From NCBI RefSeq assembly GCF_022690685.1, contig NZ_JALCYY010000011.1:1-64000 (forward strand): DNA of 64,000 nt, written 5' to 3'. The DNA is from Anaeromyxobacter terrae (GTDB lineage Bacteria > Myxococcota > Myxococcia > Myxococcales > Anaeromyxobacteraceae). Positions 1 to 64,000 of the stretch are shown here, piece after piece (within the stretch, counting starts at the first letter, position 1; each line of letters starts with the position of its first letter). The position numbers and the translations under genes were made by a program. The notes beneath the pieces were generated by a model, which was given only the letters and a program-made list of their open reading frames with translations, was not told the DNA's origin and ran no database searches.

Positions 1-645
1 GAGCTCTCGCGGGCCGAGTCGCTCGCGGGCGGCGAGGCGGCGCCGATCCGGACGCTCGAGGACGCGCGCACCGCCGCGGAGCTGGCCGGCGCGGAGGTCA
101 CCGCGCGGGTGGCCGAGCTCGAGAAGCTGGTGGGCGGCGCGCGCGGCCACGAGCTCGCAGCCGCCGCCGCGCAGCACGCGGAGGCGGAGGCGGCGGTCGC
201 GCGCCTCGAGGACCTCCTCCGCGATCGCGTCCTCGCCGCGCCCGTGTCCGGGAGCGTGCTCCACCGCCTGGCCGAGCCGGGCGAGGTGGCGCGCGCGGCG
301 GCGCCGCTCCTGGTCCTCGGCGATCTCTCCCGGCCCTGGGTGGACGTCTACGTGCCCGAGCCACGCGTGGGCGAGGTGATCGGCGCGACGCGCGTCGAGG
401 TGCGGGTGGACGCCTGGCCGGGGCGCGTGTTCGCGGGCGCCGTGCGCCACGTCGCCTCGGAGGCGGAGTTCACGCCCAAGAACGTTCAGGTCGACGACCA
501 GCGGGCGCGCCTCGTGTTCCGCGTCCGCGTCGAGGTCGGGGACCCCGACGGCCTGCTCCGCCCCGGCATGCCGGCGCAGGTCTTCTTCGCGCCGGCCGCG
601 GCGGCGCGCCCCGCCGAAGGGCCGTCCGCGGCGAGGGCGCCATGA
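1..645 (+). CDS. HlyD-type membrane-fusion protein, C-terminal part
   Basis: The reading frame is already open at base 1, so the N-terminus lies outside the window. The visible part begins with an Ala/Glu/Arg-rich helical hairpin (about residues 1-75), then a lipoyl/barrel segment containing APVSGSVLHRLAEPGEV, then a beta-barrel domain ending in GLLRPGMPAQVFF, the usual order in periplasmic adaptor proteins. Such proteins bridge an inner-membrane ABC exporter to an outer-membrane channel. The stop overlaps the next start (ATGA at 642-645), so it heads the visible part of an efflux operon. It matches the YbhG position of the E. coli ybhGFSR system. Substrate unknown. Confidence 0.85.
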   Translation, partial: ELSRAESLAGGEAAPIRTLEDARTAAELAGAEVTARVAELEKLVGGARGHELAAAAAQHAEAEAAVARLEDLLRDRVLAAPVSGSVLHRLAEPGEVARAAAPLLVLGDLSRPWVDVYVPEPRVGEVIGATRVEVRVDAWPGRVFAGAVRHVASEAEFTPKNVQVDDQRARLVFRVRVEVGDPDGLLRPGMPAQVFFAPAAAARPAEGPSAARAP

Positions 646-1562
646 CGGGCGAGGTCCTCGCGCTCGAGGACGCGCGGCTCGCGTTCGGGTCGCTCCAGGC
701 GCTCGATGGGATCTCCTTCGCGCTCCGCCCGGGCGAGATGCTCGGCCTCCTCGGCCCGGACGGCGCCGGGAAGACCACCGCCTTGCGCGCGCTGCTCGGG
801 CTCGTCCCGCTCGACTCCGGCCGCGCCGCGCTCCTCGGCGAGGACCCGCGCGCGGCCGGAGCGGCCCACCGGACGGCGGTCGGGTATCTGTCGCAGCGCT
901 TCACCCTCTACGGCGATCTCACCGTCGACGAGAACCTCGCCTTCTTCGCCCGGCTCTTCCGCGTGCGCGACTTCCGGCCTGCCCGCGAGCGGCTCCTCGA
1001 GCTCACGCGGCTCGGGCCGTTCCGGCGGCTGCGCGCGGACCGGCTCTCGGGCGGGATGCAGAAGAAGCTCGCGCTCGCGTGCACGCTCGTGCACGCGCCC
1101 CGGGTCCTGCTCCTCGACGAGCCGACCACCGGCGTCGATCCGGTCACGCGCCGCGAGTTCTGGCTCCTCCTCTCCGGCCTGCTCGCGCAGGGGCTCTCCG
1201 TGCTGCTCACAACGCCGTACCTCGACGAGGCGGAGCGTTGCGGGCGCGTGGCGCTCATGCGCGCGGGACGCGTCCTCGCCTGCGACTCGCCGGCGGCGCT
1301 GCGGGGGACGTTCCGGCATCGGCTGCGCGAGGTGGTCTGTGCGCCGGCGCGCGTCGCGCGCGACCTCCTCGGCCGCGAGCCGCGCGTCGCCGAGGTGCAG
1401 CTCTTCGGGGACCGCCTCCACGTCGTCACCCGCGACCCGGCCGACGGGCTCGAGGATCTGCTGGCGCGCCTGCCGGGCGTCGCCGTCTCGGCAGTGCGCG
1501 ACGTCGCCCCGACGCTCGAGGACGTCTTCATCCGCCGCATCGGCGAGGAGGCGAGCGCGTGA
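642..1562 (+). CDS. ABC transporter ATP-binding protein (YbhF N-half-like)
   Basis: A 306-residue ABC ATPase of the drug/ABC-2 export class. Walker A is GPDGAGKTT (about residues 38-46), the signature is LSGGMQ (about 133), and Walker B is VLLLDEPTTGVDP (about 155-167). The C-terminal 80 residues form the extra domain typical of CcmA/DrrA-type ATPases and end in the recurring TLEDVF motif. The start ATG overlaps the previous stop, and its own stop overlaps the next start. In E. coli YbhF the two ATPase halves are one polypeptide; here they are two genes, so a heterodimer of ATPases is inferred. Confidence 0.92.
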   Translation: MTGEVLALEDARLAFGSLQALDGISFALRPGEMLGLLGPDGAGKTTALRALLGLVPLDSGRAALLGEDPRAAGAAHRTAVGYLSQRFTLYGDLTVDENLAFFARLFRVRDFRPARERLLELTRLGPFRRLRADRLSGGMQKKLALACTLVHAPRVLLLDEPTTGVDPVTRREFWLLLSGLLAQGLSVLLTTPYLDEAERCGRVALMRAGRVLACDSPAALRGTFRHRLREVVCAPARVARDLLGREPRVAEVQLFGDRLHVVTRDPADGLEDLLARLPGVAVSAVRDVAPTLEDVFIRRIGEEASA

Positions 1563-2512
1563 GCGCGGGGGGCAGCGCGGCGGTGGTCGCGAGCGGCCTC
1601 ACCCGCCGCTTCGGCGCCCTGGTCGCCGTGGACCGCGTCTCGCTCTCGGTGGCGCGCGGCGAGATCTATGGCTTTCTGGGCCCGAACGGCGCCGGCAAGT
1701 CGACCACCATCCGCATGCTGTGCGGGCTGCTCGCGCCCAGCGCGGGCTCGGCACGCGTGGCGGGGGTGGACGTCGCCCGCGCGCCCGACGAGGTGAAGCG
1801 GCGCATCGGGTACATGAGCCAGCGGTTCAGCCTGTACGGCGATCTCGGGGTGGAGGAGAACCTCGAGCTGCACGGGGCGCTGCACGGCCTCGCGGGCCCA
1901 CGCTTCCGGGCGCGCCGCGACTGGGCGGTGGCGACGTCGCGGCTGGGGGACCGGCTCTCGGCGCGCGTCGACGACCTCGCTGGCGGCTTCCGCCAGCGGC
2001 TCGCGCTCGTGTGCGCGCTCCTGCACGAGCCGGAGGTGGTCTTCCTCGACGAGCCCACGAGCGGGGTCGACCCCCTCATGCGCCGCGCCTTCTTCGCCCT
2101 CGTCGACGCGCTCGCCGCCGCGGGCGTGACGGTCTTCCTCACCACGCACTTCCTCGACGAGGCTGAGTACTGCCACCGCATCGGCCTGGTCGCCGGCGGG
2201 CGGCTGGTGGCGGAGGGGACGCCCACCGCGCTCAAGACGCGCCTCGAGGGGCGCGTCCTCCTCGACGTCCGCACCGACGCGCCCGGCGCTGCGCTCGTCG
2301 CGCTGGCGCGGGTGCCGGAGGTGGCGGAGGCGACCGCGTTCGGCGCCGGCGTCCACGCGCTCGCGGCGGCGGGGGTGGGGGCCGAGGCGGCGCGGGCCGC
2401 GGTCGCCGCCGCGCTCGCGCGCGACGGCGTCGCGGCCTCGGCGGCGGAGCAGGTCGAGCCGTCGCTCGAGGACGTGTTCCTCGAGATCGTGCGGCGGGAG
2501 GCGCGGCCGTGA
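1559..2512 (+). CDS. ABC transporter ATP-binding protein (YbhF C-half-like)
   Basis: The second ATPase of the exporter, 317 residues from a GTG start that overlaps the previous stop (GTGA). The open frame continues upstream, but those codons only shadow the preceding gene. Walker A is GPNGAGKST (about residues 41-49) and Walker B is VVFLDEPTSGVDP (about 160-172). The signature reads LAGGF rather than LSGGQ, a slightly degenerate form that suggests unequal roles for the two ATP sites. It ends in an SLEDVF motif like its partner. Presumed to pair with the 642-1562 product under the two downstream permeases. Confidence 0.92.
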   Translation: MSAGGSAAVVASGLTRRFGALVAVDRVSLSVARGEIYGFLGPNGAGKSTTIRMLCGLLAPSAGSARVAGVDVARAPDEVKRRIGYMSQRFSLYGDLGVEENLELHGALHGLAGPRFRARRDWAVATSRLGDRLSARVDDLAGGFRQRLALVCALLHEPEVVFLDEPTSGVDPLMRRAFFALVDALAAAGVTVFLTTHFLDEAEYCHRIGLVAGGRLVAEGTPTALKTRLEGRVLLDVRTDAPGAALVALARVPEVAEATAFGAGVHALAAAGVGAEAARAAVAAALARDGVAASAAEQVEPSLEDVFLEIVRREARP

Positions 2513-3621
2513 GCGCCGCGGCCCTCGCCCGCAAGGAGCTGCGCCAGCTCTCGCGCGATCCGCGGACGGTGTTCGTCCTCGTCGCGCTGCCGGCGCTGCT
2601 CGTCCTCCTCTTCGGGTTCGTCCTCACGCTCGACGTCCGCCACGTGCCGCTCGCCGTGCTGGACCGGGACCGGACCCGCGCCTCCCGCGAGGTCATCGCG
2701 GCGCTCACCTCCGGCGAGCTGTTCGAGCTCGTGCTCGCGCTCGACTCCGAGGCCGACGTGGTGCCCGCGCTCGACGCGGGGCGGGCCACCCTGGTGCTCG
2801 TGCTCCCGCGCGGGTTCGGGCGAGAGCTCGCCGCCGGCCGGACCCCCACGGTCCAGGCCCTCGTCGACGGCTCGAACGCGACCCAGGCGCAGACGGCACA
2901 GGCCTACGCGGAGGCGATCCTGTCCGCGACCGGCGCGCGCCTGTCGGCCGGCACGCCGGAGGGCGCGGCGCCGCTCCCGCTCTCGCTCCGGCTGCGCGTC
3001 CTCTTCAACCCCGAGCTCGCCTCGGAGCGCTTCCTCATCCCGGGGCTCATCGCCGAGATCCTGATGCTCGCCGCCACGGTGGCGACCGCGCTCTCCATCG
3101 CGCGGGAGCGCGAGACCGGCACGATGGAGCAGCTCCTGGTCTCGCCGCTCCGGCCGCTCGAGGTCGTCGCGGGGAAGACGCTGCCCTACGCGGGCATCTC
3201 CCTCGCGTCGGGCTCGCTCGTGCTCGGGACGGCCCACCTCGCCTTCGGCCTCGAGCCGCGCGGGAGCGTGCCCCTCGTGGTCGCGTTCATGGCGCTGTAC
3301 GTCCTCGGCGCGCAGGGGCTCGGGCTCCTCATCTCGTCGGTGGTCCGCAGCCAGCAGGTCGCGTTCCAGGTGTCGGTCTACGCGACCATGCTCCCGTCGC
3401 TCGTGCTGTCCGGGTTCATCTTCCCGGTGCGCACCATGCCCTGGCCGGTGCAGGCGGTCTCGGTCGTCGTTCCGGCCCGCTACTTCGTGTCCGCGCTCCG
3501 TGGCGTCGTGCTCCGGGGCAGCGGCGCGCGCGAGCTGTGGCCGGAGGCGGCGGCGCTGGCCGCGTTCGCGGCGGTGACGCTCGGCCTCGCGGCGGCGCGC
3601 CTGCGCAGGAGGACCCTGTGA
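2509..3621 (+). CDS. ABC-2 type permease (YbhS/YbhR-like), first of two
   Basis: A 370-residue ABC-2 permease with one membrane helix near the N-terminus (about residues 24-44), a roughly 130-residue extracytoplasmic domain containing VLVLPRGFGREL, and a C-terminal bundle of about five helices with the family sequence RERETGTMEQLLVSPLRP at the second one. The GTG start overlaps the preceding stop. It and the next gene are related paralogues and probably form the heterodimeric channel of the exporter. Confidence 0.9.
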   Translation: MSAAALARKELRQLSRDPRTVFVLVALPALLVLLFGFVLTLDVRHVPLAVLDRDRTRASREVIAALTSGELFELVLALDSEADVVPALDAGRATLVLVLPRGFGRELAAGRTPTVQALVDGSNATQAQTAQAYAEAILSATGARLSAGTPEGAAPLPLSLRLRVLFNPELASERFLIPGLIAEILMLAATVATALSIARERETGTMEQLLVSPLRPLEVVAGKTLPYAGISLASGSLVLGTAHLAFGLEPRGSVPLVVAFMALYVLGAQGLGLLISSVVRSQQVAFQVSVYATMLPSLVLSGFIFPVRTMPWPVQAVSVVVPARYFVSALRGVVLRGSGARELWPEAAALAAFAAVTLGLAAARLRRRTL

Positions 3622-4715
3622 CCGCCGGCGGCGTGGCGCTGCGCGGGCTCGTCCTGAAGGAGCTCCGCCACATCCGGCACGACCCCCGGATGCTCGTCGT
3701 GCTGATCGTCGCGCCCCTCGTGCAGCTCCTCATCTTCGGCTACGCCGCCAACCTGGACGTGGCGAGCGCGCGGATGGTCCTCGTCGACGAGGACCACACG
3801 CCGGCGAGCCGCGCGCTCGTCGCCCACTTCGCGGCGTCGCCCTCCTTCGAGCTCGTCGGCGCCGCCCCCGACGCCTCTGCGGCGGAGGCGGCGCTCGCGC
3901 GCGGGGAGGCGGACCTGGCGCTCACGGTGCCGGCCGGCTTCGGGCGGGCGCTCGGGCGCGGGGAGCGCGTCGCGCTGCAGCTCGCCGCGGACGGGGCCGA
4001 CTCGGTGGCCGCCCAGATCTCCCTCGCGGACGCGAGCGGCCTCGTCGCCAGCCTCGGGGGCGCTCCGGGCGCCGTCGACGTCCGCCGCCGCGTCCTCTAC
4101 AACCCCGAGTTTCGCTCGCGCTGGTTCCTCGTCCCCGGCGTCCTCGCCCTCGTCCTGCTCGTCGTGATGACCATCGCGACCTCGATGGCGGTCGTGCGCG
4201 AGAAGGAGATGGGAACCTTCGAGCTGCTCGCCGTCTCTCCCGTGTCGCGCTCGACGCTCCTCATGGGGAAGCTCCTCCCCTTCGCGGTCATCGGTCTCGT
4301 CGACTCGATCCTGGTCCTCCTCGTGTCGCGCCTGTGGTTCGGCGTTCCGCTGCGCGGGAGCGCGGTCCTGCTCCTCGCGGCCAGCTTTCCGTTCGCGCTC
4401 TGCGCGCTGGGGCTCGGGCTGCTCGTCTCGACGGTCTCGCGCACGCAGCAGCAGGCGATGATGACGTCCGTCTTCCTCGTGATGTTCCCGATGATCTACT
4501 TCTCCGGGTTCGTGTTCCCGGTGGAGTCGATGCCACGGCCGGTCGCCCCGCTGACCGAGCTCGATCCGCTCCGTCACCACCTGCTCGTCCTGCGCGCGGT
4601 GATGCTTCGCGGCGCCGGCGTCGCCGTCGTCGCGGCGCCGGTCGCGAAGCTCGCCGCGCTGGGCGGCTCCGTGTTCGCGCTCGCCGTGGCGCTCTTCCGC
4701 AAGCGCGTCGGGTGA
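3618..4715 (+). CDS. ABC-2 type permease (YbhS/YbhR-like), second of two
   Basis: A 365-residue ABC-2 permease with the same plan as its upstream neighbour: an N-terminal helix (VLIVAPLVQLLIFGYAANLD), an extracytoplasmic domain with LALTVPAGFGRAL, and about five C-terminal helices beginning after VREKEMGTFELLAVSP. The start chosen is the GTG at 3618 because it continues the 4-base-overlap pattern of the operon; the frame also has an ATG at 3537 inside the previous gene, which is unlikely. Last gene of the exporter operon. Confidence 0.9.
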   Translation: MTAGGVALRGLVLKELRHIRHDPRMLVVLIVAPLVQLLIFGYAANLDVASARMVLVDEDHTPASRALVAHFAASPSFELVGAAPDASAAEAALARGEADLALTVPAGFGRALGRGERVALQLAADGADSVAAQISLADASGLVASLGGAPGAVDVRRRVLYNPEFRSRWFLVPGVLALVLLVVMTIATSMAVVREKEMGTFELLAVSPVSRSTLLMGKLLPFAVIGLVDSILVLLVSRLWFGVPLRGSAVLLLAASFPFALCALGLGLLVSTVSRTQQQAMMTSVFLVMFPMIYFSGFVFPVESMPRPVAPLTELDPLRHHLLVLRAVMLRGAGVAVVAAPVAKLAALGGSVFALAVALFRKRVG

Positions 4716-4720
4716 TGGCC

Positions 4721-4880
4721 GGCCCCTAGAACGCGAACGAAGCGGACCCTCTCGCCGGTCTTCGAGACGAGCAGCGACTCGTTGGCGGAGACGGAAGAGC
4801 GCAGCGTCTTCTCAGAGGCAGCGTGATTGCCGCGACCACGACGGCCATGAGCGCGATGAACACCAAGGCCGTGCCCGCGC
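4721..4880 (-). pseudogene. Remnant of a second DcuB-like carrier gene
   Basis: Read on the minus strand, this intergenic stretch encodes VSANESLLVSKTGERVRF, which lines up with VSANKSMLVSKIGEMVRF in the intact carrier next door. Just before it (in another frame) is a hydrophobic segment AGTALVFIALMAVVVAAIT, and just after it a SFAF-stop end resembling the SKIAF-stop end of the intact gene. The pieces lie in different frames and most of the gene is missing. This is read as the decayed relic of a tandem copy of the carrier. The peptide match is seen directly; the duplication history is inference. Confidence 0.6.
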
Positions 4881-6235
4881 TAGAACGCGATCTTCGACAG
4901 ACCGTAGGCGACGACCGTCGACACCGACACGCCGATGAGGCCCGGCATCATGAAGCTGTGGTTCAGGAGGTACCTGCCGATCCGCGTGGTCCCGGTCCGA
5001 TCCATGTTCATCGCCGCGATGTCACTCGGGTAGAAGGCGAAGAAGAAGTACGCGTAGCTTGCGGGGAGGAGGCCGAGCATCAGCGTCGCGGGGAGCTTCA
5101 GCGCGATGCCGAACGGGATCATCACCGTGAGGGTGGCGGCCTGGCTCTTCACGAAGGCGGACACGCAGAACATCGCGAGAGCGAAGGTCCACGGCGCGAA
5201 CCGGACCATCTCGCCGATCTTGGAGACGAGCATCGACTTGTTGGCGGAGACGAAGGTGTCGCTCATCCAGGCGATGCCGAAGATGGAAACGACCGCAACC
5301 ATGCCGGCGCTGAAGACCGTCGACTTCGCGATGTCCGACGCCTTCACCTTCGTCGCGAAGAGGATGAACGCGCCGAACGCGAGCATCACGAACTGCACGA
5401 TGGTGGTCATCGGGACGGGCTTGCCGTCCACGAGCGGCACGATCTGAGGCATGGCGAGGCCAGCGTTCGCGGCCGTGTCGCGCAGCGCGAGCAGCACGAT
5501 GAAGAGCACGCCGCCAAAGAAGAGCGCCACGGAGAGCTTCGCCGTCTTGGGAAGCTCCTTTCCCAGCGTCGTCACGGACACGTCGAGCGACTGCTTGAAC
5601 TGCGGGTCCGCCAGCTTCGCCAGGAACTGCGGGTCCTCGTAGAGGTCCTTGCCGCGGTTCAGGCTCCAGAGCGAGGCCGCGATCACGCCGACGATGCCGG
5701 CGGGGATCGTGATCTTGAGGATGTCGAAGATGGTCACCGGCGTGCCCATCTTCGCGGAGTAGCCGAGGAACGTCGTCACCGCCGCGGCGACGGGGCTCGC
5801 CGTGATGCCCATCTGCGACGCGACGCTCGCGATCGCCATCGGGCGCTCGGGCCGGGTCTTCGTCCGGACCGCCACGTCGGAGATGACCGGCAGGAGCGCG
5901 TACACCGCGTGGCCCGTCCCGACGCACATCGTGAGCACGAACGTGCAGAGCGGCGCGAGCAGGGTCACGTACTTCGGGTGCGCGCGCAGGAGCCGCTCGG
6001 CGATCTGCACGAGGTAGTCCAGCCCGCCCGCGACCTGCAGCGTCGCCGAGGCGGTCACGACGGCCAGGATGATGAGCATCACGGCCACCGGCGGCTCGGA
6101 CGGCGCCGCCCGGAAAAGGAAGACGAGCATCGCGACGCCGAGGCCGCCGATCATGCCGAGCGCGACGCCGCCCTTGCGGATGCCGAGGAGGATGGCGCCG
6201 AGCACGAGCGCGAACTGGATCCAGAAGATCGTCAT
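4880..6235 (-). CDS. dcuB: Anaerobic C4-dicarboxylate transporter, DcuA/DcuB family
   Basis: A 451-residue polytopic carrier of the DcuAB family, which exchanges or takes up fumarate, succinate, malate and aspartate under anaerobic growth. Family hallmarks are QVAGGLDYLVQIAERLLR and GTGHAVYALLPVISDVA followed by RPERPMAIASVASQMGITAS, closer to DcuB than DcuA. The start at 6235 is preceded by a GAGGGAG ribosome site 5-6 bases upstream; an open frame continues 77 codons further but has no membrane-protein character. It lies downstream of a sensor kinase/sigma-54 activator pair, with three palindromic sites and a candidate -24/-12 promoter in between, so sigma-54-dependent control is likely. Consistent with fumarate respiration. 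Confidence 0.9.
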   Translation of the reverse strand: MTIFWIQFALVLGAILLGIRKGGVALGMIGGLGVAMLVFLFRAAPSEPPVAVMLIILAVVTASATLQVAGGLDYLVQIAERLLRAHPKYVTLLAPLCTFVLTMCVGTGHAVYALLPVISDVAVRTKTRPERPMAIASVASQMGITASPVAAAVTTFLGYSAKMGTPVTIFDILKITIPAGIVGVIAASLWSLNRGKDLYEDPQFLAKLADPQFKQSLDVSVTTLGKELPKTAKLSVALFFGGVLFIVLLALRDTAANAGLAMPQIVPLVDGKPVPMTTIVQFVMLAFGAFILFATKVKASDIAKSTVFSAGMVAVVSIFGIAWMSDTFVSANKSMLVSKIGEMVRFAPWTFALAMFCVSAFVKSQAATLTVMIPFGIALKLPATLMLGLLPASYAYFFFAFYPSDIAAMNMDRTGTTRIGRYLLNHSFMMPGLIGVSVSTVVAYGLSKIAF

Positions 6236-6283
6236 GGGGTCTCCCTCGGACCGGCTCTCCCGCCGGCCCCGATGTCGCGGGAG

Positions 6284-6299
6284 AGCACGCGCGATGCCG
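6284..6299 (-). promoter_or_regulatory. Candidate sigma-54 (-24/-12) promoter for the Dcu carrier
   Basis: On the minus strand the sequence is CGGCATC-GCGC-GTGCT, against the consensus TGGCACG-N4-TTGCW. It keeps the essential GG and GC with 10 bases between them (complements at 6297-6298 and 6285-6286). The predicted transcription start, about 12 bases on, would leave a leader of about 40 bases before the ATG at 6235. In a GC-rich genome GG-N10-GC occurs by chance, so the support comes mainly from the adjacent sigma-54 activator and the upstream palindromes. Confidence 0.45.
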
Positions 6300-6364
6300 C
6301 GCGACCCGACGCGAAAAGTCACGCAGCGACGGGGGTTTGCGGCGGGCTCGCCCCGACAATGGGT

Positions 6365-6378
6365 ATGAGCGCGCTCAT
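6365..6378. promoter_or_regulatory. Activator-binding palindrome 1 (ATGAGCGCGCTCAT)
   Basis: A perfect 14-base palindrome, one of three with the form ATGAGC-SS-GCTCAT between the regulator gene and the carrier gene. Its centre is about 100 bases upstream of the predicted sigma-54 start site, the usual position of an enhancer for an NtrC-class activator. Confidence 0.65.
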
Positions 6379-6432
6379 GCGGTTTCACCCGGCTGCCCTG
6401 GCCCACGCAGTCGCATCGCGGGGTTCCGCGCG

Positions 6433-6450
6433 TCATGAGCCGGCTCATGA
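6433..6450. promoter_or_regulatory. Activator-binding palindrome 2 (core ATGAGCCGGCTCAT)
   Basis: An 18-base perfect palindrome whose 14-base core (6435-6448) matches the neighbouring sites except that the two central bases are CG instead of GC. Its centre is 70 bases from site 1 and 18 bases from site 3, so sites 2 and 3 form a tight tandem suited to binding adjacent activator dimers. Confidence 0.65.
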
Positions 6451-6452
6451 CC

Positions 6453-6466
6453 ATGAGCGCGCTCAT
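6453..6466. promoter_or_regulatory. Activator-binding palindrome 3 (ATGAGCGCGCTCAT)
   Basis: An exact copy of site 1, lying about 20 bases beyond the stop codon of the response-regulator gene. The three repeats in 100 bases are not coding and have no other explanation, so they are assigned as enhancer sites for the adjacent sigma-54 activator. Confidence 0.65.
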
Positions 6467-6484
6467 GCCCTTTTGCGGGCGGTG

Positions 6485-7897
6485 CTAGCTCTCGCGGGAG
6501 GCCTTGAGCCGCTTCGAGAGCGCCGACTGGGTGATCCCGAGCAGGCGCGCGGCGATGGTCTGGTTACCGCCGCCGCGGGAGATGGCCTCCTCCACGAGCA
6601 GCTCGACGGTGTCCTTGATGGTGGGGAGCTGCTCGAGTCGAGCGAACGGGTTCTCGCCCGCTTCCGCCGCCCGCACCGCCGCCGCGCCGCCGCCGCGCTC
6701 GATCGCGCGGACGAAGGTCTCCATGGAGAGGATCCGCTCGCGGTGCACGCTGACCGCGTCGTGGACCATCGCCTTCAGCTCGCGGACGTTGCCCGGGAAG
6801 GAGTAGGTCGACAGCAGCACGGCGAGCTCGCGCGGGGCGGTGGGCTTCTTCTTCCCGAGCTCGCGCGCCGCCACGGCGAGGAAGTGCTCGAGGAGGACGG
6901 GGATGTCGCCCTTCCGCTCGCGCAGGGGCGGGATCCGCACCTGGTGCGTCGCGAGCCGGTAGTACAGGTCGCGCCGAAACGTGCCCGCCGCCTGCTTTGC
7001 GGCGAGGTCGTGGTGCGTCGCGACGATCACGCGGGCGCGCAGACGCTTGGGCCGATCGCTGCCCAGCGGGAAGTACTCGCCCTCCTGGACGAGGCGGAGC
7101 AGCTTCACCTGGGACGGGATCGCGAGGTCGCCGATCTCGTCGAGGAAGAGCGTCCCGTCCGCGGCGGCCTCGATCATCCCGGGCCGGGCCTGCTCCGCAC
7201 CGGTGAAGGCGCCGCGCGCGTGGCCGAAGAGCGTATCCGCGAAGACGGCATCGTCGAGGCCGGCGGCGTTGACGGCCACCATCGGTCCCGCGCGACCCGA
7301 GAGCGCGTGCGCCGCCCGCGCGACGAGCTCCTTGCCGACACCGCTCTCTCCCTGGACCAGCAGCGGCTGCGAGCTGCGCGCGACCGCCTCCACGTACGAG
7401 AAGACCGCCAGCATGGCGCGGTCGCGGGTGACGATCGCCTCGAACGACTCGGGATGCCGGGGCGCGCCGGAGAGCACCCGGCTCGCCATCTCCCGGTTCT
7501 CCCGCTCGAGCTCCAGCATGCGCACCGCGCGGAGGACGCCGGTCACGAGCCGGTCCTCCTCCTGCGTCTTGACGAAGTACTCCAGGGCGCCGAGCTTCAC
7601 GCACCGAACCGCCGTCTCGATCTGGTTCATCCCGCTGATCACGATCACCGTGACCTCGGGGTGATCGACCGTGATGCGGGCGAGGAGCTCCTCGCCGGAC
7701 ACGTGCGGCATGTTGAGGTCGAGCAGGACCAGGCCGAACGGCCGCCCCGCGAGCAGCGCCGGCACCTCCCGGGCGTCCTGACAGGTGACCAGGTTGTCCA
7801 CGCCGGCGCGGCCGAGCGCGACCCGCAGGGAGCGGAGCCAGGCCGGCTCGTCGTCCACGGCGAGGATGGGGAAGGACGGGTAGGACGCGGTGGTCAC
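6485..7897 (-). CDS. Sigma-54-dependent response regulator (NtrC/DctD class)
   Basis: A 470-residue activator with an N-terminal receiver (acidic pair in AVDDEP, phosphoacceptor Asp in LVLLDLNMP near residue 60), a central AAA+ domain with Walker A GESGVGKE and the sigma-54-contact loop GAFTGA, and a C-terminal Fis-type helix-turn-helix ending ARLLGITQSALSKRLK. It presumably oligomerises when phosphorylated and opens sigma-54 promoters. Its start overlaps the stop of the sensor kinase gene (7894-7897), so the two are co-translated. The nearest target is the carrier gene downstream, through the three palindromes at 6365-6466. Confidence 0.93.
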   Translation of the reverse strand: MTTASYPSFPILAVDDEPAWLRSLRVALGRAGVDNLVTCQDAREVPALLAGRPFGLVLLDLNMPHVSGEELLARITVDHPEVTVIVISGMNQIETAVRCVKLGALEYFVKTQEEDRLVTGVLRAVRMLELERENREMASRVLSGAPRHPESFEAIVTRDRAMLAVFSYVEAVARSSQPLLVQGESGVGKELVARAAHALSGRAGPMVAVNAAGLDDAVFADTLFGHARGAFTGAEQARPGMIEAAADGTLFLDEIGDLAIPSQVKLLRLVQEGEYFPLGSDRPKRLRARVIVATHHDLAAKQAAGTFRRDLYYRLATHQVRIPPLRERKGDIPVLLEHFLAVAARELGKKKPTAPRELAVLLSTYSFPGNVRELKAMVHDAVSVHRERILSMETFVRAIERGGGAAAVRAAEAGENPFARLEQLPTIKDTVELLVEEAISRGGGNQTIAARLLGITQSALSKRLKASRES

Positions 7898-9624
7898 GCG
7901 GCGCGCTCCTCGGGGATGACGGGCAAGGTGAGCACCACGGTCGTCCCGACGCCGGGCGGGGAGCGGAACTCGAGCGTGCCCCCGTGCTCCTCCACGATCG
8001 CGGCAGACACCGAGAGCCCGAGCCCGGTCCCGCCCTGGTCGCGCTTGGTCGTGAAGAAGGGATCCGTGATGCGGCCGAGATTCTCTGGCGGGATCCCGAC
8101 GCCCTCGTCGTGGACCGCGATCCGCACGACGGCGGCGTCGTGGTCGTGCTCCGTCACGACGCGGATGGCGCGGCCCGGATCGGGCAGCGCGTCGCAGGCG
8201 TTCAGGAGCAGGTTCACCACCACCTGCTCGAGCCGCTGGGCATTGCCGCGGACCCGCGGCAGGTGCTCGGCGAGCGCGAGCTCGAACCGCCGCGTCGCCT
8301 TCCGGATCCGCGCGTCGAGGAGCCGAGCCGCGGTCCGCACGATCGCGTTCGGGTCCACCGGCTCATGGCGGGGCGAATCCTCGCGGCGCGCGAAGTCCTT
8401 CAGGTCCTCGACGATGCGCTTGATGCGCCGCGCGCCCTCGAGCATCTCGTCGAGCATGCCCGGCAGCTCCTCGCGCATCTGCGAGTAGCGGAGCCCGCCC
8501 AGCATGAACTCGCCCTCCTCTCGGAACCTCGCCTCGAACAGCTCGAGCGCGTCGAGGTACACGTCCTTCAGCACCGGCATGTTGAGGAGGATGTAGCCGT
8601 TCGGGTTGTTCACCTCGTGCGCGACGCCCGACACGAGCACGCCGAGCGCGGCCATCTTGTCCGCCTGGACGAGCTGGGCCTGGTTCTCTCGCAGCAGCTC
8701 CATCGCGCGCTGGCGCTCGGCCACCTCTCGCGCGAGCGACGCCGTCCTGGCCGCCACCTGGCGCCGGAGCGAGTGCGACCACAGCACCATGCCGCCGAGC
8801 ACCAGGACGAGCGGGATGAACACGATCGCCCCGTACCTGAGGAAGGTCGACCAGGTGACGGACGGCTCGAGCACGCCCAGCCACCGCTCGCGGATCTCGT
8901 CGTACCGGCCGGTCTGCTTTAGGATGGCGAGCCCCTCCTCGATGCGCGACAGCAGCACGGCGTCGCCCTTCCGCACCGCGTACCCGTAGCGATGCGAGGC
9001 GACGTTCGGCGCCACCTGCACGACGTTCGTGAGCTTGAGCTGGCGCGTGATGTACGTCCCCGGCAGCGCTGCCACGACCGCGTACTCCCCCTTTCCAGAC
9101 GCGAGCAGCCGGAGCACATCCGCCGGCGTGTCCGTCCGGATGAGCGTGTCGCCGAGCCCGAGGGCGGTCAGGTGCTCGTCCATGATGCCCGCGCGATGAA
9201 CCGCCACCGCGTGGCCCCGCAGCTCCTCGAGCGAGGCGACTGGCGGCGTGCCCTTTCGCGCGAAGATGGCGTGGTTCACCACCGTGTGCGGCGGCGAGAA
9301 CGCGAGCTCCCGCGCCCGATCCTCCGACCACGACATGCCCTGGAGCGCGTCGACGCGCCCCTCGTCGAGCGCACGGCGCATCTCCGACCAGCCGCCGAGG
9401 CGGATCTCGATACGCAGGCCCATCACCTCCGCGATGGCGCGGGTCAGATCGACGTTGTACCCGGCAGGCTTTCCGTCGGCGTCGAGGAACTCATAGGGCG
9501 GGTAATCGCGGTCGCCGCCGAAGACGACGGTTGGCGGCGGCGAGGGATCGGCGCGCGCGGCGCCCGCGAGCGCGAGCGCGATGAGCGCCACCGTGACGGG
9601 CCGGGGTATGCAGCTGGGCAGCAC
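7894..9624 (-). CDS. Sensor histidine kinase with periplasmic solute-binding sensor domain
   Basis: A 576-residue membrane kinase. A signal peptide (to about residue 25, ending ARA) leads into a type-3 solute-binding-protein domain (about 32-255; starts VVFGGDRDYPPYEF), so a small ligand is sensed outside the inner membrane. A membrane helix follows (about 262-285), then a coiled linker, a HisKA domain with phosphoacceptor His in VAHEVNNPNGYILLN, and an ATPase domain with NLLLNACDAL, DEGVGIPPEN and GTGLGLSVS. It overlaps its response regulator by four bases. Ligand unknown; the neighbouring Dcu carrier suggests a C4-dicarboxylate or amino acid. Confidence 0.92.
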   Translation of the reverse strand: MLPSCIPRPVTVALIALALAGAARADPSPPPTVVFGGDRDYPPYEFLDADGKPAGYNVDLTRAIAEVMGLRIEIRLGGWSEMRRALDEGRVDALQGMSWSEDRARELAFSPPHTVVNHAIFARKGTPPVASLEELRGHAVAVHRAGIMDEHLTALGLGDTLIRTDTPADVLRLLASGKGEYAVVAALPGTYITRQLKLTNVVQVAPNVASHRYGYAVRKGDAVLLSRIEEGLAILKQTGRYDEIRERWLGVLEPSVTWSTFLRYGAIVFIPLVLVLGGMVLWSHSLRRQVAARTASLAREVAERQRAMELLRENQAQLVQADKMAALGVLVSGVAHEVNNPNGYILLNMPVLKDVYLDALELFEARFREEGEFMLGGLRYSQMREELPGMLDEMLEGARRIKRIVEDLKDFARREDSPRHEPVDPNAIVRTAARLLDARIRKATRRFELALAEHLPRVRGNAQRLEQVVVNLLLNACDALPDPGRAIRVVTEHDHDAAVVRIAVHDEGVGIPPENLGRITDPFFTTKRDQGGTGLGLSVSAAIVEEHGGTLEFRSPPGVGTTVVLTLPVIPEERAA

Positions 9625-9767
9625 CGTCGAATTATCACCCGGCGAGCGGTCGGAGGGGTCTCCGTGGCTCGGATCGTCGCTCGGTTCTCACCTCAGCGGC
9701 CCGGCAGCCGTCGAGGCTCGGCGCACCGACCGGTTGCGGGGCAGTCGCCGCATGCCGCAGGAGGTGC

Positions 9768-11169
9768 TCACCTGCCGCCACGAGGCGCCCGACGGTCGGT
9801 CACGTGCTTCCCGCCGCGCCGCTCCATCCACGCCCGCTCCGCGACTCCCAGCGGGGTCGACGGAGGATCTCCGCACACGTACTCGCGGGCGATCCGCCCC
9901 CACCTCGCCGTCGCGCCGAGCCGCGACAGGACCATGTACATGCCGGCCAGCGTGCGGTTCACGAAGACGAGGTCCTTCGGGATGCGCAGGTGCCTGCGAA
10001 CCTCGGCGAGCTCCCTGCCGAGCACGTCCGTCACCGACACGCCGCTCCAGAGGCTGGGGAACCGCTGCGGGGCGTCCTGCCGGAACGGGAGGTAGAGGCG
10101 CGTCAGCGCATCGACCACGCGGTCCACGCTCGCCTCCGGGCCAGCGTCGACGAACCCGAGGCTCAGCGCCTGCGCTCGCGACGCGGCGCGGTCGCCGCGA
10201 AGCCGCGCGCCCACGAAGCTCCTCCACGGCCGGAGCACGGGCGCGGGGAGGTGCTTCACGCACCCGAAGTCGAGAAACGTCACGCGCGCGCCGCGGCGAT
10301 CGAACAGGTAGTTGCCCGGGTGCGGATCCGCGTCGAAGGTGCCCCAGCCAAAGATGCATCCGTAGGCGAACCGGAAGAGGATCTCGCCGTCCCGCGAGCG
10401 CGCGTCCTCGCCACGGCGGAGCGCGTCCTGGAAACTGGAGCCCCTCGACGTACTCCGACGTGAGCACCTCCGCGGCCGAGTGCGACGCGATCACGCGCGG
10501 GACCGAGATGAACGGGTGGCCTTCGAAGCGCGCGGCGAAGGACGCCTGGTGGCGAGCCTCCGCGACGTAATCCAGCTCCTCGAGGACCCGCTCCCGGACC
10601 TCCAGCGCGACCCGCTCGGCTTCGATGCGCGGGGCGAGCAGGCGCACCGATCGGACGATCAGCGAGAGGTTCGCGAGGTCGGCGCGGACCGCCGCCGCGA
10701 CGTCCGGGTACTGCACCTTCACGGCCACCGCCGTCCCGTCGTCGAGCACGCCGCGATGGACCTGCCCGATCGAGGCCGCGGCGATCGGCACGGGGTCGAT
10801 CCGGTCGAACGCGTCGCGCAGAGGCCGGCGCAGCGCGCGCTCGATCACCGGCGCCATCTCCGAGAAGGGCCGCGGCGGGGACGACGTCTGGAGCGCCTCG
10901 AGCGCCTCGCGCAGCTCCGAGGGGACCTCGTCGATCGCGAAGGACAGGACCTGGCCGAGCTTCATGGCGAGGCCCTTGAGCTGCCCGAGGCCCTCGGCGG
11001 CCCGTGCGGCCGCGGCGCGGCGTAGCTTCTCGGCGGCCCCCGATCGCCCGAGGCCCTGGATCGCCGCGCCGGCGACCCAGCCGGCGGAGGTCCGCGCCGA
11101 CACGAGGCCGAGCCGCGCCGCGCGGCTGAATCGGCCGCGGAGGCCTCGCCCGCTGGGAGGTTCGCCCAC
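9768..11169 (-). pseudogene. ABC1/AarF (UbiB-like) atypical kinase, frameshifted
   Basis: Together the two frames carry every hallmark of the ABC1 family: GLAMKLGQVLSF, AAASIGQVHRG, AVKVQYPD, then DPHPGNYLFD and TFLDFGCVKHL. The first part runs from the ATG at 11169 to EYVEGLQF. The continuation (QDALRRGEDARSRDGEILF onward, ending at 9768) lies one base out of frame. One extra base in the GG of TGGAAAC near 10430-10434 accounts for it. The unshifted frame stays open to 9688 only because stops are rare. These kinases are linked to quinone biosynthesis and lipid homeostasis. It could be a true pseudogene or a sequencing error; intact motifs on both sides favour a recent or artefactual shift. 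Confidence 0.75.
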
Positions 11170-11259
11170 GCTCGATATCTAGCCACACGCGAGACCGCGG
11201 GCCGGCCCCCTTCAGCGCGACTCGCCGCTGCACGCGCTTTTCGCTAAGAGCCTCGGGCG

Positions 11260-11898
11260 ATGCCTATCCCTCCCCCTGGCCTGAAGCCCGGCCCCGACCG
11301 AAAGCTGCGCTGCGTCTGGGGCGCCTCCGCTCCGGAGTACCTGCCCTACCACGACGAGGAGTGGGGCCAGCCGACCGCGGACGACGTGCGGCTCTTCGAG
11401 AAGGTCTGCCTCGAGGGCTTCCAGTCGGGCCTCTCCTGGCTCACCATCCTGCGCAAGCGCGAGGCCTTCCGGCGCGGCTTCGCGGGCTTCGACCTCGAGA
11501 AGGTGGCGCGGTTCGGGGAGCGCGACGTGGCGCGGCTCCTCGCCGACACGGGCATCGTGCGACATCGGGGGAAGATCGAGTCCACCGTGAACAACGCCCG
11601 TCGCGCCTGCGAGCTCCGCGAGGAGGTCGGCTCGCTCGCCGCGTACTTCTGGCGCTTCGAGCCCGCTCCCGCCTCGCGGCCGAGGCGGCTCACCTGGGCG
11701 GACCTCCGCACCATGACGACGACGCCCGAGTCCGTCGCGATGTCGAAGGACCTCCGCAAGCGCGGCTGGACCTTCGTCGGTCCGACCACGCTCTACGCCT
11801 TCATGCAGGCGGTCGGGATCGTGAACGACCACCTCGACGGCTGCGCCTTCCGGGCGCGGTCGGAGCGGGCCCGCCGCGCGTTCGCGCGGCCGCGCTGA
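11260..11898 (+). CDS. tag: DNA-3-methyladenine glycosylase I (Tag)
   Basis: A 212-residue base-excision repair enzyme that removes 3-methyladenine from alkylated DNA. The zinc-binding set is visible: Cys in KLRCVW near residue 28, His in YHDEEWG, and the C-terminal NDHLDGC supplying His and Cys. The core motif FEKVCLEGFQSGLSWLTILRKREAFR is the helix-hairpin-helix glycosylase signature region (first residues of it quoted: FEKVCLEGFQSG). Length is slightly above the usual 185-195 because of N- and C-terminal extensions. It stands alone, divergent from the broken ABC1 gene. Confidence 0.93.
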   Translation: MPIPPPGLKPGPDRKLRCVWGASAPEYLPYHDEEWGQPTADDVRLFEKVCLEGFQSGLSWLTILRKREAFRRGFAGFDLEKVARFGERDVARLLADTGIVRHRGKIESTVNNARRACELREEVGSLAAYFWRFEPAPASRPRRLTWADLRTMTTTPESVAMSKDLRKRGWTFVGPTTLYAFMQAVGIVNDHLDGCAFRARSERARRAFARPR

Positions 11899-11909
11899 CG
11901 TCCAGGCGC

Positions 11910-11925
11910 GCGGGAGCGAGCCCGC
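11910..11925 (+). terminator. Weak hairpin after tag
   Basis: A GCGGG stem with a six-base loop and CCCGC, followed by a pyrimidine run (CCCTTCCTTCC), lies 12 bases after the tag stop between two convergent genes. The stem is short and there is no true U tract, so it is only a possible terminator. Confidence 0.25.
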
Positions 11926-11968
11926 CCCTTCCTTCCAGCAGCCGCGTCGACGCTCGGGCGACCGAGCT

Positions 11969-12451
11969 TCAGCGGCTCGCGCCCTGCGAGCGCGCGAACT
12001 CCTCCCCGGCGCGGCGCATCTCCTCGGGCGACAGGTCCTTCTGGCGCGTCGCGAACGACCAGACGTAGCCGAACGGATCGGCGACGCCCGCGCAGCGGTC
12101 GCCCCAGAACATGTCGGCGGGCGGCATCGTCGGCTTCGCGCCGGCGTCCACCGCGCGCTTGAACGCCGCGTCGGTGTCGGGCACGTAGAGCCACATCGTC
12201 ACCGGCACCGGCGCGTTGGCGCTCGGCGCCCCCATCCCCATCCCCGGCATCTCGTCGTTCAGGAAGATCGTCGAGTCCCCGACGCGCAGCGCGGCGTGCC
12301 AGATGCTCTTCCCGTCCGGCGCCGGCATGCGCGACACTTCCTGTGCGCCGAGCGCGCGCTTGTAGAACTCGATCGCCTGCGCCGCGCCCCGCAGGACGAG
12401 GTTCGGCGTCAACGTGTGCATTCCTTCCGGGATCGGTCTCACTGCTGCCAT
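11969..12451 (-). CDS. VOC (glyoxalase/PhnB-like) superfamily protein
   Basis: A 160-residue single-domain vicinal-oxygen-chelate protein of the PhnB-like kind: LTPNLVLRGAAQAIEFYKRALGA at the N-terminus (first residues LTPNLVLRGAAQAIEFYK) and DRCAGVADPFGYVWSFATR near the end, the typical second metal-site strand. The substrate cannot be told from sequence. It has a strong GGAGG ribosome site 6 bases before the ATG, and its first 13 bases overlap the end of the upstream phospholipase D gene in a different frame, so the two are probably co-transcribed. Confidence 0.85.
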   Translation of the reverse strand: MAAVRPIPEGMHTLTPNLVLRGAAQAIEFYKRALGAQEVSRMPAPDGKSIWHAALRVGDSTIFLNDEMPGMGMGAPSANAPVPVTMWLYVPDTDAAFKRAVDAGAKPTMPPADMFWGDRCAGVADPFGYVWSFATRQKDLSPEEMRRAGEEFARSQGASR

Positions 12452-13743
12452 GGTGGTCCTCCTTCGATCGAGGTGGACGTCGAGGTAGCCGAGGCGCCCG
12501 CGCGGATCGAGGTCTCATCGGGTCGCAAGCGGACGTTGGCGTCCTCCCCACCCAGCCCGGTCACCTGCCGCGAGCGCGCCATGTCCTCGTGCCAGCGCCT
12601 CTCGAACGCGCGCGCGAAGGTGCGGTCGTCCACCACCAGGGCGCCCTCCTCCAGCCACTCCATCGACATGAAGTCGAGGTTCATGGAGCCGACGAGCGAC
12701 AGCCGGTCGTCGATGAGCATGGTCTTCGCGTGCATCATCGAGGGCTGGTACTCGTAGACCTTCACCCCGCTCGCGTCGAGCCGCGGGTAGTGCCGGCGCT
12801 GGATGAACGTCACGCTGCCGTGATCCTGGTACGGCCCGGGCAAGAGGAGCCGCACGTCGACCCCCTTCGCGCGGCGTGCGCACAGCGTGCCGAGCACCTC
12901 CGGCGGCGGGACGAAGTAGGCGTTCGCGATCCACACCCGCCGCTCCGCCGCCGCGAGCGCCACGTGCGTCACCCAGCGCGCGTGGGAGAGGCCGACGACG
13001 TCGGTGCTCGTCACGTAGGCGGCGCGGGCCTCGCCCGCGGGCCTCGGCCACTCGAGCTCGACGGGCGGCAGCAGGAAGCCTCCGGTCTCGATCCAGTGGT
13101 TCGCGAACGCCACCTGCATCTGCCGCACGACCGGGCCCTCGACCTCGACGTTCGAGTCGCGCCAGGTCGGTGACCCCGGCACGTCGCCGCTCCACTCGGG
13201 CGCGATGCCGAAACCCCCGGTGAAGCCCACCCGTCCGTCGATCACCACGAGCTTGCGGTGGTTCCGGCCCGTGAAGGTGAAGGGGCGCCTCTTGAGCGGC
13301 CGGAAGTAGCGCACCTCGCAGCCGGCCTCGCGCAGGCGCGGGCAGAGCTGCTCGTCGAAGCCGGTGCTGCCCATCGGGTCGACGAGGATGCGCATCCGCA
13401 CACCCTCGCGCGCGCGGCGGCAGACGAGGTCCGCCAGGCGATCTCCGGCGCCTCCCGGCTTCCAGATGTACACGTCGAAGTGGACGCTGCGGCGCGCGGC
13501 GCGGATCGCCTCCTCCAGCGCGTCGAACACCTCGGCGTCGTCCCTCCAGGCGACGCGGTTCCCCTCGACGAGCGACGTCGCGGTCGTCTGCACCAGGGCG
13601 AGGCCGACGCCGTCCACCCCTCCGGGCAGGCCCCGCCCCAGCGAGCCCCAGGGGCCGTAGCGGGTCCGGCGCTCCCACCAGCGCCGCGCCAGGACGCCGA
13701 GCCCGGTTCCGACCGCGAGTCCTGCCGCGAGCGCACGCTTCAT
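12439..13743 (-). CDS. Phospholipase D / cardiolipin synthase-type protein
   Basis: A 434-residue protein with an N-terminal membrane anchor (about residues 1-18) and two HKD phosphatidyltransferase motifs: HRKLVVIDG (about 165) and HAKTMLIDD (about 345), each followed by a GG/GS-N/F segment (GFTGGFGIA; LVGSMNLDF). These are the two half-sites of PLD-superfamily enzymes. The layout matches bacterial cardiolipin synthases, which join two phosphatidylglycerols at the membrane. The C-terminal 35 residues are Ser/Thr-rich and non-conserved. Divergent from the PocR kinase gene. Confidence 0.88.
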   Translation of the reverse strand: MKRALAAGLAVGTGLGVLARRWWERRTRYGPWGSLGRGLPGGVDGVGLALVQTTATSLVEGNRVAWRDDAEVFDALEEAIRAARRSVHFDVYIWKPGGAGDRLADLVCRRAREGVRMRILVDPMGSTGFDEQLCPRLREAGCEVRYFRPLKRRPFTFTGRNHRKLVVIDGRVGFTGGFGIAPEWSGDVPGSPTWRDSNVEVEGPVVRQMQVAFANHWIETGGFLLPPVELEWPRPAGEARAAYVTSTDVVGLSHARWVTHVALAAAERRVWIANAYFVPPPEVLGTLCARRAKGVDVRLLLPGPYQDHGSVTFIQRRHYPRLDASGVKVYEYQPSMMHAKTMLIDDRLSLVGSMNLDFMSMEWLEEGALVVDDRTFARAFERRWHEDMARSRQVTGLGGEDANVRLRPDETSIRAGASATSTSTSIEGGPPWQQ

Positions 13744-14005
13744 GGCTGCAAGCTAAGCCGCGCCCGCGGCTCCCGATGCGCCCCGGGTTGGAGACTGGAG
13801 ATGCCGCTCAGGCCTGCACGGGGGGCTGACGCCAGCGGCGCGACGCCTCCAGCCGGCGCGGGTGAGAGCTCGCTTGACGCTGCGCGTCTATCCGCCCGGC
13901 TCGAGGACATCTCCCCGCTTGCCCGTGACCCGCTCGCTTGCACGGACGGCGAATACATGTCGCAATGTAGGAATATCGCCGCACCTCCCTGGATTGGTCC
14001 TCGTG

Positions 14006-15661
14006 ATGGCGCCCATCGCAATCCCCTCGGTCCGGCTCCCGGCGCTCCTGGACATGTCGATCGTCCAGCGGCTCGCGGAGGCGAACTACAACGCGACGGG
14101 GATGCCGATCGGCATCATCGACGCCTTCGACGGCTCGGTCCTGGTCGGCTGCGGGTGGCAGGACATCTGCGTCCACTTCCACCGCGCCGACCCGCGCTCG
14201 CTCGAGCGTTGCCGGGAGAGCGACGACTACATCAAGAGCCACCTCACGACGGGCGCCTCCTGCGAGTACCTGTGCAAGAACGGGCTCCGCGACATCGGGG
14301 TGCCGATCGTCGTCGCCGGCGAGCACCTTGCGACGCTGTTCCTGGGCCAGTTCTTCTACGAGGACGAGTCGGCGGACCGCGAGTTCTTCGTCCGCCAGGC
14401 GCGGCAGTTCGGGTACGACGAGCCGGCGTACCTCGCCGCGCTCGACCGCGTGCCGGTCTTCGACCGCCGCTCGGTCGAGAACATCGTCGCCTACGACCGG
14501 GCGCTCGTGCGGTTCATCGGCGAGCTCGCGGAGGGAGCGCTGCGCCAGCGGCAGGCGGAGGAGGCGCTCCGCGACGCGGACCGGCGCAAGGACGAGTTCC
14601 TGAGCGTGCTCTCGCACGAGCTGCGGAACCCCCTCGCCCCCATCCGCAACTCCATCTACATCCTCGAGCACGCCGAGCCCGCCGGAGAGCAGGCGCGCCG
14701 GGCGCGGGCCGTCATCGAGCGGCAGACCGAGCACCTCACGAAGCTCGTGGACGACCTGCTCGACGTGACCCGCATCGCGAAGGGCAAGATCGAGCTGCGC
14801 CGCGAGCGGGTCGACGTCGCAGCGGTCGCGCGCCGGGCGAGCGAGGACCTCCGCTCGGTCATCGCGGGGCGCGGCCTCGCGCTAGCGCTCGACCTCCCCT
14901 CCGACCCCGTCCCCGTGGACGGGGATCCGACGCGGCTCGCGCAGGTGCTCGGGAACCTCCTCCAGAACGCGACCAAGTTCACGCCGCGCGGCGGCACCAT
15001 CACCGTCTCGGTTCGCGCCGGCGCGGAGGCGACGGAGCTCACCGTCCGCGACACCGGCGTGGGTATCGCGCGGAACATGCTCGGTCGGATCTTCGAGCCG
15101 TTCGTCCAGGCGGAGCGCTCGCTCGCGCGGACCGACGGCGGGCTCGGGCTCGGCCTCGCGCTCGTGAAGGGCGTCACGGAGCTGCACGGCGGGACGGTCC
15201 GTGCCGAGAGCGCTGGGCCGGGGCAGGGCACCGAGATCATCGTCCGCCTCCCGCTCGCTGCGGAGAAGGTCCTGCCCGCGTCCGCCGCTGCCGGCGTCTC
15301 TCCGATGGCCCGGGGCCGCCTCGTCCTCGTCGTCGACGACAACGTCGACGCGGCGGACTCGCTCGCGGAGCTGGTTCAGCTGTTCGGCCACCAGACGGAG
15401 GTCGCCTACGACGGCCCGACCGCCCTCGCGATGGCGCGGGCGAACCCACCGGACGTCGTGCTGTGCGACCTCGGGCTCCCGGGAATGAGCGGCTACGACG
15501 TCGCGCGCGCGCTCCGCGCGGGGGGCTCGAACGGCGTGCGGCTCGTCGCCGTCAGCGGGTACGCGCAGCCGGACGATCTGAAGCGCGCCACGGACGCCGG
15601 GTTCGACGGGCACGTGGCGAAGCCGCCCGACCCGGGCGTGATCGAGCGCATCCTGGGGTGA
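14006..15661 (+). CDS. Hybrid histidine kinase with PocR sensor domain
   Basis: 551 residues from the ATG at 14006 (an in-frame GTG at 14003 is equally possible; the frame is open from 13862 but that part looks non-coding). Order: PocR-type ligand domain (about 14-170) with its conserved cysteines in CGWQDIC, RCRESD and CEYLCKNGL and the motif GEHLATLFLGQFF; HisKA with His in LSVLSHELRNPLAPIRNS (near 203); ATPase domain (NLLQNATKFTPRGG, DTGVGIARN, GLGLGLALVKG); and a C-terminal receiver with phosphoacceptor Asp in VVLCDLGLPGMSGYDVA. No membrane helix, so cytosolic. The kinase-receiver part is closely similar to two other proteins in this window. Its ligand is unknown; PocR domains often bind small hydrocarbon derivatives. 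Confidence 0.9.
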   Translation: MAPIAIPSVRLPALLDMSIVQRLAEANYNATGMPIGIIDAFDGSVLVGCGWQDICVHFHRADPRSLERCRESDDYIKSHLTTGASCEYLCKNGLRDIGVPIVVAGEHLATLFLGQFFYEDESADREFFVRQARQFGYDEPAYLAALDRVPVFDRRSVENIVAYDRALVRFIGELAEGALRQRQAEEALRDADRRKDEFLSVLSHELRNPLAPIRNSIYILEHAEPAGEQARRARAVIERQTEHLTKLVDDLLDVTRIAKGKIELRRERVDVAAVARRASEDLRSVIAGRGLALALDLPSDPVPVDGDPTRLAQVLGNLLQNATKFTPRGGTITVSVRAGAEATELTVRDTGVGIARNMLGRIFEPFVQAERSLARTDGGLGLGLALVKGVTELHGGTVRAESAGPGQGTEIIVRLPLAAEKVLPASAAAGVSPMARGRLVLVVDDNVDAADSLAELVQLFGHQTEVAYDGPTALAMARANPPDVVLCDLGLPGMSGYDVARALRAGGSNGVRLVAVSGYAQPDDLKRATDAGFDGHVAKPPDPGVIERILG

Positions 15662-15698
15662 TCCGCTCGCGCGAGGCCGACGGCTGGCGCGCGACTCG

Positions 15699-16415
15699 TC
15701 AGTACACCCCCGCCTCCTTGTACAGCGCCCGGAACTGCACGGCCCCCGACGCCTCGAACTCCCCGAGCAGCTTCAGGAACACCATGCCGGTGGTGAGCGC
15801 GTCGTAGAACGCGTGGTGCGCCGGATAGCGCGGCAGCCCCATCTCCAGGACGATGTCCTCGAGGCTCGCGTCGGCGGAGGCCTGGCCGGCAGGCGACGTC
15901 CGCCGGCGCCACCAGCCGTACAGGAGGCGCGTGTCGAGCGCGGGGTTCTTGATCGACCGCTCCTTCCGCGACGCGAGGGCCGCGTTCAGGAAGCCGAGAT
16001 CGACGGCCGTGAAGTGGCCGATCACGACGCTGTCGCCGATGAACGCGAGGAGGCGATCGAGCGCGTCGCGGAGCGGCATGCCGCGGCTGACCTCGTCCGG
16101 GCCCAGGCCATGGATGAGGATGACCTCCTTCGGCGAGACCGCCTCGGTCGGCTTGAACACCTGGTAGAAGCGCTCGCTCATCACGATCCGGCCGTTGCGG
16201 ATCCGCACCGCGCCGATCGAGAGGATCTCGTCCCTGGCGGGGTCGAGCCCGGTCATCTCGCAGTCGAGCACCGTGAACGTCATCGTGCGGATCGGCTGCG
16301 TCCACTCCTCCGCGCCGATCGTCTTGCGCCGGGCGTAGCGAACCTCCGCGGCCGCGCCCGTGGCCTTGCGCCGGACGAGCCGGAGGAGCGCCGCGATCCC
16401 GGTGGTTCCGCTCAT
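15699..16415 (-). CDS. DnaQ-like 3'-5' exonuclease
   Basis: A 238-residue DEDD-family exonuclease. Exo I is FTVLDCEMTGLDPARDEI (Asp and Glu), Exo II is VVIGHFTAVDLGFLNA, and Exo III is PAHHAFYDALTT with His and Asp. The start at 16415 has a GGAG ribosome site about 8 bases upstream; the open frame continues for over 3 kb but that part is antisense to other genes. It starts 11 bases after the DUF294 gene, so they form an operon. This pairing of a DnaQ-like exonuclease with a CBS/DUF294 protein recurs in proteobacteria and its role is unclear. Confidence 0.88.
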   Translation of the reverse strand: MSGTTGIAALLRLVRRKATGAAAEVRYARRKTIGAEEWTQPIRTMTFTVLDCEMTGLDPARDEILSIGAVRIRNGRIVMSERFYQVFKPTEAVSPKEVILIHGLGPDEVSRGMPLRDALDRLLAFIGDSVVIGHFTAVDLGFLNAALASRKERSIKNPALDTRLLYGWWRRRTSPAGQASADASLEDIVLEMGLPRYPAHHAFYDALTTGMVFLKLLGEFEASGAVQFRALYKEAGVY

Positions 16416-16426
16416 TGCGCTCTCCT

Positions 16427-18352
16427 TCACGCCTGGCGCAGGAACTTCCTGCGCACGCTCGTCTGGGCACGGCCGATGAGCCCGAAGGCCTCCTCGAGGA
16501 ACCGCTGCTCGAGGGTGGAGATCTCGTGCGTGCTGATGAGGTTGTCGGCGGGCACGCCCCCGCTCCCGAGCGCCGCCACCTGCCGGGCGAGCCGCAGCTG
16601 CATGAGGAACGAGTACGCGTGCTTCATGTCGAGGCAGACCCGCGCGTCCACGTCGCCCTGCTGCGAGAGCTTCCGCAGCCGCTCGAGCGTGCTGGTCGCG
16701 CCGACGCCGTGCCACAGCCCCTGCAGACGCGTCAGCTCGCAGATGCGAGCGATGGGTTGCTTGATGTCGAACACGTCCTCGCGGCTCCCGCGCGTCTCCA
16801 CGGAGATCCGCCCGAAGAGCCCGACGGGCAGCTCCTTGTCCACCACCGCCTGCGCGAGGAGGTTGAAGAACATCCCGGGCCTGGGCGCGAGCAGCTGGGT
16901 CACGTGGCCGCGGAGCTCCTCGGCGAGCGCGAGGTCTCCGTGGACCTCCCGGAAGTCGAAGAAGATGCTGGAGTTGAGCACCGCCTCCGGCTCCGGAACC
17001 CTCACCCACCTCCGGAAGTGCTCCTTCCAGACGGACAGCGGCTGACACCACTCCCGGTTGCTCGCCATCACCTCGCCGTCGCAGTACTCGACCCCGACCT
17101 CCTTCAGCCACGTGCAGACGCGCTCGCCGAGCCGGGGGAAGTACTCCTCCGCCGCCGCCTCTCGCCCCGGGACGTCGGCGAACACGAGCGCGTTGTCCTG
17201 GTCGGTCACGAGGGTCTGCTCTCGCCGCCCCTCGCTCCCGAGGGCGAGGAACACGAACGGCGCGGGGGGAGGGCCCATCTCGGCGAGCGCCATGTCGAGC
17301 ACGCGCCTGACCGTGGCGTCGGACACCGCGCTGATGAGCCAGGTCAAGCTGTCGACCCGCGCCCCCTCGAGCATGAGCGCGCGGACGAGGCGGGGCAGGC
17401 GCGCCCGCTTCTCGGCGAGGTCCTTGCGGAGCCGGGTCTGGGCGATGTCTCGCAGGTACTCGAGCGGCGAGCTCCCGTGCGCGACGAGCAGGTCGTCGTC
17501 CGCGAGCAGCCCGACGATCTCGCCGCGATCTCCCGCGACCGGGAGCGAGCGGACGCCGGAGCGCACCATCACCTCCATCGCCGCAGCGAGCGGCAGCCCC
17601 GCCGCCATCGGCTCGCCGGCGGCGGTCATGACCTCCGAGACGGGCCGCGCCGCGTCGAGGCCGCTCGCGAGCGCTCGCGTGACGAGGTCTCGCTCGCTCA
17701 CGAGCCCCACGAGCGCGCCGCCCGCGTCGCGCACGAGGAGCGTGTGGCAGCGCCGGACGGCCATCCGCTGCGCGACCTCCCGCACCGACTCCTCGCGCGA
17801 GCACCAGCCCACCTCCCGGTCGCAGATCTCCCCCACCGTGCGGCTGAAGCCGACGGAGTCCGGGTCGGGCGAGGTGAGGAGCCACTTCTGGCGCAGCCGC
17901 ACCCCCACGCGCTCCAGCATGCGCGGCCCGAGGCTCTCGGCGAAGAAGTCGTGGAACTCGCGATGCCTCGCGCAGGCCTCGAGGAAGAGGGCGCCCGGCA
18001 CGGCGTAGAGGAAGGTGTCCTCCAGCGCACGCACCGTGAACAAGGCGATGCCGCCGTTCGTCAGGACGCACGCGCCGCCGTAGGTCTGGCCGAGGCCGAC
18101 GGCGCGCGGCTGGGAGGCGGGCGTGGCCGCGTCGTCGAGGAGCTCGAGGGACCCCTTCATGACGACGTAGACGTCGGACACCGCCGACTGTCCCTGGGCG
18201 AAGAGCGTGCTCCCCCTCGGGTGGTACTCGATGCTCAGCGCGTCGCTGATGCGCTCGAGGTCCGCGTCCGGGAGGAAGTCGAACGGCGTGACCGAGCGCA
18301 GGAACTGGAACGCCGGGCTTCCCGTCACGAAGTGGAGGAGGCGATCGAGCAT
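16427..18352 (-). CDS. cNMP-binding/CBS/DUF294 nucleotidyltransferase-like signalling protein
   Basis: 641 residues from the ATG at 18352 (MLDRLLHFV); upstream codons in the frame have no family similarity. Order: cyclic-nucleotide-binding-type domain (about 20-130), two CBS repeats (about 165-290; VREVAQRMAVRRCHTLLVRD begins the first), a DUF294 nucleotidyltransferase fold with GSEGRREQTLVTDQDNALVF (about 370-389, like the GlnD active site), and a C-terminal DUF294 helical domain. It is soluble. It probably senses a nucleotide and adjusts a partner, perhaps the exonuclease encoded 11 bases downstream. In other bacteria such proteins often sit by acetate or solute symporters; none is seen here. 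Confidence 0.88.
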   Translation of the reverse strand: MLDRLLHFVTGSPAFQFLRSVTPFDFLPDADLERISDALSIEYHPRGSTLFAQGQSAVSDVYVVMKGSLELLDDAATPASQPRAVGLGQTYGGACVLTNGGIALFTVRALEDTFLYAVPGALFLEACARHREFHDFFAESLGPRMLERVGVRLRQKWLLTSPDPDSVGFSRTVGEICDREVGWCSREESVREVAQRMAVRRCHTLLVRDAGGALVGLVSERDLVTRALASGLDAARPVSEVMTAAGEPMAAGLPLAAAMEVMVRSGVRSLPVAGDRGEIVGLLADDDLLVAHGSSPLEYLRDIAQTRLRKDLAEKRARLPRLVRALMLEGARVDSLTWLISAVSDATVRRVLDMALAEMGPPPAPFVFLALGSEGRREQTLVTDQDNALVFADVPGREAAAEEYFPRLGERVCTWLKEVGVEYCDGEVMASNREWCQPLSVWKEHFRRWVRVPEPEAVLNSSIFFDFREVHGDLALAEELRGHVTQLLAPRPGMFFNLLAQAVVDKELPVGLFGRISVETRGSREDVFDIKQPIARICELTRLQGLWHGVGATSTLERLRKLSQQGDVDARVCLDMKHAYSFLMQLRLARQVAALGSGGVPADNLISTHEISTLEQRFLEEAFGLIGRAQTSVRRKFLRQA

Positions 18353-18503
18353 CGGCGGTCTCTGCCAGCCCCCGTCCTTCGTGGCCTGCGACGATCTGTC
18401 GAGCGCGGCGATTATCCCAGCCTGCAGCGCGCCTCCACAACCCCTCGTTGATCCGCCTTCGCGGGTCGGCCAGAATCCCGCCACCGCCGGTCCCGGAGCG
18501 CTC

Positions 18504-20243
18504 TTGACCCTGAAGCTCAAGCTGCAGCTGGCCATCTCCGTCGCGGTGCTGGTCACCGCGGGTGTCCTCGCCGGCTACGCCGTCGGGAGCATCCGCTCGC
18601 GGGCCGCGGACGACATCGCGCGCATCCGGGCGGAGAAGACCGCGCAGGTGAAGCAGGACCTCTCCGACAAGGTGAACACGGTCTACGCGCTCATCGACGC
18701 GCAGTACCGGGAGGCCGCGGACGAGCGCTACCTCGAGCAGAAGTACGGCCAGCGCCTCGAGGCGATCCTCGACGTCGCGGGCGCGACGCTCCGCGAGCAC
18801 GTCGCGCGGGCGCGCCGGGGCGAGGTGACGGTCGCGCGGGCGCAGGCGGACGCGCTCGAGACGCTCCGGGCGATGCGGTTCGACGGTGGCAAGGGGTACC
18901 TCTGGATCAACACCGTCGGCCGGCCCTACCCGACGATGCTGATGCACCCCCTCGTCCCGAGGCTCGAGGGGACGGTCCTCGACGCGCCCGAGTTCGACTG
19001 CGCCGGCGACGAGAACCGGAACCTCTTCCAGCTCGCCGTCGAGCTCACCGCCGCGCGCGGCGAGGGCTTCATCCGGTACAGCTGGCCCGAGCCGGACGGA
19101 AACGCGCTCCTGCCGCGCATGCCCAAGTTCTCCTACGTCCGCCTCTTCAAGGAGTGGGGCTGGGTGGTCGGCACCGGCATCTACGTCGACGAGGCGGTGC
19201 GAGAGAAGCTCGCGGAGATCACCTCGGGCATCCGCAAGATCCGCTACGGCTCGGAGTACTTCTGGATCAGCACCGCCGAGTCGCCCGTCCCGCGGATGGT
19301 GATGCATCCCATCCGCCCCGGCCTCGACGGCCAGCCGATGGACGCGAAGGAGTTCGAGCTCGTGGTGAACGGCCGGGCGCAGAACCTGTTCTCGGCGTTC
19401 CGGGACATCTCCTGGAAGACCGGCGAAGGCTTCGTGGAGTATCCCTGGCCGAAGCCGACGGCGGAGGGGACCCCCGGGGCTGCGGCGCCGAAGATCTCGT
19501 TCGTGAAGCGCTACCGGCCGCTCGACTGGATCATCGGAACCGGCCGGTACGTGGACGACATCGAGGTCGCGATCGCCGAGAAGACCGCGGCCGCGGAGGA
19601 GCAGGTCGGCGCCCTCGTCCGCCGCATCATGCTCGCCTCGCTCGTGGTCGTGGTCCTGGCGGTGGCCGGGGTGAGCTTCCTCGCCGCCACCCTGACGAGG
19701 CCCCTCGCCAAGCTGGTTGGCCTGTCCCGTGAGCTCGCGGACGACGAGCAGCACCTGTCGCGCCGGATCGGCCTGCGCTCGAAGGACGAGATCGGCCAGC
19801 TCGCCGCCGAGTTCGATCACATGGCGGAGCGGGTCGAGGCGAGCTTCCGCGACGTCCGCGAGCAGCGCGAGCTCCTCCAGAGCGTCCTGTCGAACGTCCC
19901 GCACTCCATCTACTGGAAGGATCGTCGCTCCGTTTACCTCGGGTGCAACGATCGGTTCGCGCAGCGGTTCGGCCTCCCCTCGACCGACGCGATCGTGGGG
20001 AAGACGGACGCGCAGCTCGGCTGGAGCGACGAGCAGCGCGCGCGCCTGGCGGAGCGGGACCGGGGCGTCATGGACGCCGGAGCGCCTCTGCTCGACGAGC
20101 GCGAGACCCTGCGCGACGCGTCCGGGCGGGACATCGACTGCCTGGCGAGCCGGGTGCCGCTGCGCGACCAGGCCGGGAACCTCATCGGCATGCTCGGCGT
20201 GTTCGTCGCGATCCCGCCGGACGACCGCGCGCTGAGCGCGTGA
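18504..20243 (+). CDS. Double-Cache, HAMP, PAS membrane sensor without output domain
   Basis: 579 residues from a TTG start at 18504 with GGAG about 7 bases upstream; no better ATG or GTG fits the first membrane helix. Order: membrane helix (about 8-30), two consecutive single-Cache (dCache/sCache_2-type) domains with repeated motifs GYLWINTVGRPYPTMLMHP and EYFWISTAESPVPRMVMHP, second helix (about 375-397), HAMP, then a PAS domain (about 458-570). The protein ends 8 residues after the PAS domain, with no kinase, GGDEF, EAL or methyl-accepting domain. Ends are open and no frameshifted continuation was seen in the next 40 bases. It is divergent from the DUF294 gene and could signal through protein contact. 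Confidence 0.8.
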   Translation: MTLKLKLQLAISVAVLVTAGVLAGYAVGSIRSRAADDIARIRAEKTAQVKQDLSDKVNTVYALIDAQYREAADERYLEQKYGQRLEAILDVAGATLREHVARARRGEVTVARAQADALETLRAMRFDGGKGYLWINTVGRPYPTMLMHPLVPRLEGTVLDAPEFDCAGDENRNLFQLAVELTAARGEGFIRYSWPEPDGNALLPRMPKFSYVRLFKEWGWVVGTGIYVDEAVREKLAEITSGIRKIRYGSEYFWISTAESPVPRMVMHPIRPGLDGQPMDAKEFELVVNGRAQNLFSAFRDISWKTGEGFVEYPWPKPTAEGTPGAAAPKISFVKRYRPLDWIIGTGRYVDDIEVAIAEKTAAAEEQVGALVRRIMLASLVVVVLAVAGVSFLAATLTRPLAKLVGLSRELADDEQHLSRRIGLRSKDEIGQLAAEFDHMAERVEASFRDVREQRELLQSVLSNVPHSIYWKDRRSVYLGCNDRFAQRFGLPSTDAIVGKTDAQLGWSDEQRARLAERDRGVMDAGAPLLDERETLRDASGRDIDCLASRVPLRDQAGNLIGMLGVFVAIPPDDRALSA

Positions 20244-20279
20244 GGAGCCCGCGCGGGCGGTCCCGGCGCGCTCGGGCGC

Positions 20280-20762
20280 TCACCCGCTGGCGACCCGGTA
20301 GAACGCCCCCAGGATCGCGCCGAACACCGCGTGCGCGGCGAGCGCGCTGAGCGGCGTCCGGACTCCGTAGTTGAGCGCCAGGAAGCCGGGCGGCTCGAGC
20401 TGGCGCGTCACGGTCGGCCCGTGCGTCTCGCTCGCCATGCGGGGGTGCAGGTCAGGCAGGATCCGCATCCCGGCGGTGAGGACGAAGGCGGCGTGCACGA
20501 GGCCGATGCTCGCGCCGAGCCACCAGGTGGCCCGGCCCCACGCCTCGAACGCTGCGACGTACAGGAGCGAGAAGACCCAGCCGTTCACCAGGTGGACGGC
20601 GAAGCCGAGGAGCTTCGCGCGATCGCGGCTCGGCGTGAACATCGTGCCGAGCATGTAGGGCAGGTTCATGCGCGTGAGGCGCAGCCCCTGGGTGCCCGAC
20701 ATGATCGTCGTGAGGACGATCGTGGCGACGAAGCCCCAGAGCAGCCAGCTCCCGACGCTCAT
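20280..20762 (-). CDS. Small integral membrane protein, unknown function
   Basis: 160 residues from an ATG that overlaps the stop of the glucan hydrolase gene (20759-20762), so it is translationally coupled to it. About four hydrophobic helices are visible (WLLWGFVATIVLTTIMSG; LGFAVHLVNGWVFSLLYVAA; WLGASIGLVHAAFVLTAG; AHAVFGAILGAFYRVA). It carries an internal MHP-like segment ILPDLHPRM. No family is recognised with certainty. The coupling suggests a role linked to the GH15 enzyme or to shared expression only. Confidence 0.75.
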   Translation of the reverse strand: MSVGSWLLWGFVATIVLTTIMSGTQGLRLTRMNLPYMLGTMFTPSRDRAKLLGFAVHLVNGWVFSLLYVAAFEAWGRATWWLGASIGLVHAAFVLTAGMRILPDLHPRMASETHGPTVTRQLEPPGFLALNYGVRTPLSALAAHAVFGAILGAFYRVASG

Positions 20763-22609
20763 GCGCCCGCCTCCTCGAGCTCCGCGCGCGACCGCACTGC
20801 GTGCGGGAGCGTCCCCTCGCCCCGGAGCCGCTGCTCGAGCGAGAGCGCCGCGTTGATGAGCCCGACGTGCGTGAACGCCTGGGGGAAGTTGCCGAGCGCC
20901 TCGCCCGTCACGGGATCGATCTCCTCCGCGAAGAGCCCCACGTCGTTCGAGAAGCGGCAGAGCCGCTCGAACGTGTCGCGCGCCTCCTGGGCGCTGCCCG
21001 CGCCGAGCGCCAGCACCTCCACGCCCCAGAAGCTGCAGATCCCGAACGCGCCCTCGCCGGGAGAGTCGCCGCTCCGGTAGCGGTAGAGGAGGCCGTCGCG
21101 TGCGCCGAGCCGCTCGCGGATCCGCGAGAACGTCGCGCGCATGCGCTCCGAGCGCGCGTCCTCGAACCCGTACCAGGCGAGGAGCAGCAGCGCCGCGTCG
21201 AGCTCCTCGCCGCCGAGCCGCGCGGTGTAGCTCCCGAGCCGCGCGCTCCAGGCGTGCTCCTCCACGTCGCGCCGGATCGCCGCCCGGCTCCGCTCGAACA
21301 GCTCGACCGGCGCGCTGCAGAGGTGGCCCTTCGCGTGCAGCTCGAGGAGCCGATCGAGCGCGGTCCAGCACAGCACGCGCGAGTGCGTGTTGTGCCCCCT
21401 CCCGGAGCGCGGCTCCCAGATCCCCTCGTCCGGACCCTGCCAGCTCCGGCACACCTGGTCCCCGAGCGCGCAGAGCATCCGCTGCGTCTCGCGGTCGAGC
21501 GTCCCGCCGCTCCGGACGAAGTGGGTCACCGCGTCGATCACCTCTCCGTAGACGTCGAGCTGGAGCTGATCCGCCGCGCCGTTCCCGACCCGCACCGGGC
21601 GCGACCCGCGGTGACCCGCGAGGTGATCGAGCGTGCGCTCGCGCGCGGGGGCGTTCCCGTGCACGTCATAGAGGACCCGCAGCTCGGGCTGGGTGAGCCG
21701 CGTCGAGTGGAGGAGCCAGCTCACGAACGCCTCGGCCTCGTCGCGGAAGCCGAGCCCGAACAGCGCGCGCACCGTGAGCGCCGCGTCGCGGAGCCAGCAG
21801 AAGCGGTAATCCCAGTTGAGCTCGCCGCCCACGCGCTCGGGGAGCGAGGTCGTCGCCGCCGCGACCACGGCCCCCGACGGCGCGTACACGAGGAGCTTCA
21901 GCGCGAGCGCGCTCCGTACCACCGCCTCGCGCGCGGGCCCGTCGTACCGGAGCTGCCCGACCCAGCCCTGCCACCAGCGGACGGTGCGCGCGAGCGCCTC
22001 GCGCGTGGGCGCTCCGAGCGGCGGCAGGATCGCGGGCCACTCGTCGGCGTACGAGAGCGAGAGGTGCCGCGTCTCGCCGGCGCGCAGCACCGCTCTCCCC
22101 GTCGCGCGGGCGGCCCCATCGATCGCGAGCGGGAGGTCCGCCCGGAGCGTGAGGAGACCCGACCGCGTCTCCGCGCGGAGGCCGAGCTCGCCGGCGTCCC
22201 GCAGCCTGGGCCGCTCCCGGCCGTAGTCCGGGCGCGGCTCGAAGACGGTCGCGAGCTCCACCGATCCGCCCTCACAGCTGACCAGCCGGACCAGCTCGTG
22301 GTCCGGCAGGAGCAGCCGCCGCTGCTCCTCCGGCGAGGCGACCGGCATGAAGTCCGTGACGGTCAGCGCGCCCGAGGCGGTGACGAAGCGCGTCTCCAGG
22401 ACGTTCGTGCCCGGCAGGTAGCGGCGCTCCGACCGGAAGGGCGCGGTGGGGGCGAGGGTCCAGCGGCCGGCGGCGTCGTCGACGAGCGCGGCGAAGACCG
22501 AGGGGCTGTCGAAGCGGGGCCAGCACAGCCAGTCGACCGAGCCGCCGCGTGACACGAGCGCGGCCGCCCGCCCGTTCCCGATCGCCGCGTGATCGCCGAT
22601 CCGCTCCAC
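20759..22609 (-). CDS. GH15 glucoamylase/trehalase-type glycoside hydrolase
   Basis: A 616-residue cytosolic glucan hydrolase (no signal peptide). The N-terminal beta-sandwich begins IGDHAAIGNGRAAALVSRGGSVDWLC-like (IGDHAAIGNGRAAALVSR quoted), followed by an (alpha/alpha)6 barrel with LNWDYRFCWLRDAALTVRAL, the general-acid region GPDEGIWEPR (near 390), and the C-terminal GNFPQAFTHVGLINAALSL with the catalytic-base region. Family members hydrolyse maltooligosaccharides, isomaltose or trehalose. With the GH13 enzyme at 56356 it suggests storage-glucan turnover. Next gene overlaps by 4 bases. Confidence 0.92.
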   Translation of the reverse strand: MERIGDHAAIGNGRAAALVSRGGSVDWLCWPRFDSPSVFAALVDDAAGRWTLAPTAPFRSERRYLPGTNVLETRFVTASGALTVTDFMPVASPEEQRRLLLPDHELVRLVSCEGGSVELATVFEPRPDYGRERPRLRDAGELGLRAETRSGLLTLRADLPLAIDGAARATGRAVLRAGETRHLSLSYADEWPAILPPLGAPTREALARTVRWWQGWVGQLRYDGPAREAVVRSALALKLLVYAPSGAVVAAATTSLPERVGGELNWDYRFCWLRDAALTVRALFGLGFRDEAEAFVSWLLHSTRLTQPELRVLYDVHGNAPARERTLDHLAGHRGSRPVRVGNGAADQLQLDVYGEVIDAVTHFVRSGGTLDRETQRMLCALGDQVCRSWQGPDEGIWEPRSGRGHNTHSRVLCWTALDRLLELHAKGHLCSAPVELFERSRAAIRRDVEEHAWSARLGSYTARLGGEELDAALLLLAWYGFEDARSERMRATFSRIRERLGARDGLLYRYRSGDSPGEGAFGICSFWGVEVLALGAGSAQEARDTFERLCRFSNDVGLFAEEIDPVTGEALGNFPQAFTHVGLINAALSLEQRLRGEGTLPHAVRSRAELEEAGA

Positions 22610-22846
22610 GCCTGGCCTCCCCAGGAGAGACGCACGGAGCCGTGCTCTGGTGACGACGCGAGCCCATTGAGCTGCTAAGGCCCTCCCCGTCTTTCGGATC
22701 CGCGTCGATGTTCGCCGCCGCTGCAGGTACCCGTCGAAGCGTGAACCCGCTTACGGCCTCCGAAATCCGAAATTTCCCACGAGATTCTTGCGTTTTCGTG
22801 ATGTTGAGCAAGCAGACCTCAACGCGGCTCAGCAGAGGGTGGTCGT

Positions 22847-25800
22847 GTGTTCGCAGAGCTGCAGCAAGGGGAAACGGGGGCGCGCGCGCCTTTCGTGGGA
22901 CGGCAGGAGGAGGCGAGTCGCCTATGTGACGCGCTCGCGCCCGTCCTGTCCGGCGAAGGTTGCCGCGCGGTTCTGATTCTCGCCCCCACCGGCGGAGGCA
23001 AGACCGCATTCGTCGAGCATCTCGCGCCCACCCTGGAGTCACGAAGGGCGGTCGTCGTAGCCGGCAAGTTCGACCAGGTCGTTCGCGACATTCCTTACGC
23101 CGCCCTCATCGATGCCCTGCGGGCGTGGCTGCGCCGCGCCTCCGTGCTGCCGCCTCGGGAGTTCGAGCAGGTGCGGCAGGATCTCAGGCAGCGCCTGGGC
23201 GCCTCGGCGCCAGTCTTGGGCGGTCTCCTCCCGGAGCTCTCGATGTTCCTCGGGGATCTGCCGGGCGCGCCCACGCTCGGCATCCGGGAGGACCGCAACC
23301 GGTTTCAGTTCGCCGTCCTGGCGCTCCTCCACGCCATGACCGACGGCGGCCGGGCCTGCCTCCTCTTCCTCGACGATCTGCAGTGGGCGGATGCGGCGAC
23401 GCTCGCCCTCATCGTACGGATATGTCTCGATTCCGGCCTGCCGCGGGTCGGCTTCGTGCTGACCCACCGCACCGACGACGAAGAGGCTCTCGCGCGCACG
23501 TCGCTCTCCTTGAGGCCATTGGCCGGAGCCGCGCCTTTGCTGACCCGTCTCGCGCTGCCCGCCCTGTCTGCCGGCGACATCGGAGCGATGATCCAGTTCT
23601 CCCGCCGCACCGCGGCCGGCCCGGGCGCGGCGCAGGCGTTGCTCGCGAGAACCGGCGGCAACCCGCTGTTCGTCACCGAGGTCCTCCGGTGGGAATCAGC
23701 GCCGGGCCCGGCTTCCCCGACCGGGCAGGACATCCCCGCGGCCGAGGACGTCTCCGGGCTGCTGCTGCGGCGCCTGAAGGACCTCGCCCCCGACGAGCAG
23801 GCGCTCCTCGGCACCGGTGCGATGATGGGATCGCACATCGAGTCCGCGTTGCTGGCGGCGGTCCTCGACCGGGATGAGCGCTCGGTGCGATCCCTCCTCG
23901 AGCAGGCGGTGCGCGACGCCGTTCTGGTCCGCGAGGACGGGAACGGCACGGTCGCCTATCGGTTCCGCCACGACGAGTTGAGACAAGCCGCGCTCGACCT
24001 GGTCCCGGCGGCGCGGCAGCCATCGCTGCACGCGCGTCTCGGCCAGATCCTCGGCGACCGGGTCGTGGGCGGCGATGCGGCCGTCGCGTTCGAGGCCGCG
24101 TTTCACCTTCACCTCGCCGGCACGGACGGCGTGCGAGACGATCAGCGCCTCCTCGCCGCCACGGTCGACCTCGCCTGCGCCCGGCGCGCCCGCCGCGCCG
24201 CCGCCGAGCGCTCCGCGTATGAGCATGCCTCCCGCGCCTGCAGGATCCTGGGCGAGTGGGGCTGGAGCGCAGCATACGAGCTCACGCTCGAAGCCCACAC
24301 CGAAGCGGCGTGCGCGGCGTTCGCCGTCGGGGCCGCCGAGGATTTCCGTCGCCTCGCGCACGTCGTCAAGGAGCGTGCGCGCAGCTTCATGGACGAGCTC
24401 CCCATGCAGGAGGTCCTCGTCGTCGCGCTCACGGGCTCCGGCGACGTGCCGGCCGCGTTCGATCTGGTCTGCGAAGGCGCTCGCAGGTTCGGCCTCTCCC
24501 TCCCCAGCGAGCCCGGCGCCGATGACATCGCCGCCGCCGCCCGGAGGATCGACCTCGCTCTGGCGACCATGACCCCGGAGTGGCTGGCGAAGACGGATCA
24601 CGTCGACGATCCGTCCATCATCGCGCTGCTCCGGCTCCTCGGGCTCGGTAACGCGGCGGCCTACACCGCGCGCCCCCACCTGCTGCGGATGCTCGTCGCC
24701 CTCGAGCTCGACCTCTCGGCCCGGCATGGCTTCTCCGATGTCACGGCCCTGGCCCTCGCGTATCTCGGCGCATTGGACTGCGCCTCTCCGCAGACGGTCC
24801 GGCGGGGCATCGGAATCCGCGCGCGCGCCCTGGCGGCCGCCAAGCGCGTTTCGGACGGGGCGATCCTCGCGCGCACCCTGGACATCGTGCACGGCATGAC
24901 GTCCGCCTGGACCGGACCCCTGCGCGACGCAGTGACTCCACTGTGGGGAAACGCGCAGCTGGGCCTCGAGCACGGGGCGTTCGACTATGCCGGCTACAGC
25001 GCGCTCAAGAGCTGCTTCTTCGCGCTGCTCTCCGGCACGCCGCTCGACGAGGTCGCGAGCCGCCTCGATGCGTGGCGGCACACGCTGGGTGAGCTGGGGC
25101 AACGGCTGGCCCACGCCTACCTGTCGCGGGATCGTCAGGTGGTCGAGCTCCTCCGCAGACGAGCCACTGGGCAGACCCACGTCAGCGGCGAGTTCAGCGA
25201 TGAAGCGTCCTGCTGGAGAGACTACGACGCGCAGGACGACCACTACGGGGCCCTCTACCTCGCGGTGGGCAAGCTCCTCCTCGCCGCCGTCTTCGTGGAC
25301 CCTGCCGCGGCCTCCGAGGCGTCGGTCCGCCTGGCGCGGCACGCCAAGGGCGGCTACGGGCTGCCGCACCTCGAATTCGGCCGCTTCTACGCGGCCGTCT
25401 GCGCCTGGGACGCCGCTTACGCCGGCGTGATGGAACGCGCCGACGCGATGGAGCGCATCGATGAGACCCTCGCCGAGATCACCGACTGCGCCGAGCTCGT
25501 CCCGCCGACCTTCGCACACAAGCGCTGGCTTCTTCGCGCCCTCGCCGCCGATCTGCGCGGCGACACGTCCGAGGCGCTGAAGGCGTTCGATTCCGCGCTG
25601 GAAGGCGCCCGATCGTCGGGCTATCTCCACGAGGCCGGGCTCGCCGCCGACCGAGCGAGCCGGGTGTGCGCGCGCATCGGGCGCTGGGAGCAGGCCGAGG
25701 CGTATCGCGCCCGCGCCGATGAGGCGTGGACGGACTGGGGCGCCTCGGCGCGGACCCGCCGGTGCGCGGGCGTGGTGCCGACGCAGCGCGAGGCCGAGGC

Positions 25801-27769
25801 GATCGCGTCCACCACGGACGAACCGCGCGCATTGGAGCGCCTCATGGAGAACGTGCCCCGGTGGTTCGGCGCGCGACGGGCGTGGCTGGTCCGCGTCGGC
25901 GACGACCTCGAGATCGTCGCCACCGCCGACGGCGACCGGCTGCGCTGCCATCCGGCGAGCCCGGATCCGCTGGGCTCGGTCCCCTGCCTGGACCCTGCGC
26001 TCGTCGTCCGCGTGGCTGCGTCCGCAGCGATGCACGAGCCCGTTCCCGGCCCGGCGCCTGCCGGCGGGATCTGGGTACTCCCCCTCGTCTTCCAGACGCG
26101 GGCCCACGGCGTCCTCGCCCTCGACCTCCCGCCAGGCATCCCCTCCGCCGAGGCGCTCGTGGCCGCGACCTTCGCCTGCGCTCACGTGGCGGCCGTGATC
26201 GACGCAGCCCGATTCCAGGCCTCGCTCAGCCGGCAGGCGCGCGAGCGCGACCGGGCGGAGGAGGCCCTCCGGAAGAACGGTGCCCTCCTTCGGAACATCC
26301 TCGATGCGACCCGGGCCGTCATCTACGTCAAGGGCGTCGATGGCCGGTACATGCTCGTGAATCGCGTCTACACGGAGCTGTTCGGCGTCACCGACGCCAA
26401 CGCGTCTGACAAGACCGATTTCGACATCTTCCCGCGGGAGATCGCACAGACGCTGCGGAGCAACGACCTGGAGGTCCTCCGGTCGCGGCAGCCGCTCGAG
26501 CGCCTGGAGGAGGTGCTGGTGCGCGGTGAGCCGCGAATCTACATGTCGTTCAAGGTTCCGCTGCTCTCCGAGGACGGCATTCCATTCGCCGTCTGCGGGG
26601 TGTCCGCGGACATCACCGAGCTGAGGCGCGCCGAGGAGGCGCTGCGCGAGTCGGACCGCCGCAAGAGCGAGTTCCTGGCCATGCTCTCGCACGAGCTGCG
26701 CAACCCGCTCGCGCCCATCCGCAACAGCCTCTACATCCTCGGCCGCGCGGAACCGGGCGGTGAGCAGGCGCTCCGGGCGCGGGCAGTCATCGAGCGCCAG
26801 GTGGAGCACCTGACCCGCCTCATCGACGACCTGCTCGACGTGACCCGCATCTCCCGCGGCAAGGTCCAGCTCAAGCGCGAACGGCTAGACTTGAACGAGC
26901 TCGCGCAGCGCACGGCCGAGGATCACCGCGCGGCGTTCATCGGCGGCGACGTCCACCTCGAGCTGCTGCCGGCGCGGGCCGAGGTCTGGGTGAACGGCGA
27001 TCGGACGCGACTGGCGCAGGTCATCGGCAACCTTCTCCAGAACGCGGCCAAGTTCACCCCGCGGGGCGGGAAGGTATCGCTGTCGGTCGGAGGGGACTTC
27101 GCTCGCGGGCGGGCCACCGTCCTGGTCCAGGACACCGGCAGGGGCATCGCGCCGGAGATCCTTCCACGCGTGTTCGAGGCCTTCATCCAGGCCGACAACA
27201 CCCTCGATCGAAGCAAGGGCGGCCTCGGCCTCGGCCTCGCCCTCGTCAAGGGCATGGTCGAGATGCATGGCGGTTCGGTCAGCGCAGCAAGCGGTGGTCC
27301 CGGCATGGGCGCGACCTTCACGATCACGCTGCCCCTCGAGACAGCCATCCCGACCGAGCCGAGCCCGCGCCGTGCCAGCAGCGGGGCGCCAGCCCGCCGC
27401 GTGCTCGTCATCGAGGACAACGTCGATGCGGCCGACACCCTTCGCGACGCGCTCGAGCTCGGCGCGCACGTCGTCACCGTGGCCTACTGCGGGCCCGAGG
27501 GGCTCGCAAAGGCGCGCCCCTTTCGCCCCGACGTCGTGATCTGCGACATCGGCCTGCCTGAGATGGACGGCTACGCCGTCGCGCGGGCGATGCGCGCCGA
27601 CGCGGAGCTCGGGCGCGTGACGCTCATCGCCCTGACCGGCTACGCTCAGCCCGAGGATGTGGCCAAGGCCAGGGCGGCAGGCTTCGACGCCCACCTCGCC
27701 AAGCCACCCAGCATCGAGGCGCTGGAGAGGGTGCTCGCAGGGGTGCGCTGCGCGACGTCTGCCACCTGA
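22847..27769 (+). CDS. Giant AAA-ATPase/GAF/PAS hybrid histidine kinase
   Basis: 1640 residues from a GTG start. Order: AAA/STAND-type NTPase (about 15-290; Walker A LAPTGGGKTAF, Walker B CLLFLDDLQWAD), a long helical TPR-like region (about 300-960), a GAF domain (about 990-1130), PAS (about 1145-1262), HisKA with His in AMLSHELRNPLAPIRNS (near 1280), ATPase domain, and a receiver (about 1515-1640; VVICDIGLPEMDGYAVA). The AAA-helical-GAF plan is common in signalling ATPases that begin with a Ser/Thr kinase domain; that domain is absent here. The 237-base upstream gap contains an AT-richer patch with a CCGAAAT direct repeat near 22758-22772. Cytosolic. Confidence 0.9.
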   Translation: MFAELQQGETGARAPFVGRQEEASRLCDALAPVLSGEGCRAVLILAPTGGGKTAFVEHLAPTLESRRAVVVAGKFDQVVRDIPYAALIDALRAWLRRASVLPPREFEQVRQDLRQRLGASAPVLGGLLPELSMFLGDLPGAPTLGIREDRNRFQFAVLALLHAMTDGGRACLLFLDDLQWADAATLALIVRICLDSGLPRVGFVLTHRTDDEEALARTSLSLRPLAGAAPLLTRLALPALSAGDIGAMIQFSRRTAAGPGAAQALLARTGGNPLFVTEVLRWESAPGPASPTGQDIPAAEDVSGLLLRRLKDLAPDEQALLGTGAMMGSHIESALLAAVLDRDERSVRSLLEQAVRDAVLVREDGNGTVAYRFRHDELRQAALDLVPAARQPSLHARLGQILGDRVVGGDAAVAFEAAFHLHLAGTDGVRDDQRLLAATVDLACARRARRAAAERSAYEHASRACRILGEWGWSAAYELTLEAHTEAACAAFAVGAAEDFRRLAHVVKERARSFMDELPMQEVLVVALTGSGDVPAAFDLVCEGARRFGLSLPSEPGADDIAAAARRIDLALATMTPEWLAKTDHVDDPSIIALLRLLGLGNAAAYTARPHLLRMLVALELDLSARHGFSDVTALALAYLGALDCASPQTVRRGIGIRARALAAAKRVSDGAILARTLDIVHGMTSAWTGPLRDAVTPLWGNAQLGLEHGAFDYAGYSALKSCFFALLSGTPLDEVASRLDAWRHTLGELGQRLAHAYLSRDRQVVELLRRRATGQTHVSGEFSDEASCWRDYDAQDDHYGALYLAVGKLLLAAVFVDPAAASEASVRLARHAKGGYGLPHLEFGRFYAAVCAWDAAYAGVMERADAMERIDETLAEITDCAELVPPTFAHKRWLLRALAADLRGDTSEALKAFDSALEGARSSGYLHEAGLAADRASRVCARIGRWEQAEAYRARADEAWTDWGASARTRRCAGVVPTQREAEAIASTTDEPRALERLMENVPRWFGARRAWLVRVGDDLEIVATADGDRLRCHPASPDPLGSVPCLDPALVVRVAASAAMHEPVPGPAPAGGIWVLPLVFQTRAHGVLALDLPPGIPSAEALVAATFACAHVAAVIDAARFQASLSRQARERDRAEEALRKNGALLRNILDATRAVIYVKGVDGRYMLVNRVYTELFGVTDANASDKTDFDIFPREIAQTLRSNDLEVLRSRQPLERLEEVLVRGEPRIYMSFKVPLLSEDGIPFAVCGVSADITELRRAEEALRESDRRKSEFLAMLSHELRNPLAPIRNSLYILGRAEPGGEQALRARAVIERQVEHLTRLIDDLLDVTRISRGKVQLKRERLDLNELAQRTAEDHRAAFIGGDVHLELLPARAEVWVNGDRTRLAQVIGNLLQNAAKFTPRGGKVSLSVGGDFARGRATVLVQDTGRGIAPEILPRVFEAFIQADNTLDRSKGGLGLGLALVKGMVEMHGGSVSAASGGPGMGATFTITLPLETAIPTEPSPRRASSGAPARRVLVIEDNVDAADTLRDALELGAHVVTVAYCGPEGLAKARPFRPDVVICDIGLPEMDGYAVARAMRADAELGRVTLIALTGYAQPEDVAKARAAGFDAHLAKPPSIEALERVLAGVRCATSAT

Positions 27770-27792
27770 GACCGCCGACGCCGGACGAAGCC

Positions 27793-29022
27793 TCAGTCCG
27801 TCTCGCTCTCCCAGCTGGCCGAGTCCGAGAGCATGAGCTCGAGCCACGGCTCGAGGCCGGGGGGCGGGGTCGTGACGACGGTCGGATCCTCGAGCGTGGG
27901 GTGCTGCTCGCCGGCGGTGAAGAAGTACCTCGCGTTCGCCGTGGCCGGATCCATGACGGTCGCGCCGAGGCTGCGCAGCCCGGCCTCGAACCGATCGGCG
28001 GGCATGGGCGTCAAGGCCGGGGTGGGCACGAGCGTGAAGGTGCCGAAGAAGCCGCGGATCGTGAGGTCCTGGAGGTGGGAGAGGAGCGCGAGCCGATCGT
28101 CGGGATAGCGCTCGGCGATCTCGCGGAGCCCCTGGGACAGGTCCGCCCGGCACTCCGGGCAGAACCCGTCGAGCGACGCGCCCATACCCCAGCGCGCGTA
28201 CCAGGCCTCGCGCGAGCTCGCCGGGATCGCGTCGCCGGCGAGCGGCGGACCGGAGTCGTCGATGAGGTAGCCCTTCGCGTCCGGCCAGTAGCGTCGCACG
28301 GCCGGGTAGTTCGAGAGCGAGCCGAAGCCGCCCGCCGAGGAGCCCGACACGACGAGCCTCGTCGCCGCCGGGAACGTCGCCCCGAGCCGCTTCAGGAAGG
28401 CGAGCACGTTCGCGTGGCCCACGTGCTGCCACGTGATCGAAGGCCGGCCGGCGAGCGGGGAGGCGTACGTCGCGACGGCGTCGCCGCTGTGGACGTCGCC
28501 CGTGCAGTACGGAACGAACGCGATCGTCGCGTCTCGCAGCGCGTCCGGGAGGTTCTCCCGGCGCACCCACGAGCGCGGGTATTTCTCGTAGATGTCGCGC
28601 GCGAACTCTTCCGGCCCGAACGGTCCGCTGCTCGCCGTCTTCGGCACGAGGTCGGGTGCGCCCCCGCAGGTGAAGAAGTCCCAGCACGCGCCGCCGCCCT
28701 GAAGGAACACGACGAGCTCGGTGCTCGCCGGTGATCCCCAGCTGAGGGCGAGGCCGGTCGTGCTCGTCCCGAACTGGTACGCGCCGGACGGCTGCCGCAC
28801 GGCGTCGGTGCAGAACGCGTCGTCGAACGGGATCCAGGTCCACCCCGTCGCGCCCGCGATCGCGGTGCCCTCCGTCCGCGAGATCGGCGCGCCCAGCGGA
28901 GGCGGCGTCCCGTCCCCGCCTGGAGCGGAGCCGGATTCGCCTCCGCCGCAGGCCGCCGCAGCGGCGAGGAGCGCGACCACGAGGACGCGGCGCACGACAT
29001 CCGGGATCGACATGCGCCGCAT
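27793..29022 (-). CDS. Lipoprotein, pectin-acetylesterase-family serine hydrolase
   Basis: 409 residues from the ATG at 29022, which has GAGAGG 5 bases upstream (an ATG at 29013 is an alternative). A lipoprotein signal ends AAAAACGGG with the lipid-carrying Cys. The mature part carries the PAE-family hallmarks LVVFLQGGGACWDFFTC (oxyanion region) and VVSGSSAGGFGSL with the nucleophile Ser (near 226), plus a late GEQHPTLED that supplies the likely His. Several Cys pairs suggest a disulphide-bonded exported protein. Known relatives deacetylate plant or bacterial esters; the true substrate is unknown. Confidence 0.82.
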   Translation of the reverse strand: MRRMSIPDVVRRVLVVALLAAAAACGGGESGSAPGGDGTPPPLGAPISRTEGTAIAGATGWTWIPFDDAFCTDAVRQPSGAYQFGTSTTGLALSWGSPASTELVVFLQGGGACWDFFTCGGAPDLVPKTASSGPFGPEEFARDIYEKYPRSWVRRENLPDALRDATIAFVPYCTGDVHSGDAVATYASPLAGRPSITWQHVGHANVLAFLKRLGATFPAATRLVVSGSSAGGFGSLSNYPAVRRYWPDAKGYLIDDSGPPLAGDAIPASSREAWYARWGMGASLDGFCPECRADLSQGLREIAERYPDDRLALLSHLQDLTIRGFFGTFTLVPTPALTPMPADRFEAGLRSLGATVMDPATANARYFFTAGEQHPTLEDPTVVTTPPPGLEPWLELMLSDSASWESETD

Positions 29023-29119
29023 CGTACCTCTCACGCCGGGCGTCCGGGGCACGCTCGAGGGCTCGCGCTCCGAGACGGTGCGTCACGGGGCGGGGAGAGC
29101 GCGCGAGCGACACCTCCGG

Positions 29120-31885
29120 ATGTCGCGGTATCTTCCGGCACGCGTGGAGCCCTTCACCCTTGCACTGACCCCGGCCGGTCACCTCGTCGTGCGCCCGGGC
29201 GAGCGGCCGGATGCACTCGGCGAGGCGGCCGCCCGCCGCATCCGCGCCGCCTTCGAGCGCGGCCACGGCGCCGGCCTCCTCCACCTCGGCACGCGCGAGG
29301 CGCGCACCGCCCTGCCGCCCGCGCTCGGGTTCTGGCGCGACCTCGCGCGCTCGTTCGTCGCGGCGCTCTGCGCCCTTCCCGATCTCGAGGAGCGGCGGCA
29401 GGAGGCCGACCCGGAGCCGAGCGCGGGGGAGCTCGAGCAGCTCGCCGCCTCCGCACCGCCGCTGCAGGGCGGCGAATACCTCTCACCGACCGTGCTGCGG
29501 TCGCTCTGGGGGGACACCCTCGCGGCGTGGCGCGAGGAGATCGCCCGCGCGAAGGGCACCGTCCAGGCCTGGCTCGCGGAGCGCGATCCGGCCTGGGCCG
29601 TCGTCGGCCGCGTGCACCTGCACCTCGCCGAGAACCGCCGCGACCCGGAGCGACCCTTCGCGTTCCTCGCGACGTACACGACCGGGCTCGCCCCGAGCGG
29701 CCGGCCCCAGCACCGGCGCCTCGGCGACGCCGTGCGCGAGGCGTCCTCCGCGGCCGACCGGCGCCGGCTGCTCGCGCTCCTCCAGCCGGTTCACCGTGCG
29801 TCCGAGCGAAGCGCGCTCGTGAAGGGCCTCGCCGACTCCGGTGCGCTCTTCCAGCCCCTGGCCTGGACCCCGGCAGAGGCCCATTCCTTCCTCCGGGAGG
29901 TGCCCGCGCTCGAGGAGAGCGGCATTCTCGTGCGCGTCCCCGAGTGGTGGAGCGGACGTCACGCGCCGCGGCCGCGCGTGACGATGCGTGTCGGCGAGAC
30001 GAAGCCCGCCGCGCTGGGTCTCGACGCGATCCTCGACTTCGACGTCCGCCTGACGCTCGGGGAGGACGAGCTCGGCGAGACGGAGCTGCGAAGGCTCCGC
30101 GACGCCGGCGGCGGGCTCGTCCTCTTCAAGGGGCGCTGGGTCGAGGTCGACCGCGAGCAGCTCGACGCGGTCCTCCGGCGCTTCCACGAGGCGGAGCGCA
30201 CGGCGGCCGAGGGCGTCTCGTTCGTGGAGGCGATGCGCCTCGTCGCGGGCGCCGACGTGGGCGCGGAGGTGGTGCTCCTCGATCCGCACCGTGAGTGGAC
30301 CGGTGTCGAACCCGGGGCGTGGCTCGAGGAGACGCTCGCCTCGCTGCGCGGCCCCCGCGGCGCCGAGGCGGCCGATCCCGGTCCGGCCATGCACGCCACG
30401 CTCCGCCCCTACCAGCGCGAGGGCGTCCGCTGGCTGTGGACGCTCGCACGCCTCGGCCTCGGCGGCTGCCTCGCGGACGACATGGGGCTCGGCAAGACCG
30501 TCCAGGTGCTGGCGTTGCTGCTGCTCCTGAAGCGCCGGGGGCTCCTCGCCGGGCCGCACCTCCTCGTCGCCCCCGCGTCGCTCCTCGCGAACTGGAAGGC
30601 CGAGGCCGAGCGCTTCGCGCCGTCGCTCCGGGTGCTCGTCGCCCACCCGTCCGCCACGCCGCGCGAGGCGCTCGCCGCCCTCGACCCCGAAGCGCTCGCC
30701 GGGTACGACCTCGTGATCGTCACCTACGGTGCGGTGGCCCGCCTGCCGTGGGTCACGCAGGCCGGGTTCGGCCTCGCGGTGCTGGACGAGGCGCAGGCCG
30801 TGAAGAACCCCGCGGCGCGGCAGTCCCGCGCCGTGAAGGCCATCCGCGCCCGCGTGCGCCTCGCCCTCACCGGCACACCCGTCGAGAACCGGCCCGGCGA
30901 TCTCTGGTCCATCTTCGACTTCGTGAACCCCGGGCTCCTCGGCTCGGCGAAGGAGTTCGCCGCGTTCCTGAAGCGCGCCGCGGCGTCCACCGCCGCGCCC
31001 CCTCCCCCCGCGCCGGCGCTCGACGGCGTCGCGCCGCCGTCGCCCTACGCCGCCATCCGCGCTCTCGTCCGCCCGTACCTCCTGCGCCGCCTCAAGACGG
31101 ACCGCGCGGTCATCGCCGATCTGCCCGCGAAGACCGAGGTGAAGGCCTTCTGCGCGCTGACGCGCGCGCAGGCGGCGCTCTACGCCGAGTCCGTGGAGTC
31201 CCTCGCGCGCGAGCTCGCGAGCGTCTCGCCGGGCGACCGGACGCGGCGGCGCGGCGTCGTCCTCGCGTACCTGCTCAGGCTGAAGCAGATCTGCAACCAC
31301 CCCTCGCAGTGGCTCGGCGACGGCGAGTACGCCCCGGGCGCGAGCGGCAAGTTCGCGCGGCTCTCGGAGATCGCCGAGACGGTCGCGTCGCGGCAGGAGA
31401 AGGCGCTCGTGTTCACGCAGTTCCGCGAGATGACGGGCCCGCTCGCCAGGTTCCTCGCGGGCGCCTTCGGCCGCCCCGGGCTCGTCCTGCACGGGCAGAC
31501 ACGGGTGAAGGACCGCGCGGCGCTGGTGCGGCGGTTCCAGGAGGACGAGACGGTCCCCTTCTTCGTCCTCTCCCTCAAGGCCGCCGGCACGGGCCTCAAC
31601 CTCACGGCGGCCTCGCACGTCGTCCACTTCGACCGCTGGTGGAACCCGGCCGTGGAGAGCCAGGCGACCGACCGCGCCTTCCGCATCGGCCAGCGGAAGG
31701 CCGTGCTCGTGCACAAGCTCGTCTGCCGCGGGACGATCGAGGAGCGCATCGACGCGATGCTCGAGGACAAGCGGCGGCTGTCGCAGGAGCTCCTCGAGGG
31801 GACGGAGGAGCTCCGGCTCACGGAGCTCGACGACCGCGAGCTCCTCCGGCTCGTGTCGCTCGACCTGCGCAGCGCGGAGTTCTGA
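29120..31885 (+). CDS. SNF2/SWI2-family DEAD-like helicase
   Basis: A 921-residue SF2 ATPase. The first 400 residues are the bacterial SNF2 N-terminal extension. The ATPase core begins with LRPYQREGVRWLWTLARLGL (Q-motif region), then DDMGLGKT (Walker A, about 453-460), the DEAQ box (VLDEAQAVKNP), LTGTPVENRPGDLWSIFDF (motif III), and the C-terminal RecA lobe with VFTQFREM, SLKAAGTGLNLT and DRWWNPAVESQATDRAFRIG. The start ATG follows GGA/CCGGA without a strong ribosome site. Such proteins remodel protein-DNA complexes; next to a SWIM gene it forms a known helicase-SWIM pairing. Confidence 0.92.
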   Translation: MSRYLPARVEPFTLALTPAGHLVVRPGERPDALGEAAARRIRAAFERGHGAGLLHLGTREARTALPPALGFWRDLARSFVAALCALPDLEERRQEADPEPSAGELEQLAASAPPLQGGEYLSPTVLRSLWGDTLAAWREEIARAKGTVQAWLAERDPAWAVVGRVHLHLAENRRDPERPFAFLATYTTGLAPSGRPQHRRLGDAVREASSAADRRRLLALLQPVHRASERSALVKGLADSGALFQPLAWTPAEAHSFLREVPALEESGILVRVPEWWSGRHAPRPRVTMRVGETKPAALGLDAILDFDVRLTLGEDELGETELRRLRDAGGGLVLFKGRWVEVDREQLDAVLRRFHEAERTAAEGVSFVEAMRLVAGADVGAEVVLLDPHREWTGVEPGAWLEETLASLRGPRGAEAADPGPAMHATLRPYQREGVRWLWTLARLGLGGCLADDMGLGKTVQVLALLLLLKRRGLLAGPHLLVAPASLLANWKAEAERFAPSLRVLVAHPSATPREALAALDPEALAGYDLVIVTYGAVARLPWVTQAGFGLAVLDEAQAVKNPAARQSRAVKAIRARVRLALTGTPVENRPGDLWSIFDFVNPGLLGSAKEFAAFLKRAAASTAAPPPPAPALDGVAPPSPYAAIRALVRPYLLRRLKTDRAVIADLPAKTEVKAFCALTRAQAALYAESVESLARELASVSPGDRTRRRGVVLAYLLRLKQICNHPSQWLGDGEYAPGASGKFARLSEIAETVASRQEKALVFTQFREMTGPLARFLAGAFGRPGLVLHGQTRVKDRAALVRRFQEDETVPFFVLSLKAAGTGLNLTAASHVVHFDRWWNPAVESQATDRAFRIGQRKAVLVHKLVCRGTIEERIDAMLEDKRRLSQELLEGTEELRLTELDDRELLRLVSLDLRSAEF

Positions 31886-31946
31886 GCATGCCTGCTGCGC
31901 CCCGGCGGGCTCGCTTCGCCGGCGTTGCTGACGTTAGGATTCCCTC

Positions 31947-32759
31947 GTGGCGTTCGAGGACGGCGAGCGATTCCCCGAGTACGTGACCGCGGCCGAGCGC
32001 CGGCTGCGCGCCGAGCTCGCCCGAAAGCGTCTCCTGCGCCAGGGCATCGTCCCGCAGCCGGTCGTCGTCGAGGGGCGCGAGCTCGCGACCACCTTCTGGG
32101 GCAAGGCCTGGTGCGACCAGCTCGAGTCCTTCGCCGACCTCGCGACGCGCCTGCCCCGCGGGCGGACCTACGCGCGGAACGGCTCGGTCGTGCACCTCGA
32201 GATCTCGAGGGGGCTCGTGAAGGCCTTCGTGAGCGGCACCGAGCTCTACGAGGCCGAGGTGCGGATCCGCCCGCTCACCTCGGCGCGCTGGCGCGCCGTG
32301 CGGCAGGCGTGCGCGGGACGGATCGCGACCGTCGTCGAGCTCCTCTCCGGACGGCTCTCCTCGGCGGTGATGCAGGTGCTGTGCGACCGCGAGCGCGGGC
32401 TCTTCCCGACGAGCGCCGAGCTCGACCTGCGCTGCTCCTGCCCCGACGCCGCCCGGCTCTGCAAGCACCTCGCGGCGGTGCTCTACGGCGTCGGCGCGCG
32501 CCTGGACGACGCCCCGGAGCTGCTCTTCACGCTGCGCGGCGTGGAGCTGGCCGAGCTCGTCGCCGACGCGGGCGCCCCGGGGACGATCGCGGCCGAGGCG
32601 CCGTCGGGCGCCACCCTCGTCGCGGACGATCGCCTGTCGGAGATCTTCGGGATCGAGCTCGAGCCCCCGCGCCGTGCGAGCCGGCGCGGGCGGAGCGCGA
32701 GGCCCGACGTTCCGGCCCCGCGGCGCCGGGGCGGGAGACGCGCGCGGCGAGGCCGGTGA
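31947..32759 (+). CDS. SWIM zinc-finger protein
   Basis: A 270-residue protein from a GTG start, 61 bases after the SNF2 gene. The SWIM motif CxCxnCxH is seen as CSCPDAARLCKHLAAVLY (near residue 161). Upstream is the usual bacterial SWIM-protein N-terminus with FWGKAWCDQLES and GRTYARNGSV. The C-terminus is a basic Arg-rich tail (RRGGRRARRGR), which could bind nucleic acid. The partner of the SNF2 helicase; the joint role is thought to be in DNA repair or processing. Confidence 0.88.
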   Translation: MAFEDGERFPEYVTAAERRLRAELARKRLLRQGIVPQPVVVEGRELATTFWGKAWCDQLESFADLATRLPRGRTYARNGSVVHLEISRGLVKAFVSGTELYEAEVRIRPLTSARWRAVRQACAGRIATVVELLSGRLSSAVMQVLCDRERGLFPTSAELDLRCSCPDAARLCKHLAAVLYGVGARLDDAPELLFTLRGVELAELVADAGAPGTIAAEAPSGATLVADDRLSEIFGIELEPPRRASRRGRSARPDVPAPRRRGGRRARRGR

Positions 32760-32789
32760 TTGCGCTGATTGCTCGAGTGGACCCGCTCA

Positions 32790-32822
32790 CCGCTCGCCCT
32801 TCGACAGGCTCAGGGCGAGCGG
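32790..32822. repeat. REP-like hairpin (11-bp stem)
   Basis: A perfect 11-base inverted repeat, CCGCTCGCCCT and AGGGCGAGCGG, with an 11-base loop (TCGACAGGCTC), between the convergent SWIM and SdhC-like genes. The arm-loop sequence (CCCTTCGACAGGCTCAGGG) resembles an interspersed palindromic element met in many GC-rich bacterial genomes. It could also end transcription from either side. No second copy was seen in this window. Confidence 0.6.
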
Positions 32823-32852
32823 TTCTTTGATCCGAGGGCGCGGAGGGGACCG

Positions 32853-33554
32853 TCACCCTCCCCCCGCCCGCCACAGCGCCCAGACCGCGGTCCACCCCAT
32901 CGCGAGCAGCACGACGAACGCCGTTCCCGACGCGACGCTCACGCGAGACATGCCGCGCCGCGATCCGATGGCCCAGGCGACCCCGACCGCCTGCAGGCCG
33001 TTCGCGAGGTGGTACGCCGTCCCGAGCACGCCGAGCACGTACACGACGAGTGTCGGCAGGTGGGACCGCACCTGGTGCGCGAGGTGCTCGAACGGCTCGG
33101 GCCCGCCCGCGAGGAGCCGCGGCTGGATGAGCGCGAGCCACAGGTGCGCCCCGAGGAAGAGGAGGAGCCCCAGCGCGGAGAGCCGGTGCAGCACGTGGCG
33201 CACGCTCACGAGCCGAACCGCGTGCCTCGGCACGCGCGTCCTCGGGAGCCGCGCGAGGCCCCACACCGAGTGCAGTACGAGCGGCACGAGCACGACAGCG
33301 AGCGTCACCGCCTGGGCGGCGGGGCTCGGGTGCTCGGTGACCGCGCGCTCCCACGCCGCCCGCCCGCGCAGCGCGGCGAGGTTGTCCCAGAGGTGGTTCA
33401 CCGTCCAGACGCCGACCGGGAGGAGCCCGAGGAGCGACGCGAGCTTCGAGCCCAGGAACGAGCCCACGGCGGTCCCCCCGCGCGCCTGCCGCGCGTCGGT
33501 ACCGGACCGCTCGCCGGCGCCGAGCTGCCTCTCCACCGAGATCGTGCGAGCCAT
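32853..33554 (-). CDS. Orphan succinate dehydrogenase/fumarate reductase-type cytochrome b
   Basis: A 233-residue five-helix membrane protein of the Sdh/Frd cytochrome b family. Candidate haem His residues lie in TVNHLWDN, VLHSVWGL, RHVLHRLSA, FLGAHLWLA and TAYHLANGL, enough for a di-haem protein. In this family the subunit anchors the flavoprotein and iron-sulfur subunits and exchanges electrons with quinone, but neither partner is encoded here. The ATG at 33554 sits about 12 bases from the -10 element of an ECF-type promoter, so the mRNA is probably leaderless or nearly so. The N-terminal 28 residues are polar. Confidence 0.82.
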   Translation of the reverse strand: MARTISVERQLGAGERSGTDARQARGGTAVGSFLGSKLASLLGLLPVGVWTVNHLWDNLAALRGRAAWERAVTEHPSPAAQAVTLAVVLVPLVLHSVWGLARLPRTRVPRHAVRLVSVRHVLHRLSALGLLLFLGAHLWLALIQPRLLAGGPEPFEHLAHQVRSHLPTLVVYVLGVLGTAYHLANGLQAVGVAWAIGSRRGMSRVSVASGTAFVVLLAMGWTAVWALWRAGGG

Positions 33555-33558
33555 GCGG

Positions 33559-33590
33559 TCTACACGCGCGACGGGCCCGCGAGGTTACGG
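33559..33590 (-). promoter_or_regulatory. ECF41-type promoter of the cytochrome b gene
   Basis: Minus-strand CCGTAACCT (33590-33582) and CGTG (33566-33563), separated by 15 bases, match the other two promoters of this set base for base at both elements and also share TCG at 33571-33569. The predicted transcription start is 2-5 bases before the ATG. Confidence 0.6.
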
Positions 33591-33681
33591 CCACTTGCGC
33601 GAAAGCGCGTCCGGCATCGACCTCGACCGGCACCCGCTCCCACCTCGGGACCGGCGCGCGGACGGAGCTCGCGCCGCCACT

Positions 33682-33713
33682 CCGTAACCTCCGCGCCCCC
33701 TCGCCCGTGATGA
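33682..33713 (+). promoter_or_regulatory. ECF41-type promoter of the epimerase gene
   Basis: Plus-strand CCGTAACCT (33682-33690) and CGTG (33706-33709), separated by 15 bases, with a shared TCG at 33701-33703. The leader to the ATG at 33730 includes an AAGGAGG ribosome site. Confidence 0.6.
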
Positions 33714-33729
33714 GAGCCAAGGAGGAGCG

Positions 33730-34680
33730 ATGAAGATCTTCGTCACGGGTTCCACGGGAGTCATCGGCCGGCGCGTGGTGCCGGCGCTGCTCGCGGCCGG
33801 CCACGAGGTCACCGCGGTCGCGCGCGCACCGGAGGCGAGGGCGCGCCTCGTGCGCATGGGCGTGAACGCCATCGGGCTCGACCTCTTCGACCCCGGCGCC
33901 GTCCGGCGCGCGGTCGCGGGGCACGAGGTCGTGGTGAACCTCGCGACGCACATCCCGTCGCCGGGGCGGATGCTCCTGCCGTTCGCGTGGCGCGAGAACG
34001 ATCGCCTGCGCCGCGAGGCCTCGGCGAACCTCTGCGAGGCGGCGCTCGCGGGCGGCGCCTCGAGGTTCGTCCAGGAGTCGTTCGCGCCCATCTACGAGAG
34101 CGCAGGCGACGCCTGGGTGGCCGAGCGGTCTCGCATCCGCCCGGTCCGCTACAACCGCTCGGTCCTCGATGCGGAGCGCGCCGCCGCCCGCTTCGCGAGC
34201 CTCGGGGGCGCCGGCGTCGTGCTCCGGTTCGCCGGGTTCTACGGCTCGGACGCGTCTCACCTCCGGCCGCTCGTCGCCGCGGCACGGCGGGGCTTCGCCG
34301 CCCTGCCCGGCGCCGGCGACGCCTTCATCTCGTCGGTTTCCCACGACGACGCGGCGTCGGCGGTCGTGGCGGCGCTCCGGGTTCCTCCGGGCGTCTACAA
34401 CGTCGCCGACGACGAGCCCGTCCGCCGGCGGGAGTACTTCGACCTCCTCGCCGCCGCGCTGGGGGTCCCGCCGCCGCGCCTGCCTCCGCCGTGGGCGAGG
34501 CACCTCTTCGGCTCGCTGGGCGAGCTCCTGGGGCGCTCGGTCAGGATCTCCAACTGGAAGCTGCGCGAGACGGCGGGCTGGGCGCCGCGCTACCCGAGCG
34601 TGCGCGAGGGCTGGCCGGCGACGATCGCGGCGCTCAGGGACGAGGCAGCGGCGCCCCCGGAGCTTCAGGCAGCGCCGTGA
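33730..34680 (+). CDS. NAD-dependent epimerase/dehydratase family protein
   Basis: A 316-residue extended SDR protein. The N-terminal nucleotide-binding motif is MKIFVTGSTGVIGRRVV (GxxGxxG), and the later segment SFAPIYE matches the Tyr-containing catalytic region loosely; the usual YxxxK is not evident (nearest RYNRSVLDAERA), so activity may be non-standard. AAGGAGGAGCG precedes the ATG. Its last 47 bases overlap, tail to tail, the end of the ECF sigma factor gene. Epimerases are among the typical genetic partners of ECF41 sigma factors, and a matching promoter lies upstream. Confidence 0.88.
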   Translation: MKIFVTGSTGVIGRRVVPALLAAGHEVTAVARAPEARARLVRMGVNAIGLDLFDPGAVRRAVAGHEVVVNLATHIPSPGRMLLPFAWRENDRLRREASANLCEAALAGGASRFVQESFAPIYESAGDAWVAERSRIRPVRYNRSVLDAERAAARFASLGGAGVVLRFAGFYGSDASHLRPLVAAARRGFAALPGAGDAFISSVSHDDAASAVVAALRVPPGVYNVADDEPVRRREYFDLLAAALGVPPPRLPPPWARHLFGSLGELLGRSVRISNWKLRETAGWAPRYPSVREGWPATIAALRDEAAAPPELQAAP

Positions 34681-35605
34681 GCTTGTGCGGCGCGGCGATG
34701 ACGTCGATGCGCGCGATGCGGCCCTCCGCGTCGAGGTCGAGGCGAAGCACGGTGCGGGGCGCGACGCGCGGCTCGGGGCTCTCGAGGTCGACCCTGAGCG
34801 CGGGGAGCCCGTTGAGGCGCAGCCAGGCGGCGCGCCCCTCCCCGCGTCCGCGGGCGATGCCCACGAAGAACCGCGCGACGTTGCTCGCGCCCTCGAGCAC
34901 CCGCGGCGCGGCGAAGTACTTCCCGCCGCCGTCGGTGACCGCGCGAGCGTTCGAGGCGAGGAGCGCCTCGGCCGAGGCCACGTCGCCCGCCAGGATGGCG
35001 CGGATGAACCCCTCGAGCGCCTCGCGCGTGCGCGCCTCCAGCGCGGGGGAGGCGGGGAGCCGCGAAGCGTCGTAGCCCTCCATGGCGCGGCGGGCGCGCA
35101 GGTGCGCGACCTTCACAGCGCCCTCGGTCGTGGAGAGCACCGCCGCCGTCTCGCGCACCGTGTGGCCGAGCACGTCGCGCAGGAGGAGCACCGCGCGCTG
35201 GAGCGGCGTGAGCCGCTCGAGCGCGACGAGGAACGCGTAGGAGGCGGACTCGGCCGTGTCGTAGCGCGCGTCCGGCGTCGGCTCGAGGTCGGGCTCGTCC
35301 GTGGAGGCCGGCGAGGGCAACCACTGCCCGGTGTACCCGCGGACGCGGCGGCGGCGCAGGAGATCGATCGCCAGCCGGACCGCGACGCGCGCGAGCCAGG
35401 GGCGGAGCGGCTCGCCCGAGCGATCGGGCCGCGCGGTGAGCGCGCGGGCGAACGTCTCCTGCACGAGGTCATCGGCGTCCGCCGCGACGCCGGTCATGCG
35501 GTAGCAGATCCCCCACACCGCCCGCCGGTGATCGTCGAGCGCCTGCCCGAGCGCACGGTTTCTGGGTTCGAGGGAGCGCGCCTTCGCAGCCATGGTCGTC
35601 GTCAT
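34634..35605 (-). CDS. ECF41-type RNA polymerase sigma factor with SnoaL-like C-terminal domain
   Basis: 323 residues from the ATG at 35605; a second ATG (35593, MAAKARSLEP) is possible. Region 2 spans about 24-90 (DDLVQETFARAL) and region 4 about 125-175 (LTPLQRAVLLLRDVLGHTVRET-like, with EGAVKVAHLRARRAM). The fused C-terminal SnoaL-like domain carries the ECF41 signatures: linker WLPSP (95-99), DGGGK (225-229) and a C-terminal APHKL (305-309; usual form NPDKL). In this group the fused domain, not an anti-sigma factor, controls activity. A promoter like those of its neighbours lies directly upstream, so it is probably autoregulated. Confidence 0.9.
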   Translation of the reverse strand: MTTTMAAKARSLEPRNRALGQALDDHRRAVWGICYRMTGVAADADDLVQETFARALTARPDRSGEPLRPWLARVAVRLAIDLLRRRRVRGYTGQWLPSPASTDEPDLEPTPDARYDTAESASYAFLVALERLTPLQRAVLLLRDVLGHTVRETAAVLSTTEGAVKVAHLRARRAMEGYDASRLPASPALEARTREALEGFIRAILAGDVASAEALLASNARAVTDGGGKYFAAPRVLEGASNVARFFVGIARGRGEGRAAWLRLNGLPALRVDLESPEPRVAPRTVLRLDLDAEGRIARIDVIAAPHKLTALPEAPGAPLPRP

Positions 35606-35611
35606 GGGCCG

Positions 35612-35643
35612 TGATCACGGCCGACGCTGGCAGAAGGTAACGG
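35612..35643 (-). promoter_or_regulatory. ECF41-type promoter of the sigma factor gene itself
   Basis: Minus-strand CCGTTACCT (35643-35635) and CGTG (35619-35616), separated by 15 bases, with TCG at 35624-35622. Only one base of the nine-base upstream element (A to T) differs from the other two sites. The predicted start lies about 4 bases before the ATG at 35605, implying a leaderless mRNA or use of the ATG at 35593. Confidence 0.6.
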
Positions 35644-35721
35644 CGGCCTCGCGGCAAGGCGGGCCCGGGTGGGGCTCGAGGCGCGGGCTGCGCGTCCGGC
35701 GATCCGGGGAGCGTTCAGGGT

Positions 35722-36644
35722 TCAGGGGGCAGAGCCCTCGACCGCCGGCGCGTGCGCGCGCAGGAAGCGCGTCACCCGCGCCCGCGCCTCGGAGCGGTGC
35801 GTGAAGATGCTCACGTGCTCGCCGCCCTCGATGGCGAGGAGCTCCGCGCCCGGGATCCGGGCCGCCATCGCCTGCCCCTGCGCGAACGGCGCGGCGCTGT
35901 CGCTCGTCCCGTGAACGACGAGCGTCGGCACCGCGATGCGCTCGAGCGGGAAGGAGAGATCGCCGCGCGTCGTGGCGATGTCGTTCCCCGTCCCGGGAAG
36001 CCGGAGCGGCATCCGGTCCATCGTGCTGAGCTGCAGCGCGAGGAGGAGCGGCCCGACCTCCGATCGCCGACGGTGCGCGCGCGCAGCGCCGCGTCGGGGA
36101 TCGAGCGGCGCGCCGCGCGCTCCGGATCGCGCTCCACCTTCCGGCGCATCGCCGCGACGAGCGGACGGCAGCGTGCGGCGACCTTCATGAGCTGCCACGC
36201 GAGCGGCAGCCGCACGTCGATCCGGCTGCACACGGACGAGATGACGACGAGGCCCCAGCAGCGCTCGCGGTGGCTGAGCGCGAACTGGAGCGCCGAGGGG
36301 CCCCCGCCGGAGATGGCCATGACCGCCGCCTCGCGGACGCCGAGCGCGTCGAGCACGTCTCGATAAAGGTCCGCCTGCTCCGCCGGCGTCCGGCCCAGGG
36401 CGAGCGACGTGCCGAGGTAGCCGGGGCGGGAGAGCGCGATGTAGCGGAACCCCGGGCCCCCGACCGTCTCCGCGAGGAGCAGGCTCTGGTCGTAGCCGCC
36501 CATCGCGCCGTGGAGCGCGAGCACCGCCGGGCCCTCCCCGAGGACGGCGCACTCGACGGGACCGCGCCGTGTGCTCACGGTGAACGGGCGCGCCTCGTCA
36601 CCGAAGGCGGCGGTGCGCGGAGCGGGTGCAGGGATCGGTCGCAT
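35722..36644 (-). pseudogene. Alpha/beta hydrolase, frameshifted
   Basis: The first part runs from the ATG at 36644 (GGAGGAG ribosome site) and shows an alpha/beta-hydrolase N-half: VLALHGAMGGYDQSLLLAE, SRPGYLGTS and nucleophile elbow VMAISGGGPSALQFALSH. Near 36061-36090 the frame changes by one base (a CGCGCGCGC run is the likely slip site). The rest, from EVGPLLLALQLSTMDRM, is in the second frame, with VPTLVVHGTSDSAAPF (Asp) and EGGEHVSIF (His), ending at 35722. The whole would be about 307 residues with an intact triad. It could be a recent pseudogene or a sequencing error. Confidence 0.75.
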
Positions 36645-36759
36645 GGTCTCCTCCGGGTCGCGAGGCCGTCTGGGTACCGGAGCCGGGCGGCGGAGTCTTG
36701 CAGGAACGCGACACGGGGGCGAGGCGGACCGCTGCGCCCCCGGGGCGGGCGGGCCGGCT

Positions 36760-37551
36760 TCACGGTCTGTAGCGGTGGACGATGCGGGCCTGCGCGCGCT
36801 CGAGGCGGCGGTTGCGGAACGCCTCCGGCGCGCCGGGCGTGCGCCCCGTGAGCGCCTTGAAATCCCTGACGAGGTGCGGCTGGTCCGAGTAGCCGCACGC
36901 GAGGGCGAGCTCGGCGAGGCTCGCGTGCCGGCCGGCGTGGAGCTCGCCGAGGACCTGGCGGAGACGCACGAGCCGGGCGAGCCGCTTCGGCGTGATGCCG
37001 AGGTGCTCGAGGAAGAGCCGCTCGAGACTCCGGACGTGCAGCCCGAGCGCGCGGGCGAGGTCGTCGACCCGCAACCGGCCGCCGTGGCCTTCGAGAAGGA
37101 GCGCGGCCCGCCTGCAGCGGTCGTCGCGGACGAGCGGCGGCGTGTCTCCACGCAGCAGCCCCTCCACCAGGCGTTGCCGCGACCCCAGGTCCGGCGACGC
37201 GCGGAGGCGCTCCGCGATGGACTCGACCCGCTCCCCACCGAGGCGCGTGAGCTCCACGAAGCGGTTGGTCAGCTCAGACGGCCGGACATCCGCCAGTCGA
37301 GGGGCCTGGCCGGTACGGAAGCGAACGCCCAGGTACTCCGCCCCCTCGTCGAGCTCCACGTTCACCTTCTCGGTCGAAGGGCCGAGCAGGACCATCCGGG
37401 CGGCGGAGGAGGAGAAGCGGACGACGAGGTGCGCGCCGCTGTCGGGGAAGAGCTCGCGGAACGCGGTACCGCCCTTCCCTTCCCCGGTGACGGACCAGCA
37501 CAGGTCGATCTTCGTCGCCAGGTCAGCGGCCGGAAAGGTGATGGTGCTCAT
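36760..37551 (-). CDS. AraC-family transcriptional regulator
   Basis: 263 residues from the ATG at 37551 (MSTITFPAADL), preceded by GGGAGGTG. The C-terminal 100 residues carry two helix-turn-helix motifs: RVDDLARALGLHVRSLERLF and LAELALACGYSDQPHLVRDF, followed by the family end TGRTPGAPEAFR. The N-terminal domain (LRP-like ligand domain of DUF6597 kind) is not identified further. It lies 116 bases upstream of the broken hydrolase gene on the same strand, which is its likeliest target. Divergent from the malate synthase gene. Confidence 0.88.
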   Translation of the reverse strand: MSTITFPAADLATKIDLCWSVTGEGKGGTAFRELFPDSGAHLVVRFSSSAARMVLLGPSTEKVNVELDEGAEYLGVRFRTGQAPRLADVRPSELTNRFVELTRLGGERVESIAERLRASPDLGSRQRLVEGLLRGDTPPLVRDDRCRRAALLLEGHGGRLRVDDLARALGLHVRSLERLFLEHLGITPKRLARLVRLRQVLGELHAGRHASLAELALACGYSDQPHLVRDFKALTGRTPGAPEAFRNRRLERAQARIVHRYRP

Positions 37552-37748
37552 CGGTCGACACCTCCCGACCTCGCGGGCGTGAGGTCCAGGCGCGCGAACC
37601 GTAGCACGGCGGCTCGCGTCCGGCGGCCCGGAAGGGTCACGCCCGGACATGGCGCGTGCGACCGAACCTTCCTGGTGCATGCCTGGAGCCGCCGCGCTCG
37701 ACACTACCTCGTCGCGCAGGCGCGCCCTCACGGAGAGGACCAGAGCCC

Positions 37749-40100
37749 ATGATCCGTCCGGACATCCTCCAGCAGTTCCCGCAGCTCTTTGGAACCCAGC
37801 ACGTAAACGGACGCGAGGTCGACGTCGAGCAGACGATCGCGACGCTGACCCGTGAGCTGCGACCCGCGATCGCGGCCGCCCTCGGCGCGCGGCGGTCGCT
37901 CCTTCAGGACCCCGCGCCGGTCCACGAGAAGTACGCCTGGCCCGGGTGGGACGAGACGTTCGAGGACCCGGTGAGCGGGAAGCCCTGGACCTACCGCCAG
38001 ATCGTGCAGGGCATGCTCGACAACTTCCTCGGCCGCGAGAGCGCGTGGCGCTGGCGCCTCAACGACGAGACGCCCATCCCCGAGCACGTTCACCCCTCGC
38101 GGAACCCCGGCCTCGAGCTCACCGGGCCGTGGCACCCGCTCGACATGGCGTTCAACGCGCTCAACTCCCCGGCTCCCATGAACATGCCGGACTTCGAGGA
38201 CGCGTCGCCGCCGCACTTCCAGCCGGACGGCACGCCCTCGAACCAGCCGGTCGGCATCTTCGCCGCGCTGCAGAACGCGAAGGAGATCCACGAGGGCCGC
38301 TGGACCGGCCACCCGTACGAGGTGACGAAGAAGGGCAAGAAGCGGGCGTACCAGATCACGAAGCCGCCCGCGCAGTGGCCGACGCGGCTCGCGCGGCCGC
38401 CGAGCCTGCACCTGCGCTACGACCACGTGACCGTGGACGGCAAGCCGGCGCCCGGCCTCGTCGTCGTCACCGTCCTCTGGGCCGTGAACAACCACGACGC
38501 GCTCACCCGCGCCGGCAGCGGCGTCTACTTCTACATCCCGAAGCTCCAGACGCCGCGGGAGGCGCTCATCGTCGAGCGGCTGCTCTCCCGCATCGAGGAG
38601 ACGATCGGCGTCGCGCCGGGCACCCTCAAGATCAAGATGCTCTACGAGGAGGGGAACGCGGGCCGGCAGCTCGCCGCGATCGCCTGGGTCCTGCGCCGCC
38701 GGCTGCTCGGGACGAACGTCGGCCGCTGGGACTACCTGGGGAGCCTCATCGAGATGTGGAAGGACGATCCGCAGGGCGTCTTCCCCGACCCGCAGACGAT
38801 CGGGATGGCCACCCCGAACATGATCGCCTACCAGCGCTACAACGCGCTCCTGATGCTCATGGCGGGGATGAAGGAGGGCGACCTCGCCAACGCGGCGCCC
38901 ATCGGTGGGATGGCGGCGGTGATGATCTACCAGCCGAGCGATCCGTACGGCCGCTCCCGGTACAACCCGGTGGCGCTCCGCGCCATCGCGATCGACAAGC
39001 TGCGCGAGCGCGTGCTGGGGCTCATGTTCGTCCCGGAGGCGCCGCTCGCCGCGGGCTCGCCGCCGACCCTGGAGGACATCCTCGCCGGTCGCGTGAAGGG
39101 GCGGCTCTACGACGCGTACCGGCAGAGCTGGGTCGCGAGCCCCGAGGCGGAGTACGTGGCCGCGGGGAATGCCCCCCTGCGCGCGGACCTGGCGGCGCTG
39201 CAGGGGATCCTCGACGCGCCGCTCGAGACCGTGGACGTGAAGGGGAAGCCCGTCCCGACGCCGGCGAGCGGGCTCAGCGGCGCGGAGCGGTCGCTGTTCC
39301 AGTCCCGCGGGCTCCTCGACGCGAAGGGCAAGATCACTCCGTCCGTGCTCGACACCCGCGCGCTCGACGCGCCGGAGAAGCTCTTCACGCCGGAGCTGTG
39401 GGAGGCGATCTACCGGGTGCCGAAGGGCGACGTCACCATCGAGCACATCCAGCACGCCTTCTACATGGCGGCGAACTACGGCTTCCAGATCCTCAACGGG
39501 AACTTCGCGGCCGCGATCGACGACTACGAGCTCAAGCAGCGGTTCATGAACGACCTCGCCACGTACCGGATCAACGTCTCGTGGCTCTGGACGCTCGTGC
39601 ACCACCAGGCCGCGATCACCAAGGACGGCCACCTCCAGCGGCAGGTGCTCACTGAAGACGGGGTCGTGATCGGCGCGAGCGCCGAGGAGATCAAGGCGGG
39701 GACGCGCTTCACCCGCGAGCTCTTCGACAAGGTCTGGGACTACCACTTCGAGTGGACGCGCGAGTTCTTCGCGGAGCAGGACCGGCGGGGAGACCCGCCG
39801 CGCTTCGACCGCTCCAAGGCCGACGTGATCATGGAGCTATTGAAGCGCCAGCTCCTCTCGCCCCGCTACATCCAGCACAGCGCCCGCGTCCTCTTCGTGG
39901 TCGGGCAGGCGAGCCCCAGGGAACGCGCCCAGATCCTGGACGCGATCTTCGAGCTCGAGCGTCCGCAGCTCGTCGAGGGCGTCCGCACGGGCGCGCTCGC
40001 CCCCGTCGCGCTCTCGTCGCACGACTACGTGCACGACGTGTTCGGAGGGGAGGAGCGAGGCTCCTCGTCGCGGCCAGCCGGTGGATCGACGCGGACCTGA
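37749..40100 (+). CDS. Malate synthase-superfamily enzyme, unusually long
   Basis: 783 residues from the ATG at 37749 with GGAGAGG about 10 bases upstream. The central region shows the malate synthase TIM-barrel pattern: SGVYFYIPKLQTPREALIVE, KIKMLYEEGNAGRQL (acidic metal ligand), TNVGRWDYLGSLIE (near residue 324) and ATPNMIAYQRYNALLML, then APIGGMAAVMIYQ. The glyoxylate-shunt enzyme condenses glyoxylate with acetyl-CoA to malate. Usual A-type enzymes are about 530 residues and G-type about 720, so this exceeds both. No isocitrate lyase gene is nearby. Superfamily is fairly sure; exact reaction less so. Confidence 0.78.
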   Translation: MIRPDILQQFPQLFGTQHVNGREVDVEQTIATLTRELRPAIAAALGARRSLLQDPAPVHEKYAWPGWDETFEDPVSGKPWTYRQIVQGMLDNFLGRESAWRWRLNDETPIPEHVHPSRNPGLELTGPWHPLDMAFNALNSPAPMNMPDFEDASPPHFQPDGTPSNQPVGIFAALQNAKEIHEGRWTGHPYEVTKKGKKRAYQITKPPAQWPTRLARPPSLHLRYDHVTVDGKPAPGLVVVTVLWAVNNHDALTRAGSGVYFYIPKLQTPREALIVERLLSRIEETIGVAPGTLKIKMLYEEGNAGRQLAAIAWVLRRRLLGTNVGRWDYLGSLIEMWKDDPQGVFPDPQTIGMATPNMIAYQRYNALLMLMAGMKEGDLANAAPIGGMAAVMIYQPSDPYGRSRYNPVALRAIAIDKLRERVLGLMFVPEAPLAAGSPPTLEDILAGRVKGRLYDAYRQSWVASPEAEYVAAGNAPLRADLAALQGILDAPLETVDVKGKPVPTPASGLSGAERSLFQSRGLLDAKGKITPSVLDTRALDAPEKLFTPELWEAIYRVPKGDVTIEHIQHAFYMAANYGFQILNGNFAAAIDDYELKQRFMNDLATYRINVSWLWTLVHHQAAITKDGHLQRQVLTEDGVVIGASAEEIKAGTRFTRELFDKVWDYHFEWTREFFAEQDRRGDPPRFDRSKADVIMELLKRQLLSPRYIQHSARVLFVVGQASPRERAQILDAIFELERPQLVEGVRTGALAPVALSSHDYVHDVFGGEERGSSSRPAGGSTRT

Positions 40101-40134
40101 GAGCCCCCCGCGCCCGCCCGCGGGCGAGGGCCGC

Positions 40135-40359
40135 CTACTGCTTTCTCCGCAGCCCCCGGCGAAGGCGCCGGAGCAGCGCTCCTGCGACGGCGTCGAGCCG
40201 CAGCGCCTCGGCGCTCGCCGCGGCTCGCGCCTCGGGCTCCGAGGAGAACGTCGCGGCGAGCGCGCCGCCGTCCACCGTCACGGCGAAGCCGCGTCCCTCG
40301 AGCGGCGCGACGCGAACGAGGTGTCCGCGATCGCCGAGCGTGCGCGGCGGCATCGACAT
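40135..40359 (-). CDS. Small hypothetical protein (74 aa)
   Basis: 74 residues with a mixed alpha/beta composition: VRVAPLEGRGFAVTVDGGAL then a helical stretch EARAAASAEALRLDAVAGALLRRL and a basic end RRGLRRKQ. It starts 6 bases after the stop of the small zinc-ribbon gene, so they share a transcript. No family recognised. Regular amino-acid composition and position support it being real. Confidence 0.6.
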   Translation of the reverse strand: MSMPPRTLGDRGHLVRVAPLEGRGFAVTVDGGALAATFSSEPEARAAASAEALRLDAVAGALLRRLRRGLRRKQ

Positions 40360-40365
40360 CGAGCG

Positions 40366-40554
40366 CTACAGATCGCGCGCGTCGTGAGCGCCGGCGGGCG
40401 CGGAGCGCGCGACGCGGAGCAGCTCGCGACAGGTGGGGCAGGTGACGCCCGACGCGTGCTTCGTCGAGCTCACCTGCTGGGACACGCCGCAGAGCACTCG
40501 CCGCTGCACCGGGTCGTAACCGTGGACCATCCGCACGCCGTTCCCGTCTTCCAT
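40366..40554 (-). CDS. Small zinc-ribbon-like protein (62 aa)
   Basis: 62 residues with a strong AGGAGG ribosome site 4 bases before the ATG at 40554. A Cys at VLCGVSQQ and a CPTC pair (SGVTCPTCRELL) with an intervening His (TKHASG) could bind one zinc. Short, basic-acidic and without a signal peptide. It lies inside a much longer open frame that is only a shadow. Followed at 6 bases by the 74-residue gene. Confidence 0.7.
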   Translation of the reverse strand: MEDGNGVRMVHGYDPVQRRVLCGVSQQVSSTKHASGVTCPTCRELLRVARSAPAGAHDARDL

Positions 40555-40857
40555 GAAGCCTCCTGTCCGAAGCGAGCGCCTGGAGAGATGCGACGCTCCG
40601 GGGACGCGCTTCAGCACAAGCTGATCACTAGCGCGGTCGAGCACTGCGCGCCCCCGGGGTGTCGCCCCGGTTTCCGGGCGGCTCAGCCACGACGCGGCTA
40701 TGTTCCCCCACAGGTCGCCCCCTCTCCTGCATGTCGCTCGCGCCGTGGCGGTCTCCCGGAGCCCCACATGGCGAGCCCACGAGCTCCGCCGCACGGCGGT
40801 GCGACTTCCGCATCCGCGCGCCTCGCGAGCGAGACGACCCGCGAGGGCGAGCGTTCG
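40555..40857. other. Intergenic region between divergent genes
   Basis: 303 bases upstream of both the small zinc-ribbon gene (minus) and the GAF-domain gene (plus). It holds the ribosome site of each and a short hairpin CCGGGG-TGTCG-CCCCGG (40654-40670). No gene, clear promoter pair or longer repeat was seen. Confidence 0.5.
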
Positions 40858-42273
40858 ATGCTCACCCCCGAGCAGCTCACGCGGCTCCTGGAGCTCGCGC
40901 GCGCCCTGTCCGGCACGGTCGATCACGCGGACGTCGCAGCGATCGCCGCCGAACGGGCGCGAGTGCTCACCGGCGCGGCCGCCGCGCAGCTCGCCGAGAT
41001 GGACGACGGAGACGAGCTCGCGCCGATCGCGGAGAGCCCCGGCGACGTGCCGGCGCGCCCCTCGGCACCCCTCTCGACCCGGGCCTCCGAGCCTGCGCGC
41101 GAGGCCGCCCGCACGCGTACGGCGATCTGGATCGCATCGCGCGCGGAGGCGCGCGCGGGCTACCGCAACGTTCCACTCGTCGCGTTCGGGGGCGGCCCCG
41201 AGCACGCCGCCTGGGCCTTCCTGCCCCTCGTCGCGGACGACGCGCTCGGGGGCGTCCTGACGCTCGCCTTCGACGAGGCGCCCGCGTTCGACCCATCGAC
41301 CCGCGCCTTCCTCGCCGAGGTGGCCTCCGCCTGCGCGAACGCCCTCGCGCGCGGGAGCCTCTTCGCGCGCGAGCGCGACCGGGCGGACGCATCGGACGAG
41401 GCGCGCGCCTCCGGCGAGGTGCGGCAGCTCCGGAGCGACCGCCTCGTCGACGATCGCACCCATCTCTTCGAGCGAGAGCGGTTCGCGCGTGCGCGCGCGG
41501 AGGCGGAGGCGGTCGTCGCCGTGCACCTGGCGGACAGTCTCGAGCGCGCCCAGCGCCTCACGGCCGCGCTCGCCCACGCCGAGACCGAGGAGGACGTCGT
41601 CGCCGCGCTCGCGGCGCAGGGGCTCGACGGGTTCGGCGCCGCCCTGCTCACCCTCGCGCGGCGCACCGCCGGCGGAGGGCTCGAGCTCGTCCCGCTCGCC
41701 GGGGTCCCCGCCTCGGCGCCGGCGCCCGTCGACCCGGCGAGCCCGGAGGCGGAGGTGTTCCGCACGGCGTCGGCGCTGTGGCTCGACGCTCCGGAGCGGG
41801 TGCATCGGTTCCCGGCGGCAGCGCACGATCCGCTCGCGGGCGAGACCGGGAGCTGGCTCGGCGCGCCGCTGCCGGGTCCGGAAGGCGCCCGTGGGGTGCT
41901 GGCCCTCGCGTTCCCGTACGGGCGCGCGTTCACCCCCGGAGATCGAGCGCGCCTCACGCTGCTCGCCGAGGAGTGTGCGTCGGCGCTCTCGCGCTGCGCC
42001 GTGCGCGACGCCGAGGCCGCCGCCCGGGCCGCGGCCCTATCAGAGAAGCTCGCGAAGCCGCTCGTCACCTTCGTGGTGCAGTACGAGGAGGAGGGGCGCG
42101 ACCGTCCCGACGCGCGCGTCCTCGGGGTGTTCTCCTCCGAGGCGGCTGCGCGCGAGGCGTTGCGGGAGCTCGACCGGACGCGCTCCCTGCTCGTGCGGGC
42201 GTGGATCACCTCGTGGGCCCTCGACGTGCCGCTCCCGGTGACGCGGGTCGAGGTCGCGCTCGCGGAGGCGTGA
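40858..42273 (+). CDS. GAF-domain protein, probable cytosolic sensor
   Basis: 471 residues from the ATG at 40858, preceded by GAGGGCGAG. Two GAF-like modules are visible (about 10-180, with AAIAAERARVLTGAAAAQLAEM and GGVLTLAFDEAPAFD; and about 225-395, with GSWLGAPLPGPEGARGVLAL), joined by a charged helical segment rich in ERARAEAEA. A C-terminal 75-residue alpha/beta piece (KPLVTFVVQYEEEGRDR, VLGVFSSEAAAREALREL) is not assigned. No kinase or enzymatic output domain is present. Function unknown. Confidence 0.75.
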   Translation: MLTPEQLTRLLELARALSGTVDHADVAAIAAERARVLTGAAAAQLAEMDDGDELAPIAESPGDVPARPSAPLSTRASEPAREAARTRTAIWIASRAEARAGYRNVPLVAFGGGPEHAAWAFLPLVADDALGGVLTLAFDEAPAFDPSTRAFLAEVASACANALARGSLFARERDRADASDEARASGEVRQLRSDRLVDDRTHLFERERFARARAEAEAVVAVHLADSLERAQRLTAALAHAETEEDVVAALAAQGLDGFGAALLTLARRTAGGGLELVPLAGVPASAPAPVDPASPEAEVFRTASALWLDAPERVHRFPAAAHDPLAGETGSWLGAPLPGPEGARGVLALAFPYGRAFTPGDRARLTLLAEECASALSRCAVRDAEAAARAAALSEKLAKPLVTFVVQYEEEGRDRPDARVLGVFSSEAAAREALRELDRTRSLLVRAWITSWALDVPLPVTRVEVALAEA

Positions 42274-42411
42274 GGCGCGCAGCATTCCTCCTGCGCCCGG
42301 CTCCGCCGAGGAAGAGGAGCGCTGGCGGCCAGGTGAGCCTCACGCGCACCCCGCCTCCCTTGATGCCCGTCAACCGAGCGGCTAGCGTGGGCCGTTCACT
42401 GGAGGTCTGCC

Positions 42412-42828
42412 ATGCGCCCACGCCTTCCGTTCGTCGCCCTCGCCTCGCTCCTCGCGCTCTCGATCACCGCCTGCGGCGGCTCCGACTCCGGCTCTCCTCC
42501 GGTCCAGCCGCAGTACCAGCCGCAGATCACGAACCTCACCGACAGCTTCGGGTTCCAGCTCACCGACGTGGCGAACGGGGACGGGACGCTCTCGTACACA
42601 TGGCACAACACCGGCACGATGGCGTCCATCGACCGCTCGAGCGCCATCAGCGCCGGCAGCGTGACGCTCACCCTGCGTGATGCCGCCGGCACGCAGGTCC
42701 ATCAGGGCCCGCTCGACGGCACGACCGGCTCCGTCTCGACCGTGGCCGGCGTCGCGGGCGACTGGACCGTCATCGTGGACTTCGCCCACACCACCGGGAC
42801 GATCAACTTCCGCGCGCAGAAGCAGTAG
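42412..42828 (+). CDS. Small lipoprotein, unknown function
   Basis: 138 residues with GGAGG 6 bases before the ATG. The signal ends LSITACGGS with the lipid-carrying Cys near residue 21, then a Gly/Ser/Pro/Gln linker and a beta-rich domain of about 100 residues (TDSFGFQLTDVANGDGTLSY; VSTVAGVAGDWTVIVDF) resembling a jelly-roll or immunoglobulin-like fold. It probably faces the periplasm or cell surface. No family recognised. Confidence 0.75.
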   Translation: MRPRLPFVALASLLALSITACGGSDSGSPPVQPQYQPQITNLTDSFGFQLTDVANGDGTLSYTWHNTGTMASIDRSSAISAGSVTLTLRDAAGTQVHQGPLDGTTGSVSTVAGVAGDWTVIVDFAHTTGTINFRAQKQ

Positions 42829-42841
42829 GCGGTCCCGGGGC

Positions 42842-42865
42842 GGCGCTCCGCGGCCGCGGAGCGCC
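42842..42865. terminator. 24-base perfect palindrome, possible bidirectional terminator
   Basis: The halves GGCGCTCCGCGG and CCGCGGAGCGCC are exact complements with no loop. It lies 13 bases after the lipoprotein stop and 43 bases from the ettA stop, between two convergent genes. There is no U tract, so termination is inferred only from position and stem strength. Confidence 0.45.
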
Positions 42866-42908
42866 TCGCCCAGCCCGTCGTGGAGCGTCGCGCGCCGGCG
42901 CCGCGCGC

Positions 42909-44573
42909 CTACCGGCTGATGGGCTTGTAGCGGATGCGCCGGGGCTTCGCGCCCTCCTCGCCGAGCCGCCGCCGCTTGTCGGCCTCGTACTCCTGGTAGT
43001 TGCCGGTGAAGAACGTCCACCGCGACTCGCCCTCGGCGGCCAGGATGTGCGTCGCGATCCGGTCCAGGAACCAGCGGTCGTGGGAGATGACCATGACGCT
43101 GCCCGCGTACTCGAGCAGCGCGTCCTCCAGCGCCCGCAGGGTCTCGACGTCGAGGTCGTTCGACGGCTCGTCGAGGAGCAGCACGTTGCCGCCGGTCATG
43201 AGCGTCTTCGCGAGGTGGAGCCGGCCGCGCTCGCCGCCGGAGAGCGCGCCGACGATCTTCTGCTGATCGGCGCCCTTGAAGTTGAAGCGCCCGATGTACG
43301 CGCGGCTCGGCATCTCGAAGCGGCCGACCTGGATGACGTCGCGTCCGCCGGAGAGCTCGTCGAAGACGGTCTTGTCGCTCGCGAGGTTCTCGCGGCTCTG
43401 ATCGACGAACGCCAGCTTCACGGACTGGCCGATGGCGACCTCGCCCGAGTCCGGCTTCTCCGCGCCGGTGATCATCTTGAAGAGCGTGGACTTGCCCGCG
43501 CCGTTCGGGCCGATGATGCCGACGATGGCGCCGGGCGGGACGATGAACGACAGGTCGTCCATGAGCAGCCGGTCGCCGAAGCCCTTCGTGACGCCCTTGA
43601 ACTCGATGACCTTCTCGCCGAGCCGCTCCGCCACCGGGATGAAGATCTCCTGCGTCTCGTTCCGCTTCTGGTACTCGACGCTGGAGAGCTCCTCGAAGCG
43701 GGCGAGGCGCGCCTTGCTCTTCGCCTGCCGCGCCTTCGGGTTCTGGCGCACCCACTCGAGCTCGAGCTTCATCGCCTTGATGCGCGCGCTCTCCTGCTTG
43801 GCCTCGACCTCGAGCCGCTGCTCCTTCTGATCGAGCCAGGAGGAGTAGTTGCCCTTCCACGGGATGCCGCGGCCGCGGTCGAGCTCGAGGATCCACTCGG
43901 CGGCGTTGTCGAGGAAGTAGCGGTCGTGCGTGACCGCCACCACCGTGCCCGGGAAGCGGGTGAGGAACTGCTCGAGCCACTCGACCGACTCCGCGTCGAG
44001 GTGGTTCGTCGGCTCGTCGAGGAGCAGCATGTCCGGCTTCGAGAGCAGGAGCTTGCAGAGCGCGACCCGGCGCTTCTCGCCGCCGGAGAGGTGCTTGATG
44101 GTCGCGTCCCAGGGCGGCAGGCGCAGCGCGTCCGCGGCGATCTCGAGCGCGTTGCCGGTGTCGGCGCCGGCGCTCTCGATGATCGCCTCGAGCCGCGCCT
44201 GCTCCTCGGCGAGCTTCTCCAGGTCCGCGTCGGGCTCGCTGTAGGCGGCATAGACCGCCTCGAGCCTCTTCTGCGCCTCGGCCACCTCGCCCATGGCGGA
44301 CTCGACCTCCTCGCGCACGGACCGGTCGCCGTCGAGCTTCGGCTCCTGGGGGAGGTAGCCGACCTTGATGCCGCCCTGGCGCTGCAGCTCGCCGTCGAAC
44401 TCCTCGTCCACGCCGGCCATGATCCGCAGCACGGTGGACTTGCCGGCGCCGTTGAGGCCGAGGAGGCCGATCTTGGCGCCGTGGAAGAAGGAGAGGGAGA
44501 TGTCCTTGATGATCTGCCGCTTGGGCGGGACGACCTTGCTCACGCGGAGCATCGACATCACGTACTGGGCCAT
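42909..44573 (-). CDS. ettA: Energy-dependent translational throttle protein EttA (ABC-F)
   Basis: 554 residues, the length of E. coli EttA (555), with a full-length match in layout. Two ABC domains: Walker A GLNGAGKST and GPNGAGKST, signatures LSGGEKRRVALC and LSGGERGRLHLA, and Walker B MLLLDEPTNHLD and VLLLDEPSNDLD. The interdomain linker is the charged PtIM-type segment. It binds the ribosomal E site and gates translation by ADP/ATP ratio. The ATG lacks a strong ribosome site. Monocistronic. Confidence 0.95.
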   Translation of the reverse strand: MAQYVMSMLRVSKVVPPKRQIIKDISLSFFHGAKIGLLGLNGAGKSTVLRIMAGVDEEFDGELQRQGGIKVGYLPQEPKLDGDRSVREEVESAMGEVAEAQKRLEAVYAAYSEPDADLEKLAEEQARLEAIIESAGADTGNALEIAADALRLPPWDATIKHLSGGEKRRVALCKLLLSKPDMLLLDEPTNHLDAESVEWLEQFLTRFPGTVVAVTHDRYFLDNAAEWILELDRGRGIPWKGNYSSWLDQKEQRLEVEAKQESARIKAMKLELEWVRQNPKARQAKSKARLARFEELSSVEYQKRNETQEIFIPVAERLGEKVIEFKGVTKGFGDRLLMDDLSFIVPPGAIVGIIGPNGAGKSTLFKMITGAEKPDSGEVAIGQSVKLAFVDQSRENLASDKTVFDELSGGRDVIQVGRFEMPSRAYIGRFNFKGADQQKIVGALSGGERGRLHLAKTLMTGGNVLLLDEPSNDLDVETLRALEDALLEYAGSVMVISHDRWFLDRIATHILAAEGESRWTFFTGNYQEYEADKRRRLGEEGAKPRRIRYKPISR

Positions 44574-44665
44574 GGCGCTCGGGGGTGAAGGGTTGAGGAA
44601 AGGGGCGACAGCCTAATCGAAATCCGCCCGCGTCGCCCGTCGGCGTCCGCGGGCGGCCTCTCGTC

Positions 44666-45520
44666 TCAGCGGCCGCGCTGCTGCCTCGCCCACTCCCGGA
44701 GCGTCATGGGCCGGATGCCCCAGCGCGCCTCGAGCGACGGGATGTCCGCCGAGTAGCCAACGCGCTCGAACCACTCCAGCATGAGCGCGAAGTCCTCGCT
44801 GTTCGCGCGCACGGCCTCCATCGGAATCTGCCGGTAGGCGAGCTTTCGCCCGACGAGCTCGCTCACGACCTCCGCCGCCTCCGGCATCGTCACGGCGTCG
44901 CCCGCGAGGTCCGTCTCCGTCCCTCGCCACTTCTCGGCCTCGACGAACGCTTGCGCCGCGAACCGCCCGATGTCGTCCGACGCGATCATCTGCAGCTTCG
45001 TCGTGGGACGCAGCGCGGTGACGAGCGCGTCTCCCTGGAGGAACCCGGGCGAGACGAGGTTCTCCATGAAGAAGACCGGGCGCAGGATGACGTGCGAGGG
45101 GAACCCGAGCCCACGCACGGCCTCTTCCACGCGCGCCTTGTTGTCGAAGTGCGGGATCCCGGTCGCGAGGTGCGCCGAACCCACCGAGCTGTAGACGAAG
45201 TGCTGCACGCCCCGGCGACGCGCGAGCTCGGCGAGCCGCTTGCCCTGCTCCTCCTCCCGCACGACGCCCGCCTCCCATGTGTTCTGCACCGCGAACACGC
45301 CCCACGCGCCGGTGAGGGCGCGCTCGAGCGAGGCGGCGTCGTCGAGGTCGCCCTGGACCAGCTCCGCGCCGAGCGCGGCGACCGCCTTCGCCGCGTCCCC
45401 CTCCGGCTTGCGCGTCATCGCCCGGAGCGCGAAGCCGCCGCGCCTCGCGAGGTGCCGGAGCGTGGCGCCGCCCTGCTTTCCGGTGGCGCCGGTCACGAGA
45501 ACGGTCCTGTCGTTGGCCAT
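44666..45520 (-). CDS. NmrA-like NAD(P)-binding protein
   Basis: 284 residues from the ATG at 45520 with GAGGAGGG 6-7 bases upstream. The N-terminus RTVLVTGATGKQGGATLRHL carries the GxxGxxG dinucleotide motif, and the following TRKPEG, GDLDDAASL and GAWGVFAVQNTWEAG match the NmrA/HSCARG group, atypical SDRs that lack the catalytic YxxxK and often sense the NADP redox state. No operon partners are seen. Whether it is an enzyme or a sensor cannot be told. Confidence 0.85.
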   Translation of the reverse strand: MANDRTVLVTGATGKQGGATLRHLARRGGFALRAMTRKPEGDAAKAVAALGAELVQGDLDDAASLERALTGAWGVFAVQNTWEAGVVREEEQGKRLAELARRRGVQHFVYSSVGSAHLATGIPHFDNKARVEEAVRGLGFPSHVILRPVFFMENLVSPGFLQGDALVTALRPTTKLQMIASDDIGRFAAQAFVEAEKWRGTETDLAGDAVTMPEAAEVVSELVGRKLAYRQIPMEAVRANSEDFALMLEWFERVGYSADIPSLEARWGIRPMTLREWARQQRGR

Positions 45521-45741
45521 GGGCTTCCCTCCTCCTCGAGCTCTCGCAGCGAGGCGCACTCATGGTGGGCCCGGGCCGACGCCGCCACGCACCTCGCGGG
45601 ACCCTCCGAGCGCTCGCCCGAGCGGCGGCCTGCCCGTGCAGGCGATCCACGGCCGGCCCTGGGACGCCCACCTTGGTTCGAGCGCCGCCTGCCCGCACGG
45701 CGCATGTGAGCAGTCATCCGCAGACCGAAGAGGGAGCTGCC

Positions 45742-45939
45742 ATGGCGAATCCAGCAGAGCCGCATGAGTCGTCGTCCGCTCCGTCGCAGCCTCGGGCCGC
45801 GCGCCTCGCGGCGCTCCGCGACGACCTCGATCATCGCATCGACGAGATCGTCGACGCCGGCGCCGACCGCGCGCCCGCGCTGAAGAAGGAGTTCGACGCC
45901 CTCTGGAAGACGTTGAAGGAGGAGGCCGACAAGCACTAG
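45742..45939 (+). CDS. Small helical protein (65 aa)
   Basis: 65 residues from the ATG at 45742 with GAGGGAG about 6 bases upstream. After a Ser/Pro N-terminus it is predicted as one long amphipathic helix pair (RLAALRDDLDHRIDEIVDAG, then APALKKEFDALWKTLKEEAD), suggesting a coiled-coil. The frame is open from 45562, but the ribosome site marks this start. Function unknown; the neighbours are zinc-ribbon and stress genes. Confidence 0.65.
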   Translation: MANPAEPHESSSAPSQPRAARLAALRDDLDHRIDEIVDAGADRAPALKKEFDALWKTLKEEADKH

Positions 45940-46036
45940 GACGACCTCGCCCCCGGGCGGCGGCGGCCTCGCCACCGCCCGGCAGCCGCGTCGCGCGGCC
46001 CCTCACACGCCGGGGTCCGTCGCCTCGCCGTGAAGC

Positions 46037-46273
46037 CTAGACGCGGTCCCGGATCTCCTTCGCCCCCGCGGTGTGCGCGCAGTGGGCGCCGCAGAAGAAC
46101 TTCCCGCCGGCCTCCACCCCGTGCCCGATCACGTGGCAGCCGCACTGCTCGCAGTGCGGCGCGAGCGCCTGGATCGCGCACTCGAAGCTGTCGAAGACGT
46201 GGTGCGCTCCGGCGGCGACGACCTCGAACGCCTTGTCGTACTGGTTCCCGCAGACCTCGCAGTTTCCGGTCAT
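46037..46273 (-). CDS. Small Cys/His-rich zinc-ribbon protein (78 aa)
   Basis: 78 residues with two metal-site pairs: CEVCGNQYD near the start and CEQCGCHVIGHGVE in the middle, then FFCGAHCAHTAG. Six to eight Cys/His ligands could bind two zinc ions, in a treble-clef or LIM-like arrangement. The sequence DSFECAIQALAPHCEQCG is typical of small zinc-ribbon proteins found in stress contexts. The ATG at 46273 follows an AAAGGA ribosome site. Confidence 0.78.
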   Translation of the reverse strand: MTGNCEVCGNQYDKAFEVVAAGAHHVFDSFECAIQALAPHCEQCGCHVIGHGVEAGGKFFCGAHCAHTAGAKEIRDRV

Positions 46274-46439
46274 GGCAGCTCGTCCTTTCCTTTCGAACGC
46301 TAATGCCGCGCGAGGGCGCCGGGTCGCGGGTCTGCCGGGTCGCGCTCTTCGGGTGGCCGCGCGCGATCCTCCCGCTCGCCTCGCGGCCGCGTGACCGTAC
46401 GCCGTCTCTCGGACCGAGAATGGACGCGCCTGCTCCGCG

Positions 46440-46865
46440 TCACGCCTTCCAGTCAGGGTGGACCGTGAGCACCGGGCACGGCGCGTTGCGAACGACGCTC
46501 TCCGCGACGGAGCCGGTCAGCATGTGCTCGCGATCGACGCGGCCGTGCGTCCCCATCACGATGAGATCGACGTCCCCCGTCGTCGCGAACTCCACGATCG
46601 CGACCTCGGGCGAGCCGCCGGCGCGGGCGACCGTGACCCGCTGAGCGCCCAGGCGGCTGGCGGTCTCCTTCCACGCGGTGAGCTGTCCGTCGAGCCCTCC
46701 CGCGGGCGGGAGCTCAGCCGCCACCCGCGCCGCGGACTCCACGTAGAGGAGGACGAGCTCCGCGCCGAGCCTGCGACACAGATCCGCCGCGACGCGCAGG
46801 CCGGCCTGCGCGGCCTCCGAGAAATCGACCGGACAGCAGATCCTGCTCCACTCCAGCGGCGCCAT
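46440..46865 (-). CDS. Universal stress protein (UspA family)
   Basis: 141 residues from the ATG at 46865, preceded by GGAGGAG. The single Usp domain starts SRICCPVDFSEAAQAGLRVA and ends with the ATP-binding loop GTHGRVDREHMLTGSVAESV (G-2x-G-9x-G type) followed by APCPVLTVHP. The ATP-binding form is therefore expected. Usually induced by starvation or redox stress. The open frame to 47747 is a shadow. Confidence 0.9.
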   Translation of the reverse strand: MAPLEWSRICCPVDFSEAAQAGLRVAADLCRRLGAELVLLYVESAARVAAELPPAGGLDGQLTAWKETASRLGAQRVTVARAGGSPEVAIVEFATTGDVDLIVMGTHGRVDREHMLTGSVAESVVRNAPCPVLTVHPDWKA

Positions 46866-47165
46866 GCGCTCCTCCAGACCCGCGAGCCTCGACCGGCTCG
46901 AAGCGTGCTCCCAGGAGAGCGTAAGGAGTCGTCGCGCTCGCGGCGCTCGACATGCCGGGTCGTCCGGCGGCGCGGAGCATGGGCTGCAGGCGGGCGCCCC
47001 CGGTCCTGCCGTGCGGGCGCCCGCCGTCCTCGAACCCGGGCCGCGACCTCGAGATGCCTCAGCCGCGCGCGCCGGCGGCGACGTACGCTTCGCTCGCGAC
47101 CACCCCGGGATACTACGCCCTTGGCGACCCACCGGAAGCGCACGAGGCCACTCGAGCCGCTCGAG
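46866..47165. other. Intergenic region between divergent stress genes
   Basis: 300 bases between the universal stress gene (minus) and the HEAGH gene (plus). It contains an inverted repeat GCGGGCGCCC (46990-46999) and GGGCGCCCGC (47015-47024), each arm itself partly palindromic, 15 bases apart. No ORF with protein-like composition was found; promoters for both genes should lie here but none matches a consensus well. Confidence 0.5.
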
Positions 47166-47869
47166 ATGCGCGCCTACCACGAGGCCGGCCACGCCGTGAT
47201 CGCGATGCTCCGGGGCTTCGGGGTGACGCGGGTCACCGTCTCGCGGCGCGGGCCGATCGGCGGCGCGTGCGAGTTCCGCTTCAGCGCTCCGCGGCGCGGC
47301 TCGGCCGGCGCCGCGAAGCGGGTGGCGCGCGCGGGAGGCGCGGTGGCGCTCGCGGGCAGCGTGGCCGAGGACCGGGCCGCCCTCGAGCGCGGCTACCTCT
47401 CCGTCGATCTGAGGTCCGGCCTGCCGTTCCCGCTGTTCGCGCCGGGCGCCGAGGAGGACCGGCGCGTCGCGCTGCGCTTCGCGGCGCAGCTCCATCCCGG
47501 CGCAGCGGCGAGGCATGCCTTCCTGCGCCGGATGCGCGCGAGCGCGGAGCGGCAGCTCGAGGATCCCCGCATCTGGGCCGCAGTGGAGCGGCTCGCTCAT
47601 CGGCTCGCGCGCGCGCGGATGCTCACCGGCGATCGGGCCGTGAGGACCGTCGTGCGGGCGATCGCGGCGGCGTCGCGCGCGGTCGAGCCGCGGCGCGCAC
47701 CCTCCGCCCGGCGGGCAGGCGCCTCCTCTGCGGCGCCCCCACCTCACGCGCGCTCGGCCCGCAGGCGGCCGCGGTCGCGGTCTCCTCCGGACGCGGCGGG
47801 AGCGCTCACGCGAACGCGGGCCCCCTCCGCTCGTCCCGCGCCTCTCTCGCGGAGGCCTAAGCTCAGGCC

Positions 47870-47873
<4 letters not shown>
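47166..47873 (+). CDS. Stand-alone M41 (FtsH)-like metalloprotease-domain protein
   Basis: 235 residues from the ATG at 47166; a TTG at 47121 would add 15. The zinc-protease motif HEAGHAVIAM lies at residues 5-14, and AVALAGSVAEDRAAL resembles the GGRAAE helix of the M41 domain of FtsH. There is no AAA module or membrane helix. The C-terminal 70 residues are Ala/Arg/Pro-rich and look disordered. The stop overlaps the GroEL start (ATGA at 47870-47873), so it is the first gene of the chaperonin-archease-RtcB operon. Protease activity is plausible but unproven. Confidence 0.65.
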
Positions 47874-49480
<1,607 letters not shown>

Positions 49481-49481
49481 C

Positions 49482-49910
49482 GTGGCCGCGAAGGGCAAGG
49501 CCGTCGCGCGCCACGCGGTCGAGGAGCACCGCGGCGAGCTCCAGATCCGGATCGACGCTCCTTCGCTGCCGGCGCTGTTCGCCGAGGCGGGCCGCGCGCT
49601 CGCCGAGGTGATGCGCGGTACCCCGCTCGAGCCGCCCTCCGCGTGGAGCGACGAGGTCGTCGTGACGGCCGAGGATCGCGAGGCGCTCCTCGTGGAGTGG
49701 CTGAACGACCTCGTCTTCCGCTCGGAGGTCTCGAAGGTGCTCTTCACGGACTTCCAGATCACGCACCTCACGGATCACCAGCTCGTCGCGACGATCCGCG
49801 GCACGCGCCTCGCGCGGCTGCGGAATCCGGTCAAGGCGGCGACCTACCACGCCCTCTCCATCGCGGAGCGCGACGGCGGCGTCACCGCGACGGTCATCCT
49901 CGATGTCTGA
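49482..49910 (+). CDS. Archease (RtcB cofactor)
   Basis: 142 residues from a GTG one base after the GroEL stop. The family layout is clear: AVEEHRGELQIRIDAPSLPA at the N-terminus, LVEWLNDLVFRSEVSKVLF in the middle and VKAATYHALSIAERDGG near the end. Archease speeds guanylylation of the RNA ligase RtcB and allows multiple turnover. Its coding end overlaps a spurious start of the next frame; the next true gene begins 23 bases later. Confidence 0.92.
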   Translation: MAAKGKAVARHAVEEHRGELQIRIDAPSLPALFAEAGRALAEVMRGTPLEPPSAWSDEVVVTAEDREALLVEWLNDLVFRSEVSKVLFTDFQITHLTDHQLVATIRGTRLARLRNPVKAATYHALSIAERDGGVTATVILDV

Positions 49911-49932
49911 GCCGCCCGAGGGAGGTGCCGCC

Positions 49933-51387
49933 ATGACCACCGCCGCCCAGCCAGCCGCCGCGGACCTCCGGCCCATCGGCCCCTGCCTGTACGAGCTCGG
50001 GCGCGCGCCCGGCAGCGCGATGCGGGTCCCGGCCCGCGTCTTCGCGGACGAGGTCCTCCTCACCCAGATCGTGCACGACCGGAGCATCTCCCAGCTCGTG
50101 AACGTCACGACGCTGCCCGGCATCGTGGACGCCGCGCTGGGGATGCCGGACATGCACGAAGGGTACGGGTTCCCGGTGGGCGGCGTCGCGGCGACGGAGC
50201 TGCCCGACGGCGTCATCTCGCCGGGCGGGATCGGCTTCGACATCAACTGCGGCGTGCGCCTCCTCGTCTCCGGCCTCCGCGAGGAGGATGTCCACCCGTC
50301 GCTCGAGGCCCTCGTCCACGAGATGAGCCGCAGCGTCCCCGCCGGCTACGGCCGCCACGGGCGGCTCGCCCTCACGCGGGAGGAGATGGACCGCGTGCTC
50401 GGCGAGGGCTGCCCCTACCTCGTCCGCGAGCACGGGCTCGGCCGTCCCGAGGACCTCCCGCTCATCGAGTCGGGGGGCGTCATCGCGAGCGCGGCGCCGG
50501 GCGCGGTGTCGGAGCGCGCGAAGCAGCGCGGCGAGGATCAGCTGGGCACGCTGGGCGGAGGCAATCACTTCATCGAGGTGCAGGTCGTCGACGCGATCTT
50601 CGACGCGCCCGCCGCCGAGGCGCTCGGGGTCTCCCTGGGCCAGGTGACGGTCCTCGTCCACACCGGCTCGCGCGGCCTCGGCCACCAGGTCTGCACGGAC
50701 CACGTGAAGGTCATGGACACCGCGCTCCATCGCTACGGGATCACCGTCCCCGACCGGCAGCTCGCGTGCGTCCCCCTCTCCTCGCCCGAGGGGCAGCGCT
50801 ACTTCGGCGCGATGTGCGCCGCCGTCAACTTCGCGTTCTGCAACCGCGAGGTGATCGCGCACCGCGCCCGGGAGGTCTTCCGCCGCGTGCTGCACGGCGC
50901 GCCGGCGGCCGAGCTGCGCCTCGTCTACGACGTGGCGCACAACACCGCCAAGATCGAGCGCCATGGCGATCGGACGCTCTGCGTGCACCGCAAGGGCGCG
51001 ACGCGCGCGTTCGGCCCCTCGAGCGCGGAGATCCCCGAGGCGTACCGGGGCGTCGGCCAGCCCGTGCTCATCCCGGGCAGCATGGGCACCGCCTCGTACC
51101 TCCTCGTGGGCACCGACGCCGCGGACGCGCTGTCGTTCAGCAGCACCTGCCACGGCGCGGGCCGCGCCATGAGCCGGGGCGCCGCGAAGCGTCGCGTGCA
51201 GGGGCACGTCCTGCGCAAGGAGCTGCTCGCGCGCGGGATCGTGGTGCGCTGCCCGAGCAACGAGGAGCTCGCCGAGGAGGCGCCGCTCGCCTACAAGGAC
51301 GTCGATCGCGTGGTGGACGTCGTCCATCGCGCCGGGCTCGCGCGCAAGGTCGCGCGGCTCCGGCCGATCGGGGTCGTGAAGGGGTGA
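49933..51387 (+). CDS. rtcB: RNA-splicing ligase RtcB
   Basis: 484 residues from the ATG at 49933, chosen because GGAGG lies 8 bases upstream; an ATG at 49903 inside the archease gene is less likely. Conserved ligands are visible: GIGFDINCGVRLL (metal Cys), LGTLGGGNHFIEVQ and HTGSRGLGHQV (metal His), GSMGTASYLLVG, and SSTCHGAGRAMSR with the guanylylated His (near 406). RtcB joins 3'-phosphate and 5'-OH RNA ends with GTP, repairing broken tRNA or rRNA. It ends 21 bases from the end of the convergent dnaJ gene. Confidence 0.95.
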   Translation: MTTAAQPAAADLRPIGPCLYELGRAPGSAMRVPARVFADEVLLTQIVHDRSISQLVNVTTLPGIVDAALGMPDMHEGYGFPVGGVAATELPDGVISPGGIGFDINCGVRLLVSGLREEDVHPSLEALVHEMSRSVPAGYGRHGRLALTREEMDRVLGEGCPYLVREHGLGRPEDLPLIESGGVIASAAPGAVSERAKQRGEDQLGTLGGGNHFIEVQVVDAIFDAPAAEALGVSLGQVTVLVHTGSRGLGHQVCTDHVKVMDTALHRYGITVPDRQLACVPLSSPEGQRYFGAMCAAVNFAFCNREVIAHRAREVFRRVLHGAPAAELRLVYDVAHNTAKIERHGDRTLCVHRKGATRAFGPSSAEIPEAYRGVGQPVLIPGSMGTASYLLVGTDAADALSFSSTCHGAGRAMSRGAAKRRVQGHVLRKELLARGIVVRCPSNEELAEEAPLAYKDVDRVVDVVHRAGLARKVARLRPIGVVKG

Positions 51388-51408
51388 GCGCGCGTCGCCG
51401 GTCGCTCG

Positions 51409-52527
51409 TCACGTCGACCTGCGGCGTCCCCGCCGCGCGCCCAACCTCCGCAGCTGCTCGTAGAGCGCGCGCTCGTCCGCGGTCGCCGCCTCGGGGACCC
51501 GTACCTGGATGCGCACGTCGAGATCTCCCCGCCGTCCGCCGCCGAGGCGGGGGAGCCCCTTGCCCCGCAGGCGCAGGACCGCTCCGGGCTGCGTTCCCGC
51601 CGGGATCACCAGCTCGACGGTGCCCTCGAGCGTGGGGACGTCGATGCGCGTGCCCAGCACCGCCTCGGGCACCGGGATCGTCTCGGTGCGCCAGAGGTCG
51701 GCGCCATCGCGCTCGAAGCGCGGGTCGTGCGCGAGGCGCACCACCGCGTAGAGGTCGCCGGGCGGAGCGCCGGGCTCGGCGCCCGGCAACCCGCGGCCCG
51801 CGAGGCGCAGCGCCGTCCCCTCCTCCACTCCGGGTGGCACGGTGATCTCGAGCGCCTCGGCGCGGGTCACCTCTCCGCGCCCGCCGCACTCGGGGCAGGG
51901 CTCGTCGATCACCTTGCCGCTGCCGGCGCAGGTGGGGCAGGTCGTGATCTGGCGAAAGTGCACTCCGGCCTGGTCGCGGCTCGCGACCCGCTGCCCGGTG
52001 CCGCCGCAGGAGGCGCAAGCGCGCGGCGAGGTGCCCGCCTTGGCGCGCGTGCCGTGGCACGCCGGGCACGCGACGGGACGAGAGAGGCGGAGCGTCTCCT
52101 TCCCTCCCTGGCTCACCCGGTCGAGCGAGACGGTCAGCTCCACCTGGAGGTCCTCTCCGGGCCGCGGTCCGGCCCGCCCCCGGGCCCCGCGCCCGAAGAG
52201 GCGCTCGAACAGGCTCGAGCCGCGATCGAACCCGAAGCCGAGGTCGCCGAACAGGTCCCCGAAGTCGAGGCCGGAGACGAGGTCCTCGGGCGAGAACCCC
52301 GCCACGCCCGCGAAGCCGCGCGCGTCGTAGTCGGCCCGCTTCCGGGGGTCCGACAGCACGGCGTACGCCTCCGCGATCTCCTTGAAGCGCTCCTCGGCCT
52401 CCGGCGCCTTGTTGCGGTCCGGGTGGTACTGGAGCGCGAGCCTCCGGAACGCGTCCTTGATCGCCGCCTCGCCGGCGTCGCGCGCGACGCCCAGCACCTC
52501 GTAGTAGTCGCGGCGCGCCTCGGCCAC
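51409..52527 (-). CDS. dnaJ: Chaperone protein DnaJ (Hsp40)
   Basis: 372 residues. J domain with HPD in [11 protein letters not shown] (about 32-42), a Gly/Phe-rich stretch ([16 protein letters not shown]), four zinc-binding repeats [24 protein letters not shown] and CPECGGRG, and the two C-terminal client-binding folds. The first repeat deviates (HGTR for xGxG). Ends in a basic tail. It starts 10 bases after the dnaK stop, so it is translated from the dnaK operon. Probably the specialised partner of this DnaK. Confidence 0.93.
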
Positions 52528-52537
52528 GGCGGGGTCC

Positions 52538-54406
52538 TCAGGCGTGCTTCTTCTCCTCGTACTGCGCGTCGACCACCTTGCCGCGCGGCCCGGCCCCCGT
52601 CGGGCGCGCCTCGCCCGGCCCGGCGGAGGGAGGCGGCGGGCTCGGCTGCTCGTACGCGCCCGGGGTCTGGGCGTAGAGGGCGGCGCCGGACTCGCGCACC
52701 GCCTTCTTCAGCGCCTCGGCGCGCTCGGCCGCGAGGCGCGCGTCCCGCTTCCCCGCCGCCTCGCGCACCTCTCGCACGCCCGCCTCGAGCCGGCGCCTCA
52801 GGTCGTCGGGGAGCCGGTCGGAGAAGTCGCCCAGGACGCGCTCGGCCTGGTACGCGGTCGCCTCGGCGTCGTTCAGCTTCTCGGCCTCTTCCCTCCGCCG
52901 CCTGTCCTCCTCCGCGTACTGCTCCGCCTCCTTGACCATCCGCTGCTTCTCCGCCTCGGGCAGCCGCGTCGAGCCCGTGATGCGGATCGACTGCGACCTC
53001 CCCGTCGCGGTGTCCTTCGCCGACACGTCGAGGATCCCGCTCGAGTCGATGTCGAACGTGACCTCGATCTTGGGCACGCCGCGCGGCGCGGGCGGCAGGC
53101 CCCCGAGGTTGAACTCCCCGAGGCTCGTGTTGTCGGCCGCCATCGGGCGCTCGCCCTGGTAGACGTGGATGGTCACGCTGGTCTGCATGTCGGCGGCCGT
53201 GGTGAAGCTCTCGGAGCGCTTCACCGGGACCGGCGTGTTTCGCGCGAGGAGGGGGGTGGCGATGCCGCCGAGCGTCTCCACGCCCAGCGTGAGGGGCGTC
53301 ACGTCGACGAGGACGATCTCCCCCACCTCTCCGGTCAGGACGCCGGCCTGGATGGCGGCGCCGGCCGCGACGCACTCCATCGGGTCGACGCCCATCTCCG
53401 CCTTCCTTCCGAACAGCTCCTCGAAGAACTGGCGCACCGCCGGCATGCGCGTGGGGCCACCGACGAAGACCACGCGGTCGATCTCGCGCGGCGTCCGTCC
53501 CGCGTCGCGGAGGGCCTGCTCCACCGGCGCGCGGCACCGCTCGATCACGGGGCGCACGATCCGCTCCAGCTCGGCGCGCCCGAGCTCGAGCTCGAGGTGG
53601 ACCGGCGTCCCCTCCCGCGCCGCCACGAAGGGGAGGCTCACGCGGGCGGTCACGCTCGCGGAGAGCTCGATCTTGGCGAGCTCGGCGGCCTCGAGGAGCC
53701 TCGCCTCCGCCTTCCGGTCACCGCGCAGCTCCACCCCCGTCTGCTGGCGGAAGCGCTCCGCGAGGTGCTCGAAGATCCGGGCGTTCATGTCGGTGCCGCC
53801 GAGCTGGGTGTCGCCGCTCGTGGCCTTCACCTCGAAGACGCCCTTGCCGAACTCCATGACGGTGACGTCGAGCGTCCCGCCGCCGAGATCGATGACGACG
53901 ATGCGGAGCTCCTGGGCGAGGCGAACGAGGCCGTAGGCGAGCGCGGCGGCGGTGGGCTCGTTGACGAGGCGCCTCACCTCGAGCCCAGCGATCCGGCACG
54001 CGTCGCGCGTGGCGGCGCGCTGGTTGTCGTCGAAGTAGGCGGGGACCGTGACGACGGCCTGTTCCACCTTCTCGCCCAGGAACGCCTCGGCGTCGCGCCG
54101 GATCTTCTGGAGCAGGAAGGCCGAGAGCTGCTCGGGCGTGAACTCGCGATCGCGCAGCCGGATCTTCTCGCGGCGTCCCATCCTCCGCTTGAACCCGGTG
54201 GCCGTCCCCTCCGGGTTCGCGACCGCCTGGCGCCGCGCGGGCTCGCCGACGAGCAGCTGTCCATCGGGGGTCAGCGCGACGTAGCTCGGGAAGGCCTTGC
54301 CGCCGAGGCTCACGCCCTCTGCGCTGGGGATGATGACCGGTCGGCCGCCCCGCAGGACCGCCGCGGCCGAGTTGGACGTGCCGAGGTCGATGCCGATGAC
54401 CGCCAT
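52538..54406 (-). CDS. dnaK: Chaperone protein DnaK (Hsp70)
   Basis: 622 residues from the ATG at 54406 with GGGGAGGGAG upstream; the longer frame to 54616 has no Hsp70 similarity. ATPase motifs: [32 protein letters not shown] and [16 protein letters not shown]. The linker-substrate region follows ([14 protein letters not shown]-like; [16 protein letters not shown]). The C-terminus ends [12 protein letters not shown] instead of the EEVK-type end, with a Pro/Gly-rich lid tail. Forms a two-gene operon with dnaJ and no grpE, so likely a second DnaK system. Confidence 0.94.
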
Positions 54407-54632
54407 GCTCCCTCCCCGCGGCGGGCGCGGGCCACGCCACGACCGCTCTGGCCGGCCGCGCACTCGCTGCCGCGAGCTTACGCCCGCGGTCCGGGAGCGG
54501 CGCGGCCCGATGGAGCGGGCGCGACCCGCGGAGGGCGGCTCGAACGGCTCACGCCGGAGCTCCGCCCGCCGCGCTTCCTGCCGACCGCCACCGAGGCGCA
54601 GGGGGCTGGCCGCCATTGCGGGCCGCGCGGAG

Positions 54633-54646
54633 GTTGCTTATACAAC
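54633..54646. promoter_or_regulatory. MarR operator overlapping the marR start region
   Basis: GTTGCTTATACAAC, an imperfect palindrome with half-sites GTTG and CAAC six bases apart, ends 6 bases before the ATG at 54652. Its inner TTATAC could be the -10 element, in which case the mRNA is nearly leaderless and binding would block transcription (autorepression). Confidence 0.55.
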
Positions 54647-54651
54647 CATAC

Positions 54652-55107
54652 ATGCCCCGCACCCCCGCAGCGCGCGCGTCCGACGAGATCGCCGCCGAGT
54701 GCCTCGCGAGCCGCGCCCGCTTCCTCGACCGCCGCCTCGCCTCCATCTACGAGCGCGCCCTCCGCCCGCTCGGCCTGCGCCGCACCCAGCTCACGCTGCT
54801 CGTGGCGATCGCGCGGGCGGGCGAGCGGGCGACGCCCACCGTGGTGGGCCGCGCGCTGCAGCTCGAGAAGTCGACCGTCAGCCGGGAGCTGGCCCGGCTG
54901 CAGGCGCTCGGCTGGGTCCGCGTCGAGCCTTCCCCCGACGCCCGGGCGCAGCGCCTCGCCCTGACGGCCGCCGGGACCCGGACGGTCGAGGCCGCGCACC
55001 CGCTCTGGCGCAAGGCGCAGCGCGAGGCGCGCGCGCTCCTCGGCGATCGCGCCGCCGCGGCGCTCGCCGCCCTCACCGTCCGGCTCCATCCGCGCTTCGC
55101 GGGCTAA
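54652..55107 (+). CDS. MarR-family transcriptional regulator
   Basis: 151 residues from the ATG at 54652; an earlier ATG at 54616 would run through the operator and is less likely. The winged-helix core is visible: LRRTQLTLLVAIARAGERAT, then VVGRALQLEKSTVSRELARL (recognition helix), the wing GWVRVEPSPDARAQRLALT and the C-terminal dimer helices. The operator half-sites GTTG-N6-CAAC lie at its own start and before the downstream membrane protein, its probable target. Confidence 0.88.
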   Translation: MPRTPAARASDEIAAECLASRARFLDRRLASIYERALRPLGLRRTQLTLLVAIARAGERATPTVVGRALQLEKSTVSRELARLQALGWVRVEPSPDARAQRLALTAAGTRTVEAAHPLWRKAQREARALLGDRAAAALAALTVRLHPRFAG

Positions 55108-55275
55108 ACGAGCGATCATGATTCGGAAACAGGCAACGAGCGAAGCGAGGCCGCCGGGGCGCCACCGCGATAGCGGCGAAGCCGCCCGCGGCGGCGCACG
55201 GGACCCGGCGAGCCGGGGTGGGGCCCCGACGAGCTTCGCTCGGCGGGGCGGGGGCGCAGCCCCCGTCAGAACATG

Positions 55276-55337
55276 CCTGAACGACAGCGTGATGCGCGAC
55301 ACCGAAGGTGGTCGCGAATCGCGAACTGTCGTTTAGG
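55276..55337. repeat. Long imperfect hairpin (about 62 bases)
   Basis: The outer arms are CCTGAACGACAG (55276-55287) and CTGTCGTTTAGG (55326-55337), complementary with one G-T pair. Inside, CGTGATGCGCGACACC pairs with GGTGGTCGCGAATCGCG apart from small bulges, closing on a GAA loop. It could be a MITE-like or REP-like element, or an RNA structure in the leader of the next gene. Confidence 0.55.
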
Positions 55338-55401
55338 AGGCCTCTCCCTTCGCCCCGGGCGCGGCGCCCGGTCCGGGGCGGTGAAAGCCGTCGGGCGCAG
55401 G

Positions 55402-55415
55402 GTTGTACGTACAAC
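55402..55415. promoter_or_regulatory. MarR operator before membrane-protein gene
   Basis: GTTGTACGTACAAC is a perfect 14-base palindrome 28 bases before the ATG at 55444. It shares both half-sites and the 6-base spacing with the site at the start of the adjacent marR gene. Confidence 0.6.
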
Positions 55416-55443
55416 GCGAGCCGCCGGCTCGCGGGAGGTTCAC

Positions 55444-56193
55444 ATGGCAGCGCTCGTTCCCGGGTTCGTGTGGCCGATCGTCATCGGCGTGGAGGTCCTC
55501 CTCATCGCCCTCGTCGTCCTCGCCCTCCGCCGGCACGCCGGCGTGGGGGCGACGGCGGCGGGCGTGTTCCTCGGGGCGTGGCTCGTCCTCGTGATGCTCC
55601 TCGCCGCAGCGGGGGCGTTCGCCGGAGCGCCGGATCGCCCACCGTGGGTCGCCCTCGCCGTCTTCGCCCCCATCCTCACGGGCGGCCTGGCGCTCTCGGC
55701 CTCGCGCACCCTGCGCGCGCGGGCGCTCGCGATCCCGCAGCCCTGGCTCGTCGGGATCCAGGCGCTGCGCGTCATCGGCGTCGTCTTCCTCGTGGCCCAC
55801 GCCCGCGGCGCACTCCCCGGCCAGTTCGCGCTCCCCGCGGGCTGGGGCGACCTCGCGGTCGGCGCCGCCGCGCCCCTCGTGGCCTACGCGCTCGCGACGG
55901 GCAAGCGCTTCGCCCCGCACCTCGCGCTGGCCTGGAACGTCGCCGGTCTCCTCGACCTCGTCGTCGCCGTCGGCACGGGCGCGCTCTCCGCGCCGGGCCC
56001 GATCCAGGTGTTCACCACCTCGCCGTCGTCGGTCGCGCTGGGGGAGCTCCCCCTCTCCCTCGTCCCCACGTTCGGCGTCCCGATCTTCGTGCTCCTGCAC
56101 GTCCTCTCGCTCATGGGCCTCCGCGCGCGGGCGCGCGCGCACGTCGAGCGCCCCGGCGCCGCGGGCAGCCCGACGCCCGCTCTCGCGCGGTGA
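55444..56193 (+). CDS. Integral membrane protein, unknown function
   Basis: 249 residues from the ATG at 55444 with GGGAGG 6 bases upstream. About seven hydrophobic helices are seen (WPIVIGVEVLLIALVVLAL; GVFLGAWLVLVMLLAAAG; WLVGIQALRVIGVVFLVAHA; GDLAVGAAAPLVAYALATG; VAGLLDLVVAVGTG; FGVPIFVLLHVLSLMGL). A conserved-looking RxxG/WGDLAVG segment suggests one family, but none is named with confidence. The palindrome upstream implies control by the MarR protein, so an efflux or detoxification role is possible. Confidence 0.72.
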   Translation: MAALVPGFVWPIVIGVEVLLIALVVLALRRHAGVGATAAGVFLGAWLVLVMLLAAAGAFAGAPDRPPWVALAVFAPILTGGLALSASRTLRARALAIPQPWLVGIQALRVIGVVFLVAHARGALPGQFALPAGWGDLAVGAAAPLVAYALATGKRFAPHLALAWNVAGLLDLVVAVGTGALSAPGPIQVFTTSPSSVALGELPLSLVPTFGVPIFVLLHVLSLMGLRARARAHVERPGAAGSPTPALAR

Positions 56194-56355
56194 CGGCCGT
56201 CCCGGGGCCCGCGCGCGGCGACCGTCCCGGCGCAGCCGGGCGACTGCCGCGCTCGGGGGAGGCGCGCCTCGGCGGGCGAGCCGTCGCTCCTCCATCTTTG
56301 GTGCGCGTCCTCCCGGGCCCTCGACGCCCCGCCCCGGCGCCCGTAGAGGGCCCAC

Positions 56356-58734
56356 ATGCCGGACGTACGCTTCGTGTACTCGAGCGGCCTCGCGACCCCG
56401 CGCTTCACGAACGGGGTGCTACGCGGGAGCTGGGACGAGCGCGGGCGGGCCGCCGCCGCGTGGACCGAGCGGCCGATGACCGCCGTGACCTGCGAGGATG
56501 GTTCGGCGGGGTTCGAGGCGACCGTGTCCTTCCCGGCCTCGGAGCTCGGCAAGCGCTTCGAGTGGGACGTCGTCGGGGACGGCCCGGGCGGCCGCCGCGT
56601 CCTCGTCGCCACGGAGGAGGACGACCCGCTCTCGCGCCGGACCGTCCGGGCGTTCACGCTCGCCGGCGGCGGCCAGGTGGAGCGCTACCACCTCGCCCTC
56701 GGCCGGCGGCTGGGGGCGAACCCGCTCCGCCGCGACGGCGGCGCGCCAGTGCTCCAGTTCGCGCTCTGGGCGCCCAACGCGCGCGCCGTTGAGGTGGTGC
56801 TCGGCGACGGCACGAACGGCTACATCTCCGACGACGGCACCGGGAGCGCGTCGCTCCCGCCCGTGCCCCTCGCCCCCGCCGGCGAGGGGCTCTGGCAGAC
56901 GCGCCTCGACGATCCCGCGCTCGCCGACTACTTTCGCTGCGAGCACACCCCCTACCTGTTCCGGGTGACGCGCGACGATGGGTCCGTCTCCTACCGGACC
57001 GATCTCTACTCGCGCTGGCAGGTGGGCCAGGGGAGCTTCGATCCGCAGGGGCGCATCTTCGGCGGCACGGCCGCGGGGCTCGACGGCGCGGTGAGCTGCT
57101 CGGCGGTGGTGGATCCGGACACGTTACCGGCGCCCCAGGGCGGGGCCAGCGGCTTCGTGCCGTGCACGGACTTCTGGTGCGAGGAGCACGACCCGGCGCG
57201 TCCGGTGCCCTCGCGGCTCGAGGACCTCGTCATCTACGAGCTCCACGTCGGGTCGCTCGGCGTCGGCCGGCCCGACGCCGGGAACCTCGAGGACGCGATA
57301 GCGCTGCTCGACGAGCACCTCCTCCCGCTCGGCGTGAACGCGGTCGAGCTCCTGCCGATGGCCGAGTTCAGCGGCGACGCCGCGTGGGGCTACGGCAACT
57401 CGCACCACCTCGCCATCGAGATCACCGCCGGCGGGCGCGACGCGCTCATGCGCTTCGTGCGCGCCTGCCATCGCCGCGGCGTCGCCGTCATCCAGGACGT
57501 CGTCTACAACCACTGGGACTTCAACGCCGCGCGCGCCGAGTGGCAGGTGGACTCGGCCGCGCCCGAGCGGAACATCTACTACTGGTACGAGGGCAAGGCC
57601 GGCGAGCATTCGCGCCCCGAGGGCGGCTACGTGAACAACGGCTCCTCCGGGTGGGCGCCGCGCTACTGCGAGGAGCAGGTGCGCCGCCTCTTCGCCTCGA
57701 GCGCCGCGATGCTCGTGGACGAGTTCCACGTCGACGGCTTCCGCGTGGACCTCCTCGACGCCATCCACCGCGACAACCGGCTCAACGAGCCCGGCGGCCC
57801 GCCCGTGCCGCGCGCCAACCTGTACGGCGCGAAGATGCTCCGCGAGTGGGCGCGGACGTTGCGCCTCATCCGCCCGTCGGTGATGCTCGTCGCGGAGGAC
57901 CACACCGGCTGGGGCGACGTGACGCGGCCGCTCGACGAGGGCGGCCTCGGGTTCGACGCCGCCTGGTACGTCGACTTCTACCACCACCTCGCCGGGCCGC
58001 GACCCGAGGGCGGCTGGGCCGCGCTCCTCGCGGAGGCCGGCTACGGCGACGACCGGGCGCTCGCCATCGACCGCTTCGACGGCGCGCTGCACGGCGCGGC
58101 GGACCGCAAGGTCGTCTACCACGAGTCCCACGACGAGGCGGGGAACTCCCCGGGCTCGGCGCGCACGATCGTCCTCGCCGTCCAGGGCGCGCCGCTCGTC
58201 GGCGCGACCCGCGACTGCGCCGAGGCGCGCTGCCGCGTCGCCGCCGGGCTCTCGCTGCTCTCGCCGGGGACGCCGATGTTCCTCATGGGCGAGGAGGTGG
58301 GGGCGGCGAACCCGTACCGGTACGACGACTTCCTCGCGCACCGCGAGGATCTCGCCGGCCTGCGGCGCGGCCTCGGCGCTCGGCTCTTCCGCTGGTACCA
58401 GGAGCTCATCCGCCTCCGGCTCGGACGGGCGGCGCTGCGCTCGCGCAGGGTCGCGACCGTGCACCGCCACGAGGCGAACCGCGTGATCGCGTTCCTCCGC
58501 GGGGACGCCGAGCTGCTGGTCGTCGCGAGCCTCGCGAACCGCCCCTTCGCGGCCGGGTACGTCCTCGAGAGCGCCGCGCTCCCGGACGCGGACTGGCACG
58601 AGGTCCTCAACAGCGACGCCGCGGTCTTCGGCGGCGCGGGCGTCGGAAACGGCGGGGCGCCGCGGCGATCCACTTCTGGCCGCCTCGAGGTCATCGTCCC
58701 CGCCAGAGGGCTCGTGGTGCTCGAGGCGCGTTGA
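56356..58734 (+). CDS. GH13 alpha-glucan-branching-type enzyme
   Basis: 792 residues. An N-terminal sugar-binding sandwich (about 1-120), a CBM48-like module (FALWAPNARAVEVVLGDG, about 135-210) and a GH13 barrel: YELHVGSLG, AVELLPMAEFSGDAAWGYG, region II GFRVDLLDAI (nucleophile Asp, near 463), region III LVAEDHTGWG (acid Glu, near 513), and region IV HESHDEAGN (near 588). The usual DxxYNH motif is VVYNHWDFN. It resembles bacterial branching enzymes and trehalohydrolases; the exact reaction is uncertain. No other glycogen genes are adjacent. Confidence 0.85.
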   Translation: MPDVRFVYSSGLATPRFTNGVLRGSWDERGRAAAAWTERPMTAVTCEDGSAGFEATVSFPASELGKRFEWDVVGDGPGGRRVLVATEEDDPLSRRTVRAFTLAGGGQVERYHLALGRRLGANPLRRDGGAPVLQFALWAPNARAVEVVLGDGTNGYISDDGTGSASLPPVPLAPAGEGLWQTRLDDPALADYFRCEHTPYLFRVTRDDGSVSYRTDLYSRWQVGQGSFDPQGRIFGGTAAGLDGAVSCSAVVDPDTLPAPQGGASGFVPCTDFWCEEHDPARPVPSRLEDLVIYELHVGSLGVGRPDAGNLEDAIALLDEHLLPLGVNAVELLPMAEFSGDAAWGYGNSHHLAIEITAGGRDALMRFVRACHRRGVAVIQDVVYNHWDFNAARAEWQVDSAAPERNIYYWYEGKAGEHSRPEGGYVNNGSSGWAPRYCEEQVRRLFASSAAMLVDEFHVDGFRVDLLDAIHRDNRLNEPGGPPVPRANLYGAKMLREWARTLRLIRPSVMLVAEDHTGWGDVTRPLDEGGLGFDAAWYVDFYHHLAGPRPEGGWAALLAEAGYGDDRALAIDRFDGALHGAADRKVVYHESHDEAGNSPGSARTIVLAVQGAPLVGATRDCAEARCRVAAGLSLLSPGTPMFLMGEEVGAANPYRYDDFLAHREDLAGLRRGLGARLFRWYQELIRLRLGRAALRSRRVATVHRHEANRVIAFLRGDAELLVVASLANRPFAAGYVLESAALPDADWHEVLNSDAAVFGGAGVGNGGAPRRSTSGRLEVIVPARGLVVLEAR

Positions 58735-58874
58735 CGCCGCGCTCGAGCCCCAGGCCCCGGACAGGACCGGCCGGCTCGCCGACGGCACGGCAGGCCGCGC
58801 GAGGAGGGTTGAAGTGCACGGCTTTCGCGCTAGACCTTGCAGATCGTCGAGCGCCTCGCTCGGCCGGAGCGTGC

Positions 58875-60914
58875 ATGCCGGAGCCACGAGCCTCGCCGTC
58901 GATCCCGCCCACCGAGCGCGAGCTGCGCGAGGCCGAGGAGCGCGCCCGCGCGCGCGCCGAGGAGCTGGAGCGCACCGTCGACGAGCTCAGGCGCGCGGAG
59001 CAGGCGCTCCGGGAGAGCGAGGCGAAGTACCGCGGGCTGTTCGACCACATGACGAACGGGTTCACGCTCTGTCGGGTGATCTTCGAGGGCGACCGCCCGG
59101 TCGACTACGTGCACGAGGAGGCGAACCTCGCCTTCGAGGCGCAGACCGGCCTCCGCCGCGACGCCGTCCTCGGGCGCCGCATCTCGGAGGTCCTGCCCGG
59201 CCTCCGGGAGGACCCCGCGGGCTGGATCGAGCTCCTCGGCAACGTCGCCCGGACCGGCGAGCCGGTCCACTACGAGAGACACCTCGCGGAGCTCGGCCGG
59301 TGGTTCGAGGCGACCGCGTACCGCCCGAAGCCGGGCTACTTCGCCGTCCTCTTCCTCGACGTGACCGAGCGGAAGCGCACCGAGGAGCGGCTGCGCGAGA
59401 GCACGACCCTCCTGCGCGAGAGCACCCAGCTCCTGCGGGCGATCAGCGACACCTCGGGCGACGTCATCTTCGCGAAGGACCGCGACGGGCGGATGCGCTT
59501 CGCGAACCCGGGCACCGCCGCGCTCGTCGGCAAGCCCGCCGGCGAGATCCTCGGCAAGACCGACCTCGAGTTCCTCTCCGACCCCGCCGTGGGCCGGCAG
59601 ATCATGGAGACCGACCGGCACATCATGGCGAGCGGCGAGCCGGCCGAGGTGGAGGAGGCCGTCCCACTTCCGGACGGACGCCCGCGCGTCTGGCTCTCCC
59701 GCAAGACGCCCTACCGCGACGCCGACGGCAACGTCATCGGCCTGCTCGGCATCTCGCGCGACATCACCGATCGCAAGCGGATCGAGGACGCGCTGCACGA
59801 GGCCAACGAGCGGCTGCGGGAAGCCGACCGCCGCAAGGACGAGTTCATCAGCGTCCTCTCCCACGAGCTCCGGAACCCGCTTGCGCCGATCCTGAGCAGC
59901 ATCCAGCTCCTCGGCCGCGCCGCCCCGGACAGCCCCCAGGCGGCGCGCGCGCGGGAGGTCATCCACCGCCAGGCGGAGCACCTCACCCGGCTCGTCGACG
60001 ACCTGCTCGACGTGACCCGCGTCACGCGCGGGAAGATCCAGCTCCAGCGCCGCCGCGTCGACCTGCGCGACGTGGCGCGCCGCACCTGCGACGACCACCG
60101 CGCCATCTTCGACGAGCGCGCCGTCGAGCTGCGCATCGACATGACGCCGGGCGCCGTCTGGATCGAGGCCGATCCGACGCGGATCTCGCAGATCGTCGGG
60201 AACCTGCTCCAGAACGCCGCGAAGTTCACGCCGGCGGGGGGCACGGTCTTCGTCCACACCGGCGTGGCGCACGGGCAGGCGGAGCTCCGGGTGCGCGACG
60301 ACGGCGTCGGGATGGATCCCGGCGAGATCGACCGCATGTTCGAGCCGTTCGCGCAGGCGGAGCGCAGCCTCGCGCGGACGCGCGGCGGGCTCGGGCTGGG
60401 GCTCGCCCTGGTGCGCGGCCTCGTCGAGCTGCACGGCGGCACCGCCCGCGCCGACAGCCAGGGTCCGGGCCGCGGCGCGGAGTTCGTCGTCACCCTGCCG
60501 CTCGCGCCGGCGCCCGAGGCGGAGGCGACCCGCGCGGCGGAGCGCGGCGCGGCGACCGGCCTGAGCGTGCTCATCGTCGAGGACAACGTCGACGCCGGCC
60601 AGTCGCTCGCGGACCTGCTCGAGCTCTCCGGTCACCGGGTCGCGCTCGCGCACGACGGGCGGACCGGGATCGCCCTCGCCGGCGAGCTCGTGCCCGACGT
60701 GGTCCTGTGCGACATCGGCCTGCCGGACGTGAGCGGGTTCGACGTCGCGCGGGCGCTGCGCGCCGACGAGCGGCTCCGCCGCACGCGCCTCGTCGCCCTG
60801 AGCGGCTACGCCCAGCGGGAGGACCTGGAGAAGGCCAGGGAGGCCGGCTTCGACGCCCACCTGCCGAAGCCGCCGTCGCTCGATCGGCTCGAGGCGCTGC
60901 TCGGGGCGCTCTGA
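58875..60914 (+). CDS. PAS-PAS hybrid histidine kinase
   Basis: 679 residues from the ATG at 58875; the frame is open far upstream within the GH13 gene but without protein logic. A coiled-coil (about 15-55), two PAS domains (about 50-165 and 185-300), HisKA with His in ISVLSHELRNPLAPILSS (near 329), ATPase domain (NLLQNAAKFTPAGG, DDGVGMDPGE, GLGLGLALVRG), and a receiver (VVLCDIGLPDVSGFDVA) at the end. Cytosolic. A possible sigma-70 promoter, TTGAAG (58809-58814) with TAGACC (58831-58836), lies upstream. Third member of the kinase family in this window. Confidence 0.9.
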   Translation: MPEPRASPSIPPTERELREAEERARARAEELERTVDELRRAEQALRESEAKYRGLFDHMTNGFTLCRVIFEGDRPVDYVHEEANLAFEAQTGLRRDAVLGRRISEVLPGLREDPAGWIELLGNVARTGEPVHYERHLAELGRWFEATAYRPKPGYFAVLFLDVTERKRTEERLRESTTLLRESTQLLRAISDTSGDVIFAKDRDGRMRFANPGTAALVGKPAGEILGKTDLEFLSDPAVGRQIMETDRHIMASGEPAEVEEAVPLPDGRPRVWLSRKTPYRDADGNVIGLLGISRDITDRKRIEDALHEANERLREADRRKDEFISVLSHELRNPLAPILSSIQLLGRAAPDSPQAARAREVIHRQAEHLTRLVDDLLDVTRVTRGKIQLQRRRVDLRDVARRTCDDHRAIFDERAVELRIDMTPGAVWIEADPTRISQIVGNLLQNAAKFTPAGGTVFVHTGVAHGQAELRVRDDGVGMDPGEIDRMFEPFAQAERSLARTRGGLGLGLALVRGLVELHGGTARADSQGPGRGAEFVVTLPLAPAPEAEATRAAERGAATGLSVLIVEDNVDAGQSLADLLELSGHRVALAHDGRTGIALAGELVPDVVLCDIGLPDVSGFDVARALRADERLRRTRLVALSGYAQREDLEKAREAGFDAHLPKPPSLDRLEALLGAL

Positions 60915-60974
60915 AGGGGGCCGCGCCCCGGCCCGCGCACATCGCCTCGCTCGCCGACCGCTCCGAGCGTTCGC

Positions 60975-62267
60975 TCAGATCCGGTTCATCCGCCGCGCGG
61001 CGAGCGTGAGCTCGCGCCGGAAGTCCGGGTGCGCGATCGCGATGAGCGCGAGCGCCCGCTGCCGCGCAGTCCGCCCGCGCAGCTTCGCGACGCCGTACTC
61101 GGTCACCACGTGGTCCACGTCGTTCTTGCCGGTGGTGACCACCGCGCCGGGCTCGAGCATCGCGACGATGCGCGACACGGTCCCCTGCCGCGCGGTGGAC
61201 GGCGCCGCGATGAAGCTCTTGCCGCCGCGGGACAGGTTCGCGCCCCGCACGAAGTCCACCTGCCCGCCGCTGCCGCTCCACTGCGCGGGGCCGATGGCCT
61301 CCGAGCAGCACTGGCCGAGGAGGTCCACCTCGAGGGTGGCGTTGATCGCCACCACCCGGTCGTTCCGGCCGATCTCGTATGGATCGTTGGTGTGATCGAC
61401 GGGGTGCATCTCGACCGCCGGGTTCTCGTGCATGAAGTCGTAGAGCCGGCGCGTCCCGAGCGCGAAGGTGGCGACCGACGCCCCCGGGTGCGTGGTCTTG
61501 CGCGAGTTGTTCACGGCGCCGCAGCGCACGAGGTCCACCACCCCGTCGGTGAGCATCTCGGTGTGGATCCCGAGGTCGCGCTTGGCGGTGAGGGCGGCGC
61601 ACACCGCGTTCGGGATCCCGCCGATGCCGAGCTGGAGCGTGGAGCCGTCCTCGATGAGTTCCGCGATGTGGCCACCGATGGCCCGCTCGACGGCGGTCAC
61701 CGGCGCCGGCGTGAGCTCGAAGAGCGGGTCCTCGCACTCGACGACGCGGTCCACCTGGGAGACGTGGATCCTGCAGTCCCCGCGGGTGCGCGGCGCGGCG
61801 GGGTTCACCTGGACGACGACCTTCCTCGCCTTGCGGAGCGCCTCCATCGTGTAGGCGACGGAGAGGCCGCAGGTGAAGAAGCCTTCCTCGTCCATCGGCG
61901 AGACGGCCGTGGCGAGCACGTCCACCGGCCAGTGCTCGCGCAGGAGCCGCGGCACCTCGTGGAAGTGGTTCGGGACGAAGTCCGCCCAGCCGCCCTGCAC
62001 CGCCGACCGCGAGGCCGCGCTCGTGAACCAGGAGCAGAGCGCGACGTGCGGCGCCGACTCCCGGTCGAGGTACGCGTCGGTGAGGGTGTGCTGCTGGTGC
62101 ACGACGACGCCGGAGAGCTCGTGCTTGCGCGCGCCGAGCGCCTTCACGAACAGCGTCGGCTCCGCCGCGCAGATGGGGAGGACGAGCTGGTCGCCCGAGC
62201 GCACGATCGCGGCCGCCTCCGCGGGGGTGCAGCGCCTCTCCCGGTACAGCTCCGCGACCGTCGCCAT
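60975..62267 (-). CDS. Acetyl-CoA hydrolase/4-hydroxybutyrate-type CoA-transferase
   Basis: A 430-residue family I-like CoA-transferase (Cat1/Cat2 class). The N-terminal half contains VHQQHTLTDAYLD-type and CGLSVAYTMEALRKARKVVV; the C-terminal half has GSTLQLGIGGIPNAVCAAL, the catalytic Glu in HTEMLTDGVVDLV (near 234) and GGQVDFVRGANLSRGGKSFI. It swaps CoA between carboxylates, such as acetate, 4-hydroxybutyrate or propionate. It starts 9 bases after the carboxylase gene, in the same operon. Confidence 0.9.
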   Translation of the reverse strand: MATVAELYRERRCTPAEAAAIVRSGDQLVLPICAAEPTLFVKALGARKHELSGVVVHQQHTLTDAYLDRESAPHVALCSWFTSAASRSAVQGGWADFVPNHFHEVPRLLREHWPVDVLATAVSPMDEEGFFTCGLSVAYTMEALRKARKVVVQVNPAAPRTRGDCRIHVSQVDRVVECEDPLFELTPAPVTAVERAIGGHIAELIEDGSTLQLGIGGIPNAVCAALTAKRDLGIHTEMLTDGVVDLVRCGAVNNSRKTTHPGASVATFALGTRRLYDFMHENPAVEMHPVDHTNDPYEIGRNDRVVAINATLEVDLLGQCCSEAIGPAQWSGSGGQVDFVRGANLSRGGKSFIAAPSTARQGTVSRIVAMLEPGAVVTTGKNDVDHVVTEYGVAKLRGRTARQRALALIAIAHPDFRRELTLAARRMNRI

Positions 62268-62276
62268 CGCGCCCCC

Positions 62277-64000
62277 TCACCCGTCGTGGACCGCGAGCGC
62301 GAGGAGCTGCGCGCCCTCCTCCACGATCGCCCCCACCCCGTAGTGGAGCTCCGCCACCGTCCCGTCGCGCGGCGAGGTGATGGTGTGCTCCATCTTCATC
62401 GCCTCGAGCACCATGAGCGGCGCCCCCTTCTTCACCTCGGCGCCCGGCTCCACCATCACCGCGACGATCTTCCCGGGCATGGGGGCGGTGAGCCGGCCCG
62501 CGTCCACGTCCCGGTCCGCCGCCGCGGCGCCCGGGTCGAAGAGGCCGAGCCGGTGCGCGTGGCCGGGCGTCAAGATCGTGAGCCCGTCCCCGCCGCGGAC
62601 GACGGTCGCCCTCACCCGCGCGCCGTCGAGGTCGGCGACGAGATCGCCCGCCGGGTCGCGCTCGGCGCGCGCGAGGAGCGCACCGCCGGGGAGCTCGAGG
62701 AGGTGCCCGCCGGCGCGGTAGTGCGCGACGACGCCGACGCGCCGCTCGCCGTCCTCGAAGGTGAGCACGTGGTGGGCGTCGGCGTTGAGCAGCCACCCGT
62801 CGGTCCGGTTCCACGGCGAGTGGGGATCGGACGAGTCGCGCGCCGCGGCCTCCGCCTCCTCGCTCCGCGCGAGGAGGACGTCGAGCGCGGCGAGCGCGAG
62901 GACCGTGTCGGGCGCCGGCGCCGCCCCCGAGACGAGCCCCGCGCGGTGGCGCTCGAGGAAGCGGGTGTCGAGGTCCCCCGCGGCGTAGGCCGGGTGGGCG
63001 GCCACCGCGGAGAGGAACGCGAGGTTCGTCGTGACGCCGACGATCTGGTACTCGGCGAGCGCGGCGCGCAGGCGGCGCAGCGCGGCGGGCCGATCGACGT
63101 CCCAGACCACGAGCTTCGCGATCATCGGGTCGTAGTGGACGCTGACCGCGTCGCCCTGCCGGACGCCCGTCTCGATCCGGACGTGGGCGCTCTCGGTGGG
63201 CGCGCGCAGGTGCGTGAGCGTGCCGGTCGCGGGGAGGAACTCGCGCGCCGGGTCCTCCGCGTAGATGCGCGCCTCGATCGCGTGCCCGGCGGTGACGAGG
63301 TCCTCCTGCGTGCAGGGGAGCGGCTCGCCGGCGGCGACGCGGAGCTGCCACTCGACGAGGTCCTGCGCGGTGACGAGCTCCGTGACCGGGTGCTCCACCT
63401 GCAACCGGGTGTTCATCTCCATGAAGTAGAACTGACCGTCCTCGTCGAGGAGGAACTCGATCGTGCCCGCGCCCACGTAGCCGATGGCGCGTGCGGCCGT
63501 GACCGCCGCCCGGCCCATCCGCTCCCGCAGGCCCGCGCCGAGCCCCGGCGCGGGCGCCTCCTCGAGCACCTTCTGGTGGCGGCGCTGGATGGAGCAGTCG
63601 CGCTCGAACAGGTGCACCACGCCGCCGTGCGCGTCCCCGAACACCTGGATCTCGACGTGGCGCGGCTTCGCGAGGTAGCGCTCGAGGAGGACGCGGTCGT
63701 CGCCGAACGCCGCGAGCGCCTCGCGCCGGGCGCCCGCGAGCGCGGCCTCGAACGCCGCCGGCTCGGTCACGGCGCGCATGCCCTTGCCGCCGCCGCCGGC
63801 GGTCGCCTTGATGAGCACCGGATAGCCGATGCGCTCCGCCTGCGCGGCGAGCGCCTCGGGGCGCTGATCGTCGCCGTGGTAGCCCGGGACGAGCGGGACG
63901 CCGGCGCCGCCCATGATCTTCTTGGCGGCGCTCTTCGAGCCCATGGCGCGGATGGCCGCCGGCGGGGGACCGATGAAGACGAGGCCCGCCGCCGCGCACG
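62277..64000 (-). CDS. Biotin-dependent acyl-CoA carboxylase, biotin carboxylase/carrier subunit, 5' end cut
   Basis: At least 574 residues; the gene enters from the right edge, so its start is outside. The biotin carboxylase domain shows FIGPPPAAIRAMGSKSAAK, the ATP-grasp loop KATAGGGGKGMRAV, ERDCSIQRRHQKVLEEAP and FYFMEMNTRLQVEHPVTE. The C-terminal carrier domain has the biotinyl Lys in VLEAMKMEHTI. This Glu-His context favours a 3-methylcrotonyl-CoA carboxylase alpha subunit (leucine breakdown) over propionyl- or acetyl-CoA carboxylase. Operon with the CoA-transferase. Confidence 0.88.
   Translation of the reverse strand, partial: CAAAGLVFIGPPPAAIRAMGSKSAAKKIMGGAGVPLVPGYHGDDQRPEALAAQAERIGYPVLIKATAGGGGKGMRAVTEPAAFEAALAGARREALAAFGDDRVLLERYLAKPRHVEIQVFGDAHGGVVHLFERDCSIQRRHQKVLEEAPAPGLGAGLRERMGRAAVTAARAIGYVGAGTIEFLLDEDGQFYFMEMNTRLQVEHPVTELVTAQDLVEWQLRVAAGEPLPCTQEDLVTAGHAIEARIYAEDPAREFLPATGTLTHLRAPTESAHVRIETGVRQGDAVSVHYDPMIAKLVVWDVDRPAALRRLRAALAEYQIVGVTTNLAFLSAVAAHPAYAAGDLDTRFLERHRAGLVSGAAPAPDTVLALAALDVLLARSEEAEAAARDSSDPHSPWNRTDGWLLNADAHHVLTFEDGERRVGVVAHYRAGGHLLELPGGALLARAERDPAGDLVADLDGARVRATVVRGGDGLTILTPGHAHRLGLFDPGAAAADRDVDAGRLTAPMPGKIVAVMVEPGAEVKKGAPLMVLEAMKMEHTITSPRDGTVAELHYGVGAIVEEGAQLLALAVHDG

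Follow-up and report, generated by a model that had tools for sequence, protein, structure and literature searches.

The window, the whole stretch of 64,000 nt that was analyzed, contains an ECF41-type sigma factor gene, an NAD-dependent epimerase gene and an orphan gene for an SdhC-like membrane protein, each preceded by a copy of the same bipartite motif (Table 1). The sigma factor matches Pfam Sigma70_r2 and Sigma70_r4_2 and lacks sigma3, as ECF41 proteins do. Its best match in the PDB is M. tuberculosis SigJ (5xe7, E = 7e-28), aligned over residues 27-313 and thereby including the C-terminal SnoaL-like extension that is a feature of ECF41. The SigJ-type NCBIfam models also align along the full length of the protein, with scores below their cut-offs, and the match to Pfam SnoaL_2 is weak (E = 0.04; 0.0011 in a relative). 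The extension carries DGGGK, and the linker reads WLPSP where ECF41 has WLPEP; the clade of this sigma factor mostly has WLPSP, with WLPEP in locus L101. The recognition helix of sigma4 reads AVKVAHLRAR. The gene context is likewise that of the ECF41 group, with an epimerase gene adjacent and no anti-sigma gene among the neighbors. The domains, the SigJ match and the SnoaL-like extension thus support the ECF41 identity proposed in an earlier, sequence-only reading of this DNA. Upstream of the sigma promoter, an alpha/beta-hydrolase gene (35725-36660, minus strand) is split over two frames near 36060-36070, which may be a frameshift or an assembly error.

Table 1. Genes and predicted promoters at the ECF41 locus (window coordinates)
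Feature	Position	Strand	Support and remarks
Orphan SdhC-like (cytochrome b558 family) membrane protein gene, 233 aa	32853..33554	-	TIGR02046 4.5e-14, below cut-off; Sdh_cyt above cut-off
Predicted SdhC-like promoter, CCGTAACCT-N15-CGTG	33563..33590	-	-35 GTAACC 33588-33583; -10 CGTG 33566-33563; kept in A. soli; gene absent in G006
Predicted epimerase promoter, CCGTAACCT-N15-CGTG	33682..33709	+	-35 GTAACC 33684-33689; -10 CGTG 33706-33709; kept in A. soli and G006
NAD-dependent epimerase / extended SDR gene, 316 aa	33730..34680	+	Pfam Epimerase 4.5e-18; convergent with sigma gene
ECF41-type sigma factor gene, 323 aa	34634..35605	-	Pfam; PDB 5xe7; SigJ-type NCBIfam models
Predicted sigma-gene promoter, CCGTTACCT-N15-CGTG	35616..35643	-	-35 GTTACC 35641-35636; -10 CGTG 35619-35616; kept in A. 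soli and G006

Profile searches identify the epimerase as an extended short-chain dehydrogenase. Its frame and that of the sigma gene share 47 nt at their 3' ends (34634-34680), which would make each transcript partly antisense to the other. The nearest family of the SdhC-like protein is b558, and its four His residues, which we take to be haem ligands, occupy conserved alignment positions. Neither sdhA nor sdhB, with which an SdhC would be encoded, was found among the neighbors of its gene; a separate SdhC, with SdhA next after it, lies on contig C73 of the same genome. Relatives of the SdhC-like protein, mostly single-copy, occur in 89 other Myxococcota genomes (42-52% identity in L065, L066, L070 and L075), and no SdhA was seen in the 1.5 kb adjoining L065, L066 and L075. 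We suggest that the orphan protein belongs to a stand-alone cytochrome b family. In the 18 Myxococcaceae loci checked, the promoter motif was absent upstream of the SdhC-like gene. As a guess, the epimerase and the cytochrome may have a joint role that is redox or quinone-linked.

A pattern scan of the window recovered the three CCGTWACCT-N15-CGTG sites with the coordinates and strands claimed for them in the sequence-only reading. CCGTWACCT alone was found in these three places only, and the TCG at motif positions 20-22 is identical across all three sites, both as had been noted. At least three matches occurred in none of 100 dinucleotide shuffles, compared with three in the real window. Random scatter of matches over the genome (142 contigs, 5.65 Mb) was not seen: the full pattern matched three times, always at this locus, and the reversed-pattern control matched once in an exact search. 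The core GTWACCT-N15-CGTG gave five genomic matches, namely the three window sites and two elsewhere; of these two, one falls within a reading frame and is unchanged in A. soli, and the other has no obvious promoter context. A search for a wider regulon with two mismatches yielded 255 matches versus 136 for the reversed control and added no member; the one-mismatch sites inspected (on C60 and C121) were in predicted frames or had no CGTG, and were not counted as regulon members.

The gap between CGTG and the start codon is 20 nt for the epimerase gene and contains a ribosome-binding site. For the SdhC-like (33554-33566) and sigma (35605-35619) genes, the ATG lies 8 and 10 nt past CGTG, respectively, and leaderless or near-leaderless mRNAs are therefore predicted. 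At 35607-35622, the -10 element of the sigma promoter lies within a perfect palindrome of 16 nt, GGCCGTGATCACGGCC. This palindrome is equally perfect in the related genome G006; in the A. soli version, GGGCGTGATCGCCC, both arms are altered and still largely pair. A second regulator may use the palindrome as its operator.

Conservation of the two elements in relatives had been named as a check, and the core motif was found at five of the five expected places: at all three in A. soli SG29 and at both remaining places in G006, which is without the SdhC-like gene. In the upstream alignments, both boxes, together with the CG that precedes CGTG, stand out as conserved islands amid diverged DNA. The conserved core is CGTWACCT-N15-CGTG plus this spacer CG, and the first C of the motif varies in the sister species. 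A close sigma homologue and the motif are both missing in the six other Anaeromyxobacter genomes, and other ECF41 genes in the genus have the canonical promoter form. Judged by its sequence, A. soli has a putative fourth, distant target with the variant promoter. The predicted site, TGTAACCTTCAGCCCCTGTCGTTCGTGG, is upstream of a second epimerase gene on a different contig (L087, G005:C56:122685), whose product is 36-37% identical to the first epimerase and which has no close ECF41 gene nearby.

Sigma homologues at E ≤ 1e-40 were detected in 63 of 195 Myxococcota genomes. The uncharacterized Myxococcaceae ECF41-type sigma factors (L039-L064, L091-L097) have the sigma clade and a GTAACC-n16-CGTG promoter in common with the window, whereas their target is an amine-oxidase-family FAD protein encoded in the sigma operon. 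In loci of this type with enough upstream sequence, GTAACCTT...CGTG stands directly before the gene of the FAD protein, which is followed by the sigma gene; in the close homologues, GTAACCTTT-...-CGTGG lies ahead of the FAD-oxidoreductase/sigma operon. The FAD protein had no match in nine Anaeromyxobacter genomes, in a search run without a positive control. Because other families combine the same sigma clade and variant with a different target, the predicted promoter variant appears to be a property of the sigma clade, and the target genes differ, the target usual for the clade being other than those of the window.

Promoter bases were compared with sigma residues using a pattern in which bases 3 and 6 of the -35 element and the final -10 base could be any nucleotide, and 55 loci had a placeable promoter. 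Among several pattern matches at one locus, the match preceding the COE or sigma gene was taken, and over a dozen ECF41 loci without a site were excluded from the count. The 56th locus is the genome's own second ECF41-type gene (L030/L088, G000:C112:12187-13071), which has a relaxed candidate site before itself, GTTGCG-n16-CGTC, found after the fact. This second sigma factor has R-M in its helix and possibly represents a third promoter specificity.

Two adjacent positions of the sigma4 recognition helix agree with the -35 bases throughout. Arg at the first goes with A or G at base 6 and Lys with C (56/56 ECF41 loci); at the second, Gln or Lys goes with C at base 3, and Val, Thr or Met with A or T (again 56/56). 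L142-L144 and the plasmid loci of Actinomycetota, Pseudomonadota and Cyanobacteriota were read only once the rule had been fixed, and these loci also agree, leaving aside the RK class, which was added from the later loci; it fits base 6, and its second-position Lys joins Gln as a putative reader of C. The agreement argues that the promoter is tied to this sigma factor, and it suggests a simple recognition code for the ECF41 -35 element with few independent changes beneath it. On a tree from which the helix columns had been omitted, about four changes of the K/C pair and two of the V pair are seen, residue and base together each time.

Alternatively, the motif and the sigma factor may belong together, with the residue-base agreement inherited from a common ancestor instead of reflecting a recognition code. 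A single clade (100/100 support) holds most of the variant loci, the two to four independent changes are too few to reach significance, and several tree branches are long. We regard this reading as unlikely, though a serious contender, because the helix positions recombine within that clade and each base tracks its own residue: KQ goes with GTCACC, RV with GTAACG, RQ with GTCACG and KT with GTAACC (KT and KV together, GTWACC).

G occupies the last -10 position in 20 clade loci, against C or T in all remaining loci. Solved ECF structures show the base at this position flipped into a pocket that loop L3 forms (PMC6372665, PMC6411747). M. tuberculosis SigL likewise tolerates G as the flipped master base of its -10 element (PMC6372665); SigL is not an ECF41 protein, and no clear counterpart of its Asp60 was identified in the comparison with the window clade. 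A Pro before W/Y-Leu in sigma2 L3 was ruled out as the sole cause of CGTG, since CGTG occurs with Gly in L142 and CGTC with Pro in L163, and no single L3 residue matching the C-to-G switch was found across the ECF41 loci. On balance, we lean slightly towards the view that the two adjacent sigma4 residues constitute a separable two-letter code for -35 bases 3 and 6, and that in one Myxococcota clade the flipped -10 base also went from C to G, with sigma factor, promoter and targets rewired together more than once.

As an overall explanation, the ECF41-type sigma factor very probably directs RNA polymerase to the GTWACC-n16-CGTG promoters of its own, the epimerase and the SdhC-like genes. The self-controlled three-gene regulon proposed in the sequence-only reading is borne out at the level of sequence, in that the genome has three sites only, each directly before a start, and the sites are conserved in relatives. 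By analogy, it is most likely that the SnoaL-like extension, in place of an anti-sigma protein, would restrain the sigma factor until a signal acts. The active holoenzyme would start transcription at the sigma gene and both neighbors, and activation would lead to positive feedback and to co-induction of the epimerase and SdhC-like genes. The helix change from R-Q to K-V would go with C at base 6 and A or T at base 3, and sigma2 would take G, not C, as the last -10 base. The promoter would differ from the canonical GTCACR-n16-CGTC because of these two changes.

It is very improbable that another ECF sigma factor of the same genome uses the three sites as its promoters, with the ECF41 gene just one of its targets. 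At least a dozen ECF-like matches were obtained in this genome, including the second ECF41-type protein on C112. However, the exact sites are confined to the ECF41 sigma locus, the same motif occurs with this sigma clade in other families before a different target gene, the helix changes of this sigma factor follow the motif changes, and the second ECF41-type protein has the distinct site of its own that was found afterwards. Least credible is a role of the sites as operators for a conventional regulator, which would suit the palindrome over the sigma-promoter -10, but this palindrome is missing from the other two window sites, and the shared motif is asymmetric, with a fixed 16-bp gap, ECF-like boxes and a start distance as in ECF41 promoters.

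ECF41 is among the most widespread ECF groups, and its promoter has so far been treated as a single consensus. The clade with both boxes and the matching helix changed offers a direct test of how ECF sigma factors change specificity, and in its loci one sigma type is seen with its target genes exchanged. The clade would also supply new sigma-promoter pairs, expected to be free of cross-talk with the canonical ones, and would let targets be predicted from two residues.

The mapped promoters of Ecf41Bli and Ecf41Rsp contain TGTCACA with CGTC or TGTT (Wecke et al. 2012, PMC3426412), and the ECF41 consensus, TGTCACA-n16-CGTC, was described before the sigma gene and neighboring COE genes from 285 sequences (PMC3426412). 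The 16-base spacing that had been claimed between GTWACC and CGTG is supported by this comparison, as the spacer and the GTNAC/CGTN register equal those of the proven ECF41 promoter (PMC3426412). The window sigma factor resembles Ecf41Bli and Ecf41Rsp in having a C-terminal extension, no adjoining anti-sigma gene and a next-door target, which is a COE gene there and the epimerase gene here. Control of activity by the C-terminal extension has been reported for other ECF41 members (PMC3426412, PMC8999054). In contrast to the single-transcript regulons of the ECF41 sigma factors studied (PMC3426412), the window has three separate predicted promoters and an additional SdhC-like target. The tail-to-tail order of its sigma and epimerase genes corresponds to an arrangement found in 9 of 373 loci by Wecke et al. 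2012 (PMC3426412). Another ECF41 member, M. tuberculosis SigJ (PDB 5xe7), is the best match among solved structures along the entire protein, SnoaL-like domain included, whereas its recognition helix has A-R-Q where the window sigma factor has V-K-V. The -35 element is GTWACC in the window and GTCACA in Ecf41Bli and Ecf41Rsp, and the -10 element is CGTG compared with CGTC or TGTT. The window promoters depart from the ECF41 consensus in three bases, -35 bases 3 and 6 (GTNACN) and the last -10 base. The variant may have been described previously; on the sequence comparison presented here, GTWACC-n16-CGTG is a predicted clade-wide variant of the canonical ECF41 promoter with both boxes altered.
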